This document shows positions 1-55,057 of a stretch of DNA of 55,057 nucleotides, piece after piece. Under the pieces are notes generated by a model. The model was not told where the DNA came from and ran no database searches. It saw nothing but the letters and a program-made list of their open reading frames with translations. Position 1 is the stretch's first letter. Each line of letters opens with the position of its first letter. This stretch comes from Ruminococcus sp. (lineage in GTDB: Bacteria; Bacillota; Clostridia; Oscillospirales; Ruminococcaceae): contig JAGCYM010000075.1 in NCBI GenBank assembly GCA_017960805.1, positions 1 to 55,057 on the forward strand. Reading direction: 5' to 3'. Position numbers and translations under genes: made by a program.

Positions 1-281
1 AGCAGCACTTGTTGTGGTTGTCGGCTGCGCTGTAGTTGTTGTAGCAGCACTTGTTGTGGTTGTAGGCTGTGCTGTAGTTGTTGTAGCAGCACTTGTTGTA
101 GTTGTAGGCAGCGCAGTGGTTGTTGTAGCAGCGCTTGTTGTGGTTGTAGGCTGTGCTGTAGTTGTTGTAGCAGCACTTGTTGTAGTTGTGGGCTGCGCTG
201 TAGTTGTTGTAGCAGCACTTGTTGTAGTTGTGGGCTGTGCTGTAGTTGTTGTAGCAGCACTTGTTGTAGTTGTGGGCTGAG
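1..281 (-). repeat. 42-bp tandem repeat coding TTTTSAATTTTAQP linker
   Basis: Nearly seven in-frame copies of a 42-bp unit, which encodes a 14-residue Thr-rich linker unit in the surface protein on the minus strand. Copies differ by scattered third-position changes and continue past the left edge. Confidence 0.9.
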
Positions 282-1956
282 TCGTTTGTGTAATCTTTGC
301 ATCTACCATTGTAACACCATCTGACTCAACACCATTTACTGAAACATGTCCTCCAGCTACTGTGAAAACAATGTCTTCAGAAAGGCAGTATCCAACAGGA
401 GCTACTTCCTCATGGAGAGTATATGTACCAGGCTCAGCAAAAACAAGAGTTGCTTCCTTTCCATAAATCCAGAAAAGAGCGCTTCCAACTTCATTTATTA
501 CAGTGCCACTTTCATCGACCTTTAAACATCCAGCAGTGAATTCTATTGGAGTAACACCATCAGGTTTAATACCTGTAAGTTTGAGTTTCGCACCTGTTAG
601 ATGTACACCATCAGAACCAAGTTTACTTATTGAAATATTTACACTTTGTACTGTAGTTGCAGAAGTTGTAGTAACTACCGAAGTAGTTGAAGCTACTGTT
701 GAAATAGAGGTGATTAAAGTCGTTGAAGTAATAGGTGCAGCTGTTGAAATTGCCGCTGTTGTTGGAGCAGCTGTGGAAGCTACTGTTGCCGCTGTTGTTG
801 AGGCAGCTGTAGAAGCTACTGTTGCCGCTGTTGTTGAGGCAGCTGTGGAAGCTACTGTTGCCGCTGTTGTTGAAGCAGCTGTGGAAGCTACTGTTGCTGC
901 TGTTGTTGAAGCAGCTGTGGACGCTACTGTTGCCGCTGTTGTTGAAGCAGCTGTGGACGCTACTGTTGCCGCTGTTGTTGAAGCAGCTGTAGAAGCTACT
1001 GTACTAGTTGTAGTTACAACAGATGTTGTTGCTGCAGTTGTAACAGGAGCAACTTCAATTGGCTCGAAATTATATTTGTATTTTTCTGCATAAGCCTCAG
1101 CGGTAGATCCCTTATAACCGTGTATAACAGTTGAAGCAGAATTTCCCAGAGTGAGGACATTATCCCCCAGAATACAATTTGGATTATTAACTGTTACTGA
1201 AACAAGTTTATTACATCTATCAAATACACTAGACTCTAATACACTTATTGATTCAGGAAGAATAACACTTTCCAATGATTCGCAATTTGTAAAACTATGA
1301 TATCCAAGTTCCTCAATAGTATTACCAAATCCAATCTTTACGAGCGATTTACAATAAGCAAAACCAAAACTATCTATTTCATTTACTGAATCTGGCAAAG
1401 TCACTTCCGTGATATTTGAAGTATAGAACGAGCCGTAACCAATCTTTACTACTCCGTTCGGAACGGTATATTTGGTATTGACAGCTCCTGAAGGATATGC
1501 AACAAGCGTCTTTTTATCCTTTGTGAATACAACGCCATCCATAGAACAGAAAGACTTATTGTCAGGATCAACAATAATTTCCTTAAGGTTCTTTGCATAT
1601 CCACTTAAATGATCACCAATAGACTCTACTGATGCAGGAATAGAAACTTTTTCAGCTTCAGAAAAAGAAAAAGCACGTCCTTCGATCTTTGTTACAGGAA
1701 CTCCATTAACATCAGATGGAATAACCACTTCTGTACTATCAGATGATTCAATGCTCTTAAGTGAAGCATAATCTTCATAAAGAAGATATTTTAAAGCATT
1801 GTCCCAAACTTCTATTGGATAAGTCAGTTCTTCATCACCTGTGGTCCCAGTCTCTTCTGCAAATGTTACAAAAGATGAATAACTGCTAAACGATGCAGCA
1901 CCTGAGAATGCAATAGTGAATGAAAGCGCGGTTGCAAGGATCTTTCTCAAATTCAT
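1..1956 (-). CDS. LRR_5 (BspA-type) surface protein with SpaA-like domain, 3' end outside window
   Basis: The frame is open for 652 codons from ATG at 1956 to the window edge, so the C-terminus is missing. The start has a GGAGG site (cctcc, 1965-1969) and a good promoter. Order: signal peptide (MNLRKILATALSF..., about residues 1-33), BspA-type leucine-rich repeats with phrases such as VTLPDSVNEIDSFGFAYCKSL (about 60-290), a 12-residue Ser/Thr/Ala repeat linker (about 319-400), a SpaA/prealbumin-like domain (about 430-555; a Lys in SISKLG and the Glu in YTLHEEVAP could form an isopeptide bond), then a 14-residue TTTTSAATTTTAQP repeat that continues off the edge. The family is secreted or surface exposed and usually binds host or substrate. 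Whether a dockerin or cell-wall anchor follows cannot be seen. No catalytic domain is visible. Confidence 0.85.
   Translation of the reverse strand, partial: MNLRKILATALSFTIAFSGAASFSSYSSFVTFAEETGTTGDEELTYPIEVWDNALKYLLYEDYASLKSIESSDSTEVVIPSDVNGVPVTKIEGRAFSFSEAEKVSIPASVESIGDHLSGYAKNLKEIIVDPDNKSFCSMDGVVFTKDKKTLVAYPSGAVNTKYTVPNGVVKIGYGSFYTSNITEVTLPDSVNEIDSFGFAYCKSLVKIGFGNTIEELGYHSFTNCESLESVILPESISVLESSVFDRCNKLVSVTVNNPNCILGDNVLTLGNSASTVIHGYKGSTAEAYAEKYKYNFEPIEVAPVTTAATTSVVTTTSTVASTAASTTAATVASTAASTTAATVASTAASTTAATVASTAASTTAATVASTAASTTAATVASTAASTTAATVASTAAPTTAAISTAAPITSTTLITSISTVASTTSVVTTTSATTVQSVNISISKLGSDGVHLTGAKLKLTGIKPDGVTPIEFTAGCLKVDESGTVINEVGSALFWIYGKEATLVFAEPGTYTLHEEVAPVGYCLSEDIVFTVAGGHVSVNGVESDGVTMVDAKITQTTQPTTTTSAATTTTAQPTTTTSAATTTTAQPTTTTSAATTTTAQPTTTTSAATTTTALPTTTTSAATTTTAQPTTTTSAATTTTAQPTTTTSAA
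756..1001 (-). repeat. 36-bp tandem repeat coding STAASTTAATVA linker
   Basis: About seven copies of a 36-bp unit encoding a 12-residue Ser/Thr/Ala linker between the LRR region and the SpaA-like domain. The unit differs in length and sequence from the 42-bp repeat on the other side of that domain. Confidence 0.9.
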
Positions 1957-1988
1957 CTAGTATACCTCCAAAATTATTAGATGAATTT

Positions 1989-2017
1989 ACTATACCATAA
2001 AAAATTAAAATTCGCAA
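1989..2017 (-). promoter_or_regulatory. Sigma-A type promoter of LRR surface gene
   Basis: On the minus strand, -35 TTGCGA (2017-2012), 17 bp, -10 TATAGT (1994-1989), upstream of the GGAGG site and ATG of the LRR protein gene. Confidence 0.7.
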
Positions 2018-2139
2018 TATAAATCAATTGTTTTCTGTTTTATGCACAATTTCTAATACTTATAAAATAAAAAAATTGATAAATTCAGTTTGTTATTTTG
2101 TCCGATTGTTCAAAATCGTATTCTAGAGAATTTTATATA

Positions 2140-2514
2140 CTACTTTTCAGCAATTACCTCAACCTCAACTAGCACCTTCTTCGGAAGATCCTTAACAGCC
2201 ACACAGCTTCTTGCCGGAGCGCTTATGAAGTATTGCGAATAAACCTCGTTAAATGCAGCAAAATCAGCAATATCACTTAAAAAGCAAGTTGTCTTAACCA
2301 CTTTATCCATTGAAGAGCCAGCCGCTTCAAGAATAGCCTTCAGATTTTTACATACCTGATGAGTCTGTTCGGAAATACTGCTTCCTACAACTTCTCCGGA
2401 TTTTGGATCAAGTGATATCTGGCCGGATGTGAAAACAAGGTTGCCTGAACAAATCCCCTGTGAATAAGGCCCTATTGCTTTAGGCGCATTATCAGTCATA
2501 ATTTTGTAGCTCAT
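2140..2514 (-). CDS. ridA: RidA family enamine/imine deaminase
   Basis: 124 residues, the normal RidA (YjgF/YER057c) length. The family hydrolyses reactive 2-aminoacrylate and related enamines released by PLP enzymes, in the cytoplasm, usually as a trimer. Diagnostic phrases are AIGPYSQG near residue 15, NLVFTSGQISLDP, and the C-terminal PARSCVAVKDLPKKVLVEVE, which holds the conserved Arg that binds the substrate carboxylate, and a Glu near the end. TAAGGAG lies ahead of the ATG. The gene is monocistronic with its own promoter. Assignment to the family is firm; the physiological substrate is not shown by the sequence. Confidence 0.95.
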   Translation of the reverse strand: MSYKIMTDNAPKAIGPYSQGICSGNLVFTSGQISLDPKSGEVVGSSISEQTHQVCKNLKAILEAAGSSMDKVVKTTCFLSDIADFAAFNEVYSQYFISAPARSCVAVKDLPKKVLVEVEVIAEK

Positions 2515-2615
2515 AATTGGTAACTCCTTATCTAATCTGGTCGTAAACTTACGAACCTATAATTAATATGCTTGTTTTCCTGTTTTAACCAGTAATCAAG
2601 TCATATATCTTTTAT

Positions 2616-2644
2616 ATCATATCGCAAATACTGTACAATTGCAA
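2616..2644 (-). promoter_or_regulatory. Promoter of ridA
   Basis: Minus-strand -35 TTGCAA (2644-2639), 17-bp spacer, -10 TATGAT (2621-2616), about 100 bp ahead of the ridA start. The rest of 2645-2960 shows no gene. Confidence 0.65.
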
Positions 2645-2960
2645 GTAGAAAAAAACTATAACAAATCAATAACGAGTTAAGTCCCACCTAACTTAACACA
2701 TACGCTAGGAATATCTTTCCTTTTATTCAATCATTGCTAAATATTCCCTGCTGTCTAAAAATATTATTATCGCCCATCTTATGAGATTTAGATAAGCCCG
2801 TCCAATATCGAAAATTCATTCGTCAATTTTAGCTAAATTATTAGTATACTGTTTGTTGCATTTTCACTTTATAGAACTATCTGTAAAAAAACTATCGAAA
2901 TTGACAGTTTTAAAAGAAAAAAATCAGCAAAAATGTTAGTGATTATTTCTTACTTATTTA

Positions 2961-2989
2961 TTGTATTTTCCTTTAAAATATGATAAAAT
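2961..2989 (+). promoter_or_regulatory. Putative promoter of the lipoprotein/GGDEF operon
   Basis: TTGTAT (2961-2966), 17 bp, TAAAAT (2984-2989). It would give a 5' leader of roughly 160 nt before the ATG at 3157. Confidence 0.5.
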
Positions 2990-3004
2990 AATGTTATGAA
3001 TTTA

Positions 3005-3089
3005 GCTCATTTTTTATTAAATAGAAAAATGAGCAAAACAACTTTGCGGAGTTTTTTATTTCATTCTCACTTAAATTCACTTCCGCAAA
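3005..3089 (+). other. Leader with two inverted repeats
   Basis: Two perfect inverted repeats lie in the long leader: GCTCATTTTT (3005-3014) with AAAAATGAGC (3025-3034), and TTTGCGGA (3043-3050) with TCCGCAAA (3082-3089). The second is followed closely by the coding region. No known riboswitch consensus was recognised; an RNA regulatory role is inference. Confidence 0.4.
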
Positions 3090-3156
3090 TTGTGTTTAAT
3101 CTCTTTATTTTACCTGAAATGAAGAGAAACTAATAGTTATAAGGAGGTTCATTTCT

Positions 3157-4377
3157 ATGAAAGAAATGAAAAGAAAAGGCATTTTCAAGAGAATAGCCGT
3201 CCTTGCTGTATCTCTTACAATGCTTGCTTCTGCTACAGCGTGTGGCAAGCCGCAAAACGTAGGCGGAAAAGTTGCGGTAATATGTAAGAATGAAAAAGTT
3301 TCATTCTGGGAAGAAGTTAAAACCGGCGCTAAAGACTGCTGTGATGAAATGGGCTACGACTTGCTCTACTATGTTGCAAGCGGTGATAATGATTTCTCAA
3401 GCCAGATTGAGTACATCAATGATGCTATCAGCAAGGATGTCAAGGCTATCGTAATAGCTCCAAACGATACTAATGAGCTGAACGAAGCTTTAGAAAGAGC
3501 AACAAAGAAAGGCATCAAGATAATATATATCAACTCCCGTGCCAACTTTGATCAGGCATCTTCTTACGTTGGTTCAAGTGACTTTGATGGCGGTGCTGTT
3601 GCAGCAAGAAATGCTGTTCGAATCATGTTCACAACTGCTTCTGAGACAGAAACAACTGTCGGAAAGGTAGCACTTATAGGTCATACCGCATCAACCGCTG
3701 ATCTACGTCTTACAGGTTTCAAAGCAACATTTTCTTCATCACTTGGTGAATATATAGCTCAGCAAAAAGCTGCTCAGGCACAGGCTTTAGCAGCAGCTAA
3801 CGGAGAAAATGGCAGTGTTCCTCAGGAAGGTGCTCCACAGAGTACTACTGCTGCAAATACACAGGGTGGCCCTCCTGCAGGAGTTACAAACGGCAATTCT
3901 TCTGAACAAGCCGGCGCATCAGGCGTAGGTGGAAGAGAAATGACTTACGAAGAGAAGCAGGCAATGATTTCCAGCTACTTCATCGAAGGCAATCGCTGTG
4001 CTACTCAGGAAGCTTCATATGAGGAAGCTAAAAAGCTTTTAACTGAGAACAATGATATCAGAGTTATGTTTACAACCAACACCAATACTACATTAGGTGC
4101 TTGTCAGGCTATAGAAGAGCTTGATCTTGCAGATACAATCACTGTTGTAGGATTCAACTCAGATGAACAAGAACTTAAATACATCAAAACAGGAGTGCTT
4201 GACGGTACAATCATCCAGAATCCTTACAACATGGGTTATATCGGTGTAAGATACGGTATCCAGGCTGCTAACGGTGAAAATGTTACTGGTTCGCTCGATA
4301 CTGGTGTTACATGGATATCGGCAAAGAATATCAACGATGATGACATTCAGCTTCTGCTGTATCCTGAAAAAGCTTAA
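3157..4377 (+). CDS. Sugar-binding-type periplasmic lipoprotein (type 1 PBP fold)
   Basis: 406 residues. AAGGAGG precedes the ATG. An N-terminal signal with a lipobox-like ASATAC (Cys about 29) predicts a surface lipoprotein. The body matches the ribose/galactose-binding family (Peripla_BP_4): FWEEVKTGAKDCCDEMGYDL near the start, YINDAISKDVKAIVIAPND, GKVALIGH, and near the C-terminus TITVVGFNSDEQELKYIKTG and GTIIQNPYNMGYIG. Unusual is a Gln/Ala/Gly/Pro-rich insert of about 60 residues (about 205-270) splitting the central part. No ABC ATPase or permease gene is nearby; instead the next gene, joined by translational overlap, is a membrane GGDEF protein. This suggests a ligand sensor rather than a transporter subunit, which is inference. 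Confidence 0.85.
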   Translation: MKEMKRKGIFKRIAVLAVSLTMLASATACGKPQNVGGKVAVICKNEKVSFWEEVKTGAKDCCDEMGYDLLYYVASGDNDFSSQIEYINDAISKDVKAIVIAPNDTNELNEALERATKKGIKIIYINSRANFDQASSYVGSSDFDGGAVAARNAVRIMFTTASETETTVGKVALIGHTASTADLRLTGFKATFSSSLGEYIAQQKAAQAQALAAANGENGSVPQEGAPQSTTAANTQGGPPAGVTNGNSSEQAGASGVGGREMTYEEKQAMISSYFIEGNRCATQEASYEEAKKLLTENNDIRVMFTTNTNTTLGACQAIEELDLADTITVVGFNSDEQELKYIKTGVLDGTIIQNPYNMGYIGVRYGIQAANGENVTGSLDTGVTWISAKNINDDDIQLLLYPEKA

Positions 4378-4391
4378 TGGAGGTTAGAATT

Positions 4392-5609
4392 ATGGCAAAA
4401 GCTAATAATACAAATCGTTCGACTGCATACACTTTTGCAGCTATCCTGCTTGCATTAGTAACTGCAATAAATATGTTTCTCGTATTTTATCTGTTCAACA
4501 GCATTCAGTCTATAGGTAGAAACACATCAACAACAATGAACACCATCAACTCTATCAACGGTGAATTACAGAGTATAAACCAGCGAGTTCTTACTATCAT
4601 CGCAGGTATAGGTACTCAACAGAGTCAGGCAGCTACTGCCGACAGTATTGAAGTTTCATTCGATTCAATAGAAGAAAAATTCAATACTTTTGAAAACTAT
4701 GAAGGACTTAGTGAAGCAACAACAAAACGCTGCCGCCATGCTAGAGTTTTCGTAGAAGCTTACCGTAAACGTCTGACTTCATTACGTGATCAGTTAAACA
4801 GCCAAGAAGGACTTTCATCTGGTGGTTCATTAACAGATATCTACACTCAGGATATCTATCCTCTTAAGACAACGGCATCAGAAATGCTTGTAGCTACTAT
4901 CAATATCAATGGTGCAGACTCTAGTCGTAAGCAGGCTAAATCAGCAAAGATATTCATTTATACAGAGCTTATCATGGCTTTAATCCTTATTCTTGGTGAG
5001 CTCGCCATCTTCATTATCGCTTCAAGAACCAAGAAGGTTCGTGCTGAACTTGAAGAGCGTGAAAAGAATCTTCAGGAAGTTGGTGCTAAGCTCAAGTCAA
5101 CCAGACAGAAAGCATCTGACCTTGCTCTTACAAACCTCCTTACCGGTATGAAGAACCGTTACGCACTTGAAAATGATATAAGCGGACGCCTTGAATCAGA
5201 TCGTTTCAACATTGCTGTATTTGATATGGATAACTTCAGAATCATCAACGATACTTATGGTTATGAATTCGGTGATGAATACCTTTCTGCAATTGCTGAA
5301 AAGCTCAAGGATGAATTCGGAGATGTAGCTGAAATCTACAACATCACCGGTAATGAATTCTGCTTCCTCTTCAATAAGGAATACACTGAAAGTCAGTCCA
5401 TGGCCTTCGTTCAGAAGATCCATACTATTATGAGCAGTCCTTTCACTGTTCTCAACCTTACTGTTCAGCTCACAGTATCCGGTGCTGCTTACCATTACCT
5501 CCCCGGCGATTGTCTCAATGTAAACTCACTTCTTGTTAAGCTTGATACTACAATGAGAAATGCTAAGATGAACGGCGGAAATATGGTAAATACCGTTGTG
5601 AACATCTAA
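4392..5609 (+). CDS. Membrane GGDEF-domain protein with degenerate TGNEF motif
   Basis: 405 residues from ATG 4392; an in-frame ATG at 4377 overlaps the previous stop, but GGAGG (4379-4383) fits 4392. Order: TM helix (about 15-37), extracytoplasmic helical sensor region (about 40-185), second TM (about 188-210), coiled linker (EELEEREKNLQEVG), GGDEF-family domain (about 240-405) with LTGMKNRYALENDI and FDMDNFRIINDTYGYEFGD. The signature GG[D/E]EF reads T319-G-N-E-F323, so the first Gly and the acidic residue are replaced. In the family this usually means loss of diguanylate cyclase activity. With its lipoprotein partner it may form a two-protein ligand sensor feeding into c-di-GMP or GTP binding. 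Membership is sure; activity is doubtful. Confidence 0.85.
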   Translation: MAKANNTNRSTAYTFAAILLALVTAINMFLVFYLFNSIQSIGRNTSTTMNTINSINGELQSINQRVLTIIAGIGTQQSQAATADSIEVSFDSIEEKFNTFENYEGLSEATTKRCRHARVFVEAYRKRLTSLRDQLNSQEGLSSGGSLTDIYTQDIYPLKTTASEMLVATININGADSSRKQAKSAKIFIYTELIMALILILGELAIFIIASRTKKVRAELEEREKNLQEVGAKLKSTRQKASDLALTNLLTGMKNRYALENDISGRLESDRFNIAVFDMDNFRIINDTYGYEFGDEYLSAIAEKLKDEFGDVAEIYNITGNEFCFLFNKEYTESQSMAFVQKIHTIMSSPFTVLNLTVQLTVSGAAYHYLPGDCLNVNSLLVKLDTTMRNAKMNGGNMVNTVVNI

Positions 5610-5620
5610 ATAATCTGTCA

Positions 5621-5654
5621 GCCGCCTTATGATGCATAAGGCGGTTGTTTTTTT
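5621..5654 (+). terminator. Rho-independent terminator after GGDEF gene
   Basis: CCGCCTTAT / ATAAGGCGG stem (5622-5630 with 5636-5644), 5-nt loop, followed by TTGTTTTTTT. Confidence 0.9.
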
Positions 5655-5776
5655 ACTTAAAAGCAGCTTAAATGATCGAGAATATGTTGATTTAGTCTTT
5701 TTAAAGTGTTGAATTTGGGCAATCTACCAAAAGTGTATCAATATGCGAGAAAATAACGTTTATTGTCTTTTTTCTC

Positions 5777-5805
5777 TTGACAAAATATTATAATAAGGCT
5801 AAAAT
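5777..5805 (+). promoter_or_regulatory. Sigma-A type promoter
   Basis: TTGACA (5777-5782), 17 bp, TAAAAT (5800-5805). It places the transcript start downstream of 5805 and so excludes upstream in-frame starts for the next gene. Confidence 0.7.
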
Positions 5806-5866
5806 TAAATATGAATTCAATTTTTTGAGAATTATTAATGCTATAAAGAACAGAAGGGAAAGTCTT

Positions 5867-6424
5867 ATGAACAAATACGCCGTTTACAAGAATGCTTACG
5901 GTATGTATTGCTATAAATACGCTGATTCCCTCGAGCAAGTTGAAGGAACCGGATTTGAAGGCCTGATTCGTGAAGAACAACTTCCGGTTGTTTTTGACGA
6001 TAAAGGAGGATATTATAAGTTTGATCCAAAAGATCACCATTTTGTCGAAATAATTGAGTCTGACAATAAATATCCTCTTCCCCTTGAAAAAATGTTCAGA
6101 CACAACGACCCCGCTTTCAAACTGGGTTGGATTTCTCCTGATGGAGATACTTATTCATGTGAATATCACAGTCATAACAAATGTGCAGAATCCATTGTTC
6201 GCACTTTTTATCCCAAGTCAAAATTCCCTGAACTTACACTTCACAGAAAAGGCTGGATAGAGGTAATCGATTCTTGGGATGGAAAGGAAAAAACCCACAA
6301 CAGATATGTTCATTCTGAACTAGGCGCGATAACACAAAAGCAGGCGGATAAGCTGTTTGATCTCGGACTATATGAAAGGCCAGAAGTTCAGGCACTTATC
6401 AGTTCCTGCGAGGGAAATTGGTGA
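5867..6424 (+). CDS. Hypothetical cytosolic protein, 185 residues
   Basis: I do not recognise this family. The frame is open from 5777, but that position is inside the promoter, so ATG 5867 (after AGAAGGGAAAG) is the likely start. The protein is soluble, with no signal peptide or TM segment, and rich in charged and aromatic residues. Visible features are MNKYAVYKNAYGMYCYKYAD at the N-terminus, a His/Cys-bearing middle (YSCEYHSHNKCAESIVRTFYP, about 103-123) that could bind metal, and a Trp/Asp stretch KGWIEVIDSWDGKEK. The C-terminus ITQKQADKLFDLGLYERPEV is helical. It is transcribed alone. Codon use resembles its neighbours. Function unknown. Confidence 0.75.
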   Translation: MNKYAVYKNAYGMYCYKYADSLEQVEGTGFEGLIREEQLPVVFDDKGGYYKFDPKDHHFVEIIESDNKYPLPLEKMFRHNDPAFKLGWISPDGDTYSCEYHSHNKCAESIVRTFYPKSKFPELTLHRKGWIEVIDSWDGKEKTHNRYVHSELGAITQKQADKLFDLGLYERPEVQALISSCEGNW

Positions 6425-6530
6425 TAATTACATTTCCTGCAAAGAATTACCAGCACATTTAAGTACATAGAATTTGTGACAATTGTAGAAAAACTTGTAT
6501 AAAACCCGTCTCATTTTTATTTATAATATG

Positions 6531-6559
6531 TTGACTTTATTTTCGTGATGTAGTATAAT
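6531..6559 (+). promoter_or_regulatory. Strong sigma-A promoter at the head of the sensor/kinase block
   Basis: TTGACT (6531-6536), 17 bp, TATAAT (6554-6559). Expected start about 6566, giving a 90-nt leader. Confidence 0.85.
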
Positions 6560-6585
6560 AAAGTATATGTATTATAATGTATAAG

Positions 6586-6624
6586 TAGGCGGGATTTTTT
6601 CTGCTGTCATGCTGACTCCGCCTA
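6586..6624 (+). other. Leader stem-loop
   Basis: TAGGCGG (6586-6592) pairs with CCGCCTA (6618-6624) around a 25-nt loop. It lies between promoter and ATG and has no T-tract after it, so it is not a terminator; it may stabilise or attenuate the transcript. Confidence 0.35.
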
Positions 6625-6654
6625 ATATCATATATCTGAGGAGGAACTTCAAAG

Positions 6655-7737
6655 ATGCCTGAATCCCGTTTTATAAAAACCGTTACTTACGGAGGTTACG
6701 ACAAAGCTGATGTTATACGAAGACTTGAGTTTCTAAACGAACAGCTCTTCTCTCTAAAGAACGAGCTTCGTGAAACGAAGCTATTGCTTGAAAGCAGTAA
6801 AAACGGTAAGGAAATTCAGAAAAGCATTGAAACTATTCTTGCTGGTGAAAGAGCAAAGCTTACAGAAGTTCAGGTTCAGAATGAAACACTTTCTACAAAG
6901 ATCAAGGCTGTAGAAGACAGTAACAGAAAATACGAAGAAGAGATAAAGAAACTTAATGCTTTGCTTGAAGAAGCTAATTCAAAGCTCTCAGATGCCAATA
7001 CTCAGCTTGCGGCTTCTAATACTGATGATGAAGCATTAGCACTAAGTGCAGTTTTCATTGAAGCCAAAAAATCCGCTGACATGCTTGAGAACTCAGCTAA
7101 AGAAAAAGCAGATCAGCTTCAGAACTCTGCAGCTGAAGCTGCCGAAGAATCCATTGCGTACGCTAATGATGAGAGTGCAATGATTATCTATGAGGCTGAA
7201 TGCAAAGCTGCCGATATTATTGCAAATGCTAAGAATTCTGCTGGCAACCTGGGAGCCTCTTATGAAAATATCCGCTCATCAGTTCTCTCAAAAATAAACG
7301 CTCTTGGTGAGCAACTCACCAATGTTAAAGACGCTATCGCAAAATTGGAAGAAAATAGTGTAAGTAACCTCTCTGAATGCGATGAAATGCTCAAAAAGGC
7401 TGAGGATACACTAAATGAAAGCGAAGTTCCTTCAATCGATGAACCGGCAAAATATACTCCTGAGTATCCCGAACGTCCGAAGAGAACTGCCGAACATGAA
7501 TTGATTGAAGCAAGGAAAAGAAAAGAAGAACTTGATAAGCTAAAGCAAATGGCTGAATCACTTGGTGACAATAATGATAAAGAAGCACCTGTTGATTCTT
7601 CAGCACCTGCAAAAGAAGAAACAGCACCTACAGACACAAGTGACAACAAAGATAATAACAATAATAACAGTAAAAAAGGTGGAAAAATTGACCTCGCTAT
7701 GCTTGCAAAACAAGCTCAAGCCCTAAAAGGAAAATAA
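6655..7737 (+). CDS. DivIVA-like coiled-coil protein
   Basis: 360 residues; GAGGAGG ahead of the ATG. The first 45 residues (FIKTVTYGGYDKADVIRRLE) resemble the DivIVA N-terminal membrane-curvature domain with its GYD+V pattern. A long coiled coil follows (about 30-240, rich in Glu, Lys, Ala), interrupted by an Ala-rich segment (SADMLENSAKEKADQLQNSA). Then come a Pro/Glu/Arg segment (KYTPEYPERPKRTAEHELIE), an acidic Asn-rich linker, and a basic tail (KIDLAMLAKQAQALKGK). It has no signal peptide or TM helix. DivIVA-like proteins recruit partners to the cell pole or septum. Here it is the first gene of a block of hydrogenase-like, kinase and phosphatase genes, so a scaffold role is plausible. 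Family assignment rests on the N-terminus only. Confidence 0.65.
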   Translation: MPESRFIKTVTYGGYDKADVIRRLEFLNEQLFSLKNELRETKLLLESSKNGKEIQKSIETILAGERAKLTEVQVQNETLSTKIKAVEDSNRKYEEEIKKLNALLEEANSKLSDANTQLAASNTDDEALALSAVFIEAKKSADMLENSAKEKADQLQNSAAEAAEESIAYANDESAMIIYEAECKAADIIANAKNSAGNLGASYENIRSSVLSKINALGEQLTNVKDAIAKLEENSVSNLSECDEMLKKAEDTLNESEVPSIDEPAKYTPEYPERPKRTAEHELIEARKRKEELDKLKQMAESLGDNNDKEAPVDSSAPAKEETAPTDTSDNKDNNNNNSKKGGKIDLAMLAKQAQALKGK

Positions 7738-7781
7738 CATCTAATTAATCTATTTCTTATATATTCAAGGAGTATATCACA

Positions 7782-9458
7782 ATGAACGAATTAATTATTG
7801 TTAAGCCAGAAAAATGTACAGGCTGCAACACTTGTGTAAGAAATTGTCCTGCACCAGAAGCTAATATTGTTAAACAATTGGATAACGGCAAATTCATTGT
7901 ATCAGTAAACCCTGATAAATGCATTGCCTGTGGTGAGTGCGTACGTTCATGCGTTAATGGTGCAAGAGATTATATTGATGATACTGAAGAATGCATGTCA
8001 TTCCTTATAAAGGAAAAGCTTATTCTCCTGGTATCCCCTGCTATAAAAGCTGCTCTTCCTAACAACTGGAAAGGTGTTCTTGACTGGTTCAAAGGTCAAG
8101 GATGCACTATCTATGATGCTTCTCTCGGCGCCGATATATGTACATGGGCTCACCTTAGAGCTATAGAACAGGGAACGATTGGAAATGTCGTTACTCAGCC
8201 ATGTTCTGCAATAGTAAAGTATATTGAGACATACCAGCCTCAGATGCTTCAGAATCTTTCCCCTATCCACAGTCCCGAATCATGTTCAGCTATATACATA
8301 AAAAAATATCTGAGGCGTACTAACCATATCGCATATCTATCTACATGTATTTCTAAAAAAATAGAGTTTGTTGATACTGAACTGATAGATTACAATCTAA
8401 CTGTAGGTAAACTAATGACTTATTTTGAAAGGAACGGCATTACTTTCCCTACTGATACTACTGACTCATATGAGTATAAGTTTGATGATACCCAGGGACA
8501 GTGCGGAAGCATCTATTCTCGTCCCGGTGGATTAAGAGACAATTTATGGCTTCATAATTCCGACATAAATATCACTACTTCAGAAGGTGTACATAAGGTT
8601 TACAATGAAATCAACATGTATGCTAAGATGCCGGAGGCAAAACATCCGCAGGTATTTGATGTTCTGTCATGTGAATTCGGATGCAATATCGGACCTGCAG
8701 CTAATACAAACCAGACGTTTTTCGATGTAATGGATGTTATGCGAAAAGTTGAAAACGACGCCAAAACTCGCCGTAAATCAGGATTTATGGGCCGAGGTGA
8801 TGATAAGCTTTTCAAACGTTTCGATGATGAACTCCGTGCATCTGATTTCGTCCGCAACTACAAGCCATCAGTTCCGACCCCTATTCCTTCCGAACAGCAG
8901 CTTGAATCAATCTATAAGAAGATGGGCAAGCAATCAAAGGATGAAAAGGAATTCAACTGTCATGCATGCGGATTCAATACATGCCGAGAAATGGCTATCG
9001 CCATATCCCGTGGGCTCAATACACCTGAAAACTGTATTGTACATGCAAAATCTGTTTTGGATTCTAAGCACTCAACACTTACACTTGAGCATGAAAAACT
9101 TGAAGAGATAGCCTCAGAATGTCTTGATCTTTCCGGTAAGCTCAAGGAAGATATTGTAAATATCACCAGCAGCATGAATTCAATCGATGAATCAACTTCT
9201 GCCACAAAGGAACGCGCTACTGTCGTCAAGGATCTGCTGCAGAACATCGTAACATTCTGCTCCGAGAACCCGACTATGGACGCTGACAGTGTTGAGCAGC
9301 TCATAGGTATACTCAATACGACTATTGACGCCTTCAGTTCACTCGATGACAATGTAAACATCACAAATGAGAATTCAGCAGCCATAAATCAGTCTATTTC
9401 CAAGATTATTTCATTGGTTGAAAACATTAATGAGGTACTCGTAAAATCCGCAAAATAA
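7782..9458 (+). CDS. Sensory-type [FeFe]-hydrogenase-like protein with 4Fe-4S and chemoreceptor-like tail
   Basis: 558 residues; AAGGAG before the ATG. Order: two 4Fe-4S ferredoxin motifs (C12-x2-C15-x2-C18-x3-C22 and C47-x2-C50-x2-C53-x3-C57); H-cluster domain with the four cluster Cys kept (C141 in TQPCSAIVKYIE, C189 in STCISKKIE, C297 and C301 in LSCEFGCNIG); a further Cys motif C393-x2-C396-x4-C401 near CHACGFNTC, of the 4Fe-4S type found in regulatory hydrogenases; and a 130-residue helical tail (about 430-558) like the signalling part of chemoreceptors. In catalytic enzymes L1 is TSCCP; here the proton-relay Cys is Pro140. This favours a redox or H2 sensor over a bulk enzyme. It lacks PAS and kinase domains, so its output must be another protein. 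It is cotranscribed with the DivIVA-like gene (44-nt gap). Confidence 0.8.
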   Translation: MNELIIVKPEKCTGCNTCVRNCPAPEANIVKQLDNGKFIVSVNPDKCIACGECVRSCVNGARDYIDDTEECMSFLIKEKLILLVSPAIKAALPNNWKGVLDWFKGQGCTIYDASLGADICTWAHLRAIEQGTIGNVVTQPCSAIVKYIETYQPQMLQNLSPIHSPESCSAIYIKKYLRRTNHIAYLSTCISKKIEFVDTELIDYNLTVGKLMTYFERNGITFPTDTTDSYEYKFDDTQGQCGSIYSRPGGLRDNLWLHNSDINITTSEGVHKVYNEINMYAKMPEAKHPQVFDVLSCEFGCNIGPAANTNQTFFDVMDVMRKVENDAKTRRKSGFMGRGDDKLFKRFDDELRASDFVRNYKPSVPTPIPSEQQLESIYKKMGKQSKDEKEFNCHACGFNTCREMAIAISRGLNTPENCIVHAKSVLDSKHSTLTLEHEKLEEIASECLDLSGKLKEDIVNITSSMNSIDESTSATKERATVVKDLLQNIVTFCSENPTMDADSVEQLIGILNTTIDAFSSLDDNVNITNENSAAINQSISKIISLVENINEVLVKSAK

Positions 9459-9529
9459 GGAAAATGTTTAGTTTGGTATAAATATAGTACCAATTTACAC
9501 TTTATCTATATTCTCAATACATTATAGGG

Positions 9530-9590
9530 AACGCCGAACTCGGGTTTTTGTGCGATATGTTCAAAAGCCTGCTCTATGTTCGGCGTTTTC
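9530..9590 (+). terminator. Long-loop inverted repeat, possible terminator
   Basis: AACGCCGAAC (9530-9539) pairs perfectly with GTTCGGCGTT (9578-9587) across a 38-nt loop, followed by TTTC. The loop is long for an intrinsic terminator; its position between the hydrogenase-like gene and the next promoter supports it. Confidence 0.45.
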
Positions 9591-9594
9591 GTCC

Positions 9595-9623
9595 TTGACA
9601 TTAATTCTAATAAGTGATATAAT
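9595..9623 (+). promoter_or_regulatory. Near-consensus sigma-A promoter of the kinase/VWA/PP2C operon
   Basis: TTGACA (9595-9600), 17 bp, TATAAT (9618-9623): both boxes perfect. It starts the transcript for the zinc-ribbon/LRR, kinase, VWA, PP2C and deaminase-like genes. Confidence 0.9.
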
Positions 9624-9735
9624 TAAAACATAATTAGCGTACGTATCTTCAATAAATAATACAATTTCGCTTGAAGCTGCAGCACCGTTTTTTATGCTGC
9701 CTTCTTCGCTGAGCGCTAATGACAGGAGGGACACT

Positions 9736-10770
9736 ATGCAGTGCGAAAAATGCGGTAATGAACTCAACCCAAAACATGTCGCCTGCCCGGCATGCGGAGC
9801 TCCTGTTCCGCAAACAATCGAAGGGTTTGAAAACACTATCGACTTTCAGCGCGAACTTAGAGCTATAGTCATAGACAATGGTCCGCGAGCAGTAATGAGC
9901 AAAAACAAGTTTATCGGTCTGCTTTATGACCACATTCCCGACCATGACAAAGAACGTCGGCTGTTGCAGAATATGTACTTAATGGGCGTATTCAAGATGC
10001 TTCTTGCCGATGATAACAAAGAAATTGCTATCATGAAAGCAAAGAGTTACATGCTTAACGATTTGTTCATAGCTGAAAACGCAGTTGAATTTGTACTTGC
10101 CTGCTTTACATATCTGATTGGCTGGCCGTATGAATCACCTATGAAAATTCTGCCAGATAGCAATGATCAGGAAACAGAACAGGAAAAGAAACCTGTACGC
10201 CTGAGTATAGATACAAAGGTATTCCGCCCGATTGATGCTGTAAGATATCGTCTCAGAAGCAATATCGAAATTGCTGACGGTTATACAAAGATCGAGAGTT
10301 TCTGCTTTGACGGATTCGGTTCACTCAGAACAGTCAAACTCCCTGAATCACTTCTTGCAATCGGCGAATATGCATTTTCATCATGCAAGCGTCTGAGAGG
10401 ACTTGATCTTCCTAGTTCGCTCAAGGTTATAAAGCAGGGTGCATTCTGTCAGTGTGCAAAACTCGCAATGGTCAAGATACCATCTGGTATCCTAGAAATT
10501 GAAGACAGCACATTCTCATTCTGTACAAGCCTGGAAACAATTGATATTCCAGATACAGTAAGCAGTATCGGCGCAGAAGCATTCTCAGGATGTGAAAAGC
10601 TCAGAAAGCTTTATCTCCCTGACAGTGTAAAGTTCATTGACACAAATGCTTTTTCATACTGCCCTAACCTTACTATACATTGCTTCGAAAACTCTTATGT
10701 TCATAAATTCTGCCTGTCTAACCGTATTAACTACAAACTTGTTACAACAGCAGGAATTGAAGAGGATTAA
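9736..10770 (+). CDS. Zinc-ribbon plus LRR_5 protein, cytosolic
   Basis: 344 residues from ATG 9736 with AGGAGGG at 9724-9730; an earlier in-frame ATG at 9694 lacks such a site. N-terminal zinc ribbon with C3-x2-C6 and C17-x2-C20. A helical domain (about 30-165) rich in Met/Leu follows with no family I can name. The C-terminal half (about 185-335) has BspA-type LRR_5 repeats: TIDIPDTVSSIGAEAFSGCE, KLYLPDSVKFIDTNAFSYC. There is no signal peptide, unlike the secreted LRR_5 proteins elsewhere in this window, so it should act in the cytosol. It is the first gene of the kinase/VWA/PP2C operon and may be an adaptor for those proteins (inference). Confidence 0.8.
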   Translation: MQCEKCGNELNPKHVACPACGAPVPQTIEGFENTIDFQRELRAIVIDNGPRAVMSKNKFIGLLYDHIPDHDKERRLLQNMYLMGVFKMLLADDNKEIAIMKAKSYMLNDLFIAENAVEFVLACFTYLIGWPYESPMKILPDSNDQETEQEKKPVRLSIDTKVFRPIDAVRYRLRSNIEIADGYTKIESFCFDGFGSLRTVKLPESLLAIGEYAFSSCKRLRGLDLPSSLKVIKQGAFCQCAKLAMVKIPSGILEIEDSTFSFCTSLETIDIPDTVSSIGAEAFSGCEKLRKLYLPDSVKFIDTNAFSYCPNLTIHCFENSYVHKFCLSNRINYKLVTTAGIEED

Positions 10771-10812
10771 TTCTATGAAAGCACATACCACACACGGAAA
10801 GGATGAAATGAT

Positions 10813-12156
10813 ATGACAGAACTTGAAATTGGCCAGGAAGTCGAACTTGAATTCGGCGGAAAAGCCCAGGTTTTAAGTGTTATTGGCGCCGGCGGACAGG
10901 GTACCGTTTACCTTGTACGTTTCAACGGCCAGAAATGGGCGCTGAAATGGTACGATATAGACAAGATGAAAAAACCTAAGGAATTCCTCAAAAATCTCCG
11001 CAGCAATATCGCTGATGGTCCCCCGGACAATAAATTCCTTTGGCCGAAATACCTCACAAAAGAAGCTGAGGACGGTACATTCGGATATATCATGGATCTT
11101 AAACCTGATGGATTTGATTCATTTGTTGACATCCTCAATACATACAAGCTCGAAGTTGATCCGCTTACTGGACGCGCTGTAAAGAAAGATGTCAAGTTCA
11201 GCAGTCTCACAGCTATGATCACAGCTGTTATCAACATCGTAAACTCATTCCGCCTCCTTCACAGAGCCGGAAAGAGCTATCAGGACCTTAACGACGGAGG
11301 CTTCTTCATTAATGTAAATACAGGAGCTGTTCTCGTCTGCGACTGTGATAACATCGCTCCTGACGGAAGCAACTTCGGTATCGGAGGTAAGCCTGGATAT
11401 ATGGCACCTGAAGTTGTTAGAGGAATAGCTCAGCCAAATGTTCAGACTGATAAGTACTCACTTGCTGTAGTACTGTTCAAGCTCCTGTTCCGTGGTGATC
11501 CTATGGAAGGCGAAAAAGTTGTCAGAGATGTCTGCCTCACTGAGTCATCGGAACTCAAACATTATGGCCAGAACGCCATATTCGTATATGATCCAAACGA
11601 CGCTTCAAATCGTCCCGTAAGAGGCATACATGACAATGTAATAAAGTTCTGGAGAATCTATCCGGATTATATAAAGGATGCATTTATCCGTTCATTTACA
11701 ACGGGAATAAGTGATCCGACTAAACGTATCATAGAGAACGAATGGCAGAAGCTCTTCATCAGACTGCGTTCAGAAATAATCATGTGCGGCTGTGGAAGAA
11801 CAAATTTTGCTTCCATGTTCGTTCAGCCGAATGAGAAAACATTTAAATGTCCAAAATGCGGCATGGAATTCGCAACACTCGGATTCAGCAACAGAGATTA
11901 TCGTATGCCGCTTTATCTGGGCTGCAAGTTCTACGAATGCGAAATGAGTCTTGAATCAGAAGAATTCATGAAAGTTGCGGGAGAACTCGTTGAAAACAAG
12001 CTCAAGCCTGGTGTTCTTGGTATCAAGAACTGTTCAGACAGAATATGGCGCGCAAAAATGCCGGATGGTAATTTTTACGATATAGCTCCGGGAAAAGGTT
12101 TCCCGGTATGGCAGGGTCTGGAGATCGACTTTGGCCAGATCAAAGCACAAATCTAA
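10813..12156 (+). CDS. Atypical protein kinase with C-terminal zinc ribbon (TerY-P triad kinase)
   Basis: 447 residues; GGAAAGGAT precedes ATG 10813. Ser/Thr-kinase fold: glycine loop G25-A-G-G-Q-G-T-V, catalytic Lys45 in WALKWY, catalytic-loop YQDLND (Asp158), metal-binding D177-C-D instead of DFG, then GYMAPEVVRG and TDKYSLAVVLFKLL. The usual HRD is YQD, and the Asn after it is Gly, so phosphotransfer may be altered. Near 318-345 a zinc ribbon (MCGCGRTNFASM ... KCPKCG) and a C-terminal beta-rich segment follow. Kinases with these departures occur with VWA (TerY-like) and PP2C partners, as here: the VWA gene is 34 nt downstream and PP2C after that. Soluble, cytosolic. Substrate unknown; the VWA protein and the deaminase-like protein are candidates. 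Confidence 0.85.
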   Translation: MTELEIGQEVELEFGGKAQVLSVIGAGGQGTVYLVRFNGQKWALKWYDIDKMKKPKEFLKNLRSNIADGPPDNKFLWPKYLTKEAEDGTFGYIMDLKPDGFDSFVDILNTYKLEVDPLTGRAVKKDVKFSSLTAMITAVINIVNSFRLLHRAGKSYQDLNDGGFFINVNTGAVLVCDCDNIAPDGSNFGIGGKPGYMAPEVVRGIAQPNVQTDKYSLAVVLFKLLFRGDPMEGEKVVRDVCLTESSELKHYGQNAIFVYDPNDASNRPVRGIHDNVIKFWRIYPDYIKDAFIRSFTTGISDPTKRIIENEWQKLFIRLRSEIIMCGCGRTNFASMFVQPNEKTFKCPKCGMEFATLGFSNRDYRMPLYLGCKFYECEMSLESEEFMKVAGELVENKLKPGVLGIKNCSDRIWRAKMPDGNFYDIAPGKGFPVWQGLEIDFGQIKAQI

Positions 12157-12190
12157 AATCTAATTTCAGATTACTGAAAGGATGTAGTTT

Positions 12191-13042
12191 ATGAATATTG
12201 AAAACCTTAATAATCCTGGAGCTAATGCAGCAATGAATAATGCTGCTTCTGCAGGCAGTGTTAATACCGCTCCGGCAGATGATCTTCTCGATTTCGACGA
12301 TGATCCCCTAAGCGCAACAGGCGTTTCAAGAAAAAGTCTCGTAATTTTCTTCCTTATCGATACTTCAGGAAGTATGAAGGGAAAGAAAATGGGTGAGCTC
12401 AATACTGTTATGGAAGAGCTTATCCCTGAAATACGCAAAGTCGGTGAAGCTGATACAGAAGTTAAAGTAGCTGTTCTCACTTTCTCAACCGATGTTAAAT
12501 GGATGTATTCAACACCTATTCCGATAGAGGAATTTGAGTGGGCTAGACTCCGTGCAAGTGGTGTTACAAGTCTTGGTGCTGCTCTTAAGGAGCTTAATGC
12601 AAGAATGTCACGTAACGGATTCCTCAACTCCCCTTCTCTTTCATTTGCACCTGTTATCTTCCTCATGACTGATGGTTATCCTTCAGATGACTATAAGGCT
12701 GGTCTAAAGGAACTCCAGGCTAACAGCTGGTACAAATTCGGCCTTAAAGCCGCTCTTGGTATCGGAAGCGAAGCAAATGACAATGTTCTTACAGAATTTA
12801 CAGGTTCCGCTGACACTGTAGTTCACGCTTATTCAGGTGGTCAGCTTGCCCAGATGATCAAGATCATAGCTGTTACTTCCTCTCAGATTGGAAGTAAGAG
12901 TATGACTCTTTCTGATGACACAAGCCACGAGCTTGGTGAAGAGGATGTATTCGCAGCTAAGCAGAAGCTCCTCGGTCAGCAGATTCAGGAACTCGTTGGA
13001 AATGCTGAAACAGACGACGTTCCTTTCGATACTGGCTGGTAA
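12191..13042 (+). CDS. VWA domain protein, TerY-like
   Basis: 283 residues; GAAAGGATG before the ATG. A low-complexity N-terminus of about 45 residues rich in Asn/Ala/Asp precedes a single von Willebrand A domain (about 48-225). The metal-ion-dependent adhesion site is complete: D57-T-S-G-S61, Thr in SGVTSLGAALKEL, and Asp in LMTDGYPSD. There is no signal peptide or TM helix, so the protein should act in the cytosol, as TerY-like proteins do. It sits between the kinase and PP2C genes, the arrangement of the TerY-P triad. In that family the VWA protein is thought to be a phosphorylated, metal-bridged scaffold. No ter tellurite genes (terC, terD) are present in this window. Confidence 0.9.
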   Translation: MNIENLNNPGANAAMNNAASAGSVNTAPADDLLDFDDDPLSATGVSRKSLVIFFLIDTSGSMKGKKMGELNTVMEELIPEIRKVGEADTEVKVAVLTFSTDVKWMYSTPIPIEEFEWARLRASGVTSLGAALKELNARMSRNGFLNSPSLSFAPVIFLMTDGYPSDDYKAGLKELQANSWYKFGLKAALGIGSEANDNVLTEFTGSADTVVHAYSGGQLAQMIKIIAVTSSQIGSKSMTLSDDTSHELGEEDVFAAKQKLLGQQIQELVGNAETDDVPFDTGW

Positions 13043-13090
13043 ACAAACCTTATTACCCGATTATTATTACTGGAAGGGGTCCGGAATTAA

Positions 13091-14005
13091 ATGTTCAATG
13101 GTTTCAGTCACTCAGTCATGGGTGCTAGTCATGAAAAAACAGGTCTGGTTTGCCAGGACAGCTCTGCCTATAAGGTATGTGACGATTATGCTGTCTGTGT
13201 TGTTGCTGACGGTCATGGAAGCAAGAAACACTTCCGAAGCAATCTTGGCTCTAAATTTGCTGTTGAAGCAACTATTTCAACAATAGACAGATTCTATACT
13301 GATAAAGAGAGCTTCGAAGAATGTCTTCCAAAGAATCATAAAATGATCATTAAGAATATTCAGAAGCAGATAATATCTGACTGGAATGCTCTTGTTGAAA
13401 AGCATATCAAGAATAATCCTGTCACAGAAGAGGAAAAAAGCAAATTCACTGAAGAAGAATTTGAAGCTATCCCGCCTGAATCATACTATGGCACAACTTT
13501 AATAGTTGGAGTTGCAGGAAAAAATTTCACTTTTGGCGTTCAGATCGGTGACGGAACTCTTGTCGCTATTTTCGATGACGGAAAAGCAGTAATGCCTATG
13601 GAATACAACGAAGCAGCCCCTGCAAATGTTACAGCATCGATGTGCAATTCAAATGCTGCAGGTATGTTTAGTGCATTCTACCGTGATAAACACAAGCTTA
13701 TTGCTATGTTCACATCAACTGACGGACTCTATACCTCTTTTGGAAGTGAATTTGACTTCCTCGATTATCATACTATAATTACAAGTCACCTTTATGATAT
13801 TGAGAATTTCAAGAAAATAGTCGTCAACAACTTGACGAAACGAGCTCATTTTGGCACAGAGGATGATATCTCCCTCTCATGTATATACAACGAAGAGTTG
13901 CTAAATGAAAAACGCGAATTAATTGAATCTGAGGTTGCAGCCAACAAACAGCGTGCAGCTGACAGAAAGGCCAAAAGGCTTGAAAAACACGTTGAAACTG
14001 AATAA
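13091..14005 (+). CDS. PP2C-family Ser/Thr protein phosphatase
   Basis: 304 residues; GGAAGGGG lies before the ATG. The fold spans about residues 1-270 and retains metal-binding acids: VVADGHGS (Asp40), FGVQIGDGTLVAIF, TSTDGLYTSFG, and GTEDDISLSC near the end. The N-terminus SVMGASHEKTGLVCQDSSAY matches the PP2C type found next to TerY-like VWA proteins. A basic tail (about 275-304, KQRAADRKAKRLEKHVE) follows. It should dephosphorylate targets of the kinase encoded 0.9 kb upstream in the same operon. No TM segment. The family call is firm; the substrate is inferred. Confidence 0.92.
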   Translation: MFNGFSHSVMGASHEKTGLVCQDSSAYKVCDDYAVCVVADGHGSKKHFRSNLGSKFAVEATISTIDRFYTDKESFEECLPKNHKMIIKNIQKQIISDWNALVEKHIKNNPVTEEEKSKFTEEEFEAIPPESYYGTTLIVGVAGKNFTFGVQIGDGTLVAIFDDGKAVMPMEYNEAAPANVTASMCNSNAAGMFSAFYRDKHKLIAMFTSTDGLYTSFGSEFDFLDYHTIITSHLYDIENFKKIVVNNLTKRAHFGTEDDISLSCIYNEELLNEKRELIESEVAANKQRAADRKAKRLEKHVETE

Positions 14006-14028
14006 TTATAGGGATTTATTCATTATGA

Positions 14029-15345
<1,317 letters not shown>

Positions 15346-15371
15346 TATTATCTTGATCTATTCTCTCCCCC

Positions 15372-15392
15372 TCCTTAAGTAAGTCTTAAGGA
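15372..15392 (+). other. Inverted repeat after the deaminase-like gene
   Basis: TCCTTAAG (15372-15379) pairs with CTTAAGGA (15385-15392). No T-run follows, so termination is uncertain. Confidence 0.35.
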
Positions 15393-15476
15393 ATGAGAAT
15401 GAATCAACTTTATTCTAAAAATAATCAAAGCCTTGTTTACAAAAAAATGAATCATGTTTAATTTCTTCGTTATATC

Positions 15477-15505
15477 TTGCAAAGTCTCTAATCTTATGAT
15501 ACAAT
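15477..15505 (+). promoter_or_regulatory. Sigma-A type promoter
   Basis: TTGCAA (15477-15482), 17 bp, TACAAT (15500-15505), about 100 bp before the next ATG. Confidence 0.75.
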
Positions 15506-15602
15506 AAAGAAAGTGTTCAAAGAAGATTGATTACATCTGATGACTTAATACGCAAGGCATTCATTAGTTTAGTATTATCTTAAAGTCAAGGAAGGTATAT
15601 TT

Positions 15603-16139
15603 ATGACTCATTTACTTAATATAGATGAAGCGGTAGACCGAAAGTTTCTTATCACCAAAAATGTGAAGGGCCAGGCTGCGGCAGGAACTATCATTCACGT
15701 TTTGGATGCTGAAAAGAGTTCCGGTGGAAGTGTAAACGTACTCTACCGTGTTGCACGTTTCAATGAAAAATTCCACGATTATCAAGACTATAACGCAAAG
15801 TTTGACAACCTTGCTGCATTCTGCAAATGGGCTCAGCCTGATAATTTCATAGCACGTAACTATGAGATGCTCTCTCTTTCTGACATTCAGCATTATATAA
15901 AAATCAAGAAAAGAAACTTTACTTCATTCTGTCTGCCACTTATCCTAATTGCTGCTATTATCATATGGGCTTTATTATACTTCACACTCGGCGCTGGTAT
16001 AGCAATGATAGTAATCGGAGTCTTTCTTACACTTGGTATTACAGTTGCTGTACTCCTGCTCCTAAAGAAGCAGAAGAAAAAGGAAAAAGTCCGACTGTAT
16101 CATAAGATCAGTTCAAACTGGGGAGTCGTTCTAAAATAA
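15603..16139 (+). CDS. Small membrane protein with cytosolic N-terminal domain
   Basis: 178 residues; AAGGAAGG before the ATG. Family not recognised. Residues 1-105 look soluble and mixed alpha/beta (MTHLLNIDEAVDRKFLITKN ... NLAAFCKWAQPDNFIARNY). Two adjacent TM helices (about 108-129 and 131-152) and a short basic tail follow. No signal peptide. It has its own promoter and terminator but lies directly after the kinase/VWA/PP2C operon on the same strand, so it could be that system's membrane partner; this is only positional. Confidence 0.75.
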   Translation: MTHLLNIDEAVDRKFLITKNVKGQAAAGTIIHVLDAEKSSGGSVNVLYRVARFNEKFHDYQDYNAKFDNLAAFCKWAQPDNFIARNYEMLSLSDIQHYIKIKKRNFTSFCLPLILIAAIIIWALLYFTLGAGIAMIVIGVFLTLGITVAVLLLLKKQKKKEKVRLYHKISSNWGVVLK

Positions 16140-16208
16140 CTCTTGTATATTTCTGTATTATTTCAATTCTTTATTCAGAGTTTTTGCATCTAATATCATA
16201 AATCCATA

Positions 16209-16250
16209 ATAGTCGTAAGATTTCATTGGGATTTCTTACGACTATTTTTT
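16209..16250 (+). terminator. Rho-independent terminator
   Basis: ATAGTCGTAAGA (16209-16220) pairs with TCTTACGACTAT (16234-16245), then a T-run to 16250. Confidence 0.92.
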
Positions 16251-16320
16251 CAGATACATACTTATCTCCCACTCAAAACAAAATGCTTCACCCCTCGAGC
16301 GCATTTTCAATAAAAATCTA

Positions 16321-16349
16321 TTGCACTTTGCACTCAATTATGTTATAAT
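16321..16349 (+). promoter_or_regulatory. Promoter of LRR-dockerin gene
   Basis: TTGCAC (16321-16326), 17 bp, TATAAT (16344-16349). It gives a leader of about 180 nt before ATG 16535; no further structure seen in it. Confidence 0.75.
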
Positions 16350-16534
16350 ATAACTATAATTGAGTTGTGTAGTATCAACTGTATATCGTATCTTCAGATG
16401 ACAATTCATACGAACTCGTTTACTAAAACAATTCGCAACGCCATCAAGGCTATAGAACACTATATGAAAATTACAGATTGATGCTTATATGACTAAGTAG
16501 GAAACATGTAAGAACTCAAGGGATGGTGATTTAA

Positions 16535-17689
16535 ATGAAAACTAAAAAAATGGTAATAAGAACTGCTGCACTTCTTGCAGCCATAACTCTAACATCTGGA
16601 GCGATTCTGCCAGTTCAGAATTGTAATTATTCAGCAAATCAGTTTTCAGCATATGCAGAAGGAAACTATACAACCGGAGAAGAAGGAATATACAAATATT
16701 TAAAGTATTCAGATCATATTGAGATCTCATTCTGTAATACATCAGCAACATCAGCCGATATTCCATCGACAATTGAAGGACTTCCGGTTACTGTAATAGG
16801 AATGTACGCCTTCCAAAATCGTCCGCTCAAATCAGTAACTATACCGGATACGGTAACTGAAATAGGACATTATGCGTTCGGCTACTGTTCCGAACTCAAA
16901 TCTGTTACGATACCTGACAGTGTTCAGAAAATAGGAATTCGAGCCTTTGAGAGCTGTCCCGCACTTGAAGAAGTTAATTTCCCTGATCATTTAGTAGAAA
17001 TACAATCAAATGCTTTTGAAAACACAGCATGGCTGAAAGCATTGCAAAAAGAAGATCCTCTTGTTATTATAAATGGTGCTCTAGTAGACGCACAGACAAC
17101 CAAAGGTAAAGTAGTGATACCTTCCAGTGTCAAGTATGTTTGCCCAAGCGCTTTCGCCAGAAATCTGGATGTTACTTCTGTTGTATTTCCTTCAAGCGTT
17201 TCAGCGATAAACGATAATGTATTCTTCTATTGTTCAAATCTTGAATCAGTAGAGGTTAAGGGTGCCACATTTATCGACAGCATGGCATTTGCTTACTGCA
17301 ACAAACTTACTGATGTCAAGCTTTCCGGAAAACTAACAAAAATAGATGAGCGTGCTTTTTCTGACATAACAGCAAGAGCAACCATAACATTCTACGGAAG
17401 CAAGGAAACATGGAATAAGGTTGAAAAGAAAGAGGATGATCCGTTCCTCAAGAATGCTACATACATATTTGATGAAAACCATATTGATGACCCTGAAGAA
17501 GATATTGAAGGCGATGTTAATATGGACGGAAAATTCAATGTATCAGATATAGTACTTTTCCAGCAATGGCTCCTTGGAAACCCTGATTCAGAATTGAAGA
17601 ACTGGAAGGCTGCTGATTTTATAAAAGATGAGCATCTTGATCATTTTGATCTTATTGCTATGAGAAAAGAACTGATTAAACGTAGTTAA
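16535..17689 (+). CDS. Secreted LRR_5 protein with C-terminal dockerin
   Basis: 384 residues; GGGATGGTGAT before the ATG. Signal peptide (about 1-40, ALLAAITLTSGAILPVQ), LRR_5 repeats (about 70-300; VTIPDTVTEIGHYAFGYCSE, VTIPDSVQKIGIRAFESCPA), then a dockerin type I module (about 325-384). Its first calcium loop reads GDVNMDGKFNVSDIVLFQQW and the second, weaker loop is KDEHLDHFDLIAMRKE, in which some calcium ligands differ from consensus. Dockerins dock proteins to cohesins of cellulosome-like scaffolds on the cell surface. There is no glycoside hydrolase or carbohydrate-binding module, so this would be a non-catalytic component. It is transcribed alone. Confidence 0.88.
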   Translation: MKTKKMVIRTAALLAAITLTSGAILPVQNCNYSANQFSAYAEGNYTTGEEGIYKYLKYSDHIEISFCNTSATSADIPSTIEGLPVTVIGMYAFQNRPLKSVTIPDTVTEIGHYAFGYCSELKSVTIPDSVQKIGIRAFESCPALEEVNFPDHLVEIQSNAFENTAWLKALQKEDPLVIINGALVDAQTTKGKVVIPSSVKYVCPSAFARNLDVTSVVFPSSVSAINDNVFFYCSNLESVEVKGATFIDSMAFAYCNKLTDVKLSGKLTKIDERAFSDITARATITFYGSKETWNKVEKKEDDPFLKNATYIFDENHIDDPEEDIEGDVNMDGKFNVSDIVLFQQWLLGNPDSELKNWKAADFIKDEHLDHFDLIAMRKELIKRS

Positions 17690-17708
17690 CCAGTCAAAGT
17701 CCATAATC

Positions 17709-17759
17709 AAAAAGGATACTTTTCAAACGGCTTATAAACCGTTTGATAGTATCCTTTTT
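17709..17759 (+). terminator. Rho-independent terminator of LRR-dockerin gene
   Basis: AAAAGGATAC with GTATCCTTTT form the outer stem, CAAACGG with CCGTTTG the inner stem; a T-run follows on the + strand. Confidence 0.88.
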
Positions 17760-17913
17760 CAACGTCTGATATACTACGATAAAAATGTATCTAGCGTCAA
17801 ATTCAACTATGAACTGTTGTAGGGGGCAAGTAAAGTGTGTAAGTTGGAGGGCATCATTTGATATACTCCTATTATTAGATAAGCTCTACATAATCAAATA
17901 ATCCCCTTAAAAC

Positions 17914-17945
17914 GTTATTCCCGCTCATTTTAGAGCAGGAATAAC
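17914..17945 (-). terminator. Inverted repeat, probable terminator of the decayed gene
   Basis: GTTATTCC / GGAATAAC and GCTC / GAGC with one mismatch between. On the minus strand it is followed by GTTTTAAGG. It lies 47 nt past the pseudogene stop. 17761-17913 shows nothing else. Confidence 0.5.
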
Positions 17946-17991
17946 TAAATATGCGGTAAAGAATGTAAAACGTTACTGAGACTACTTCTTT

Positions 17992-18304
17992 TTAACCGAG
18001 TTATCCTTCTTAGGAGAGGTTAGACTCGGTGCTTTGATATCCTTGGCTCCATATTTACTGTTCATAGAAGGATTGTATTTCCTTTAACGCTTGTTTTCTG
18101 GCTTTGAGTATTGAGTTGCATTTCTGCGCTCATTCTCATATGCCATCTTTTCTTCAGGAGTAGCAAATTTCTTTCCGTCTCCATATTCCTTTTCTCTTTT
18201 TTTATTGAATTCATCGACCTTTTTCCTGAATGCTTCATTCTTAGCTTGGTCTGCACGATTTGATGAAAGGTATCTGCATTAGTTGTATTATCATCTTTTG
18301 GCAT
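17992..18304 (-). pseudogene. Decayed small charged protein gene (frameshift plus in-frame stop)
   Basis: ATG 18304 begins MPKDDNTTNADT; the reading then continues sensibly only after a frameshift near 18265-18275 as LSSNRADQAKNEAFRKKVDE ... KKFATPEEKMAYENERRNAT ... PENKR, meets TAA at 18086-18084, and resumes in the same frame as RKYNPSMNSKYGAKDIKA ... KKDNSVKKK ending at TAG 17992. The frame that stays open across this stretch (18062-18370) gives a less protein-like translation. Family unknown: charged, Lys-rich, short. The two lesions indicate a pseudogene unless sequence errors are present. Neighbouring genes are dockerin proteins but no link is evident. Confidence 0.6.
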
Positions 18305-18469
18305 AATAGTTACTTCCTTAATAATATCAGACAAATCATATGCATTTATTAATAATACCTCTTCCAACATAGATAGGGTGCAGTAAAATAAAAAAGGATT
18401 AGAAAAAGTTCAGATTTAGAATGAGAATAGTATTTCTGGTATCTGTGGTATATATCTTTCTAAAATAAC

Positions 18470-18498
18470 GGGGCTGAAACTATCGTCGATTCAGCCCC
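18470..18498 (-). terminator. Stem-loop terminator of WG-repeat dockerin gene
   Basis: GGGGCTGAA (18470-18478) with TTCAGCCCC (18490-18498), 11-nt loop, followed on the minus strand by GTTATTTTAG; the T-run is weak. Confidence 0.6.
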
Positions 18499-18548
18499 AT
18501 AAAAATTATATTTTGAATCTGCTCAGATAACTAATAAGCAAACCCTAA

Positions 18549-21500
18549 TCACACTTTAAGGAAATCTTTGAATAAGTCCTTTCCTCCAGTTGAGAGATAT
18601 GAATAATATGCGAGTATTGCAGAAGCGTCCTTTGCATCTGTATTTCCGTCACCGTTTACATCGGAAGCTGCCTTCTGTGTTTCAGTAAGTGATGATTCAC
18701 CGCCAGTTGAAAGCTTTGCGTATTCGGATAGTATGAATGAAGCATCCTTAGCATCAATATTTCCATCCCCATTAGCATCGCCTAAAGATAACTCAGAAGA
18801 ATCAGTAGTTCCACGCTTGAAATACATTACCACACCATCTTCAGTAAATGTTGCCTCGTCAGTATCGCTGTCATATGATAATGTCAGGGTTTGATTGGAA
18901 ATCGTAATATAGACTGTATCTTCGGTTCCTGTCCAAATGAAATCATGTTCTTCAGCTAACTGACCGGATGAATAAATCTTGAGCTTACCTGTACCATTAC
19001 TGTTAAGTGTTGCAGAAATCGCCCCCTCCATTGTCAGTGTTTCTCCATTACTGGTTGCTCTGTCATAATACCACTCTCCGTCAAATTCTTTTTTCTCCTG
19101 ACCGGAAGTAGTTGTTACAGTAGTTTCAGATGAAGTCTCAGCAGCTGTTGTAGTCACTGTTGTCTGACTAGCTGTAGTTGATGTAGCTGATGCTGAAAAA
19201 GCAGTTGTTTCTCCTGATGATGTAGTTGTAACTGAAAGGGATGATGAAGCAGAAGTTGAAGTCACTGCAGTTGTTGATGCTACAGATGATACTGTAGTCG
19301 TTGTTTCTGCTGCTGATGAAGAAACAGTAGTAGTTGTTTCAGAAGTGTTTGCTACAGAAGTGGTAACTGTGGTTGTAATAGTAGTCTCTTCAACATCACG
19401 TATCTGGTATGCTCTTATCTTGCCTTCTGAAGTCTTAACATTTATAAGCTTTGATCCATCATCCAGATCAGATATGGCAGAACTGAAATGCTGATTGGAA
19501 AGTATTTCATTAGTTTCTTCATCGTACTTATCAAGCACTATCTTCTCAGTACCCGGGAACCATAATACTTCAGCAAACTCTATCGGAAGAACTATCTCAT
19601 TTTCAGATGTAACTACACCCTTGAGACCATTCTTGCTAACAAGATACAGATCACCATACTGAACAGCTGTATCGTAGTCATATTTTGCAGTAAAGTCATT
19701 GAAGTAGTCAGCGCCTCTGTATATGCCATATTCGTATCGGTTCTGTTTTCCTTCTACTGCACGTCTTGTAAAATAAGTATTTCCAAAATGCTCGATGTCA
19801 TTGTGATTAGAGCTGTATGTCCCATCATAATATGGCTCAACCAGTTCTTTTCCATCTTTGGTTATGAGTCCGAGTTTATTAATTGAAATCTTGTACTCTT
19901 CACCTTCAGAAACAGATCTCCTGAGCTCATTTACCCACATATTTCTTTCCGCGACGATTGTCTTTTCCTCTTTGACTAGTGTCCATGCGATTCCGTCAGC
20001 AAATTCACAGATCTGATCATACTTTATCTCACTGAGAGGCTTGCCGTCCTTGCCGGCAATTCCCCATTTACCATCCTTGATAACAACATAGGTACCATAC
20101 TGTGTCTTGATTGCTGTACCATATCCATTGGCACTTGAATATAGAGGATCAAGATCCTTAAGCGGAATGTATACACCGTTGAGAACAACGAATAACCCAA
20201 TATCTTCTGCTGTTCCCATAGGATTAAGATACTTTTCATTTGCATAAAACTCGCTTACCGGACCGTTGTTATAGATAGTATCAATAGCCAGATCGCGGTA
20301 ATCTGAACGTGAATAAGAACCATAACAATAGTTATTAAAACTGATGCTCTGCCCGCTGCATGGTGCGATCATCTCCGTTCCGTCAATACGAACAAGACCG
20401 GTTTCATAGCACTGGTCGTCAGTCCATAGTGAACTGTCAGTGCTGTCATCTGGTGCGTTCAGAACGCGGATATAATCCTCACAGATCATATCGATCATAT
20501 CATACTTGCCAGTCTGACTATATTTGACTTTATCTGTTGTAAGGTCATAGATATATGATGAGCACACACCTGTTTCAGCGTTCTTATCATTAAGTATGAT
20601 ATTAGTTAGATCCGTTGAAGAAACTCCGTTGAAACCATAACTTGAATTGAATTTACGTATCAGTTTACCTGAAGCATCAGAAAAGCTGACAACACCATTC
20701 TCACTCTCAGCATAATAACCGTTTTCTAGGAAATAAGTATCCTTAGCAACCTCTCTTACGAGTTTGCCTTTGGCAGTTATAAGCTTAGCTCTTGCATCAC
20801 CATTTTTATAAACGTAGAAATAATCACCAGCAAGCTTTATTGAATCATATTCAGTATCCTGAAGCGGTTCCAGCTTATTATTGAAGTAATAATCAACTGA
20901 CTGACTCCCAAGCCAGTTACTTCCTTCTTCATCACCGTATTCAGTTGCGTTCAAAGTCATTTTTCCGTCTCTGCAAGTTGTATACACCTTAATGAAAGCG
21001 CCCTCATTCTTGGGCACAAAAGTGTAACTTAATATCTCTTCATAACTGCTGTTATATAGTGTAACATTTGCTCCATTTTTTATGTAGTAGAGTTTGTTCT
21101 CTCCAACTGGATAAGCTCCGTCAAAGCTGAATAATTCAGCATCTGCATTGTCATTTGAAAGTTGAAGAGCCCTGTTATAAATATAATACTTATCACCTTT
21201 TTTTCCTATGAATCCGGACACTGCACCACTTTCCTTGAATTCATTGAATTCATCGATCTTTTCTAGTTTTCCGTTCAGAAGATTTATCTTGCCGTCTTTC
21301 TCAGCAGTAAATCCGAACGGGAAACCCAGGACCTGAATAGTATCGGCTTCAAGAACAACATTCATTTCTGAATCAAGGATCTGATCATAAAGTCCATCAT
21401 ATGAACCATAATTCTTCTTGTGAAGATAATACCTTATTGCACTGCACTTGAGATTACCTCCGGCCCACTGAAAAAATACTTCCTTGCCATCATTTTCATC

Positions 21501-22523
21501 TAGAATATATGAATCAGTCCAGCCATACTCCTTAGTATCATAATCATTTGATTTGCTTTCAGTTACTTTTCCCTCAGCATCAAAATATGTTAAGATGTAT
21601 TCATAATTGAATTCACCGCTCTCTGTGCGCTTTTCATTTTTTCCAATAAAATAATATGATTGCTCAGTGGAATCATATTTCATATCAAGGATATCAAAGT
21701 AATCTGTAACAGGCTCAGACGATGCGCCGATTACAAGTGCATACTTTCCATCCTTACAGGACTCATAATATTGATTGCTGAGAGTCAATGTGCTGTTATA
21801 GGAAGGTTCTGAACCGGCTGACCAGTAAAAATACAAAGTGGAACCCATCGCAGCACGCAGATCATCAAATGACGAAGTAACAACCTTGCCGGAAAGATCC
21901 GTAAAGTAATCCTTACTGTTTCCGTTTACAAGGAAATTCTTTTCATCAGAAGTGATATAGACACTTTTTATCTCCTCAGACGGTGGAATAATTACTTTGC
22001 CAGTAACGTCAATAACTCCTACAGCATTTCCTTTTTTAACATTGAAATAGCTTCCGTTCATATTAAAGATGCCATCATATTTCTCTGATAAGACCTTACC
22101 ATCCTTATCCATAAGAACGAATCCGTCTTCAATGCTTATGACCGAAATGCCGTTATTTGAGCTGACACGGTATGATTCATCATAGAAATCGAAACCGAAC
22201 TCTGCCGTTGTTGGTGCGAGAAAATCATAAATTCCCATAGTCGTTGAGGCATAGCTGACACCGCCTTCTATACCTTCTGAGAGTGATATGAGTTTTGTCG
22301 TTCCGTCAGTGCCAACTACAACCAGCTGCTGGTCGGTTGAAATATTTTCGATATTTCCGTTTTCAATGTATACATTTCTGTCCGGATACTGTATCATTGA
22401 ATCGAATTCTTTTCCGCCGACCTGCTCTGCCACGTATTTGGCATTAGCACACATAATTGGAACATTTGCAATCATTGCCGTTGCTGCAGAGAAAGCAAGC
22501 AGCTTTCTCAAAGGTCTGTTCAT
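18549..22523 (-). CDS. Secreted WG-repeat protein with lipocalin-like and dockerin domains
   Basis: 1324 residues from ATG 22523; AGGAG lies 9 nt before it, while the in-frame ATG at 22532 overlaps that site. Signal peptide (RKLLAFSAATAMIANVPIM), then about 1030 residues of WG/KWG-type repeats, short beta units such as KDGKWGIAGKDGKPLSEIKY, KNGLKGVVTSENEIVLPIEF and GNAVGVIDVTGKVIIPP. A Thr/Ser/Val linker (about 1045-1140) leads to a small beta domain like lipocalin-type DUF modules (EFDGEWYYDRATSNGETLTM ... EDGVVMYFKRG), and a textbook dockerin: GDANGDGNIDAKDASFILSE and SDVNGDGNTDAKDASAILAY. The product is exported and should dock on a cohesin. WG repeats are beta-propeller-like and probably bind partners; no catalytic residues were recognised. 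Monocistronic. Confidence 0.88.
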   Translation of the reverse strand: MNRPLRKLLAFSAATAMIANVPIMCANAKYVAEQVGGKEFDSMIQYPDRNVYIENGNIENISTDQQLVVVGTDGTTKLISLSEGIEGGVSYASTTMGIYDFLAPTTAEFGFDFYDESYRVSSNNGISVISIEDGFVLMDKDGKVLSEKYDGIFNMNGSYFNVKKGNAVGVIDVTGKVIIPPSEEIKSVYITSDEKNFLVNGNSKDYFTDLSGKVVTSSFDDLRAAMGSTLYFYWSAGSEPSYNSTLTLSNQYYESCKDGKYALVIGASSEPVTDYFDILDMKYDSTEQSYYFIGKNEKRTESGEFNYEYILTYFDAEGKVTESKSNDYDTKEYGWTDSYILDENDGKEVFFQWAGGNLKCSAIRYYLHKKNYGSYDGLYDQILDSEMNVVLEADTIQVLGFPFGFTAEKDGKINLLNGKLEKIDEFNEFKESGAVSGFIGKKGDKYYIYNRALQLSNDNADAELFSFDGAYPVGENKLYYIKNGANVTLYNSSYEEILSYTFVPKNEGAFIKVYTTCRDGKMTLNATEYGDEEGSNWLGSQSVDYYFNNKLEPLQDTEYDSIKLAGDYFYVYKNGDARAKLITAKGKLVREVAKDTYFLENGYYAESENGVVSFSDASGKLIRKFNSSYGFNGVSSTDLTNIILNDKNAETGVCSSYIYDLTTDKVKYSQTGKYDMIDMICEDYIRVLNAPDDSTDSSLWTDDQCYETGLVRIDGTEMIAPCSGQSISFNNYCYGSYSRSDYRDLAIDTIYNNGPVSEFYANEKYLNPMGTAEDIGLFVVLNGVYIPLKDLDPLYSSANGYGTAIKTQYGTYVVIKDGKWGIAGKDGKPLSEIKYDQICEFADGIAWTLVKEEKTIVAERNMWVNELRRSVSEGEEYKISINKLGLITKDGKELVEPYYDGTYSSNHNDIEHFGNTYFTRRAVEGKQNRYEYGIYRGADYFNDFTAKYDYDTAVQYGDLYLVSKNGLKGVVTSENEIVLPIEFAEVLWFPGTEKIVLDKYDEETNEILSNQHFSSAISDLDDGSKLINVKTSEGKIRAYQIRDVEETTITTTVTTSVANTSETTTTVSSSAAETTTTVSSVASTTAVTSTSASSSLSVTTTSSGETTAFSASATSTTASQTTVTTTAAETSSETTVTTTSGQEKKEFDGEWYYDRATSNGETLTMEGAISATLNSNGTGKLKIYSSGQLAEEHDFIWTGTEDTVYITISNQTLTLSYDSDTDEATFTEDGVVMYFKRGTTDSSELSLGDANGDGNIDAKDASFILSEYAKLSTGGESSLTETQKAASDVNGDGNTDAKDASAILAYYSYLSTGGKDLFKDFLKV

Positions 22524-22584
22524 CAAAACCATCTCCTAACGTATGAATTATCGGGGCAGATCTCCTCCGCCTCAACATATAATA

Positions 22585-22613
22585 ATTATATCACACATAT
22601 ATGTAAAAAGCAA
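22585..22613 (-). promoter_or_regulatory. Promoter of WG-repeat dockerin gene
   Basis: Minus-strand TTGCTT (22613-22608), 17 bp, TATAAT (22590-22585). It overlaps the terminator of the gene upstream. Confidence 0.75.
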
Positions 22614-22645
22614 CAGCGTGGAACAAATAGTATTTCCACGCTGTT
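22605..22645 (-). terminator. Rho-independent terminator of the PBP lipoprotein gene
   Basis: AACAGCGTGGAA / TTCCACGCTGTT (22612-22623 with 22634-22645), 10-nt loop, then GCTTTTTACAT on the minus strand. Confidence 0.85.
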
Positions 22646-22651
22646 ATAGAA

Positions 22652-24310
22652 TTAATGAATATCACATTTTGAAGGCATATTATCAGGCAGGTAATATCCT
22701 GTTTCAGTATCTGAACAACCTTCTCCGGCAATTCCGCCGCTTTTGATACAATACTCCGTCGTTACAACTCCATCATCCGGAGCAAAGGAAAAAACGTTTC
22801 TGTCCGCAAGCTCCATTATAGACTTCCATATGGAAGCCGGAAGCTTGTAATCAGTCCTGTCAATAACCGAATCAGGATTATCATAACCTATCCATACAGA
22901 AGCGCAGTACTCAGGAGTAAGGCCGACAAATAGTCTGTCCGTATCGTTTCCGTTCTCGTTATCAACGGTTCCTGTCTTTCCGATAACCTCACTCCCGTCA
23001 TTCAGACGAGCTGCCTGCGCAATACCATTGTCTTTGCAGATATTGTAACATAGAAGTCTGTTCATTATCCAGGCATCACCAGACGGGATAGCCTGGATAG
23101 TTTCATGATCAGATTCAGCGATAACTTTTCCGTTCTTGTCTGTCACGCGAGTATAGAACCTGGGAGACGAATATTCTCCTCCCCTGCCGAACACACTATA
23201 GGCCGCAGCCAGTTCTGTCATCGATACTCCTTTTTCAAGATATCCTAGTGATATAGATGATATTTCAGCATCTCCGTCAGTAAGCGTAGTAAATCCGAAC
23301 TTCTCACGCATGAAGGAGAGGCACTTATCTCCTCCAATAGATGTTGCAAGTTTTACCGGGACAGTATTCTTTGACTGTCTCAACGCATATGTAACAGTAA
23401 TATCGCCATCATACACAAGGTTATAATTACGTGGCCACGCCTGCGGAGTACCTTCATTCATCATAGGAGCATCAGATACTATGGAAGAAAAACTGATAAT
23501 ACCGTCTACAAGAGCTGGGGTATATACCGACAACGGCTTTATTGATGAGCCTATAGGATGAAGAGTACGATAAGCTCGGTTATATGCCTTATTGCCATGA
23601 TTGCCTGCCGCAAGAGCTATGACATTGCCATCCATATCAGTCACCGCGCAGGCAGACTGAGGGAATATATTCAGTTCTTCTGAAAAACTCTTCGGATCGG
23701 AGTATACCTTATCAACAGCTTCCTGCATAGAAGGCGCAAAAGGAGTTTCTATAGTTACTCCTTCGGAATAAAGGAGCTCAAATGCCTCGCTTCTTGTACA
23801 GCTGTTCTGAACGATCATATCATTGATGATCTCTTCTACCATAGCATCAAAATATGGATTATCAGGTATTCTGCTGGCATAGACAGCCTGGCGGCTTATA
23901 CCGTCCAGATTCCCTTTACCGCCGGTCAGAACTGAAATGTTTTTATCTGTATCAGCGGCAATCTCAGCAAGCTTCTCCCATTCGTCATCAGTAAGTCCCT
24001 TTGCGTACTTTCCAAAATATACAACTGATGCAAGGCCGATACCAAATATATTCTCACCGAAGCAGATACTGTCAGCATTCTCAGGCGTATAGCCAAGCCC
24101 AGCTGCTTTACATACAGCGTTAACCTTCGACGAGTCAAGCTCGTCATAATCAACTTTATATAGCTGACTTACTGAGAGTTCATAAGCTGTTCCGTCTGAA
24201 GCAGTTACTGAAGGAGAAGCGTAAACATGTATAGCCTTCTCCTCACCTGAACACGCACTCATTGAAAAAGCTAATACAGAGGCTGATAAAGTAGCAAATA
24301 ATTTACGCAT
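22652..24310 (-). CDS. Penicillin-binding lipoprotein with vestigial glycosyltransferase region
   Basis: 552 residues. Signal with lipobox-like FSMSAC (Cys20). Residues about 60-130 recall only the C-terminal part of a GT51 domain (FGENIFGIGLASVVYFGKYAKGLTDDEW); the catalytic EDxxFxxH and later QQ..K motifs of the class A enzyme at 45520 are absent. The transpeptidase domain (about 215-520) is complete: serine motif GSSIKPLS, SKN in RQSKNTVPVKL, and KTG in VIGKTGTVDNENG. So it should crosslink or trim peptidoglycan outside the membrane, tethered by lipid rather than a TM helix. It overlaps the upstream O-antigen-ligase-like gene by 8 nt, hence one operon. A class A PBP that lost its polymerase half is the simplest reading. 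Confidence 0.82.
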   Translation of the reverse strand: MRKLFATLSASVLAFSMSACSGEEKAIHVYASPSVTASDGTAYELSVSQLYKVDYDELDSSKVNAVCKAAGLGYTPENADSICFGENIFGIGLASVVYFGKYAKGLTDDEWEKLAEIAADTDKNISVLTGGKGNLDGISRQAVYASRIPDNPYFDAMVEEIINDMIVQNSCTRSEAFELLYSEGVTIETPFAPSMQEAVDKVYSDPKSFSEELNIFPQSACAVTDMDGNVIALAAGNHGNKAYNRAYRTLHPIGSSIKPLSVYTPALVDGIISFSSIVSDAPMMNEGTPQAWPRNYNLVYDGDITVTYALRQSKNTVPVKLATSIGGDKCLSFMREKFGFTTLTDGDAEISSISLGYLEKGVSMTELAAAYSVFGRGGEYSSPRFYTRVTDKNGKVIAESDHETIQAIPSGDAWIMNRLLCYNICKDNGIAQAARLNDGSEVIGKTGTVDNENGNDTDRLFVGLTPEYCASVWIGYDNPDSVIDRTDYKLPASIWKSIMELADRNVFSFAPDDGVVTTEYCIKSGGIAGEGCSDTETGYYLPDNMPSKCDIH

Positions 24311-26168
24311 TTGAAGCCTCCTTTTTCAGATCCTGAAGCATTCCAAATGCTGATCCGAATATCAGCCAGAATAAAGGTTCAACAGTAATAGTTCCATCAT
24401 TTACAATTCCTTCAACAAAGAATCCGACTATGCTAGCACAAAGACAGATAAAGAAGATTCTGTTCTTATCACTAAGAAGATCTTCCTTATTCCATCTGAG
24501 AGCAGACTTTCCTCCACTGATAAGAAAAGCTGCAAACATGACTATAACTGCTGCCAAAGCAGGAATTCCACAAGTCAAGGCAATCTGAAAGTATCGAGAA
24601 TGTGGCTTATCGACAACAAGGTGGTAAGTTCCATCAGTATTGCTAAGGCCTACTACATCATTCTGTACAAAAGAAAACGGGAAGTTACCTGGCCCCTTTC
24701 CGATTATAAGGCATTGTTTAAGTATCGGAAACGAATTGATCCATATGTATCCTCGACCTGTAGCCAGGCCATAAAAACGAGTCAGCGAACTGTCTGCCAT
24801 AGGAGCAACAGGTATTTCACTTAGAAGTGAACGGTTCTGAGCAATAAGCTTTAAGCCATCGGTTGTAACAGCCAGGTCGATCGAGCTGTCATATCCAAGA
24901 TCAAGATACATTATTCCTTCAACAAGAACAATATTGATATTAGTATCAAGAGCATCATCGTAAATAAGAAGATGCGTTCTGTCTGATTCTTCAGCAGCAT
25001 ATTTTTCACCTGTGTCAGAAACTGCTGTCAGCGTCTCGCCGCTTTCATATGGTGGCTTTATCGTATATCCTGATCCATCAGCAGAAATATAAAGCTCTCT
25101 GCCGCGGATCTCGGCTTTTTCAAGGGTATAAACAGTTCTTGAGGACTCATATGTTCCTGAATTTGTCATGCTTTTAATAATGTTATTAGTAAAATCCCTT
25201 CCAGTAAAAAGATCAAGACAGATTGCAAGGAACGCAAATGAAGCTACTACTATCAGCAACGGTTTCACCGGTATTATCTTCTTTGCAGCAAAGAAAATGA
25301 TAAGTACTATAAGTTCAGCCAACACAACATAAAACGAAGCAGTAGCATTGGTCATAACACATGCAGCAAAGGCAACCGCAGCAAGAAGACCTGCCAGTAT
25401 TCTAGATACTGTTTTTTTAGCCGCAAATACCGCATAAACAGATACAGGGAATAATAGGGCAAAGAACTCACCTGTATAGTTTGAGTTATAAAAGGTTAGA
25501 ACTGATTCACGGAAATCATTTCCTATCTTTAGAGTTTCGGCAGCTGCTCTGTATTTTTCCGGAGCTATAAGATACTTCATGAAAGAAAGTTCCATCAGTG
25601 GTGATACTGTGTACTCAAACACCGCAAGAATCCCAGTTAATGCTGTCAGACTGATAAGCGACCATCTGAAAACGGAACAGATTTTCTTCCCGTTTATAAA
25701 TACTAATCCAAAGAGAAATATCACACAATATGAAAAAACAGCCAATAATCCTTCAAATTCAGTGCATACTCCTAATAGAACAACTTCCTTGTTCTTCGAA
25801 AACAATGAAGATAAACATGCAAAGATTAGATATACACCGATACACGAAACAGGGAAGATTGCTTTTTTGCTAAACAGTCTTCCTCCATTATATGGAGAAT
25901 CCGGGAAAATCCTCTCTCCGACACTATAAAGGCAGATAACGCATGCAATTACAAAACATACTATCTCCTTGCAGTAAAGAAACCAGTCAGCATATAACCC
26001 ATCTGTATTAGCGAACACATCAAGAGAATGGCCGGTGAGTTTCTCAATATGCAGCCTTACCGCGAATACAGAAAGCATTACTGCACACATTATTATGCTG
26101 GAAAATATTATCCGATATCTTGGTACCTCCACAGAAGAAGGTATAATTTTCTTCTTTTTCTGAGACAT
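24303..26168 (-). CDS. O-antigen ligase-like (Wzy_C) membrane protein
   Basis: 621 residues from ATG 26168 with GGAG 7 nt before; an in-frame GTG at 26189 is less likely because this GGAG would lie inside the coding region. About ten TM helices. A 120-residue extracytoplasmic segment (about 345-465, GRELYISADGSGYTIKPP ... VEGIMYLDLG) is inserted before the Wzy_C signature region, where YGLATGRGYIWINSFPILKQ, GKGPGNFPFSF and DKPHSRYFQIALTCG match the Arg, Gly-rich and His motifs of O-antigen ligases/polymerases. In Gram-positive bacteria this family joins or polymerises wall glycans. It is cotranscribed with the PBP lipoprotein, which fits attachment of a surface glycan during wall synthesis (inference). 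Confidence 0.82.
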   Translation of the reverse strand: MSQKKKKIIPSSVEVPRYRIIFSSIIMCAVMLSVFAVRLHIEKLTGHSLDVFANTDGLYADWFLYCKEIVCFVIACVICLYSVGERIFPDSPYNGGRLFSKKAIFPVSCIGVYLIFACLSSLFSKNKEVVLLGVCTEFEGLLAVFSYCVIFLFGLVFINGKKICSVFRWSLISLTALTGILAVFEYTVSPLMELSFMKYLIAPEKYRAAAETLKIGNDFRESVLTFYNSNYTGEFFALLFPVSVYAVFAAKKTVSRILAGLLAAVAFAACVMTNATASFYVVLAELIVLIIFFAAKKIIPVKPLLIVVASFAFLAICLDLFTGRDFTNNIIKSMTNSGTYESSRTVYTLEKAEIRGRELYISADGSGYTIKPPYESGETLTAVSDTGEKYAAEESDRTHLLIYDDALDTNINIVLVEGIMYLDLGYDSSIDLAVTTDGLKLIAQNRSLLSEIPVAPMADSSLTRFYGLATGRGYIWINSFPILKQCLIIGKGPGNFPFSFVQNDVVGLSNTDGTYHLVVDKPHSRYFQIALTCGIPALAAVIVMFAAFLISGGKSALRWNKEDLLSDKNRIFFICLCASIVGFFVEGIVNDGTITVEPLFWLIFGSAFGMLQDLKKEASNA

Positions 26169-26198
26169 AAGATCACTCCGTTTTTTCACTTGATAATA

Positions 26199-26227
26199 AT
26201 TCTACCACATTTCAGCCTTTATTGCAA
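26199..26227 (-). promoter_or_regulatory. Promoter of ligase/PBP operon
   Basis: Minus-strand TTGCAA (26227-26222), 17 bp, TAGAAT (26204-26199). Confidence 0.7.
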
Positions 26228-26251
26228 GCATGCAGAGTTGCACATGATCAC

Positions 26252-26280
26252 TTGCTTTATATCCTGAATTAGTATATAAT
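26252..26280 (+). promoter_or_regulatory. Promoter of YdcF-type gene
   Basis: TTGCTT (26252-26257), 17 bp, TATAAT (26275-26280), divergent from the ligase promoter 25 bp away. Confidence 0.75.
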
Positions 26281-26361
26281 TGAATTATCTGATACGTTCA
26301 GATTCATTATTCAAACTACATCAGTATATTTGACATCTCAGGATTCAGGAGGCAAAAAAAT

Positions 26362-27852
26362 ATGGGTTCTGCCCAAAATAAAAAAAGGCTCGGAGCATTT
26401 CCAAGGTTATTAATACTATCTTTCTCATTAATGCTAATTTCCCTGATCAGCATTGGATTATTAGGCAAAAGCTGTTCTCTAAACTTTGATCTGAATTCAA
26501 CAGAAAACTTAATCATTGAATATGATGAAAGCATCGTAGAATGTACAGAACAGAACATAGACGGAAATGTTCTCAACATGGATTTTCGCTCGGTGTCAAA
26601 AGGTGTGTCCTTTGTTGAAGTCAGCGAAGATAACGGTGAGTCGTACTCTGTCAGAGCGCTTTATGTTCACTCATTTGGAATTATAACGATAGACAATTAC
26701 TTCGGCAGATGCAGAGGTGATATTCTCTTTCCGGTATCATTCATCCTTATCCTTATAATGATACTAAACAACTTCCTGAGAAGATATCGTGAGAATACAC
26801 AAACTACTCTATGCAGATATTCAAACGCTTGGCTTCTCGGAACTATTGTATTTATACTCTTTCTGCTCACAAATCAGATTTTAAACATTGTGTACCAGAA
26901 TTCACATGATATGAATCCTTCAGTTCTAAATCTGCTGGAAGGATCCATAAACTCAGCACAGCTGTTTACAATTCTTCTTTTGCCTGTTTCGATCATTGTA
27001 TCACTAACAATAAGCATCAGCAATCTTTTCCTTTTGAAGAATGAAGGAATTTGCCTAAAAAACATGCTTGGATTCCTTCTTGGGATCTTTCTTTGCATAG
27101 GTACAATCGTGCCTAATCTTGTATATCCATTCCTTGAATATACAGGTGCTGAAGTTCACAGATATTCAAGTTTTTTTGTACTGATTGAAAACTGTCTGGA
27201 AGACATTATCGCAATCATTATGGCATATCTGGAATGCGTTCTTCTGGGCACTGCACTTTCTGCTTTAAGAGCTGCAAAACACGTACCTGAATTCAACAAG
27301 GATTTCATACTGATACTTGGATGTCAGATAACAAAAGACGGAGGACTGACCAAACTCCTTCAGTCGCGTACCGACAAGGCAATAAAATTTGCCGAAATGC
27401 AGAAAAAGGCAACTGGGAAAGATTTAGTTTTTGTCCCTTCAGGAGGTCAGGGAAGTGATGAGATCATATCTGAAGGTGAAGCGATACATAACTATCTTGT
27501 TTCAAAGGGAATAGCTGAAGACAGAATACTTGTTGAAAACAGGTCCACCAACACCGACCAGAATATCCGTTTCTCATACGATCTTATAAAAGAGAGAAAA
27601 GAGGAACCGAATATTGCTTTTTCAACTACTAACTACCATGTTTTTCGTGCGGGATGCATTGCAGATGAACTAGGTATACCTATTGAGGGCATCGGTGCCA
27701 GAACAAAGTCCTATTTCTGGATAAATGCATTTATAAGAGAATTTATAGCAACTCTCCATTACGAAAAGGGAAACCATATCAAATCACTGTTTCTAATTCT
27801 TATAACAGTACTCCCGATAGAAGCGATTATTTTCATTTCATATCTTATGTGA
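26362..27852 (+). CDS. Membrane protein with YdcF/DUF218 (SanA-ElyC type) domain
   Basis: 496 residues; AGGAGG before the ATG. One N-terminal TM, an extracytoplasmic segment of about 90 residues, then about six TM helices to residue 305, followed by a cytosol- or surface-facing YdcF domain (about 312-480) and a last TM. The domain shows FILILGCQITKDGGLTKLLQ, VPSGGQGSDEIISEGEAI, NRSTNTDQNIRFS and STTNYHVFRAG, all typical of DUF218. In E. coli members of this family (ElyC, SanA) affect envelope integrity. It is divergent from the ligase/PBP operon, consistent with an envelope role. Precise reaction unknown. Confidence 0.82.
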   Translation: MGSAQNKKRLGAFPRLLILSFSLMLISLISIGLLGKSCSLNFDLNSTENLIIEYDESIVECTEQNIDGNVLNMDFRSVSKGVSFVEVSEDNGESYSVRALYVHSFGIITIDNYFGRCRGDILFPVSFILILIMILNNFLRRYRENTQTTLCRYSNAWLLGTIVFILFLLTNQILNIVYQNSHDMNPSVLNLLEGSINSAQLFTILLLPVSIIVSLTISISNLFLLKNEGICLKNMLGFLLGIFLCIGTIVPNLVYPFLEYTGAEVHRYSSFFVLIENCLEDIIAIIMAYLECVLLGTALSALRAAKHVPEFNKDFILILGCQITKDGGLTKLLQSRTDKAIKFAEMQKKATGKDLVFVPSGGQGSDEIISEGEAIHNYLVSKGIAEDRILVENRSTNTDQNIRFSYDLIKERKEEPNIAFSTTNYHVFRAGCIADELGIPIEGIGARTKSYFWINAFIREFIATLHYEKGNHIKSLFLILITVLPIEAIIFISYLM

Positions 27853-27864
27853 GAACTAAATAAT

Positions 27865-27915
27865 GAACTCTCTCCAAACTCTTTTTAGATAGGAGAGAGT
27901 TCACTTTTTACTTTT
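27865..27915. terminator. Terminator between convergent YdcF and histidine kinase genes
   Basis: GAACTCTCTCC / GGAGAGAGTTC stem (27865-27875 with 27892-27902), followed by ACTTTTTAC on the + strand. The end of the kinase gene lies in its tail, so it may serve both directions. Confidence 0.8.
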
Positions 27916-29509
27916 TAGGGATCTTGATTGTTGTATTAAATCCTTCACCCTTTACAGAAGAAAACTTTACAGTTCCTCCGAGAGCTTCTGTACGTTCACG
28001 TATACCACGAAGTCCGTTGTTTTCACATATATTCGAACAGCCTCGGCCGTTATCCAAAATATACAATTCAAGCATATCTGGAAGGAACTTCACAATAATA
28101 TCGATTCTGTCAGCACTGGAATAACGCATAGAGTTGGTTATAGTCTCACGGGTATTGTCGTAAACAGCATTAATACAAAATGCGAAGCTTTCATCTTCTA
28201 CCCCCTGTGTACAAACATCAATATCCACTCCACGTACTGCCGATGTTACAGTATTGATCGCCCTCGTTACTGAAGTCATAAATTCATCAGAACGCAGATT
28301 ATTGATTGAGCAACGCAGCTGTGTTACACCGCTTCGCGACAAACCATCTATCTCACGTATGTAGCCAATTGTTTCTTCCGGAACATCTTTGCCTGAAAGA
28401 TCTGCATCTATTATACGTGAGAGTGAGCTGATCATAGTAAATGTATGCCCAGCTGAATCATGTATCTCCTGTGCAATACGGTTACGTTCCTGCTCAAGTG
28501 AGAGCTTTTTTTCCGTATCAAGGAGTTCATAGTATTCAGAAACATTAGTTACGATGATAATGCTGGCGATTCTTTCACCCTTTTTGTTAGTGCAGAAGTT
28601 CTGCCTTACGTTATAATAAGCACCTTTGTATTGAAGTTCACAAGATGTCATGTTTTTTTCAATTTTAGTTCCTGTCTTTTTCTTTACAGCATCAATCAGT
28701 TCGTCAAGAGTTGACCCGGTTTTAAGGGATAAAAGCGTTTCAGCATACTGGTTTTTGTATGTCATTATATCATCCGCATCAAATACTACAACTGCAACAT
28801 CAATACTGTCAATAGTATCATTTATAGCGATTCGGTTAATATCCAGTAGACCGTATCGTCCTATTGCCAGAAGAATCATCACAACTGAAAAAGCGAAAAA
28901 TAGCGGTGTAAGCTCAATATCTGTCTTTATTATCTTTACTACAGAAAGCGTGTTGATACATAGCGGTACTGCAATAGCAATCGCTATTAGTATAGACTGA
29001 TTAGTCATTCGCCGGTTACTCTGCGAATGCTTGATGAACATCAGACATATACCTGCAAAAATAAGCACATAATACACTATCTGTGAAAGGTAGTATATTC
29101 TTCCGCAGACAACGTTTCTGAACTCAAATGATATATAATAATGATGATGAATCGGATTAGTTATTACACAAACAAAGAATATGACTGAAATAGCCGCAAG
29201 GAAACGACACGGTCTTCGCAGATACTGACGATAATCAGAATACTCAGCTGCAAACATCATCCATGAAGGCGCAAACGCGCTTATTCCTATATTTCCGACA
29301 ACATAGCTTATCCAGAACTGTTCTGTGTTCACTGAAAAAAGCTTCATAAGCTGTGAGATAAGCCATATCATTACAGCAGCCTGGCAAATAACAAACAATT
29401 TGGTTGAACGGGTGTTATTACCGCGCATCAGTACCCAGATAACAGTACCTATCATGCCAGCCAAACCGATAAGGGAAAGTATCACCGGGATAATATCCAT
29501 CTTCAACAT
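27908..29509 (-). CDS. Sensor histidine kinase with 7TM N-terminus, NarL-type
   Basis: 533 residues. Seven TM helices (about 5-230) match the histidine-kinase N-terminal 7TM domain. A PAS-like region (about 235-325, DVAVVVFDADDIMTYKNQYA) follows, then a dimerisation/phosphoacceptor helix RNRIAQEIHDSAGHTFTMIS, with His in the HDSAGH motif, and a HATPase domain (NTRETITNSMRYSSAD, LDNGRGCSN, NGLRGIRERTEALGG). This is the HisKA_3 (NarL/DesK) class. No response regulator gene lies next to it, so it is an orphan kinase here. It follows glgX by 69 nt on the same strand; no clear separate promoter was found. Ligand unknown. Confidence 0.88.
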   Translation of the reverse strand: MLKMDIIPVILSLIGLAGMIGTVIWVLMRGNNTRSTKLFVICQAAVMIWLISQLMKLFSVNTEQFWISYVVGNIGISAFAPSWMMFAAEYSDYRQYLRRPCRFLAAISVIFFVCVITNPIHHHYYISFEFRNVVCGRIYYLSQIVYYVLIFAGICLMFIKHSQSNRRMTNQSILIAIAIAVPLCINTLSVVKIIKTDIELTPLFFAFSVVMILLAIGRYGLLDINRIAINDTIDSIDVAVVVFDADDIMTYKNQYAETLLSLKTGSTLDELIDAVKKKTGTKIEKNMTSCELQYKGAYYNVRQNFCTNKKGERIASIIIVTNVSEYYELLDTEKKLSLEQERNRIAQEIHDSAGHTFTMISSLSRIIDADLSGKDVPEETIGYIREIDGLSRSGVTQLRCSINNLRSDEFMTSVTRAINTVTSAVRGVDIDVCTQGVEDESFAFCINAVYDNTRETITNSMRYSSADRIDIIVKFLPDMLELYILDNGRGCSNICENNGLRGIRERTEALGGTVKFSSVKGEGFNTTIKIPKK

Positions 29510-29578
29510 TTCTCTTTCATCTCTCTTAACTGATGTATTTTTGAATTTAATAGTTCACGAGCATAAAAAAAGAAAAGC

Positions 29579-31684
29579 TCATTGATCTGTTTTTTTCTTT
29601 CTCTTTTGTTTTTTCCCTATCAGAAGCATTATACTTCTAGGCGTCAGATCAACATAGTCCTTGACATTCAAGCCTGTATGTTTATCATCCGCAGAATATG
29701 CAATCACGTTCCACTTCATTCCTTTTGGAATTATAGGAAGTCCTATTATGTGTTTCTCCCAATGCGCATTTACAGCGCAGTAAATGAAGGAGTCTTCATC
29801 AACATCATAGTCTTTCGCAGACTCGGTATACATAAAACCAAAAGTCAGAAACGGTGTTGTAACATCGATTGACCATGGATTTTCACCATGGAATGATAAT
29901 TCAGGGTATCCTGTACTATTCATCCCTGTATAAAAATCTGTCCTTCGTAGAACTGGATGCTCTTTTCTGAACGCGATTAGTTTGCTGAAGAATTCAAAAA
30001 TATCTCTGTTTTCTTCAAGTCTGCTCCAGTCTAGCCACGAAATAATGTTATCCTGACAGTAAGCGTTATTATTGCCATACTGCGTGTTCATGAACTCGTC
30101 ACCTGAAAGAAGCATAGGTATACCACGGCTGAGGAGAAGCAGAGCAGCTGCGTTTTTGATCTGACGGCGCCTGAGAGCATTTATTTCAGCATCATCAGTT
30201 TCGCCTTCACAACCACAGTTCCAGCTGTCATTATTATCGCATCCATCATGGTTATCTTCTCCATTTGCTAAATTATGCTTCTCATTGTAAGATACAAGGT
30301 CATACATAGTAAATCCATCATGACATGTAACAAAATTGATTGATGCTTCCGAAGAACGATTTCCATACAGATCAGCTGAACCACTCAGACGGCATATTAA
30401 TTCAGGGCCACATTCTGCACTACTTTTAACAAATTTTCGAATACAGTCACGATACTTCCCATTCCATTCTGCCCAGCGTCCCCAATCAGGGAAGCTGCCT
30501 ACCTGGTAGAGTCCTCCGGCATCCCAGGCTTCAGCAATAAGTTTTGTCTTGCCTAAAACTGCATCATGTGCCAGCACTTCAAGAAGAGGCGGACTCGTCA
30601 TAGGGGCACCGCTGCTGTCTCTAGATAGTATAGACGCAAGATCAAATCTGAATCCATCTATGTGATAGTCTGATACCCAGTATCTCAGACAGTCAAGTAT
30701 ATAGTTTCTTACTATTGCATTATTGCAGTTCATCGTATTTCCACAGCCGCTGAAATTATAGTAATAACCGTCAGGAGTAAGCAGATAATACGTCTTATTA
30801 TCTATACCTCTGAAAGATATATATGGCCCCTGCTCATTACCTTCCGCAGTATGATTGAATACTACATCAAGTATTACCTCAATTCCGGCTTTGTGAAGCT
30901 TTTTCACCATATTCTTAAGCTCTTCCGCTGTCAGACCCAAAGCTGATACTGATGCATATCCCGCCTTTGGAGCAAAGAAGTTTACAGTCGAATATCCCCA
31001 GTAGTTACAGAGACGTTCTTCGTTAAACTCTCTTGTATTCTCAAGTTCATTAAACTCAAATATCGGGAGAAGTTCAACACAGTTTATGCCAAGTTCCTTA
31101 AGATATGGAATCTTTTCAATAACACCGGCGAAAGTACCTTTATGCTTTACATTTGACGAAGGATCCTTTGTGAAACTGCGAATATGCATTTCATATATGA
31201 TAAGATCTTTCATCGGTAATTCAAGCGGCTTATCGCCACCCCAGTCATAGTCCTCAGGAATAACCTTTCCACGGAAACGGAAAGTCTCATCAGAATCAAA
31301 GTCTTTGCCCCATTTTTCCATACCGCCGACCAGTTTAGCATATGGATCAAGCAGAACCTTGGTTTTATCAAAACGCTGCCCATCAGCAGGATCAAATGGT
31401 CCGTCAAAACGGTACCCATATTCAAGGTCTTCATAATCAAGACCAAATACTATCATTGAAAAAACATTGCCAATACGAAATTCATCAGAAAACGGAATGA
31501 CTGCAAACGGTTCCGGCTCGCCATCATGATATAACAACAGTTCACAAGATATTGCATACTTTGAGAACACCGAAAAGTTAATTGCGTCTTCACCGACCAG
31601 GCTCGCACCGAAAGGTTTAACTCTTCCACAGCGATACTTCAGGCCGCATATCTCATGAGTCGGATAGTCATCTAGTCTTTTCAT
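29579..31684 (-). CDS. glgX: Glycogen debranching enzyme GlgX (isoamylase type, GH13)
   Basis: 701 residues from ATG 31684 with GAGAGGTG before it; an in-frame GTG at 31693 overlaps that site. N-terminal CBM48-like domain (about 20-140, INFSVFSKYAISCELLLYHD), central GH13 barrel with VIEKIPYLKELGINCVELLP, VVFNHTAEGN, nucleophile Asp in DGFRFDLASI, acid Glu in AEAWDAGGLYQV, and FVTCHDGFTMYDLVSY. A C-terminal beta domain follows. It hydrolyses alpha-1,6 branch points of glycogen-type glucans in the cytosol (no signal peptide). Length is normal for the family. It has its own promoter. Confidence 0.93.
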   Translation of the reverse strand: MKRLDDYPTHEICGLKYRCGRVKPFGASLVGEDAINFSVFSKYAISCELLLYHDGEPEPFAVIPFSDEFRIGNVFSMIVFGLDYEDLEYGYRFDGPFDPADGQRFDKTKVLLDPYAKLVGGMEKWGKDFDSDETFRFRGKVIPEDYDWGGDKPLELPMKDLIIYEMHIRSFTKDPSSNVKHKGTFAGVIEKIPYLKELGINCVELLPIFEFNELENTREFNEERLCNYWGYSTVNFFAPKAGYASVSALGLTAEELKNMVKKLHKAGIEVILDVVFNHTAEGNEQGPYISFRGIDNKTYYLLTPDGYYYNFSGCGNTMNCNNAIVRNYILDCLRYWVSDYHIDGFRFDLASILSRDSSGAPMTSPPLLEVLAHDAVLGKTKLIAEAWDAGGLYQVGSFPDWGRWAEWNGKYRDCIRKFVKSSAECGPELICRLSGSADLYGNRSSEASINFVTCHDGFTMYDLVSYNEKHNLANGEDNHDGCDNNDSWNCGCEGETDDAEINALRRRQIKNAAALLLLSRGIPMLLSGDEFMNTQYGNNNAYCQDNIISWLDWSRLEENRDIFEFFSKLIAFRKEHPVLRRTDFYTGMNSTGYPELSFHGENPWSIDVTTPFLTFGFMYTESAKDYDVDEDSFIYCAVNAHWEKHIIGLPIIPKGMKWNVIAYSADDKHTGLNVKDYVDLTPRSIMLLIGKKQKRKKKTDQ

Positions 31685-31727
31685 TATAATCACCTCTCAC
31701 AAAAGAACAGGCACACACTTTTAACTA

Positions 31728-31756
31728 ATTATACCATATACACGCTTATTAAGCAA
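31728..31756 (-). promoter_or_regulatory. Promoter of glgX
   Basis: Minus-strand TTGCTT (31756-31751), 17 bp, TATAAT (31733-31728). Confidence 0.75.
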
Positions 31757-31840
31757 TATTTTTTCTTAATAATTCCAACTAGAAAATAGATGTATGAATC
31801 CCACCTGATTATTCTATATTAATTTCGAACATAGAAAAAA

Positions 31841-31888
31841 CCTGTCATGTCTTATCATCACATTTTGATAAGTCTGACAGGCTTTTTT
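31841..31888. terminator. Bidirectional stem-loop terminator
   Basis: CCTGTCA..CTTATCA pairs with TGATAAG..TGACAGG, with TTTTTT after it on the + strand and AAAAAA before it, so a T-run exists for both strands. On the minus strand it follows the gene remnant at 31903. Confidence 0.8.
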
Positions 31889-31902
31889 CTTTTTGGAGGA
31901 CA

Positions 31903-32160
31903 CTATTTTATTTTTGAAACAGTCGATTTTTTAGCGATGTCATTTGTTTTTTGGTGCTCTTCAATTTCTTTTTTATTTCCTTGCTTTTGAATAGTATCTT
32001 CTTTCGTTTTCTGTATCCCTACAGCTGACATAAACTTATCTCCGAGGATAAGGGAATCTTTTTTTGGAGTCAGGAACTTATAAGTATATGAAGGTGAAAA
32101 ATCGTTACCTTTAGGTAGTATCTGCGTAAATGCTTCTGAATTTGCTATGCCGCTGACAAA
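31903..32160 (-). pseudogene. 3' remnant of a gene without start
   Basis: 85 sense codons followed by TAG at 31903 are open on the minus strand, preceded by TAA at 32163-32161. The translation begins FVSGIANSEAFTQILPKGND, continues FSPSYTYKFLTPKKDSLILG, and ends KKSTVSKIK. No start codon with a ribosome site exists at its 5' end; the only ATG is internal (FMSAVGIQ). The sequence looks like real protein and has a terminator after it, so I read it as the 3' piece of a lost gene. Family not recognised. Confidence 0.5.
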
Positions 32161-32206
32161 TTATCTGTATTGTTCTTGGGAAGCCGCATTTTTTCGTATT
32201 TTTTTG

Positions 32207-32235
32207 TTGCTTTATTCGCCCTCTTATGATATAAT
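32207..32235 (+). promoter_or_regulatory. Promoter of the partner-switching operon
   Basis: TTGCTT (32207-32212), 17 bp, TATAAT (32230-32235), 58 bp before ATG 32294. Confidence 0.75.
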
Positions 32236-32293
32236 TATAATAGTATTAATTTGCTATATATCACTAGTTACGATACGAAAGGAGTAATCAGAA

Positions 32294-32590
32294 ATGGAGT
32301 ATAACGTTATAACAAGCGGAAGCAAAATGGTCATTGAACTTGAAGGTCGCCTCGATACCACTACTTCTCCGAAGCTTGATGCTTTCATAAGGAATTCTCT
32401 CGAAGGCATTAATGAACTCTGTATTGCTATGGAAAAGCTGGAATATATCTCATCCGCCGGACTTCGTGTACTTCTTGCAGCTCAGAAGATAATGGCCAAT
32501 CAAGGCAGAATGGTCATCACGGGATGCCGCGAAGAGATAACTGAGATTTTTGAGATCACCGGATTCTCCGACATACTGACTATCGAATAA
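32294..32590 (+). CDS. STAS-domain anti-sigma-factor antagonist (first copy)
   Basis: 98 residues, a single STAS domain; AAAGGAG before the ATG. The region around the phosphorylatable Ser is KLEYISSAGLRVLLAAQKIM, typical of SpoIIAA/RsbV. Such proteins bind the anti-sigma kinase when unphosphorylated and are inactivated by it. Its end (FEITGFSDILTIE) is nearly the same as that of the second STAS protein at 33287, so the two are recent paralogues. The next gene, 10 nt downstream, codes for a divergent ATPase-like partner. The cognate sigma factor, if any, is not in this operon. Confidence 0.93.
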   Translation: MEYNVITSGSKMVIELEGRLDTTTSPKLDAFIRNSLEGINELCIAMEKLEYISSAGLRVLLAAQKIMANQGRMVITGCREEITEIFEITGFSDILTIE

Positions 32591-32600
32591 GGAGTTTGCT

Positions 32601-33230
32601 ATGAAAACTGATGTTATTACAGTATACAGCGATCTTAGAGGCCGTGAAGAAGCAATGGATACAGCGGAAAGGTTTGCTGCATATAACGGAATAAAAGGAA
32701 AAGAAGCCATGCATCTGCGTCTTCTAACTGAAGAAACAATATGTATGGTACATGGTATACTTGATGATTTCAGAGCAGATTTCTGGCTTGAAACCAAACA
32801 GACCAAATATGGTCTCCTCTGTATGATCTGTCTCTCAGCTGACAAGCAGGCAAACAGAGTACAGGAAAAGCAGATACTCTCTGTTTCAACCAGCGGCAAA
32901 AATGAAAATGCAAAAGGTATCGGAGGAAAGATACGCGAACTGCTTCGCCGCAGTCTTCAGACAACATCGGCAGATGATGAAAACTTTCTTAAGAGTATAA
33001 ATGAAGCATGTCTTGGAATAGGCACCGGAAGCACGATCTTCCCTGCTCCAAGCGCAGATTTCTGGTCCCTTCAGCTTTACCGCCAAAAGCTTTCCGATAA
33101 TAAGGACAAAAAGGCAGAGGAATGGGACGAACTTGAAAAGTCTATTATATCAAAACTAGCTGATGAAGTTAAAGTATGGCTTGAAAACGACAGAACTGAA
33201 GTTGTAATCGAAAGATACTTCAACGTCTGA
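32601..33230 (+). CDS. Degenerate HATPase-like protein, possible STAS partner
   Basis: 209 residues; AAGGAG before the ATG. By position and by the segment GKEAMHLRLLTEETICMVHG it recalls the N-box of RsbW-type kinases (LxxAVEEIxxNxxxH), but the key Asn is replaced. The DxG and GGLG ATP-binding motifs seen in the intact homologue at 33596 are not recognisable, although GIGGKIRELL lies where the latter could be. A C-terminal helical extension (about 160-209, KKAEEWDELEKSIISKLADE) is absent from the usual family. It may bind the first STAS protein without kinase activity. The homology is inferred from context and weak motifs; the function is uncertain. Confidence 0.6.
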   Translation: MKTDVITVYSDLRGREEAMDTAERFAAYNGIKGKEAMHLRLLTEETICMVHGILDDFRADFWLETKQTKYGLLCMICLSADKQANRVQEKQILSVSTSGKNENAKGIGGKIRELLRRSLQTTSADDENFLKSINEACLGIGTGSTIFPAPSADFWSLQLYRQKLSDNKDKKAEEWDELEKSIISKLADEVKVWLENDRTEVVIERYFNV

Positions 33231-33286
33231 GTCTGATATGTAAATTACATGATATATAACAAATCTTAACTACGGGAGGAAAGAAC

Positions 33287-33583
33287 ATGCATATTGAAAA
33301 AATCAGAGAATCTGAAAAGCTTACACTCAAAATCGAAGGCAGAATCGATACCAAAACAGCTCCTGAGCTTGATGAATTAGTCAGAACTTCTCTTGAAGGA
33401 ATCTCCTTACTCATCATGGATCTTAAGGATGTTGCATATATCTCATCTGCAGGTCTCCGCGTGCTGCTGATTGCTCAAAAACAGATGAACAAGCAAGGGA
33501 AAATGAAGATTATCAACGTAAGCGAAGACATAATGGAAATATTCGAAGTGACTGGTTTCTCGGATATCCTGACTGTTGAATGA
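33287..33583 (+). CDS. STAS-domain anti-sigma-factor antagonist (second copy)
   Basis: 98 residues; GGGAGGAAAG before the ATG. STAS domain with DVAYISSAGLRVLLIAQKQM around the target Ser and C-terminus FEVTGFSDILTVE. It is a paralogue of the protein at 32294 of exactly the same length. It lies 12 nt before an intact RsbW-type kinase gene, which is probably its partner. Together with the Cache-SpoIIE phosphatase downstream it forms a complete partner switch: kinase inactivates, phosphatase reactivates. Confidence 0.93.
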   Translation: MHIEKIRESEKLTLKIEGRIDTKTAPELDELVRTSLEGISLLIMDLKDVAYISSAGLRVLLIAQKQMNKQGKMKIINVSEDIMEIFEVTGFSDILTVE

Positions 33584-33595
33584 GGAGTACATTTT

Positions 33596-34018
33596 ATGAA
33601 AGAACTCGATATTGAAGCTTTAACAGATAACCTGACAGAAGTTATGGATTTTGTCGATGTCCAGCTCGAAGATGCAGGCTGCCCTATGAAAGTACAGATG
33701 CAGATAGACCTTGCCGTAGAAGAGATATTTGTCAATATAGCGCATTACGCATATAATCCGGAAACAGGTCCTGCTACTGTAAGGGTTGAAGTTAAACCTG
33801 ATGGTTCCGCCGTAACTATAACATTCATAGATCATGGTATTCCATACGATCCGCTGGCAAAAGAAGATCCTAATCTTAATCTTCCGCTCGAACAGAGGGA
33901 AATCGGAGGCCTGGGTATTTTCTTAGTAAAAAAGAATATGGATGACGTAAGCTATGAATACGTGAATGGAAGCAACATCCTTACAATGAAAAAGAACCTG
34001 AGAGGTGAAATGACTTGA
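33596..34018 (+). CDS. RsbW-type anti-sigma/STAS kinase (HATPase)
   Basis: 140 residues; GGAG before the ATG. GHKL ATPase motifs are intact: N-box AVEEIFVNIAHYAYN, G1 FIDHGIPYDPLAKED, G2 IGGLGIFLVKKNMDD. It would phosphorylate the STAS protein encoded just before it, and sequester a sigma factor or other target. Its stop codon overlaps the TTG start of the phosphatase gene, so the two are translationally coupled. Cytosolic. Confidence 0.92.
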   Translation: MKELDIEALTDNLTEVMDFVDVQLEDAGCPMKVQMQIDLAVEEIFVNIAHYAYNPETGPATVRVEVKPDGSAVTITFIDHGIPYDPLAKEDPNLNLPLEQREIGGLGIFLVKKNMDDVSYEYVNGSNILTMKKNLRGEMT

Positions 34019-36177
34019 AAAAAATTTGGGGGATAACATTTGGCGGACTTCATAGCAAGATACTCTCGGTTTTGCTGGTGTTCCTTCTGGCTATAATCGG
34101 CTTCACCTCTTTTATTTCATTGTACAAATCACTGACACTCAAGAAAATAGTAGAAAAATCAGGTGTTGAGCAGCATGATGCGATAGAAAACGTATCAGGA
34201 GATACAATGTATCAGGTTATCGAGCAGTCGCTCACCAAAATGAATGATCTGCGTGCCGAAAAACTTGATGATGAATTCACGGAGATTGAAGGCTATATTA
34301 AAATGCTCCGTGACCTTGCCGGAGAGTTATTTGAAAACGCTGATACACTCCAGCCAGCAACAGTTCCTCTTCCTGATCCTGACAATATTGATCAGCTTGA
34401 GGTACACCTTCTCTATGAAGAAGGGGTTGATTATCAGCACTCTGAATACGTCGGTATTGTTGGCAATATGACAGATACCATGGTATCATTAGTTGAAACA
34501 AATGATAAGGTAGAAAGCTGCTATATTGGTCTTGCAGACGGAACGCATGTTGGAGTAGGAAATGGCGGTGCTGATAAATATGATGAAAACGGAAAGCAAA
34601 AACCATTCCGTGTCCGCCACAGACCTTGGTATGTAGGCGCATTAGAAAAAGGCGACATTTTTTTCACTGGTGTTGAACGAGATGCTTTCAATAATTCAAT
34701 GAATATCACCTGCTCTGCACCGGTTATCATAAATGGAAGAACAGTTGCAGTGGTAGGTATTGACATCGTTCTTGACAATATCGATGAACTTATTGCCGAA
34801 GCAAACAGTGATACAGAATTTGTCTTTATAGTAAACAACAATGGTCAAATCATTGCGGTTCCTAATAATAACAGTATTTTCCAGCTGGAGGATTCTGATA
34901 CCGCAGAGGATCTTAGAAAATCTGACAACAAGGAACTTGCTGATTTTATCACACAGGCTCTGAATGAAAAGACAAACCTTGAAACAGTAACCCTGAACGG
35001 CAAGGAATACTATCTGATCGGCACTCCGATGAAAACACTTAACTGGGCCCTTATCTCGGTAGTTGACAAGGAGCGTACAAAAGCACCCACCACACACCTG
35101 CTTGACGAGATAAACAGAATAAACGCAGATTCCACAACTGCATTCAGAAATGGCACAAGCAAGTTAAGTAAAATCACGATAATTGGTATAATCCTTATTA
35201 TATTAATAGGAGCTATTTCATCTCTCTTTGTTGCTAACAGAATAGTAAGACCTATTGAATCGATGACTGACAATATCACTGGAAAGTCAGGTAACGGCGC
35301 CTTTGAAATGAAGGATCTTTACCGCACCGGAGATGAAATCGAAGTACTTGCCAAATCCTTTGACAAACTCTCGAAGGATACTGTTAAGTACATAGAAAAC
35401 ATCACAGAAATAACCAAGGAAAAAGAACGTATCGGCACAGAGCTGTCACTTGCAACAAAAATTCAGGTCTCCATGCTGCCGCATATATTCCCTCCATTTC
35501 CTCACCGTCATGAAATAGATATCTTCGCATCAATGGAACCGGCAAGAGAAGTCGGAGGCGACTTCTATGATTTCTTCCTCATCGATGAAGATCATCTGGG
35601 CATGGTTATGGCTGACGTATCCGGCAAGGGAATACCCGCCGCTTTATTTATGATGATTTCAAAAGCACTTCTTAAGAGCAACTCAATGCTTGGTCAGTCT
35701 CCTGCAGAAGTACTTGAGAAGACAAACGAACTGCTATGCGCAAACAATCAGGTGGATATGTTCGTTACCGTATGGCTCGGTATACTTGAGATATCAACCG
35801 GCAAACTCTCCGCAGCAAATGCTGGACATGAATATCCTGCTATCAAGCGTGCAGATGGTGACTTTGAACTCTACAAGGATAAGCACGGCTTCGTTATCGG
35901 AGGCATGGAAGGTTCACGCTATAAGGAATATACAATTGAACTATCAAAGGGAGATAAACTATTCCTATACACCGACGGAGTTCCGGAAGCTACAGATGCA
36001 GAAGAAGCAATGTTTGGCACAGACAGGTTGCTGGAGGTACTGAACGAAAACAAAGACGCCTCACCTGAACAGCTTCTCAAGAATGTCCGCGCATCAGTAG
36101 ACAGATTCGTTAAAGAAGCTGAACAGTTTGATGACTTGACTATGATGTGCATCGAATACAAAGGTACTGAAAAGTAA
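34015..36177 (+). CDS. Membrane sensor phosphatase: Cache-HAMP-SpoIIE (PP2C)
   Basis: 720 residues. The start is TTG 34015, overlapping the previous TGA, with AGAGGTG before it; no nearer ATG fits. TM helix (about 15-38), double-Cache-type extracytoplasmic domain (about 60-365; RVRHRPWYVGALEKGDIFFT, VVGIDIVLDNIDELI), second TM (about 385-405), HAMP (NRIVRPIESMTDNI), then a SpoIIE/PP2C phosphatase domain (about 480-718; LATKIQVSMLP, EVGGDFYDFFLIDEDHLGMV, ADVSGKGIPAALFM, YTDGVPEATD, FDDLTMMCIEY). It should sense a small ligand outside and dephosphorylate the STAS proteins of the same operon, as RsbU/RsbP do. Motifs for metal binding are complete. Confidence 0.93.
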   Translation: MKKIWGITFGGLHSKILSVLLVFLLAIIGFTSFISLYKSLTLKKIVEKSGVEQHDAIENVSGDTMYQVIEQSLTKMNDLRAEKLDDEFTEIEGYIKMLRDLAGELFENADTLQPATVPLPDPDNIDQLEVHLLYEEGVDYQHSEYVGIVGNMTDTMVSLVETNDKVESCYIGLADGTHVGVGNGGADKYDENGKQKPFRVRHRPWYVGALEKGDIFFTGVERDAFNNSMNITCSAPVIINGRTVAVVGIDIVLDNIDELIAEANSDTEFVFIVNNNGQIIAVPNNNSIFQLEDSDTAEDLRKSDNKELADFITQALNEKTNLETVTLNGKEYYLIGTPMKTLNWALISVVDKERTKAPTTHLLDEINRINADSTTAFRNGTSKLSKITIIGIILIILIGAISSLFVANRIVRPIESMTDNITGKSGNGAFEMKDLYRTGDEIEVLAKSFDKLSKDTVKYIENITEITKEKERIGTELSLATKIQVSMLPHIFPPFPHRHEIDIFASMEPAREVGGDFYDFFLIDEDHLGMVMADVSGKGIPAALFMMISKALLKSNSMLGQSPAEVLEKTNELLCANNQVDMFVTVWLGILEISTGKLSAANAGHEYPAIKRADGDFELYKDKHGFVIGGMEGSRYKEYTIELSKGDKLFLYTDGVPEATDAEEAMFGTDRLLEVLNENKDASPEQLLKNVRASVDRFVKEAEQFDDLTMMCIEYKGTEK

Positions 36178-36181
36178 CGCA

Positions 36182-37465
36182 ATGGATAAACTATATAAAA
36201 GCATTATTCATAATATGGAGGAAGGCGTCATAGTCGTGACCTCCAACGGAAGAATTCAGTTCTGCAACGAAGCTGCCGCCTCAGCCCTCGCAATAAAAAG
36301 CGATGAGCTTCTTGGCAGCAGCATCGCTGAATTAATGCTGAAATATGAAGACAATGATGAGTTCTTTGAACTGATACTAGACGCCATCTATTCAAAGGAA
36401 AAAGTATGTAAAACCATACCTTTCTTTGCTGATGATGATATGAAATACCTTCATGTTACTACATCTATGCTCTCTGAAGTCTATGACGCAAATGGCCTCG
36501 TTATTGTTATCGGCGATCTCACCGAGGAGATAAAACTCTTCATAAGCAACAAGCGTCTCGCCAATCAAGTAATTAACCTGATGGACTCATTCGTAGAAGT
36601 AATGGTCACTGAGATCGAAGAAAAGTCAACGTATAATGCAAATCATACAAAGAGTATGGTAAAGTATGCTACGAACTATCTTGAATGTCTACGATCAGAA
36701 GGTAAGCTATCAGAACTGACTAATGAAAATACTCACCCCCTGCTGATGAGTATCTGGCTGCATGATATAGGAAAGCTCCTAGTTCCTCCGGAAATTCTTG
36801 ATAAACCTTCAAGACTAGGAAATAGTCTTAAAGATATCCAGCACCGTATTGAAATTACAAAGCTTATGCTCAGACTGAAAGCAGCATCTAATCCGGAAGA
36901 AAAGAACGATGCAGAAGCTAAGATCAAAGCTATAACAGAAGCTGAAGAACTGATCATATCATGCAATGCAGCCGGTTTTCTGGATGATGAAAAGCTTGAA
37001 CAGCTGCACAATGCCTCAAAGCTTGAATGTCTCACATCAGACAATAACACCATTCCCCTTCTTAATAATCATGAACTGGAAGAACTGTCTGTCATCAAAG
37101 GGACCTTAACCAGTGATGAGAGAAAGGTCGTTGAATCTCATGTAACATTTACACGCAAGCTCCTCTCCAAAATGGAGTTCCGCGGAGACTATAAGAAGGT
37201 TCCGCTGTGGGCCTCAAGTCACCATGAACTACTTGATGGATCAGGATATCCTGATAAGCTTACAGCTGAAGCAATTCCATGGGAGACCCGTCTGCTGACC
37301 ATAGTCGACATTTATGACGCTCTGACGGCAGAAGACAGACCATATAAACCGCCGATGCCGCCTGAAAAAGCTTTCGCCATATTACGGGATATGTCTAAAG
37401 ACGGAAAGATTGACAGTGATATTCTTGAAAGCTTTTATAAAAGCGGAGCATGGAAACGCGAATAA
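36182..37465 (+). CDS. PAS and HD-GYP-type phosphohydrolase with internal insert
   Basis: 427 residues. N-terminal PAS (about 5-115; NMEEGVIVVTSNGRIQFCNE), then an HD-GYP-like domain: HTKSMVKYATN, SIWLHDIGKLLVPPEIL (HD pair), VVESHVTFTRKLL, ASSHHELLDGSGYP, RLLTIVDIYDALTAEDRPYK. Active forms hydrolyse c-di-GMP. About 90 residues of helical, acidic sequence (about 225-315) are inserted between the HDIGK and VESH elements, which is longer than usual. It begins 4 nt after the phosphatase gene, so is cotranscribed; no strong ribosome site is visible. It links partner switching with cyclic-dinucleotide turnover (inference). Confidence 0.87.
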   Translation: MDKLYKSIIHNMEEGVIVVTSNGRIQFCNEAAASALAIKSDELLGSSIAELMLKYEDNDEFFELILDAIYSKEKVCKTIPFFADDDMKYLHVTTSMLSEVYDANGLVIVIGDLTEEIKLFISNKRLANQVINLMDSFVEVMVTEIEEKSTYNANHTKSMVKYATNYLECLRSEGKLSELTNENTHPLLMSIWLHDIGKLLVPPEILDKPSRLGNSLKDIQHRIEITKLMLRLKAASNPEEKNDAEAKIKAITEAEELIISCNAAGFLDDEKLEQLHNASKLECLTSDNNTIPLLNNHELEELSVIKGTLTSDERKVVESHVTFTRKLLSKMEFRGDYKKVPLWASSHHELLDGSGYPDKLTAEAIPWETRLLTIVDIYDALTAEDRPYKPPMPPEKAFAILRDMSKDGKIDSDILESFYKSGAWKRE

Positions 37466-37472
37466 AAATAAT

Positions 37473-37523
37473 CCCCGACTTTTGCAGTCAACACACACAG
37501 ACTGCTAGTCGGGGAATTTTTAT
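37473..37523. terminator. Terminator of the partner-switching operon
   Basis: CCCCGAC / GTCGGGG stem with an inner GCAGTC / GACTGC, followed by AATTTTTAT on the + strand. It also lies at the end of the minus-strand gene at 37520. Confidence 0.8.
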
Positions 37524-38098
37524 TTCTTGCCTTTCTTTTTAATGGATTCTTGAGTTTTCTTTTTCCCTTTACGGTATATCTGAGAAGGAAGCGCTTTCTC
37601 AAATAAAGAGACCGCATGCATTATTGATAAGAATGTAAGTGGAGCTCTTCCGCTATATGCACGGAGCACTAGCTCATCATCCTCTATATCAAATGTCAGT
37701 ACAACCAGTCTGAATCCGAATCTTCTGATATAACATGCTTTAAGATCAGGAGCAGTACGCATATACAGCACATTACCAATATCACGCATTGTTTTTTCTG
37801 ACTGGAATACGGCCTGGCTGTTGTTTCTAAGCGATGTATCAAAAACATATCTTTTTTGTGATACACCAAATAAAAGTGTCTCAACCGCTCCATCTCCAAC
37901 GCCCCACGGAGTAACCCACAACTCATTTCTGAGTTCGACCTTTCCGTCATCACGTCTCATGAGGTTTCCCATAAGAAGCTTTTTAATCTCATGATGATGC
38001 AGCTTTTTCAGTTCCTTCTCTGTTGGCTTGGGTTCTTGCTCCACATCAGAAATATCAACATCAATATCTATGTCGTTTTCAGATTAATTACCGGACAT
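37520..38098 (-). pseudogene. Hypothetical gene with nonsense codon at position 5
   Basis: ATG 38098 overlaps the stop of the gene before it (TAATG), reads MSGN and then TAA at 38086-38084. The same frame continues as SENDIDIDVDISDVEQEPKP and stays open to 37520; a GTG at 38044 could restart it, giving 174 residues. The protein is not recognised. It is mixed alpha/beta with NELWVTPWGVGDGAVETLLF and RRFGFRLVVLTFDIEDDELV and a Lys-rich tail ending IKKKGKK. Either the gene lost its first part by a point mutation, or the GTG start is used. No signal peptide or TM. Confidence 0.55.
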
Positions 38099-38449
38099 TA
38101 TTCATCCTCCACTTTTATTCCCATCGAACCGTCTTCCATAACAGTACACTTGAGCCACTTCTGATAGCCGCTTTCAGTATTTTTGATAACAAGTCTGCTT
38201 TCATTAATTCTGTTTATGGTATCTAAGTCATCATAAGCTTCATCAGGAATATTATACATTATAATAGCACACATATATCCTGCATCAGTATCTGTCCAAA
38301 TATAATAATATAGTCCATAAGGAAGGCCTTCTTCATTTTCGGGATATATTTCCCATGAACCTCCTTTAGGGAAAACAACACGCATTCCATCAATGAGAAA
38401 TGGAGTATCAGTGTCAAGCGCCCCAGCATTCCTCCATACTAAACATCAT
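38098..38449 (-). pseudogene. Hypothetical gene with probable +1 frameshift near its start
   Basis: ATG 38449/38446 overlaps the TGA of the upstream gene and reads MFSMEECWGA before a stop. Skipping one base in the GGGG run (plus strand 38421-38424) joins it to LDTDTPFLIDGMRVVFPKGG and on to GSMGIKVEDE, stopping at 38098. Without the shift, ATG 38385 gives 95 residues but has no ribosome site. The family is unknown: a small, probably beta-rich, acidic soluble protein (GLYYYIWTDTDAGYMCAIIM). The lesion sits in a homopolymer, so a sequencing error or phase variation are alternatives to decay. Confidence 0.5.
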
Positions 38450-38946
38450 TTCTTTTTAATTGACACGCTGCTGGTTCGTTTAATAGCATGTGTCTCTTCA
38501 AGTCTTACGGTATTGTAATCTTTCTTTACATCCTTATTAAAAGCTTTTCTCACATTTTTAATTCCGAACCAATTTTTACCAGTAAGAAAAGATCTCAGCA
38601 TATTGCCATCTATCGTATCCGGAAGTGCATCCTTGAACTTACTATCTTTCATTATTTCTTTTGCATAACCTTTGATATTTTTATAGTCGTTAAGCACTTC
38701 TTTCCTTAATTCCTTATTATCAGCTATCATATCATTCAGGACAAGTTGAGCTATATATTCCTTCGCCTTATTCTGATCCTCAGGAGTCAGCTCCTTATCC
38801 GGCAGTGCAAGCTTGCTTAGTGCATCTGCCGCATCATAAGCCATGTCTGTTGCTGCACCCTCAGCTCTTGTACGTGCCTGGAATCTTTTTCTGAAAACTA
38901 ATGGAAGAATCACTGTAAAAACAGAATATTCGTCAAATCCGACCAA
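38446..38946 (-). CDS. Hypothetical protein, probably 5'-truncated
   Basis: 166 codons from TTG 38946, directly after an in-frame TGA; no ribosome site is seen. Not recognised. The first 20 residues are hydrophobic (VFTVILPLVFRKRF), perhaps the end of a TM segment, then helical and charged: MAYDAADALSKLALPDKELT, DNKELRKEVLNDYKNIKGYA. It ends TSSVSIKKK. It is head of a three-gene minus-strand cluster in which the other two genes also carry lesions. Upstream sequence is occupied by the divergent lepA promoter, so the original N-terminus may be lost. Confidence 0.5.
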   Translation of the reverse strand: MVGFDEYSVFTVILPLVFRKRFQARTRAEGAATDMAYDAADALSKLALPDKELTPEDQNKAKEYIAQLVLNDMIADNKELRKEVLNDYKNIKGYAKEIMKDSKFKDALPDTIDGNMLRSFLTGKNWFGIKNVRKAFNKDVKKDYNTVRLEETHAIKRTSSVSIKKK

Positions 38947-38988
38947 TCAGCGGATAATATATGGCTTTTCACTTTTGGTTGAAAACTC

Positions 38989-39017
38989 TTTACAAGTCCT
39001 GCACTTTCTGTTATAAT
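38989..39017 (+). promoter_or_regulatory. Promoter of lepA operon
   Basis: TTTACA (38989-38994), 17 bp, TATAAT (39012-39017). Confidence 0.75.
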
Positions 39018-39059
39018 TAAGATGATAGATTATGCGAAGACGCGAAGAGAGGTATTGCT

Positions 39060-40862
39060 TTGGCTAACGATAAAATCAGAAATTTCTGTATTATAGCTCA
39101 TATAGATCACGGTAAATCAACACTTGCTGACCGTATTCTCGAAAAGACAGAGACTGTTGCTATTCGTGACATGGAGGATCAGCTCCTTGACAATATGGAT
39201 ATAGAACGTGAACGTGGTATCACGATTAAAGCACGTGCTGTCCGTCTCAAATATACCGCAAATGACGGAGAGGATTATATCTTCAACCTCATCGACACAC
39301 CTGGTCATGTTGACTTCAACTATGAGGTCAGCCGTTCACTCGCTGCATGCGAAGGAGCGATACTGGTTGTTGATGCCTCACAGGGAATAGAGGCTCAGAC
39401 TCTTGCAAACACTTACCTTGCAATTGAACACGATCTGGAAGTTGTTCCAGTAGTAAACAAAATCGATCTGCCTTCTGCTGATCCTGAAAGGGTATGCAAT
39501 GAAGTTGAGAATGTTATCGGAATCCCCGCAATGGACGCTCCAAAAATTTCCGCAAAAATGGGTATCAACATCGAAGAGGTACTTGAGCGTATCGTAACTG
39601 ACATTCCCGCTCCTAAGGGAGACACTGAGAAGCCTCTGAAAGCACTGATCTTTGACAGCTACTATGACTCATATAAAGGCGTTATCATATATGTGCGTAT
39701 CAAGGAAGGTCGTGTCAAGGTCGGTGACAATATCCGACTCATGGCTACAGGAGCTGTATTCACAGTTGTTGAAGCAGGTTTCATGGACGCAACATCACTT
39801 GTAAACAACGGATCACTTGAAGCCGGCGAAGTTGGATACATCGCAGCATCAATCAAATCAATTGGTGATACCCGTGTAGGTGATACTGTAACAAACAATG
39901 ATGAACCTTGTGACGAACCACTGCCTGGTTATCGTAAGGTCAATCCTATGGTATTCTCGGGTATTTACCCTGCAGACGGCGCAAAGTACGGTGATCTGAG
40001 AGAAGCTCTTGAAAAACTTCAGCTCAATGATGCGTCTCTGTCATTTGAACCGGAAACCTCCATAGCTCTCGGCTTTGGATTCCGCTGTGGCTTCCTTGGT
40101 CTCCTGCACATGGAAATCATCCAGGAACGACTCGAGAGAGAGTACAATCTTGATCTTATCACAACAGCTCCTTCAGTTATATACAAGGTTACAATGACCA
40201 ACGGAGAGATCCAGTACATTGATAACCCTACCAACTATCCTGATCCCTCACTCATTCAGACTGCGGAGGAACCTATGGTTAAGGCAAGCATTCTTTCGCC
40301 GTCTGACTATGTAGGTAGCATTATGGAACTTTGCCAGGACAGACGCGGTATATTCAAGGATATGAAATATCTTGATGACACACGTGTTGAACTTCATTAT
40401 GAGCTCCCTCTCAACGAAATAGTTTACGACTTCTTTGACGTGCTAAAATCGCGTACAAAGGGATATGCCAGCTTTGATTATGAGATGCTCGGATATAAGC
40501 CTTCTAAACTCGTTAAGCTTGATATACTGCTAAATGGTGATATCGTCGATGCGCTGAGCTTCATAATCCATGCTGACAGTGCTTATACAAGAGCAAGAAA
40601 AATAGCTGAAAAGCTCAAGGACAACATTCCTCGCCAGATGTTTGAAGTGCCTATTCAGGCAGCGATAGGCGGCAAGATAATCGCACGTGAAACTGTTAAG
40701 GCAATGCGCAAGGACGTACTTGCAAAGTGTTACGGCGGTGATATAACACGTAAGAAGAAACTGCTTGAAAAGCAGAAGGAAGGAAAGAAGCGCATGAGGC
40801 AGCTTGGTACTGTCGAGGTACCTCAGGAAGCCTTCATGAGTGTCCTGAAACTCGATTCATAA
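39060..40862 (+). CDS. lepA: Elongation factor 4 (LepA)
   Basis: 600 residues, the family's usual length. Start is TTG 39060 with AGAGAGG before it. GTPase motifs: HIDHGKST (G1), RERGIT (switch), DTPGHVDF (G3), NKIDLP (G4). Then come the elongation-factor beta domain and the LepA-specific C-terminal domain ([40 protein letters not shown]). EF4 acts on stalled ribosomes and promotes back-translocation or assembly. It heads an operon with two small membrane proteins and hemW; lepA-hemW neighbourhood is common in Firmicutes. Confidence 0.98.
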
Positions 40863-40880
40863 TATGAACGGAGGGAGAAA

Positions 40881-41330
40881 ATGATACTTAACTATATACT
40901 CGCTGCAGCAGCTGGTCTGTTTTTCATACTATGTATTCTATCTGTAATGGCAGAGCATTCTCCCTCGGATAAAGCATTTTCACGTAACATTTTCCGCGGA
41001 CTGAAGATAACTCTCCGCGAGATCGGATTACTGCTGTTTATTATAATTGCAGCGATACTCATTGTTGCCGCACTGAAATGGGATAAACTCGATATTATCT
41101 GGACATCCTGCTCCCTTGCGGTATTCGCGCTGGGACTGATCATTCTTGACAGTTTCCGTATATTCGGAAAACTCTGGTCCAAGCGCAGAAGAAAGAAAAA
41201 GCACGCTCTTCACTGGGTCAAAGAAGTTCCTATGACTAAAGAAGCTTCTCTGCTTAAAGAGCCTGAAGACGCACCTCTTGCCAGAGAGCTTCCCGTTCTG
41301 GAAGCGACTGTAGATACTGAAGAAGCATAA
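40881..41330 (+). CDS. Two-TM membrane protein of unknown function
   Basis: 149 residues; GGAGGGAG before the ATG, 18 nt after lepA. TM segments about 3-22 (ILNYILAAAAGLFFILCILS) and two more near 48-68 and 76-95. A basic patch (KLWSKRRRKKKHALHW) and an acidic C-terminal tail follow. Not recognised as a named family. It is cotranscribed with lepA and hemW. Confidence 0.8.
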   Translation: MILNYILAAAAGLFFILCILSVMAEHSPSDKAFSRNIFRGLKITLREIGLLLFIIIAAILIVAALKWDKLDIIWTSCSLAVFALGLIILDSFRIFGKLWSKRRRKKKHALHWVKEVPMTKEASLLKEPEDAPLARELPVLEATVDTEEA

Positions 41331-41344
41331 GAAAGGATACAAAA

Positions 41345-41698
41345 ATGAGCATATACAAATGTCCCAACTGCGGGGAAAAGGCCTTTAACCCGCTAACTAA
41401 GGCCATGGCCGGCCAGCTTAATTCTCCTGGTAAAGTCTGCATGCACTGCGGAAGAAGAATAGTCAACGGCAAAGGAGCCACAATTTTCAACGCAATATTC
41501 AGCGTTCTCGCTTTTGCGGGAATAGTTATCACATATCTGTATGCTCCGAATACACGCGGAACAAGCTATGAATGGATAGCTGATTATGAACTTCTGATAG
41601 GAATTGGTCTGCTTCTTGCAAAGTTCATTGTTCCAAGGCTTGTTAACGCCTTCTTCTTCAAAATGACTCCGGCGATAAGGATCGACCCTGTAAAATGA
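41345..41698 (+). CDS. Zinc-ribbon membrane protein
   Basis: 117 residues; AGAAAGGAT before the ATG. N-terminal zinc ribbon (YKCPNCGEKAFNP and VCMHCGRRI, four Cys), then two TM helices (about 47-66 and 80-101). The C-terminus is cytosolic (KMTPAIRIDPVK). It overlaps hemW by 4 nt, so translation is coupled. Function unknown. Confidence 0.82.
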   Translation: MSIYKCPNCGEKAFNPLTKAMAGQLNSPGKVCMHCGRRIVNGKGATIFNAIFSVLAFAGIVITYLYAPNTRGTSYEWIADYELLIGIGLLLAKFIVPRLVNAFFFKMTPAIRIDPVK

Positions 41699-42789
41699 AT
41701 ACGCTTGGTATCTACATCCATGTTCCCTTCTGCGGAAAAAAATGCGGATACTGTGACTTCTACTCCGTCTGCTACTCAAAAGTACAGGCGGAGCTTTACG
41801 TTGAAGCAGTATCACGCAATATAACCCATTATTCAGACAATTCACGCAAAGTTGATACGATCTATTTCGGTGGCGGTACACCATCGCTTCTCAGGAATGA
41901 TCAGCTATCATTTATCATAGAAGCGATATGTAACAATTTTGATCTTGATCCTGAAGCTGAGATAACTCTTGAAGCAAATCCAAGTACTCTTACTCCAGAA
42001 AAACTCACAGATCTACGTAAAGCAGGAATAAACAGACTTTCCATCGGAGTACAGTCTATGTGTGATGCGGAACTCAAACTCCTGGGACGAAACCACACAT
42101 CAGAACGGGCGTCACAGGCCGTTTATGACGCAGCAAAAGCAGGATTCACAAACATATCCTGTGACTTGATGATCGGAATTCCGACACAGTCTTCCGAGAG
42201 CCTGAAAGAATCAATCAAGCTTCTCTCAGAACTTCCAATACATCATGTATCAGCATATATACTCAATATTGAGGAAGGCACTCCATTTGACTGCAAAGAA
42301 ATACGTACGAGCCTCCCTGATGAAGATGAAACAGCTGAGCAATACCTGATCACAGTCAATGAACTTGGCAGATACGGATTCGCTCAGTATGAGGTCTCAA
42401 ATTTCGCACGAAAAGGATTTGAGAGCCGTCACAACAGCCGCTACTGGATGTGTGATGAATACCTTGGGATCGGGCCTGCCGCTCATTCATGCTATAAAGG
42501 AAAGCGCTTTGCTGTCCCTCGCGATATTGAAACATTCATTAATTCTCCGGTTCAACCGGTAACAATCACCGACGAAAATCCCTGTGGCTTTGAAGAGTAT
42601 GCCATGCTAAGGTTAAGACTTTCAGAGGGATTATCACTATCCGATGTCTCAGAACACCGTGAGAGTATTGAAAAAAAATTACCCCCGCTCATAAAAGCAG
42701 GGTACGTAAAATATGACGGAGAACATGTATCTCTAACTCCTGAAGGTTTTCTCGTATCAAATTCGGTTATCGAATCACTGATATTCTAA
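41695..42789 (+). CDS. hemW: HemW-type radical SAM heme chaperone
   Basis: 364 residues. Radical-SAM motif C-x3-C-x2-C in PFCGKKCGYCDFYS, then TIYFGGGTPSLL, EANPSTLTPEKL, INRLSIGVQSM, LMIGIPTQ and YEVSNFARKGFESRHN, all HemW signatures; the HemW C-terminal domain follows (CGFEEYAMLRLRLSEGLSLS). HemW binds heme and inserts it in respiratory enzymes; older annotation as oxygen-independent coproporphyrinogen oxidase (HemN) does not fit, since the extra Cys of HemN is absent. Cytosolic, last gene of the lepA operon. Confidence 0.93.
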   Translation: MNTLGIYIHVPFCGKKCGYCDFYSVCYSKVQAELYVEAVSRNITHYSDNSRKVDTIYFGGGTPSLLRNDQLSFIIEAICNNFDLDPEAEITLEANPSTLTPEKLTDLRKAGINRLSIGVQSMCDAELKLLGRNHTSERASQAVYDAAKAGFTNISCDLMIGIPTQSSESLKESIKLLSELPIHHVSAYILNIEEGTPFDCKEIRTSLPDEDETAEQYLITVNELGRYGFAQYEVSNFARKGFESRHNSRYWMCDEYLGIGPAAHSCYKGKRFAVPRDIETFINSPVQPVTITDENPCGFEEYAMLRLRLSEGLSLSDVSEHRESIEKKLPPLIKAGYVKYDGEHVSLTPEGFLVSNSVIESLIF

Positions 42790-42790
42790 G

Positions 42791-43450
42791 CTATCTTAGC
42801 AGCTCCTCCCGCATTTGTGAGAGGAGCTTTTTTTCACGTCTTGAAACCTGAACCTGTGTAATTCCAAGCAGTTTCGCAGTTTTGGATTGCGTAAGTCCCC
42901 GAAAATACCGTAGTTCAAGAAGAAGCCTATCCTCATCAGAAAGCTGTTTCATGATCTGCCTCAGCGCAAGGAGATCAGTTATCGCTTCATCAGGTGACTC
43001 CACCGGTATGTCAAGTTGTCCCTCGCCATCATCCGGAGCAGTCAGTGAAATGAGAGGTAAAGCCGAACACAGAGCTTCCGTAATATCTGCTTCATCCTCA
43101 CCAGTCAGTTCTGCAAGTTCACTTACAGTAGGCTCACGCCCCTCACTCTGAACAAATTCCATGCACACTCGCTGAAGACGTAAAGAAAGTTCCTTCAGAC
43201 TTCGGCTGACACGTATACTGCCACCGTCACGGAACAGCCTCTTAATCTCTCCGAGAATGACAGGTACCGCATATGTTGAAAACTTCACACCTCGCTCAGG
43301 ATCAAAAGCCTTGACTGCTTTCAGAAGACCAAGGCATCCTGCTGAATAAAGATCATCATATTCTATACCTCGTCCACGGAAACGATTAGCGCAATGATGT
43401 ACAAGACCAATGTTTTCCTCTGCAAGAGGCTGACTTAGTTCAGCTGCCAT
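42791..43450 (-). CDS. sigF: Sporulation sigma factor SigF (SpoIIAC)
   Basis: 219 residues. Sigma-70 family without region 1: region 2 GIEYDDLYSAGCLGLLKAVK and FDPERGVKFSTYAVPVI, region 3, and region 4 helix-turn-helix GLTQSKTAKLLGITQVQVSR. GEIKRLFRDGGSIRVSRSL is typical of the SigF/SigG group. It directs early forespore transcription. It overlaps spoIIAB by 11 nt, as the last gene of the conserved spoIIAA-AB-AC order. A terminator for the convergent hemW operon lies inside its 3' end. Confidence 0.96.
   Translation of the reverse strand: MAAELSQPLAEENIGLVHHCANRFRGRGIEYDDLYSAGCLGLLKAVKAFDPERGVKFSTYAVPVILGEIKRLFRDGGSIRVSRSLKELSLRLQRVCMEFVQSEGREPTVSELAELTGEDEADITEALCSALPLISLTAPDDGEGQLDIPVESPDEAITDLLALRQIMKQLSDEDRLLLELRYFRGLTQSKTAKLLGITQVQVSRREKKLLSQMREELLR
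42801..42834 (+). terminator. Terminator of lepA-hemW operon inside sigF coding region
   Basis: AGCTCCTC (42801-42808) with GAGGAGCT (42821-42828), then seven T on the + strand. The bases code for the last residues of SigF on the other strand. Confidence 0.85.
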
Positions 43451-43877
43451 GTGCGGCCAGCTTCTTTCTCATGGTTACTGTAGTCCCCTGTCCGACTTTG
43501 CTTCTTACAGATAGTCTGTCCATAAATGATTCCATCACTGAAAAGCCAAGGCCTGATCTTTCTTCTTCAGGAGCAGTGGTAAACAGCGGTTCCATAGCTT
43601 TTTTTATATCTGTTATCCCGCATCCGCTGTCTTTCACGCGTATGTAGATTTCACGACCTGGAAGCAGTCTTATAACAAGTTCAATGATTCCGCTTGTTCC
43701 GCGGTAACCATGAACGATCGCATTAGTCACTGCTTCAGAAACTGCGGTTCGTATGTCTGACAATTCTTCCACAGTCGGATCAGTCTGAACAATGAATGAT
43801 GACACTGCAGCTCTTGCAGCACTCTCATTTGAAGAAAGAGACGGCATACTGATCCTTATCTCATTAAGTATTTCCAT
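43440..43877 (-). CDS. spoIIAB: Anti-sigma F factor and kinase SpoIIAB
   Basis: 145 residues. GHKL ATPase with N-box DIRTAVSEAVTNAIVHGYRG, G1 VKDSGCGITDIKKAM, G2 RSGLGFSVMESFMD. It binds and inhibits SigF and phosphorylates SpoIIAA. The RBS AGGTTAAC lies before its ATG. The gene sits 13 nt after spoIIAA and overlaps sigF. Length and motifs are standard for the family. Confidence 0.96.
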   Translation of the reverse strand: MEILNEIRISMPSLSSNESAARAAVSSFIVQTDPTVEELSDIRTAVSEAVTNAIVHGYRGTSGIIELVIRLLPGREIYIRVKDSGCGITDIKKAMEPLFTTAPEEERSGLGFSVMESFMDRLSVRSKVGQGTTVTMRKKLAAHGS

Positions 43878-43890
43878 TGTTAACCTCCAT

Positions 43891-44196
43891 TCAAGTTATT
43901 CTTACTATACGTTCAATACCCGCAAGTTTGAGTACACGACGTATGCCATCCTGTGGACTGTGTACCTCGAGCCTTCCGCCGCATTCCTTCATCAGTTTCT
44001 GCCTTCCCATTATGAGTCCGATACCCGAACTGTCCATGAATGTAATGCCACTCATATCCATCGCAAGCACATCAGGCTGCATGTTGATAATGAAGCTGTC
44101 CAGCTGTTCACGGGCAGATCTGGCAGAATGATGGTCTATTTCACCTTTCAGGACTGCTATCGCCATACCTTTTTCAGATTTTATGTCGATTTTCAC
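43891..44196 (-). CDS. spoIIAA: Anti-sigma F antagonist SpoIIAA
   Basis: 101 residues, GTG start at 44196 with GGAGGAG before it. STAS domain; the target Ser lies in ITFMDSSGIGLIMGRQKL, as in SpoIIAA. Unphosphorylated, it releases SigF from SpoIIAB. A SpoIIE phosphatase for it is not adjacent; the Cache-type SpoIIE-domain protein at 34015 belongs to a different operon. I found no clear sigma-H or sigma-A promoter: a TATAAT lies at about -30 from the start but its -35 is poor. Confidence 0.95.
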   Translation of the reverse strand: MKIDIKSEKGMAIAVLKGEIDHHSARSAREQLDSFIINMQPDVLAMDMSGITFMDSSGIGLIMGRQKLMKECGGRLEVHSPQDGIRRVLKLAGIERIVRIT

Positions 44197-44340
44197 CCTT
44201 CACTCCTCCATTCTGTACCAATTGATGCTTTATTATACCACTGCTCACACGCGGAAAATGTCAAAATAAGGAAAGTGTAATCTGTATTATAAAAAGCACT
44301 GTTTTCCATATCTGCACTATTATTTGAAAGTCTTTTCCAC

Positions 44341-44369
44341 TTGAACAATCATCTAAAAAATGATATAAT
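44341..44369 (+). promoter_or_regulatory. Promoter of flavin-reductase-like gene
   Basis: TTGAAC (44341-44346), 17 bp, TATAAT (44364-44369). Confidence 0.75.
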
Positions 44370-44404
44370 ACCCTTAAATGACTTAAACAGAAAGGAATAG
44401 AAAT

Positions 44405-44989
44405 ATGCCAAAGCAATTCTGGAAAGGAAGCGCTCTTCTCGCTCCTGTACCTGCTGCACTTGTAACCTGTGGCACCCTTGATACCCCAAATGTGCTTACT
44501 ATCGGATGGACAGGCATAGTCTGCACACGTCCTCCGATGACATATATTTCTGTAAGACCGGAACGTTACTCACATGATATTATCAAGAATTCAGGAGAAT
44601 TTGTAATAAACCTCACAACATCAGCTATGGTGCGAACTACTGATTTCTGCGGAGTAAAGAGCGGAAGAGATATCAACAAATTTGAAGCCTGTAATCTTCA
44701 TATTGTTCCTGCCCAGAAAGTCTCCGCACCAGTCATTGAAGAGTGCCCGGTCAGTCTGGAATGCAAAGTAACAGAAAGCAAGCTTCTCGGATCTCATACA
44801 ATGTTCCTTGCAGAGATAGTTGGCATAGATGTCGATGAAAGATATATAGACAGTAAAGGGAAACTCAATCTTCAACAGTGCGGTCTGGCTGCTTACGCTC
44901 ATGGTGAATACTTTGCACTCGGACGAAAGCTTGGAGATTTCGGATATTCAGTCAGAAAAAAGAAAAAGCACCGCAACAACAATAAATGA
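44405..44989 (+). CDS. Flavin reductase-like (flavoredoxin-type) protein
   Basis: 194 residues; AAAGGAATAG before the ATG. FMN-binding split-barrel of the flavin reductase family: SALLAPVPAALVTCGTLDTP, NVLTIGWTGIVCTRPPMTYI, SVRPERYSHDIIKNSGEFVI and SLECKVTESKLLGSHTMFLA. Such proteins bind FMN and pass electrons in the cytosol. The Cys-rich middle (DFCGVKSGRDINKFEACNL) is usual in the clostridial branch. A Lys-rich tail ends the protein. It is transcribed alone, convergent with the BofC-like gene. Confidence 0.9.
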   Translation: MPKQFWKGSALLAPVPAALVTCGTLDTPNVLTIGWTGIVCTRPPMTYISVRPERYSHDIIKNSGEFVINLTTSAMVRTTDFCGVKSGRDINKFEACNLHIVPAQKVSAPVIEECPVSLECKVTESKLLGSHTMFLAEIVGIDVDERYIDSKGKLNLQQCGLAAYAHGEYFALGRKLGDFGYSVRKKKKHRNNNK

Positions 44990-44994
44990 CAAAA

Positions 44995-45330
44995 TCATGT
45001 TGCTATATCCTCAATAAACCGTCTGAGTTCTTCCTCGGTCTCCATGATAACTCCATCCCGGAGCTGTTCACGGTCAAATTCAGGCATCAATGCAACATCG
45101 TACTCAATGACACGATAAGGTGTTGAACTGTCACTTTTGAAGAGACCTATCCTGCCATTATACTCCCTTATCTCACATACCGGAACAGGTTCCGGAACAG
45201 AAAATGAAATGCGATTTGCTAGCTTCTGACGCTGAATAGACTGCCCTAAGGTACAGATAACAATGAAGCCGGAAATGGTAAGCGATATCATGAGCATTAA
45301 GTATATACGTCGGTCAAACATCCTGGTCAT
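44995..45330 (-). CDS. BofC C-terminal-domain-like membrane-anchored protein
   Basis: 111 residues; AAAGGAGAG before the ATG. One N-terminal TM (about 9-29, YLMLMISLTISGFIVICTLG) anchors an outside domain. REYNGRIGLFKSDSSTPYRV followed by ALMPEFDREQLRDGVIMETE and ELRRFIED matches the BofC C-terminal pattern (a domain of a forespore-secreted regulator of sigma-K activation in Bacillus). Here the BofC N-terminal domain is missing. The match rests on the LPexDr..L..Gi...eEL pattern; role unproven, though sporulation genes are near by. Confidence 0.65.
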   Translation of the reverse strand: MTRMFDRRIYLMLMISLTISGFIVICTLGQSIQRQKLANRISFSVPEPVPVCEIREYNGRIGLFKSDSSTPYRVIEYDVALMPEFDREQLRDGVIMETEEELRRFIEDIAT

Positions 45331-45418
45331 AAAATCTCTCCTTTGCCGAAAGTATTAAGACTATTATTCTCGATTTTTGCTAAAATATACAAATCTTTAA
45401 GAAAATCCTTTTCACCTA

Positions 45419-45447
45419 TTAACAAACGCTTTCAAACGTGGTATAAT
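45419..45447 (+). promoter_or_regulatory. Promoter of class A PBP gene
   Basis: TTAACA (45419-45424), 17 bp, TATAAT (45442-45447). Confidence 0.7.
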
Positions 45448-45483
45448 ATACAATGTATAAATATGCGACTTATCATTCTATAG

Positions 45484-45522
45484 AAAGGAGTCTCACCGCT
45501 TATGCGGTGACCTGACAAAATG
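45484..45522 (+). promoter_or_regulatory. Shine-Dalgarno and start codon separated by a hairpin
   Basis: AAAGGAG (45484-45490) lies 29 nt before ATG 45520. Between them TCACCGC (45493-45499) and GCGGTGA (45504-45510) form a 7-bp stem with loop TTAT. Folded, the hairpin brings the site to about 11 nt from the ATG. No closer ribosome site exists and an in-frame TGA at 45508-45510 rules out earlier starts. Confidence 0.65.
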
Positions 45523-48135
45523 ACTGATAGAACACCAAATCGCAGCGGAGCCAGCAAGCGTCCCACTTCAGGTCAGGGTAACAGAAGACCAAGACCTCAG
45601 GGTGCGCCACCTCGCCAGGGAAGGCCTGCTTACGCACAGGGCGGTTCACCCTACAGGCAGGGAATGCCTCCGCAGCGCTCAAATACTGCTCCAATGCAGG
45701 AACATCCAAAAAAGAAAAAGAAAAAGAAGAATAAATTCCTTGTAATTCTTAAAAAGATAGGAGCTGCCATCATAACAACGCTCCTTTCACTCTTCCTCGT
45801 TATGATAATTACAGGTACTATCGTATCCACAGCACTCACGATATATGTACTTGACTTCATGGACGAATCAACAAGTGTAACTTTTGCAACACTTGAATCA
45901 GGAAGCGATACTTATTTTTATGGTACTGAAATAGATGAGGAAACCGGAGAAGAAAAACTCATTCTTCTGAATCAGATCAAAACTGATATACAGCGTATCC
46001 CAGTCTCCATTGACAAGGTACCTCAGGATGTCCGCAACGCTTTCACATGCACTGAGGACGAACGTTTCTACCTTCATGATGGTGTTGACTACAAGCGTAC
46101 GTTTTCAGCGTTCCTGAACCTGTTCCTTCACTTCTATGATACGGAACAGGGTGGTTCTACCATTACCCAGCAGCTCATCAAGAAGCTGACCGGTGATGAA
46201 GAACACTCATTCCAGCGTAAGATCCGAGAGATTTTCGCTGCTATGCAGCTTGAGAAAACATACTCAAAAGATGAGATACTCGAAGAATATCTGAACTACA
46301 TTTCATTCGGCGGACCTATAAACGGCATACAGCTTGCTTCAACTCGATACTTTGGTAAGGATGTCTCAGATCTTACTATACCAGAGGCAGCTGTCCTTGC
46401 TGCGATACCTAAGAGTCCTCAGTATTATGGCCCGATGGTTGAGACCGAGGATGAAGATGGTAAAATCATAGTCGACGGTGAGGCTAACAACCGTATTCGT
46501 CAGCGTTATGTTCTCTGGCAGATGTACAAGAATGGTGCCATCACATATGATGAGTATCAGGAATATCTCAATACAAAGATAATCTATACATTCTCTCCTG
46601 AATATAAGGAGCTGCACCCCGAGGTTGACCTTGAAGCTCTCGAAGCTGAACAGAAGATATATACCTGGGAAGTTGACGCAATGATGTACGAAGCAGCTGA
46701 TATCGTACAGAATCAGTTCAACCTTGAAACACGGGATGAAGCTATTGCCCGTATCAACAAGGGTGGATACCGTATCTATTCAACAACTGACCGAAAGATG
46801 CAGAATTATGTTGAGGAAAAGATGCTCGATATCGGTAACATAATGGACAAAGGCTACGTTACTAGATGGGTTGACCTTGACAATGACGGTGAGGTTGAGG
46901 AAGAGATACCTCATGTTGCTTTTGTAGCGCTCCGGTATGACGGTTCTGTAATGTGTCAGGTCGGTAATGTAGGTCCGAAGACAGGATCGCTCTCAACAAG
47001 CTACGCTGTTACAGAGCCACGTCAGATAGGTTCGACGGTAAAGCCTATAACGACCTACGGTCTCGCGCTTGAAACAGACCATATCCACTGGGGAAGCGTC
47101 TACACCGATAAGTCAATCATGGAGGTAAACGGAAAGCCATGGCCTACGAACTATACAGTTGATACCTCGATAAGTATAACCAACCGACAGTACAACATCT
47201 ACTACTTCCTCCAGAAGTCCTTCAATACCGTTCCTGCGCAGCTCTGTCAGGAACTCACACCCAAGGCGGTATTCAAGTTCGCTACAGAAAACATGGGCAT
47301 GAAGCTTGACCCTGCCGATGAGAGCTACTCTCCTCTTTCAGTCGGAGCTCTTACATGGGGTATCACACTTGAAAACCTTGTAAACGCATACCTGCCATAT
47401 GGTAATCTCGGTGTTTACAATGAAGCGCATATCATATCAAGAATCGAAGACGGCAACCACAATGTCATCTACTCAAACGACGGCAACGCACGTCAGGCAG
47501 TATCGGCTGAGACAGCTTACGTTATGAACCGTATGCTCAAGAACGTTGTTGATCAGGGTACCGCGGCAAGCGTACACTTCAACAACAAGGTACTCGTCGG
47601 AAAGACAGGTACCTCCGAGAACTGGCAGAACCTCACCTTTGTAGGTCTTACCAGTGACTTCGTAAGCGGCGTAACGATAGGCTACCGCGAGTACAGTGAC
47701 TACCTCCAGCTCCCGACATCGCTCCATGCCTGCGATGTATGGAACTCGATAATCGGCAACTATGCTGATACAATGTTCATGGATACTCCTATGGACTTCG
47801 AGCGCTGCACTACAGTCATCGACGCTCCTATGTGTACATCAACCGGTAACATAGCTGGTGCAAACTGTCCAAGAGGAATTACAGGATACTGGAAATCAAC
47901 CAACTGTCCGACTTGTGACGGAGCTCACTACGTTGCTCCTGATCCGAATGCTGTTGATCCTAATGCAGGCGGTGACACTCCTGATGATCCGAATGCAGGC
48001 GTAGATCCAAACGCTGGCGTAGATCCAAACGCTGGCGGCGGAGTTGATGTTCCTGATCCTAACGCTGGCTGGGTAGATCCTGGTCAGGGTGGCGGAGGAG
48101 ACGCTCCGGATCCCGGCGGAGTTTCCGAATGGTAA
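45520..48135 (+). CDS. Class A penicillin-binding protein (glycosyltransferase/transpeptidase)
   Basis: 871 residues. Basic, Pro/Gln/Gly-rich cytosolic N-terminus (1-65), TM helix (about 75-110), GT51 domain with TEDERFYLHDGVDYKRTF, GGSTITQQLIKK, RKIREIFAAMQLEKTYSKDE and EAAVLAAIPKSPQYYGP, then the transpeptidase domain: serine motif in RQIGSTVKPITTYG, SFN in QKSFNTVPAQ, KTG in LVGKTGTSENWQNL. A C-terminal tail follows with Cys pairs (STNCPTCDGAHY) and Asp/Pro/Asn/Gly repeats (DPNAGVDPNAGVDPNAGG). It polymerises and crosslinks peptidoglycan. It is the intact counterpart of the truncated lipoprotein PBP at 22652. The long hairpin-containing spacer before the ATG suggests translational control. 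Confidence 0.95.
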   Translation: MTDRTPNRSGASKRPTSGQGNRRPRPQGAPPRQGRPAYAQGGSPYRQGMPPQRSNTAPMQEHPKKKKKKKNKFLVILKKIGAAIITTLLSLFLVMIITGTIVSTALTIYVLDFMDESTSVTFATLESGSDTYFYGTEIDEETGEEKLILLNQIKTDIQRIPVSIDKVPQDVRNAFTCTEDERFYLHDGVDYKRTFSAFLNLFLHFYDTEQGGSTITQQLIKKLTGDEEHSFQRKIREIFAAMQLEKTYSKDEILEEYLNYISFGGPINGIQLASTRYFGKDVSDLTIPEAAVLAAIPKSPQYYGPMVETEDEDGKIIVDGEANNRIRQRYVLWQMYKNGAITYDEYQEYLNTKIIYTFSPEYKELHPEVDLEALEAEQKIYTWEVDAMMYEAADIVQNQFNLETRDEAIARINKGGYRIYSTTDRKMQNYVEEKMLDIGNIMDKGYVTRWVDLDNDGEVEEEIPHVAFVALRYDGSVMCQVGNVGPKTGSLSTSYAVTEPRQIGSTVKPITTYGLALETDHIHWGSVYTDKSIMEVNGKPWPTNYTVDTSISITNRQYNIYYFLQKSFNTVPAQLCQELTPKAVFKFATENMGMKLDPADESYSPLSVGALTWGITLENLVNAYLPYGNLGVYNEAHIISRIEDGNHNVIYSNDGNARQAVSAETAYVMNRMLKNVVDQGTAASVHFNNKVLVGKTGTSENWQNLTFVGLTSDFVSGVTIGYREYSDYLQLPTSLHACDVWNSIIGNYADTMFMDTPMDFERCTTVIDAPMCTSTGNIAGANCPRGITGYWKSTNCPTCDGAHYVAPDPNAVDPNAGGDTPDDPNAGVDPNAGVDPNAGGGVDVPDPNAGWVDPGQGGGGDAPDPGGVSEW

Positions 48136-48149
48136 AAAAACAACAAAAG

Positions 48150-48180
48150 GACCTGTCTGCTTAAAGCGGACAGGTCTTGC
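48150..48180 (+). terminator. Stem-loop after class A PBP gene
   Basis: GACCTGTC (48150-48157) with GACAGGTC (48169-48176), followed by TTGCTGT; the T-run is poor, so read-through into the methyltransferase gene is possible. Confidence 0.6.
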
Positions 48181-48205
48181 TGTATAATTTAAATTGGAGG
48201 ATAAT

Positions 48206-49321
48206 ATGAGCGATAAGCTTAGACTTTGCTGCCCATGCCATTTTGGACTGGAAAGCGTTCTTAAATATGAGATAACAAAAATAGGAGGAACTGATCTTAC
48301 TGTCAGCGATGGAAAGATCTCTTTTACTGGTGATGAACACATTCTGGCACGTGCTAATCTATGCCTTTCTACAGCTGAACGAGTTCTCATCGAACTTATA
48401 GAGTTCCGTGCTGAAACCTTCGAAGAACTCTTCCAGGGCGTACGCTCTGTTGAGCTTGAACGATTCATCGGAATAGACGATGCGTTTCCGGTAAAAGGCT
48501 ACTCACTCAATTCTGCTCTTCACAGTATTCCGGACTGCCAATCTATTGTAAAAAAAGCTGCTGTTGAACGTCTCAAAAGCAAATACGGAGTCAGCTGGTT
48601 CAGTGAATCAGGACCTACTGTTCAGATAAAATTCAGTATACTTAAAGATGTTGTAACCCTTTATCTGGATACAAGCGGAGTTGGACTTCATAAACGAGGT
48701 TACAGACGCAATTCAAATGCAGCACCTATTAAGGAAACTCTTGCGGCTGGAATTATTGATCTTGCACGTGTACGTCCTGATAGTATTGTATGTGATCCGT
48801 TCTGCGGAAGCGGAACACTTCTGATCGAAGCAGCAATGAAAGCGCTTAAAATTCCTGTAGGAATCAATCGTCGCTTTGCTGCTGAAAAATGGAACTGTAT
48901 TCCATCTTCTGTTTGGCAGGAAGAACGTAAACTTGCTATTGACGGAGTTGACCGTTCAGCTGAATTCAGAGCAATCGGATTTGATATTGATGACGCTGCT
49001 GTAGCACTCACTCTAGACAACGCACACAAGGCTGGCATAAAATCACGTATCAAAGTTGAACAGGCCGACATAGACAAATTCGTTCAGCCTGAAGACTCGA
49101 TTGTAATCTGTAATCCTCCATATGGTGAACGACTTCTTGAGCTTCGTGAAGCTGAAGACATATATCGAAGAATGGGGAGAGTCCTTGGAAAGGGCGGCAG
49201 TCGTCAGAGCTATATTATTTCACCGCATGAACAGTTTGAGCAGTTTTTCGGTGAAAGCGCGAAAAAACGTCGTAAGCTGTATAATGGTATGATCAAGTGC
49301 CAGCTATATATGTACTTCTGA
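48206..49321 (+). CDS. THUMP-domain 23S rRNA methyltransferase (RlmL/YpsC type)
   Basis: 371 residues from ATG 48206 with GGAGG just before; an in-frame TTG at 48194 overlaps that site. THUMP RNA-binding domain (about 1-155), UPF0020 methyltransferase domain: RGYRRNSNAAPIKETLAAGI, SAM site VCDPFCGSGTLLIEAAMKAL, catalytic NPPYGERL. It should methylate a guanine N2 in 23S rRNA. The length fits the Bacillus YpsC branch, shorter than E. coli RlmL, which has a second methyltransferase domain. It is followed 18 nt later by the C_GCAxxG gene. Confidence 0.92.
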   Translation: MSDKLRLCCPCHFGLESVLKYEITKIGGTDLTVSDGKISFTGDEHILARANLCLSTAERVLIELIEFRAETFEELFQGVRSVELERFIGIDDAFPVKGYSLNSALHSIPDCQSIVKKAAVERLKSKYGVSWFSESGPTVQIKFSILKDVVTLYLDTSGVGLHKRGYRRNSNAAPIKETLAAGIIDLARVRPDSIVCDPFCGSGTLLIEAAMKALKIPVGINRRFAAEKWNCIPSSVWQEERKLAIDGVDRSAEFRAIGFDIDDAAVALTLDNAHKAGIKSRIKVEQADIDKFVQPEDSIVICNPPYGERLLELREAEDIYRRMGRVLGKGGSRQSYIISPHEQFEQFFGESAKKRRKLYNGMIKCQLYMYF

Positions 49322-49339
49322 CAAAGGAGGATAATCTGA

Positions 49340-49801
49340 ATGAACAACGAACACGCTGAAAAAGCCTGCAGGCTTTTTTCTGAAGGAAGAAACTGCGCTC
49401 AGGCTGTATTTGTAGCTTTCTGTGACTTAACAGGACTTGACGAAGACCTGGCATTAAGACTATCATCTTCATTCGGTGGAGGAATGGGACGTATGCGTGA
49501 GGTTTGCGGTGCATGTTCTGCTATGTTCATGGTTGCTGGTATACTCTATGGATACAGCTCAGAAAGCGATGATAAAGAAAAAGCAGAACACTACAAGAGA
49601 ATACAGTATCTCGCAGAAGAATTCCGTAAAAAACATGAAACTATAATCTGCAGGGATCTGCTAAAAGGATTAAGTGTAGACAAATCCCCTATTCCGGACA
49701 AGCGTACTGAACAGTACTACAAAGTAAGACCTTGTATTCGCTTTGTCTGCACAGCAGCAGATATACTTGACAAGTACATTGAAGAAAACCCGGTTAAATA
49801 A
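49340..49801 (+). CDS. C_GCAxxG_C_C family protein
   Basis: 153 residues; GGAGG before the ATG. The family signature is visible: RNCAQAVFVAF, SSFGGGMGRMREVCGACSAM, and later Cys at TIICRDLLKG and VRPCIRFVCTAADIL. These conserved Cys suggest redox or metal binding, but the family has no proven reaction. It is cytosolic and lies 18 nt after the methyltransferase gene, probably cotranscribed. Confidence 0.9.
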   Translation: MNNEHAEKACRLFSEGRNCAQAVFVAFCDLTGLDEDLALRLSSSFGGGMGRMREVCGACSAMFMVAGILYGYSSESDDKEKAEHYKRIQYLAEEFRKKHETIICRDLLKGLSVDKSPIPDKRTEQYYKVRPCIRFVCTAADILDKYIEENPVK

Positions 49802-49874
49802 GGAGGCCTTTCAATCGCCTGTCATTCTACAATTTCTCATCTAAATTTGAATCGCTGAATCTTCATAAAAAATA

Positions 49875-49920
49875 AGCAGCACCTTGAAACACTTCACATG
49901 AAATCAAGGTGCTGCTTTTT
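49875..49920. terminator. Terminator between convergent genes
   Basis: AGCAGCACCTTGA pairs with TCAAGGTGCTGCT, 16-nt loop, then TTTTT on the + strand. Runs of A before the stem give a T-run for the minus strand too. Confidence 0.88.
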
Positions 49921-49922
49921 CA

Positions 49923-51089
49923 TCAGCTGTCAATCAGCATTCTTGCCCGGTTATATGCATTAAGCGGAGTGCCGCTGGAGTCTATGTCGATACTTACTAT
50001 CTGGCCACCACATTGTCTGGCTACAGAAGAATAGATACCCCTTCCAAAAATATGACTTGGCATACATCCGAAAGGCTGAACAGCAAGAACTTTTTTGCAT
50101 CCATGATTGAAGTATCCCACTGCCTCAGTTCCAATTAACCAACCATCCCCTACACTTGCTCCTGTACTGACTATTCCTTCAGCCTCGGCCTTGATAGAAT
50201 GAAGTGATGGAAGGGAATAGAAGCCCGCATCAGTAAGTGCTGATATCATATTTTTCTGAATTATTTCAAGCATCCAGCCTACTGCGCGGTATGCTACAGC
50301 GGCAATTTCAGGCAGATGAACAAGCTGCGCATCTATATAGTATATAACATACCATGAGAGGCCGTTTGTAAAGCTTTCACATCCGTTATCTTCGATGAAT
50401 CTGACTATATCCCAGTTACCACAGGAACAGTACTTGGTGTATAGTTCTCCTACTATTGCTATTCGCTGCTTCTTCACATCAATTCGTGGTATTCTTTTAA
50501 AGCTCGCAGTTATAGTACGGAACCGTTTTATCATAACGGATAATGAAAGCCGCTGACATTTCTTTAATTCATCTCCCAGCTTCCTGAACCATCTGTCACG
50601 CAGCCTTTCAGTTTCGCCCTTGTTCTTTTCGTATGGTCTGACCTGCTGAACCAGTATCATCAGCAAATCCCCGTAAAAAAGCGCAAATAAAGAACGCCAT
50701 ACCATAACCGGAGTAATAGGCAACTGATTCTCTTTATCAATGTGTTTCAGATTAAGATTAAGTACTCGGGTCTGAGAATGGCCGGCTTTCGATATCGCCT
50801 TTCTGAGCAGCTCAGTATAATTTGATCCTCTGCATGCATCACCTACTGTTGGCATTAGAAGCTTCGTACGACTTGGATCAAATTTTCCATTATTGAGCGC
50901 ATCTATCATCTGACCAATCATCATAGCAAGCGGCCAGCACATATCATTATGTGTATATCGAAGTCCAATCGGTAGTACTTCTTTTCCCTGGGAAAGAATG
51001 ACAGGATTATACTCCTTAGTGAGAAATACATATTTCATAAGTGGAAAATGCGCATCAAGCATTGCCGGAATTAACAGAGTTTCCTTCAT
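49923..51089 (-). CDS. 2-hydroxyacyl-CoA dehydratase/activase-related protein
   Basis: 388 residues. It matches the C-terminal part of the large clostridial acyl-CoA dehydratase activase-related proteins (DUF2229/HgdB-like region): PIGLRYTHNDMCWPLAMMIG, MPTVGDACRGSNYTELLRKA, RIAIVGELYTKYCSCGNWDI, EAVGYFNHGCKKVLAVQPFG, and IVSIDIDSSGTPLNAYNRAR. Conserved Cys in DMCWP, DACRGSNY, GCKK and FGCMPSH could hold an iron-sulfur cluster. In its relatives these parts are fused to a BadF/BcrA ATPase; none is encoded next to this gene, so it is a stand-alone piece. It has its own promoter. Substrate unknown. Confidence 0.8.
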   Translation of the reverse strand: MKETLLIPAMLDAHFPLMKYVFLTKEYNPVILSQGKEVLPIGLRYTHNDMCWPLAMMIGQMIDALNNGKFDPSRTKLLMPTVGDACRGSNYTELLRKAISKAGHSQTRVLNLNLKHIDKENQLPITPVMVWRSLFALFYGDLLMILVQQVRPYEKNKGETERLRDRWFRKLGDELKKCQRLSLSVMIKRFRTITASFKRIPRIDVKKQRIAIVGELYTKYCSCGNWDIVRFIEDNGCESFTNGLSWYVIYYIDAQLVHLPEIAAVAYRAVGWMLEIIQKNMISALTDAGFYSLPSLHSIKAEAEGIVSTGASVGDGWLIGTEAVGYFNHGCKKVLAVQPFGCMPSHIFGRGIYSSVARQCGGQIVSIDIDSSGTPLNAYNRARMLIDS

Positions 51090-51126
51090 AGTATCCCCAC
51101 CTTCTCCATGTTTTGATTCTATTAAT

Positions 51127-51155
51127 ATTATAATATATTAATGAGCAATGAGCAA
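51127..51155 (-). promoter_or_regulatory. Promoter of dehydratase-related gene
   Basis: Minus-strand TTGCTC (51155-51150), 17 bp, TATAAT (51132-51127). Confidence 0.7.
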
Positions 51156-51224
51156 CTATTTTTTTTAATTGTAATACAAATCGCATTTGATTGTAATCAA
51201 ATCCGTAGAAATTATAAAAATTCC

Positions 51225-51253
51225 TTGACATCGCCATTTATATATGGTATAAT
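51225..51253 (+). promoter_or_regulatory. Perfect sigma-A promoter of metal transporter operon
   Basis: TTGACA (51225-51230), 17 bp, TATAAT (51248-51253). Expected start falls within the operator at 51260. Confidence 0.92.
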
Positions 51254-51259
51254 CAAGAA

Positions 51260-51282
51260 TTGAAAATGATTATCATTTTCAA
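51260..51282 (+). promoter_or_regulatory. Fur-family operator (perfect 11-1-11 palindrome)
   Basis: TTGAAAATGAT-T-ATCATTTTCAA. The 19 central bases differ from the classical E. coli Fur box (GATAATGATTATCATTATC) at two positions only. It covers the transcription start, so a bound repressor would block initiation. Whether Fur, Zur or another family member binds cannot be read from the site. Confidence 0.85.
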
Positions 51283-51314
51283 AACAAATTAGTTCAATTC
51301 AAGGAGCATATACT

Positions 51315-52283
51315 ATGTTTAAAAGACCAATCGCCATAGCAACAACACTTACTCTTGCTGTTTCCGCATTTGTTGGCTGCTCATCACCATCAACCGATAA
51401 CGGAAAGCTCGACATAGTATGTTCTATCTACCCTGTCTACGATTGGACTCGTAACATAATCGATACTAATTCAGATAACATCGAACTAAGTTATCTTATG
51501 GACAGCGGAGCAGATCTTCACAACTATCAGCCAACTGCTGATGACATGATCCGAATCTCTGACTGTGATGTTTTCATATATGTAGGCGGAGAATCAGATA
51601 AATGGGTTGATGGTGCGCTCAGTAGTGCACGTAATAAAGATATGGTTGTCATCGATCTCATGGATATTCTTGGGAACGACATTCGAGAAGAAGAATTAAA
51701 AGAAGGTATGGAAGCTCCTGAAGAAGAGGAAGAAAATGAAGATGGAATAGAATATGATGAACATATTTGGCTTTCACTCAAGAATGCTATAAAATGCACA
51801 GAAGCTATCGCAAATGAACTTGAAAAAGCTGACTCGAAAAACTCAGATGTGTATCAGAATAATGCGGATGCATACATCGATCAGCTCAGTAATCTTGATA
51901 ATGAGTTCTCAGAAATGACTGCTTCTGCAAAAAACAAAACGCTGATTTTCGGTGATCGTTTTCCTTTCAGATATTTAGTTGATGATTATGGACTTGACTA
52001 CTACGCAGCTTTCATCGGCTGTTCCGCTGAAAGTGAAGCAAGCTTTGAAACTATTTCATTCCTTGCTCAAAAATGCGATGAATTAGGAACAGACACTATA
52101 TTTACAATTGAAGGTTCCAACTGTAACATCGCAAAAGCAATTATTAATGTAACAAAAACAAAAGATCAGAAAATAGCAACGCTTAATTCACTTCAGACTG
52201 TAAGCTCCAATCCCAAATCAGATCTTGAATATATTTCGGTTATGAAAAGTAACTTCAATACTCTAAAAGAGGCATTAAACTAA
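51315..52283 (+). CDS. znuA: Metal ABC transporter substrate-binding lipoprotein (ZnuA/AdcA type)
   Basis: 322 residues; AAGGAG before the ATG. Lipobox FVGC (Cys22). Cluster A-I binding protein: CSIYPVYDWTRNI, DSGADLHNYQPTADD (first His), YDEHIWLSLKNA (second His). The loop that is His-rich in many ZnuA proteins is acidic here (APEEEEENEDG). Where the third His ligand is expected the sequence is IFGDRFPFRYLVDDYGLDYY, so that His is absent. It delivers Zn, Mn or a similar divalent metal to the permease encoded downstream. Operon znuA-C-B with overlapping ends, controlled by the Fur-type box. The zinc assignment is by similarity only. Confidence 0.88.
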   Translation: MFKRPIAIATTLTLAVSAFVGCSSPSTDNGKLDIVCSIYPVYDWTRNIIDTNSDNIELSYLMDSGADLHNYQPTADDMIRISDCDVFIYVGGESDKWVDGALSSARNKDMVVIDLMDILGNDIREEELKEGMEAPEEEEENEDGIEYDEHIWLSLKNAIKCTEAIANELEKADSKNSDVYQNNADAYIDQLSNLDNEFSEMTASAKNKTLIFGDRFPFRYLVDDYGLDYYAAFIGCSAESEASFETISFLAQKCDELGTDTIFTIEGSNCNIAKAIINVTKTKDQKIATLNSLQTVSSNPKSDLEYISVMKSNFNTLKEALN

Positions 52284-52999
52284 TGAATGAACAGATAATA
52301 TGCAAAAACGCCGCCCTTGGTTATGAGGACGGCATTGTTACTGAAGATATAAACTTCACAGTAAGCAGTGGTGATTATCTCTGTATTCTTGGCGAAAATG
52401 GTTCCGGAAAAAGCACACTGATAAAAGCTCTTCTAGGATTAAAGCCGCAGGTCAGAGGAGAAATCACATGGGTGAACGGCTTCACTTCAAAAGAGATAGG
52501 CTACTTGCCTCAGCAAACTCCTGTACAGAAAGACTTCCCCGCATCAGTACGTGAAATCGTTCTTTCTGGCTGTCTTTCCAAAACAGGTTTACGTCCGTTC
52601 TATAATGCAAAAGAAAAAGAACTAGCTCACAAGAACATGCACAGACTAGGCATTTGTGAACTTGAGAAACGCTGTTATCGTGATCTCTCTGGAGGTCAGC
52701 AGCAACGTGTCCTTCTTGCAAGAGCGCTCTGTGCAACAGAAAAAATGCTTCTTCTAGATGAACCTGTTACAGGTCTTGATCCGCATGCACAGAATGATCT
52801 ATATGAATTGATCTCAACGCTCAATAAAGAAGGCATAACAATAATAATGGTATCGCACGATATTTCATCAGCTGTCAAGTATGCATCTCATATTCTGCAT
52901 ATTGGTAAAAAACAGTTATTCTTCGGTACCAAAAACGATTATCTCAACAGTAAAGTTGGCAAATCGTTTTTAGAAACGGAGGCTGAAACAGATGCTTGA
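52283..52999 (+). CDS. znuC: Metal ABC transporter ATPase (ZnuC type)
   Basis: 238 residues; AGAGG before the ATG, which overlaps the last base of the previous stop. Walker A GENGSGKSTL, Q-loop LPQQTPVQKDFP, signature LSGGQQQRVLLAR, Walker B MLLLDEPVTGLD, H-loop MVSHD. It powers import by the membrane subunit encoded next. It overlaps that gene by 8 nt. Confidence 0.95.
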   Translation: MNEQIICKNAALGYEDGIVTEDINFTVSSGDYLCILGENGSGKSTLIKALLGLKPQVRGEITWVNGFTSKEIGYLPQQTPVQKDFPASVREIVLSGCLSKTGLRPFYNAKEKELAHKNMHRLGICELEKRCYRDLSGGQQQRVLLARALCATEKMLLLDEPVTGLDPHAQNDLYELISTLNKEGITIIMVSHDISSAVKYASHILHIGKKQLFFGTKNDYLNSKVGKSFLETEAETDA

Positions 53000-53846
53000 T
53001 TTAATCTCCAAACTACAGCTATACTTCTCTTATCCATTTGTACGCTATGCGTTTATAGTCGGACTTCTGATAGCTCTATGTTCTTCATTGCTAGGCGTAA
53101 CACTTGTGCTCAAGCGATTCTCCTTCATCGGAGACGGTCTTTCTCATGTTGCTTTCGGCGCTATGGCGGTTGCCTCAGTTGTCGGACTGACTAATAATAT
53201 GCTTCTGGTATTGCCAGTAACTATTCTCTCAGCAGTACTCCTGCTAAGAACAGGTCAGAATACAAAAATAAAAGGCGATGCTGCCGTCGCAATGATTTCA
53301 GTAGGTACACTTGCTATTGGTTATATGTTGATGAACTTATTCCCAAGTTCATCTAATATATCTGCCGATGTCTGCAGCACACTTTTCGGTTCGACACTTA
53401 TTCTCACACTTAAGCCTTTAGATGTTTGGCTTTGTATCGGAATGTCAATAGTTGTACTGCTTATGTTCGTGCTCTTTTACAATAAAATATTCAGTGTTAC
53501 TTTTGATGAAAGCTTTTCAAAAGCTACTGGCATTAACTCAGATGGATACAATCTTCTGATTGCAATAATTACTGCACTTATTATAGTACTGGCAATGAAT
53601 CTTGTTGGTTCACTGCTTATATCTGCTTTAATTATATTCCCAGCTCTATCAGCTATGCGTTTATTCAAAAGCTTCCGTGGAGTTATCATCTGTTCAGCAA
53701 TAATCTCTGTTGTATGTGCAGCAACTGGAATAATAATATCTATTCTAGCTTCAACTCCTGTAGGCTCGACAATAGTTTCAGCTGATATTGTTGTGTTCTT
53801 AGTATTCTGGATAATTTCTGCATTCACAGGGAGAACTAAAAAATGA
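52992..53846 (+). CDS. znuB: Metal ABC transporter permease (ZnuB type)
   Basis: 284 residues, about eight TM helices, ABC-3 family: FVRYAFIVGLLIALCSSLLG, KRFSFIGDGLSHVAFGAMAV, LLIALIITALIIV region AMNLVGSLLISALIIFPALS. It forms the membrane channel for divalent metal. The last 4 nt overlap the start of the lipoprotein gene, placing that gene in the same operon. Confidence 0.94.
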   Translation: MLDLISKLQLYFSYPFVRYAFIVGLLIALCSSLLGVTLVLKRFSFIGDGLSHVAFGAMAVASVVGLTNNMLLVLPVTILSAVLLLRTGQNTKIKGDAAVAMISVGTLAIGYMLMNLFPSSSNISADVCSTLFGSTLILTLKPLDVWLCIGMSIVVLLMFVLFYNKIFSVTFDESFSKATGINSDGYNLLIAIITALIIVLAMNLVGSLLISALIIFPALSAMRLFKSFRGVIICSAIISVVCAATGIIISILASTPVGSTIVSADIVVFLVFWIISAFTGRTKK

Positions 53847-54433
53847 AATCTAAAGTCGCACTAATTCTTTCTGCCACATTACTATTATTTGGCTGCGGTA
53901 ATACATCTAAAATCGATGAAATAGCAGCTTCACAGCAAGGAACAAGCACTTCTTCAGCTTCACAGCAGGAAAACACAAAATCCCCCTCAGAAATAGCTGA
54001 TCCGATCCTTTCTACTGTAACTACATCAACTATTCAAACACAAAGCAACTCAGATAATACAAAGGTAGAGACATTGGATCCCGATGGAGAATTTGATGTT
54101 GATCTTACACAATTAAGTTCAAGTATGGTCTATGGTCAGGTCTATGAAATGGTATATAATCCGGATGATTATATCGGAAAAACTGTTAAGATGCATGGAC
54201 CTTTCGCTTATTATAAAGATGAAACAACCGGAAAAGAATACTTTGCAGTATTGATAACTGATGCTATGGCATGCTGCAGCCAGGGTATAGAATTTGAACT
54301 CGATGGAAATCACAAATATCCTGATGACTATCCTGAGCTGAACAGTGAAATTACTGTAACTGGTACATTCAATAAATATGAGGAAAACAATATTCCGTAT
54401 ATTGAATTACTCGGAGCTCAGATAATCGCATAA
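53843..54433 (+). CDS. Lipoprotein with OB-like domain and Cys-Cys motif, metal-operon linked
   Basis: 196 residues. Lipobox LFGC (Cys18), Ser/Thr/Gln-rich linker (about 20-75), then a beta-rich domain (about 80-196): SSMVYGQVYEMVYNPDDYIG, KTVKMHGPFAYYKDETTGKE, VLITDAMACCSQGIEFELDG, SEITVTGTFNKYEENNIPYI. The CC in DAMACCSQGIEF recalls the CC motif in the C-terminal domain of the TIGR03943/DUF1980 (YcgQ) family. The vicinal Cys could bind zinc. As last gene of a metal-repressed operon it probably helps metal capture at the surface. The family link is my inference. Confidence 0.75.
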   Translation: MKSKVALILSATLLLFGCGNTSKIDEIAASQQGTSTSSASQQENTKSPSEIADPILSTVTTSTIQTQSNSDNTKVETLDPDGEFDVDLTQLSSSMVYGQVYEMVYNPDDYIGKTVKMHGPFAYYKDETTGKEYFAVLITDAMACCSQGIEFELDGNHKYPDDYPELNSEITVTGTFNKYEENNIPYIELLGAQIIA

Positions 54434-54440
54434 CTAAAAT

Positions 54441-54468
54441 TGCCCGTCAAATGACGGGCATATTTATA
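54441..54468. terminator. Terminator of metal operon
   Basis: TGCCCGTCA / TGACGGGCA perfect stem with 2-nt core, then TATTTATA. Tight loop; it can act for the convergent acetyltransferase gene as well. Confidence 0.7.
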
Positions 54469-54473
54469 TGTAT

Positions 54474-54887
54474 TTATTTGACTTGATACATTAATCTCAG
54501 GCGCTTTGCATTATTAGAAGAAAATCCCAATTTTTCATAAAATCCAATTTTGTCAGGAAGTGCTGCCAATTCAACAGCTATATATGATCCACTTATGCCA
54601 TGTGAATCAATGAAAGAAAGTATTTCCTTTAAAAGTATACTGCCTATTCCTTTTCTTTGATATTCAGGACGAACAACTACATCCTTGATATAATAACATA
54701 ACCCCATATCACCTATTACTCTTGCCATTGCAATTATATTATTATCATCAAAAACAGATACCCTGAAAAGAGAATGAACCATAGCTAACTTAGTCTGCTC
54801 TAAAGAAGGCGTTCCATCCCAGACAGAGCTCCATAATAGGATAAATTCTTCAGCAGAAAGCTCATTGTGTCTAATCACATATGCCAT
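54474..54887 (-). CDS. GNAT family N-acetyltransferase
   Basis: 137 residues; GGAGGTTC ahead of the ATG. Single GNAT domain: acetyl-CoA loop VVVRPEYQRKGIGSILLKEI (R/Q-x2-G-x-G/A), beta-4 GLCYYIKDVVV, and the C-terminal IGFYEKLGFSSNNAKRLRL. It transfers an acetyl group to an amine; the substrate is not evident. Cytosolic, just downstream of a tRNA gene on the same strand. Confidence 0.92.
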   Translation of the reverse strand: MAYVIRHNELSAEEFILLWSSVWDGTPSLEQTKLAMVHSLFRVSVFDDNNIIAMARVIGDMGLCYYIKDVVVRPEYQRKGIGSILLKEILSFIDSHGISGSYIAVELAALPDKIGFYEKLGFSSNNAKRLRLMYQVK

Positions 54888-54907
54888 TTAAGAACCTCCA
54901 AATCAAT

Positions 54908-54942
54908 AAAAAAATAAAAACCGCGTTCTAAAGAGAACGCGG
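54908..54942 (-). terminator. Terminator after tRNA
   Basis: CCGCGTTCT / AGAACGCGG stem (54921-54929 with 54934-54942), then TTTTTATTTTTTT on the minus strand. Confidence 0.92.
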
Positions 54943-54944
54943 CA

Positions 54945-55021
54945 TGGTGGGCCAACAGGGACTCGAACCCCGGACCGTCCGGTTATGAGCCGGATGCTCT
55001 AACCAACTGAGCTATTGGCCC
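54945..55021 (-). tRNA. tRNA with CAU anticodon (Met or lysidine-type Ile2)
   Basis: 77 nt on the minus strand including an encoded CCA. Acceptor GGGCCAA/TTGGCCC, D-arm AGCTCAGTTGGTTAGAGC, anticodon stem-loop CCGGCTCATAACCGG with anticodon CAT, T-arm CCGGGGTTCGAGTCCCTG (stem with a mismatch). CAU could be elongator Met or tRNA-Ile2 with lysidine; the first pair G-C excludes the usual bacterial initiator mismatch. Confidence 0.93.
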
Positions 55022-55030
55022 TGATAAAAT

Positions 55031-55057
55031 TAAACGGAAGTCATGGACTTCCGTTTA
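55031..55057 (-). other. Perfect 12-bp inverted repeat at window edge
   Basis: TAAACGGAAGTC (55031-55042) and GACTTCCGTTTA (55046-55057) around a 3-nt loop, cut by the window end. Probably a terminator or spacer hairpin upstream of the tRNA. Confidence 0.4.

Follow-up and report, generated by a model that had tools for sequence, protein, structure and literature searches.

The TerY-P triad is defined, in the excerpted text of PMC11090510, as a TerY-like VWA protein, a PP2C phosphatase, and a Ser/Thr kinase with a C-terminal zinc ribbon. Such triads are discussed along with tellurite resistance, restriction, or phage defence, and that excerpt names no substrate for them. Also, [FeFe]-hydrogenases that putatively sense H2 are widespread among bacteria of the rumen and gut, with a signal output that is left unresolved in the excerpts of PMC13104023 and PMC6776011. 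For these proteins, replacement of Cys299, Met353, and Met497 (CpI numbering) is a criterion for the sensory groups C and D (excerpt of PMC10055695), their linkage to Ser/Thr phosphatases is a recognised putative class (excerpt of PMC5037454), and a sensory hydrogenase occurs with a Ser/Thr phosphatase in R. albus (excerpt of PMC6776011). A conserved locus joining a putative H2 sensor, a TerY-P triad, and a candidate client would make the questions of output and substrate testable in culturable species, for example R. flavefaciens, which is not known to be a pathogen, and bears on rumen H2 flow.

The window (the whole stretch of 55,057 nucleotides of Ruminococcus sp. DNA that was analysed) contains a locus that looks like a so far undescribed version of this known kind of bacterial signalling system (Table 1). 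All eight ORFs of the original prediction, from the DivIVA-like to the 2-TM protein, lie on the plus strand in the order that it gave, but the linked block extends further upstream, to approximately 3157. Its statement that no described system has this membership agrees with the open-licence literature among the matches listed, where the publications naming both TerY and hydrogenase look unrelated. We are highly confident of the identity of the parts and of their linkage. Tentatively, and from sequence, we read the locus as a TerY-P-type switch without obligatory Ter partners, acting on a deaminase-derived client and coupled to H2 or redox sensing.

Table 1. Genes and regulatory elements of the locus, in window coordinates.
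Feature	Position	Strand	Matches and traits	Occurrence in relatives
PBP, Peripla_BP_4 sugar-binding-type protein	3157..4377	+	PF13407 2.7e-46; lipoprotein-like N-terminus	near kinase in 27/41 full loci
GGDEFu, membrane protein with degenerate GGDEF domain (TGNEF)	4377..5609	+	PF00990 7e-21	near kinase in 29/41 full loci
u1, 185 aa	5867..6424	+		often beside Div gene; 21/41 full loci
Sigma-70-like promoter	6531..6559	+	11/12 matches, spacer 17	
Div, DivIVA-like coiled-coil protein	6655..7737	+	PF05103 7.3e-5, below Pfam cut-off; conserved N-terminal RFIKTVTFGGYDK motif	
Hyd, HydS-like [FeFe]-hydrogenase-derived sensor candidate	7782..9458	+	2x[4Fe-4S] domain, H-domain, C-terminal FeS domain	
Strong RNA hairpin between Hyd and core, possible terminator	9527..9590	+	MFE -32.7 kcal/mol, z -5.3 (folded 9525-9605)	
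Core operon promoter	9595..9623	+	perfect consensus TTGACA-17-TATAAT, 12/12, TG before -10	
LRRzn, Zn-ribbon and BspA-type LRR protein	9736..10770	+	LRR_5 PF13306 6.5e-37; weak zinc-ribbon match	40/41 full loci
Kin, TerY-P type Ser/Thr kinase, C-terminal zinc ribbon	10813..12156	+	Pkinase PF00069 6.5e-11	
VWA, TerY/YegL-like protein	12191..13042	+	VWA PF00092 1.7e-10	
PP2C-type phosphatase	13091..14005	+	PP2C_2 PF13672 6.7e-33	
Dea, CDA-derived scaffold candidate	14068..15345	+	cytidine-deaminase-like domain ~1-130, PQQGGY-type linker, basic tail	40/41 full loci
2-TM protein	15603..16139	+		35/41 full loci, on either strand

Related loci were compared in a sample of 80 neighbourhoods picked by their kinase, 41 of which, with at least 9.5 kb on each side, are counted as full loci; at the genome level, 148 genomes of the family were compared, 12 bearing the core and 136 others. 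The genes LRRzn–Kin–VWA–PP2C–Dea form a near-invariant core, found in a single order and on a single strand in 40 of the 41 full loci, a count that is partly due to selection because the 80 loci are kin, chosen by kinase as the best of at least 574. The triad of this core has all three parts of the published definition and shows remote homology to YegI, YegL, and PphC from E. coli. As predicted, the kinase is atypical and carries a zinc ribbon, with YQDLND and CDCDN at the HRD and DFG positions and a C-terminal CxC...CxxC; K45, D158, D177, D179, and the four ribbon cysteines are kept in 81 of 81 sequences. The VWA MIDAS residues (DTSxS, T, and D) are kept in 78/78 and the ADGHG and DGL motifs of PP2C in 71/71. 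Moreover, the VWA gene adjoins the kinase in every one of the 74 loci that extend 1.5 kb or more downstream, and the PP2C gene lies beside kinase and VWA in 68 of the 71 that extend 2.6 kb or more, being missing in L139, L140, and L151. For the LRR gene, the Zn-ribbon/LRR identity holds, whereas its start is most likely at 9736 (AGGAGG and then ATG) in a frame open from 9694.

Regarding Ter partners, no TerD match is found in the window's own genome (64% complete), nor in five more of the 12 core-bearing genomes (G019, listed as 100% complete, G035, G071, G090, and G113). In the other six TerD is present, in no case closer than 25 kb to this kinase, the nearest case being G139 (same contig, ~26 kb). 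A TerD gene does neighbor a paralogous kinase and PP2C pair in G135 (L064), and more distant kinase paralogues of the family are likewise close to TerD (for example, G092:C6, G096:C76, and G111:C19).

The [FeFe]-hydrogenase-like identity of Hyd is borne out by Fe_hyd_lg_C (2.7e-21), two 4Fe-4S motifs, and the C-terminal [4Fe-4S] domain (PF04060, 3.3e-7), after which ~130 residues lack a Pfam family. Among 42 copies tallied, leaving out the cut copies L082 and L134, the H-cluster cysteines C141, C189, C297, and C301 and the four cysteines of the C-terminal domain are kept in all. With columns matched to CpI by motif, Cys299, Met353, and Met497 correspond in the window to P, S, and L; over the 42 copies, the first is P, Q, or S in 42, the second S or T in 42, and the third L in 38, with M kept in 4. 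Hyd thus shows sensory-type substitutions, its sensory role being that of a candidate. No PAS family, a trait of group C, appears in Hyd among Pfam hits at E ≤ 0.1. The neighboring Div scores 23.2 bits against the Pfam DivIVA model (cut-off 28), over the coiled-coil part only; nine of 15 aligned relatives match PF05103 at E ≤ 0.01 (best 1.1e-7), and a profile of the N-terminal part retrieves generic coiled coils from the PDB. No Pfam hit is obtained for u1, and no consistent Pfam family across 15 members of the 2-TM protein.

The two strong promoters of the original prediction are both present, at 6531 and 9595. Since the 39 promoter-like sites of the region do not exceed chance (33.2 in shuffles, sd 5.7), the case for them rests on how good the two sites are and, at 9595, on conservation: in 59 of 71 relatives, the 260 bases before LRRzn contain a site with 11/12 matches or more. 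The 9595 promoter and the hairpin before it, which is absent from the list of the terminator scan, make two transcription units of the block; because the core has its own promoter in the window, as it has in most relatives, it does not share an operon with the hydrogenase there. This arrangement would fit an explanation with two independent modules sharing a neighborhood, where the core serves as a TerY-P switch for general stress and Div-Hyd, along with PBP-GGDEF, is a separate H2- or sugar-sensing unit that regulates something else. We consider this somewhat unlikely. In its favor, Hyd is not within ~10 kb in 10 of the 41 full loci, including that of R. flavefaciens FD-1 (L136), so the core persists without Hyd nearby. 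Also, of the six genomes with a close Hyd, three have it separate from the core: G035 and G090 bear Div-Hyd and the kinase on different contigs, and in G135 the pair is off the core's contig, with a second kinase copy ~36 kb away. Moreover, when the cut-off is relaxed to E ≤ 1e-60, 22 of the 148 genomes have hydrogenase relatives, and 13 of these genomes lack the core kinase. The second Hyd copy of the window's own genome has no Div beside it.

Against independence, the condition set for refuting the original prediction, a separation of Hyd and Div from the triad among the majority of relatives, does not hold in the close clade, the cassette lying within ~10 kb of the kinase in 31/41 full loci for Hyd and 30/41 for Div. 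Whenever both are scored (40/40 loci), they share one strand with midpoints no more than 2 kb apart. The cassette takes four states of position and orientation, with at least five changes on the kinase tree (43 loci with Hyd; 29 of the 77 inner branches of the tree are starred), and yet it stays near; among the 31 linked full loci, 14 have Hyd upstream on the opposite strand. No other gene family is linked comparably, none recurring in more than 5 of the 80 loci. Furthermore, the gap between the end of Hyd and LRRzn is only 12-98 nt in L114, L116, L141, and L147, where no near-consensus promoter was found between the two genes, and the sequences suggest that in these four loci Hyd and core are probably in one operon. 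Finally, all six genomes with a close Hyd (≥54% identity) have a copy with Div beside it and bear the core (6/12 compared with 0/136 of the others; Fisher 7e-8, with cut-offs chosen post hoc and kinship uncorrected).

The candidate client, Dea, matches no Pfam family in the window sequence alone. Nonetheless, the predicted deaminase likeness is recovered with its relatives: of 15 N-terminal domains aligned, 11 have a PF00383 match at E ≤ 0.1 (best 6.4e-9), and the four PDB entries hit by the family profile at E ≤ 1 (best E 0.0065) are without exception deaminases. The description as a repeat protein holds in part, since the repeat region is absent in nine complete relatives, which retain the deaminase domain and the Lys/Arg-rich tail. 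Eleven genomes have long matches to Dea (E < 1e-30), and in each the match shares the contig of the kinase and lies within ~10 kb of it. It is quite improbable, in our view, that Dea catalyses, or once catalysed, a reaction of a nucleoside or nucleotide signal, its activity set by the kinase and phosphatase, with zinc-less species keeping it as a ligand-binding receptor. The zinc site, (C/H)xE and PCxxC, is intact in 19 of 81 rows, on several branches, and partial in 15, but all three ligands are lost in 47, including the window, which has PAE and PNEAA. Three stand-alone relatives that were opened look like ordinary cytidine deaminases. A downstream GGDEF gene accompanies 13 of 15 loci with an intact site versus 9 of 49, but this association is not independent of kinship, disappearing after pairing on the kinase tree (4 pairs, median p 1).

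An anti-phage or other conflict system using the triad as a regulator, as in type II/III-A CoCoNuTs or stand-alone TerY-P-like defence modules, is very unlikely: the Pfam hits of the conserved genes include no nuclease, helicase, or toxin domain, one of eight proteins (the kinase) has a PADLOC hit at E ≤ 0.01, the gene order is constant behind a strong conserved promoter, and the linked partners have a metabolic or redox character, although triads are found with restriction systems and TerY-P-like modules act against phage by themselves (excerpt of PMC11090510), the TerY-P literature among the matches listed is by title mostly on defence or restriction and otherwise on Helicobacter or Streptococcus genomes, the kinase weakly matches PADLOC kinase models (PD-T4-6 1.1e-11, mad6 6e-11), and two order-level kinase relatives adjoin a WXG100-like and a SpoVK-like gene, as read from their sequences.

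For the TerY-P-type switch coupled to H2 or redox sensing, the following sequence of events can be proposed. H2 or the redox state of ferredoxin would alter the hydrogenase-like protein, and its signal would reach the kinase and phosphatase pair through the Zn-ribbon/LRR or the VWA protein. The kinase would then phosphorylate Dea in its tail or linker, with PP2C reversing the modification, and the change in phosphorylation may alter partner binding or assembly of Dea. In some species, membrane GGDEF proteins could constitute a second-messenger arm. Placement at a cell pole by the DivIVA-like protein, as in the original prediction, is a further hypothesis. While the triad type and the linkage in the close clade had been correctly anticipated, the GGDEF and binding-protein association had been missed: the upstream pair of PBP and degenerate GGDEF is nearly as frequent as Div/Hyd, and some core operons carry GGDEF genes inside. 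In the window, the two genes of the pair overlap by one base, and GGDEFu has TGNEF in place of the GG(D/E)EF active site of diguanylate cyclases, as do 32 of the 39 relatives tallied, this being the commonest among the motif kinds listed. A more elaborate version is unlikely. Here, the HydS-like protein, held by the DivIVA-like coiled coil, would set the kinase/PP2C balance in an H2-gated circuit that controls assembly of a pseudo-deaminase whose PQQGGY linker is prion-like, and GGDEF proteins, both degenerate and intact, would form a second-messenger arm, making up an H2-responsive, phosphorylation-controlled condensate in fibre-degrading Ruminococcus.

Compared with cytidine and blasticidin-S deaminases (PF00383), the domain of Dea is homologous by profile, whereas Dea adds a linker, usually rich in Q, G, Y, and P, and a basic tail, and its zinc site is wholly or partly lost in 62/81 rows. 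Likened by features to the HydDB groups C3 (phosphatase-linked) and C2 (chemotactic) of putative sensory [FeFe]-hydrogenases and to the R. albus protein, Hyd shares the H-cluster cysteines, the replaced proton-relay cysteine, the C-terminal FeS domain, and a PP2C nearby. However, it lacks PAS, has a DivIVA-like partner, and adjoins a whole kinase/VWA/PP2C triad. With yegI-pphC-yegL from E. coli, the kinase is homologous (hhalign probability 97.3%, E 1.8e-11), as are VWA (31% over 126 aa, 2e-10) and PP2C (21%, 0.001), whereas YegI has 648 aa and LRR, deaminase, and hydrogenase products are absent among the 13 features examined there. Finally, the Ruminococcus locus shares with the TerY-P triad three adjacent genes, a kinase with a C-terminal four-cysteine ribbon, and conserved MIDAS and PP2C motifs, but adds to them the near-invariant LRRzn and Dea.

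The eight open reading frames of the original prediction are all present on the + strand of the window and in the order first stated: a DivIVA-like coiled-coil protein, a HydS-like [FeFe]-hydrogenase-derived sensor candidate, a zinc-ribbon/BspA-type LRR protein, a kinase, a VWA protein, a PP2C phosphatase, the deaminase-like PQQGGY protein (Dea), and a two-TM membrane protein. The first observation on the gene block is therefore confirmed, and its interpretation is partly supported. Pfam recognizes in the window the hydrogenase domain, together with ferredoxin-type clusters and an FeS domain at the C-terminus, as well as the kinase, VWA, and PP2C; it also confirms the LRR, the zinc-ribbon match of that protein being weak. 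The label DivIVA-like is weaker than the others because the window's protein falls under the Pfam cut-off, although among 15 aligned relatives, 9 reach E<=0.01 against DivIVA. The coiled-coil PDB matches of this protein were generic and the Pfam matches of the two-TM protein weak, and both were set aside as uninformative. The host genome comprises 2.57 Mb (64% complete, the window being its contig C27), and the kinase's nearest named relatives come from strains of Ruminococcus flavefaciens and from Ruminococcus MAGs of the rumen (97% identity).

Positions of the features discussed in the window and in relative loci (L)
Location	Strand	Feature
Window 503-1093	+	ORF of highly regular Ala/Val/Thr/Glu repeat; opposite, a long minus-strand ORF with LRR/dockerin-like match; either strand may code
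Window 6531		Sigma-70-like promoter, 11/12
Window 9595		Sigma-70-like promoter, 12/12, TG extension
Window 9736-15345	+	Core: LRR protein, kinase, VWA, PP2C, Dea
Window 16535-17689		BspA-LRR protein with type I dockerin and signal-like N-terminus, directly 3' of the block
L059:11690-16437; L100:5446-8741; L144:3770-5284		MoxR-like AAA+ ATPase, DUF2201/VWA metallopeptidase-like protein, and further LRR protein between hydrogenase and core
L061:12678-19433		Seven ORFs in a row (about 276-307 aa) between PP2C and Dea
L064:9516-14957		Second kinase (60% identical) and PP2C near TerD, AIM24, and ECF sigma genes; G135, same genus
L071:12685-14349		Second HydS-like gene (55% identical) of the window's own genome (G000:C9), with no DivIVA-like neighbour; adjoins an ABC-2-type permease, as read from sequence

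Scanning genome contigs with a 17-kinase alignment gave at least 574 relatives, of which the 80 best were kept (kinase identity of 72-97%). Linkage was read only from six-frame stretches of these loci, searched with profiles from the window and relatives; in automatic ORF picking, antisense ORFs masked some of the VWA and PP2C genes. Counts over 41 full loci require both flanks to be at least 9.5 kb long, leaving out 39 loci with less. These 41 loci contain the VWA gene in every case and the LRR, PP2C, and Dea genes in 40 each, on the kinase's strand and in a single order with the exception of L151. Moreover, the two-TM gene accompanies this core in 35 loci, the hydrogenase in 31, the DivIVA-like gene in 30, and the gene for a 185-aa protein, often beside the latter, in 21. 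A control clustering of 476 other ORFs (>=90 aa) gave no family in more than 5 of the 80 loci, being run on picked ORFs, where neighbours masked by antisense ORFs could be undercounted. Three divergent loci (L139, L140, and L151) keep the kinase, VWA, and two-TM gene, with no PP2C and no LRR protein match above a score of 300; Dea is located upstream in the first two, and the search found none in L151.

The placement of the hydrogenase varies among the 41 full loci: 14 have it upstream on the opposite strand, 13 upstream on the kinase's own strand, and 4 downstream (3 opposite, 1 same); it was not found in the other 10. The hydrogenase and DivIVA-like genes share one strand, with midpoints at most 2 kb apart, in 40 of the 40 loci having both. 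On the kinase tree (81 rows, built by a quick method, with stars on 29 of its 77 inner branches), the arrangement changes at least five times among loci having the hydrogenase, and its presence or absence seven times. Since the gene has been rearranged repeatedly and yet has kept its proximity, this pattern argues for a functional tie to the core, beyond inherited synteny alone. An earlier reading from a small first sample, that the hydrogenase is mostly unlinked, was overturned by the 80 named loci, for the close clade only.

Within the 148-genome sample of the window's family, the kinase occurs at >=60% identity in 12 genomes, and long Dea matches (E<1e-30) in 11, always on the kinase's contig and within about 10 kb; in the twelfth kinase genome, G055, the contig has just 3.7 kb. 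Close hydrogenases (>=54%) are found in six genomes, all kinase-bearing and each with at least one copy having the DivIVA-like gene beside it; they lie near the kinase in the window's own genome, G103, and G113, and away from it in G035, G090, and G135. Hydrogenase relatives at E<=1e-60 reach 22 genomes, 9 with the core kinase and 13 without it, so the wider hydrogenase family, judged from these genomes, is not tied to the core. Across the order, a sample of 295 genomes has kinase relatives (E<=1e-40) in 8 and Dea (E<=1e-15) in only 2, both of the window's genus.

Regarding the hydrogenase itself, the cysteines of the H-cluster and of the C-terminal FeS domain are conserved in 42 of 42 copies, and those of the F-domain in all 41 copies reaching that far, the cut copies L082 and L134 being left out. 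At the positions of Cys299, Met353, and Met497, described as altered in sensory enzymes in the available text of PMC10055695, these proteins carry P, Q, or S; S or T; and L (38) or M (4), the third position thus being unaltered in four copies. No Pfam match to a PAS domain was obtained in the window's hydrogenase. We infer a signal flow through the block in which H2 would be the input and Dea a client.

The two promoters singled out in the original prediction do stand out, and the total of sigma-70-like sites in the region shows no excess over shuffles (39 versus 33.2, sd 5.7). Because the promoter at 9595 stands between the hydrogenase and LRR genes, directly 3' of a hairpin (z -5.3), the DivIVA/hydrogenase pair is probably transcribed separately from the core in the window. 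A site with >=11/12 matches at most 260 bases 5' of the LRR gene is present in 59 of 71 relatives examined, the mean of shuffle medians, on this scale of matches, being 8.8 when single bases are shuffled; the remaining 9 of the 80 loci were without enough upstream sequence or a clear LRR gene. In L114, L116, L141, and L147, a same-strand hydrogenase stops 12-98 nt short of the LRR gene, and the scan found no near-consensus promoter between them; here, hydrogenase and core probably form one operon.

The head of Dea appears to have a deaminase fold. Relatives such as L061 carry CPE...PCAEC, 11 of 15 aligned N-terminal domains match PF00383 (best 6.4e-9), and the window's own domain gave no family match. 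Also, a Dea profile matched four PDB entries at E<=1, each of them a blasticidin-S or a cytidine deaminase (best 0.0065), and inspection of three weak genome matches showed short deaminase-like proteins carrying CAE and PCGRC motifs. Of 81 rows (63 + 8 + 10, near-duplicates of one genome included: L098/fam_L054, L119/fam_L057, and L084/L085), 19 retain the full zinc site, 15 retain part of it, and 47 have lost it entirely, with at least seven changes of state on the kinase tree. Eight of 71 copies are not in one clean ORF; these enter the zinc-site count and are excluded from those of repeats and tails. A linker with at least one-third Q/G/Y/P residues is found in 51 of 63 copies; nine of the 12 linker-poor copies are complete (L097, L100, L116, L124, L126, L127, L133, L144, and L147) and three are cut or frame-broken. 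Dea is also without this linker in the three loci with the MoxR-like ATPase. The Lys/Arg-rich C-terminal tail appears in 54 of 63 copies by a loose pattern that also fired on L142, which is cut before the tail; the nine misses comprise seven copies cut at a contig end, L077 with a broken frame, and L100 with a variant tail. The constant parts are the deaminase-like head and the tail, and therefore the repeats alone cannot define Dea function. By its composition, the linker may form assemblies.

The first reading overlooked an upstream link to a degenerate GGDEF gene and a binding-protein gene of sugar-binding type, overlapping by one base, which is almost as frequent as that of the hydrogenase (29 and 27 versus 31 of 41 loci). 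The upstream protein mostly reads TGNEF (32 of 39 tallied). Another GGDEF gene lies between PP2C and Dea in 10 of the 41 loci, its product reading GGDEF in 13 of 22 cases and SGDEF or TGDEF in 6. A link of this downstream gene to an intact Dea zinc site (13/15 versus 9/49) was dropped, with just four independent pairs. In the run of ORFs in L061, the five read are related membrane GGDEF proteins, with signature motifs altered in some. On the 3' side of the block, the dockerin-bearing BspA-LRR protein points to cellulosome use by the window's organism.

TerY-P, in the available text of PMC11090510, unites a TerY-like VWA, a PP2C, and a Ser/Thr kinase bearing a zinc ribbon at its C-terminus. The assignment of the window's triad to this type holds, all three proteins being present with conserved motif residues: kinase K45, D158, D177, D179, and four ribbon cysteines in 81 of 81, the VWA MIDAS in 78 of 78, and the PP2C ADGHG in 71 of 71. 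In none of the 12 core-bearing genomes does TerD come within 25 kb of the kinase of the core; the shortest distance, about 26 kb on the same contig, is that in G139. TerD lies elsewhere in six of them (G028, G055, G096, G103, G135, and G139), and no match was found in the window's own genome (64% complete), G019, G035, G071, G090, and G113. More distant kinase paralogues of the family, unlike the core kinases, do have TerD nearby (e.g., G092:C6, G096:C76, G111:C19, and G002:C3), so the window's system is a TerY-P branch without need for a TerD neighbour. P-type ATPase genes adjoin the TerD-near paralogues in both cases checked for a large neighbour (L037 and L042). The second kinase of G135 (also L030) may be inactive because YHALSD replaces YQDLND. 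An anti-phage or defence role for the block has a low probability.

A hydrogenase-phosphatase link is in itself not new, because the available texts already name the HydDB C3 group as putatively phosphatase-linked (PMC5037454) and give the R. albus sensory hydrogenase a putative Ser/Thr phosphatase partner (PMC6776011). The claim that no system with this membership has been described stands for the open-licence literature, where, among the matches listed and the text available, a hydrogenase with the whole TerY-P triad and a deaminase-derived client was not found. Finally, the kinase, VWA, and PP2C have distant homologues in E. coli YegI, YegL, and PphC, respectively.
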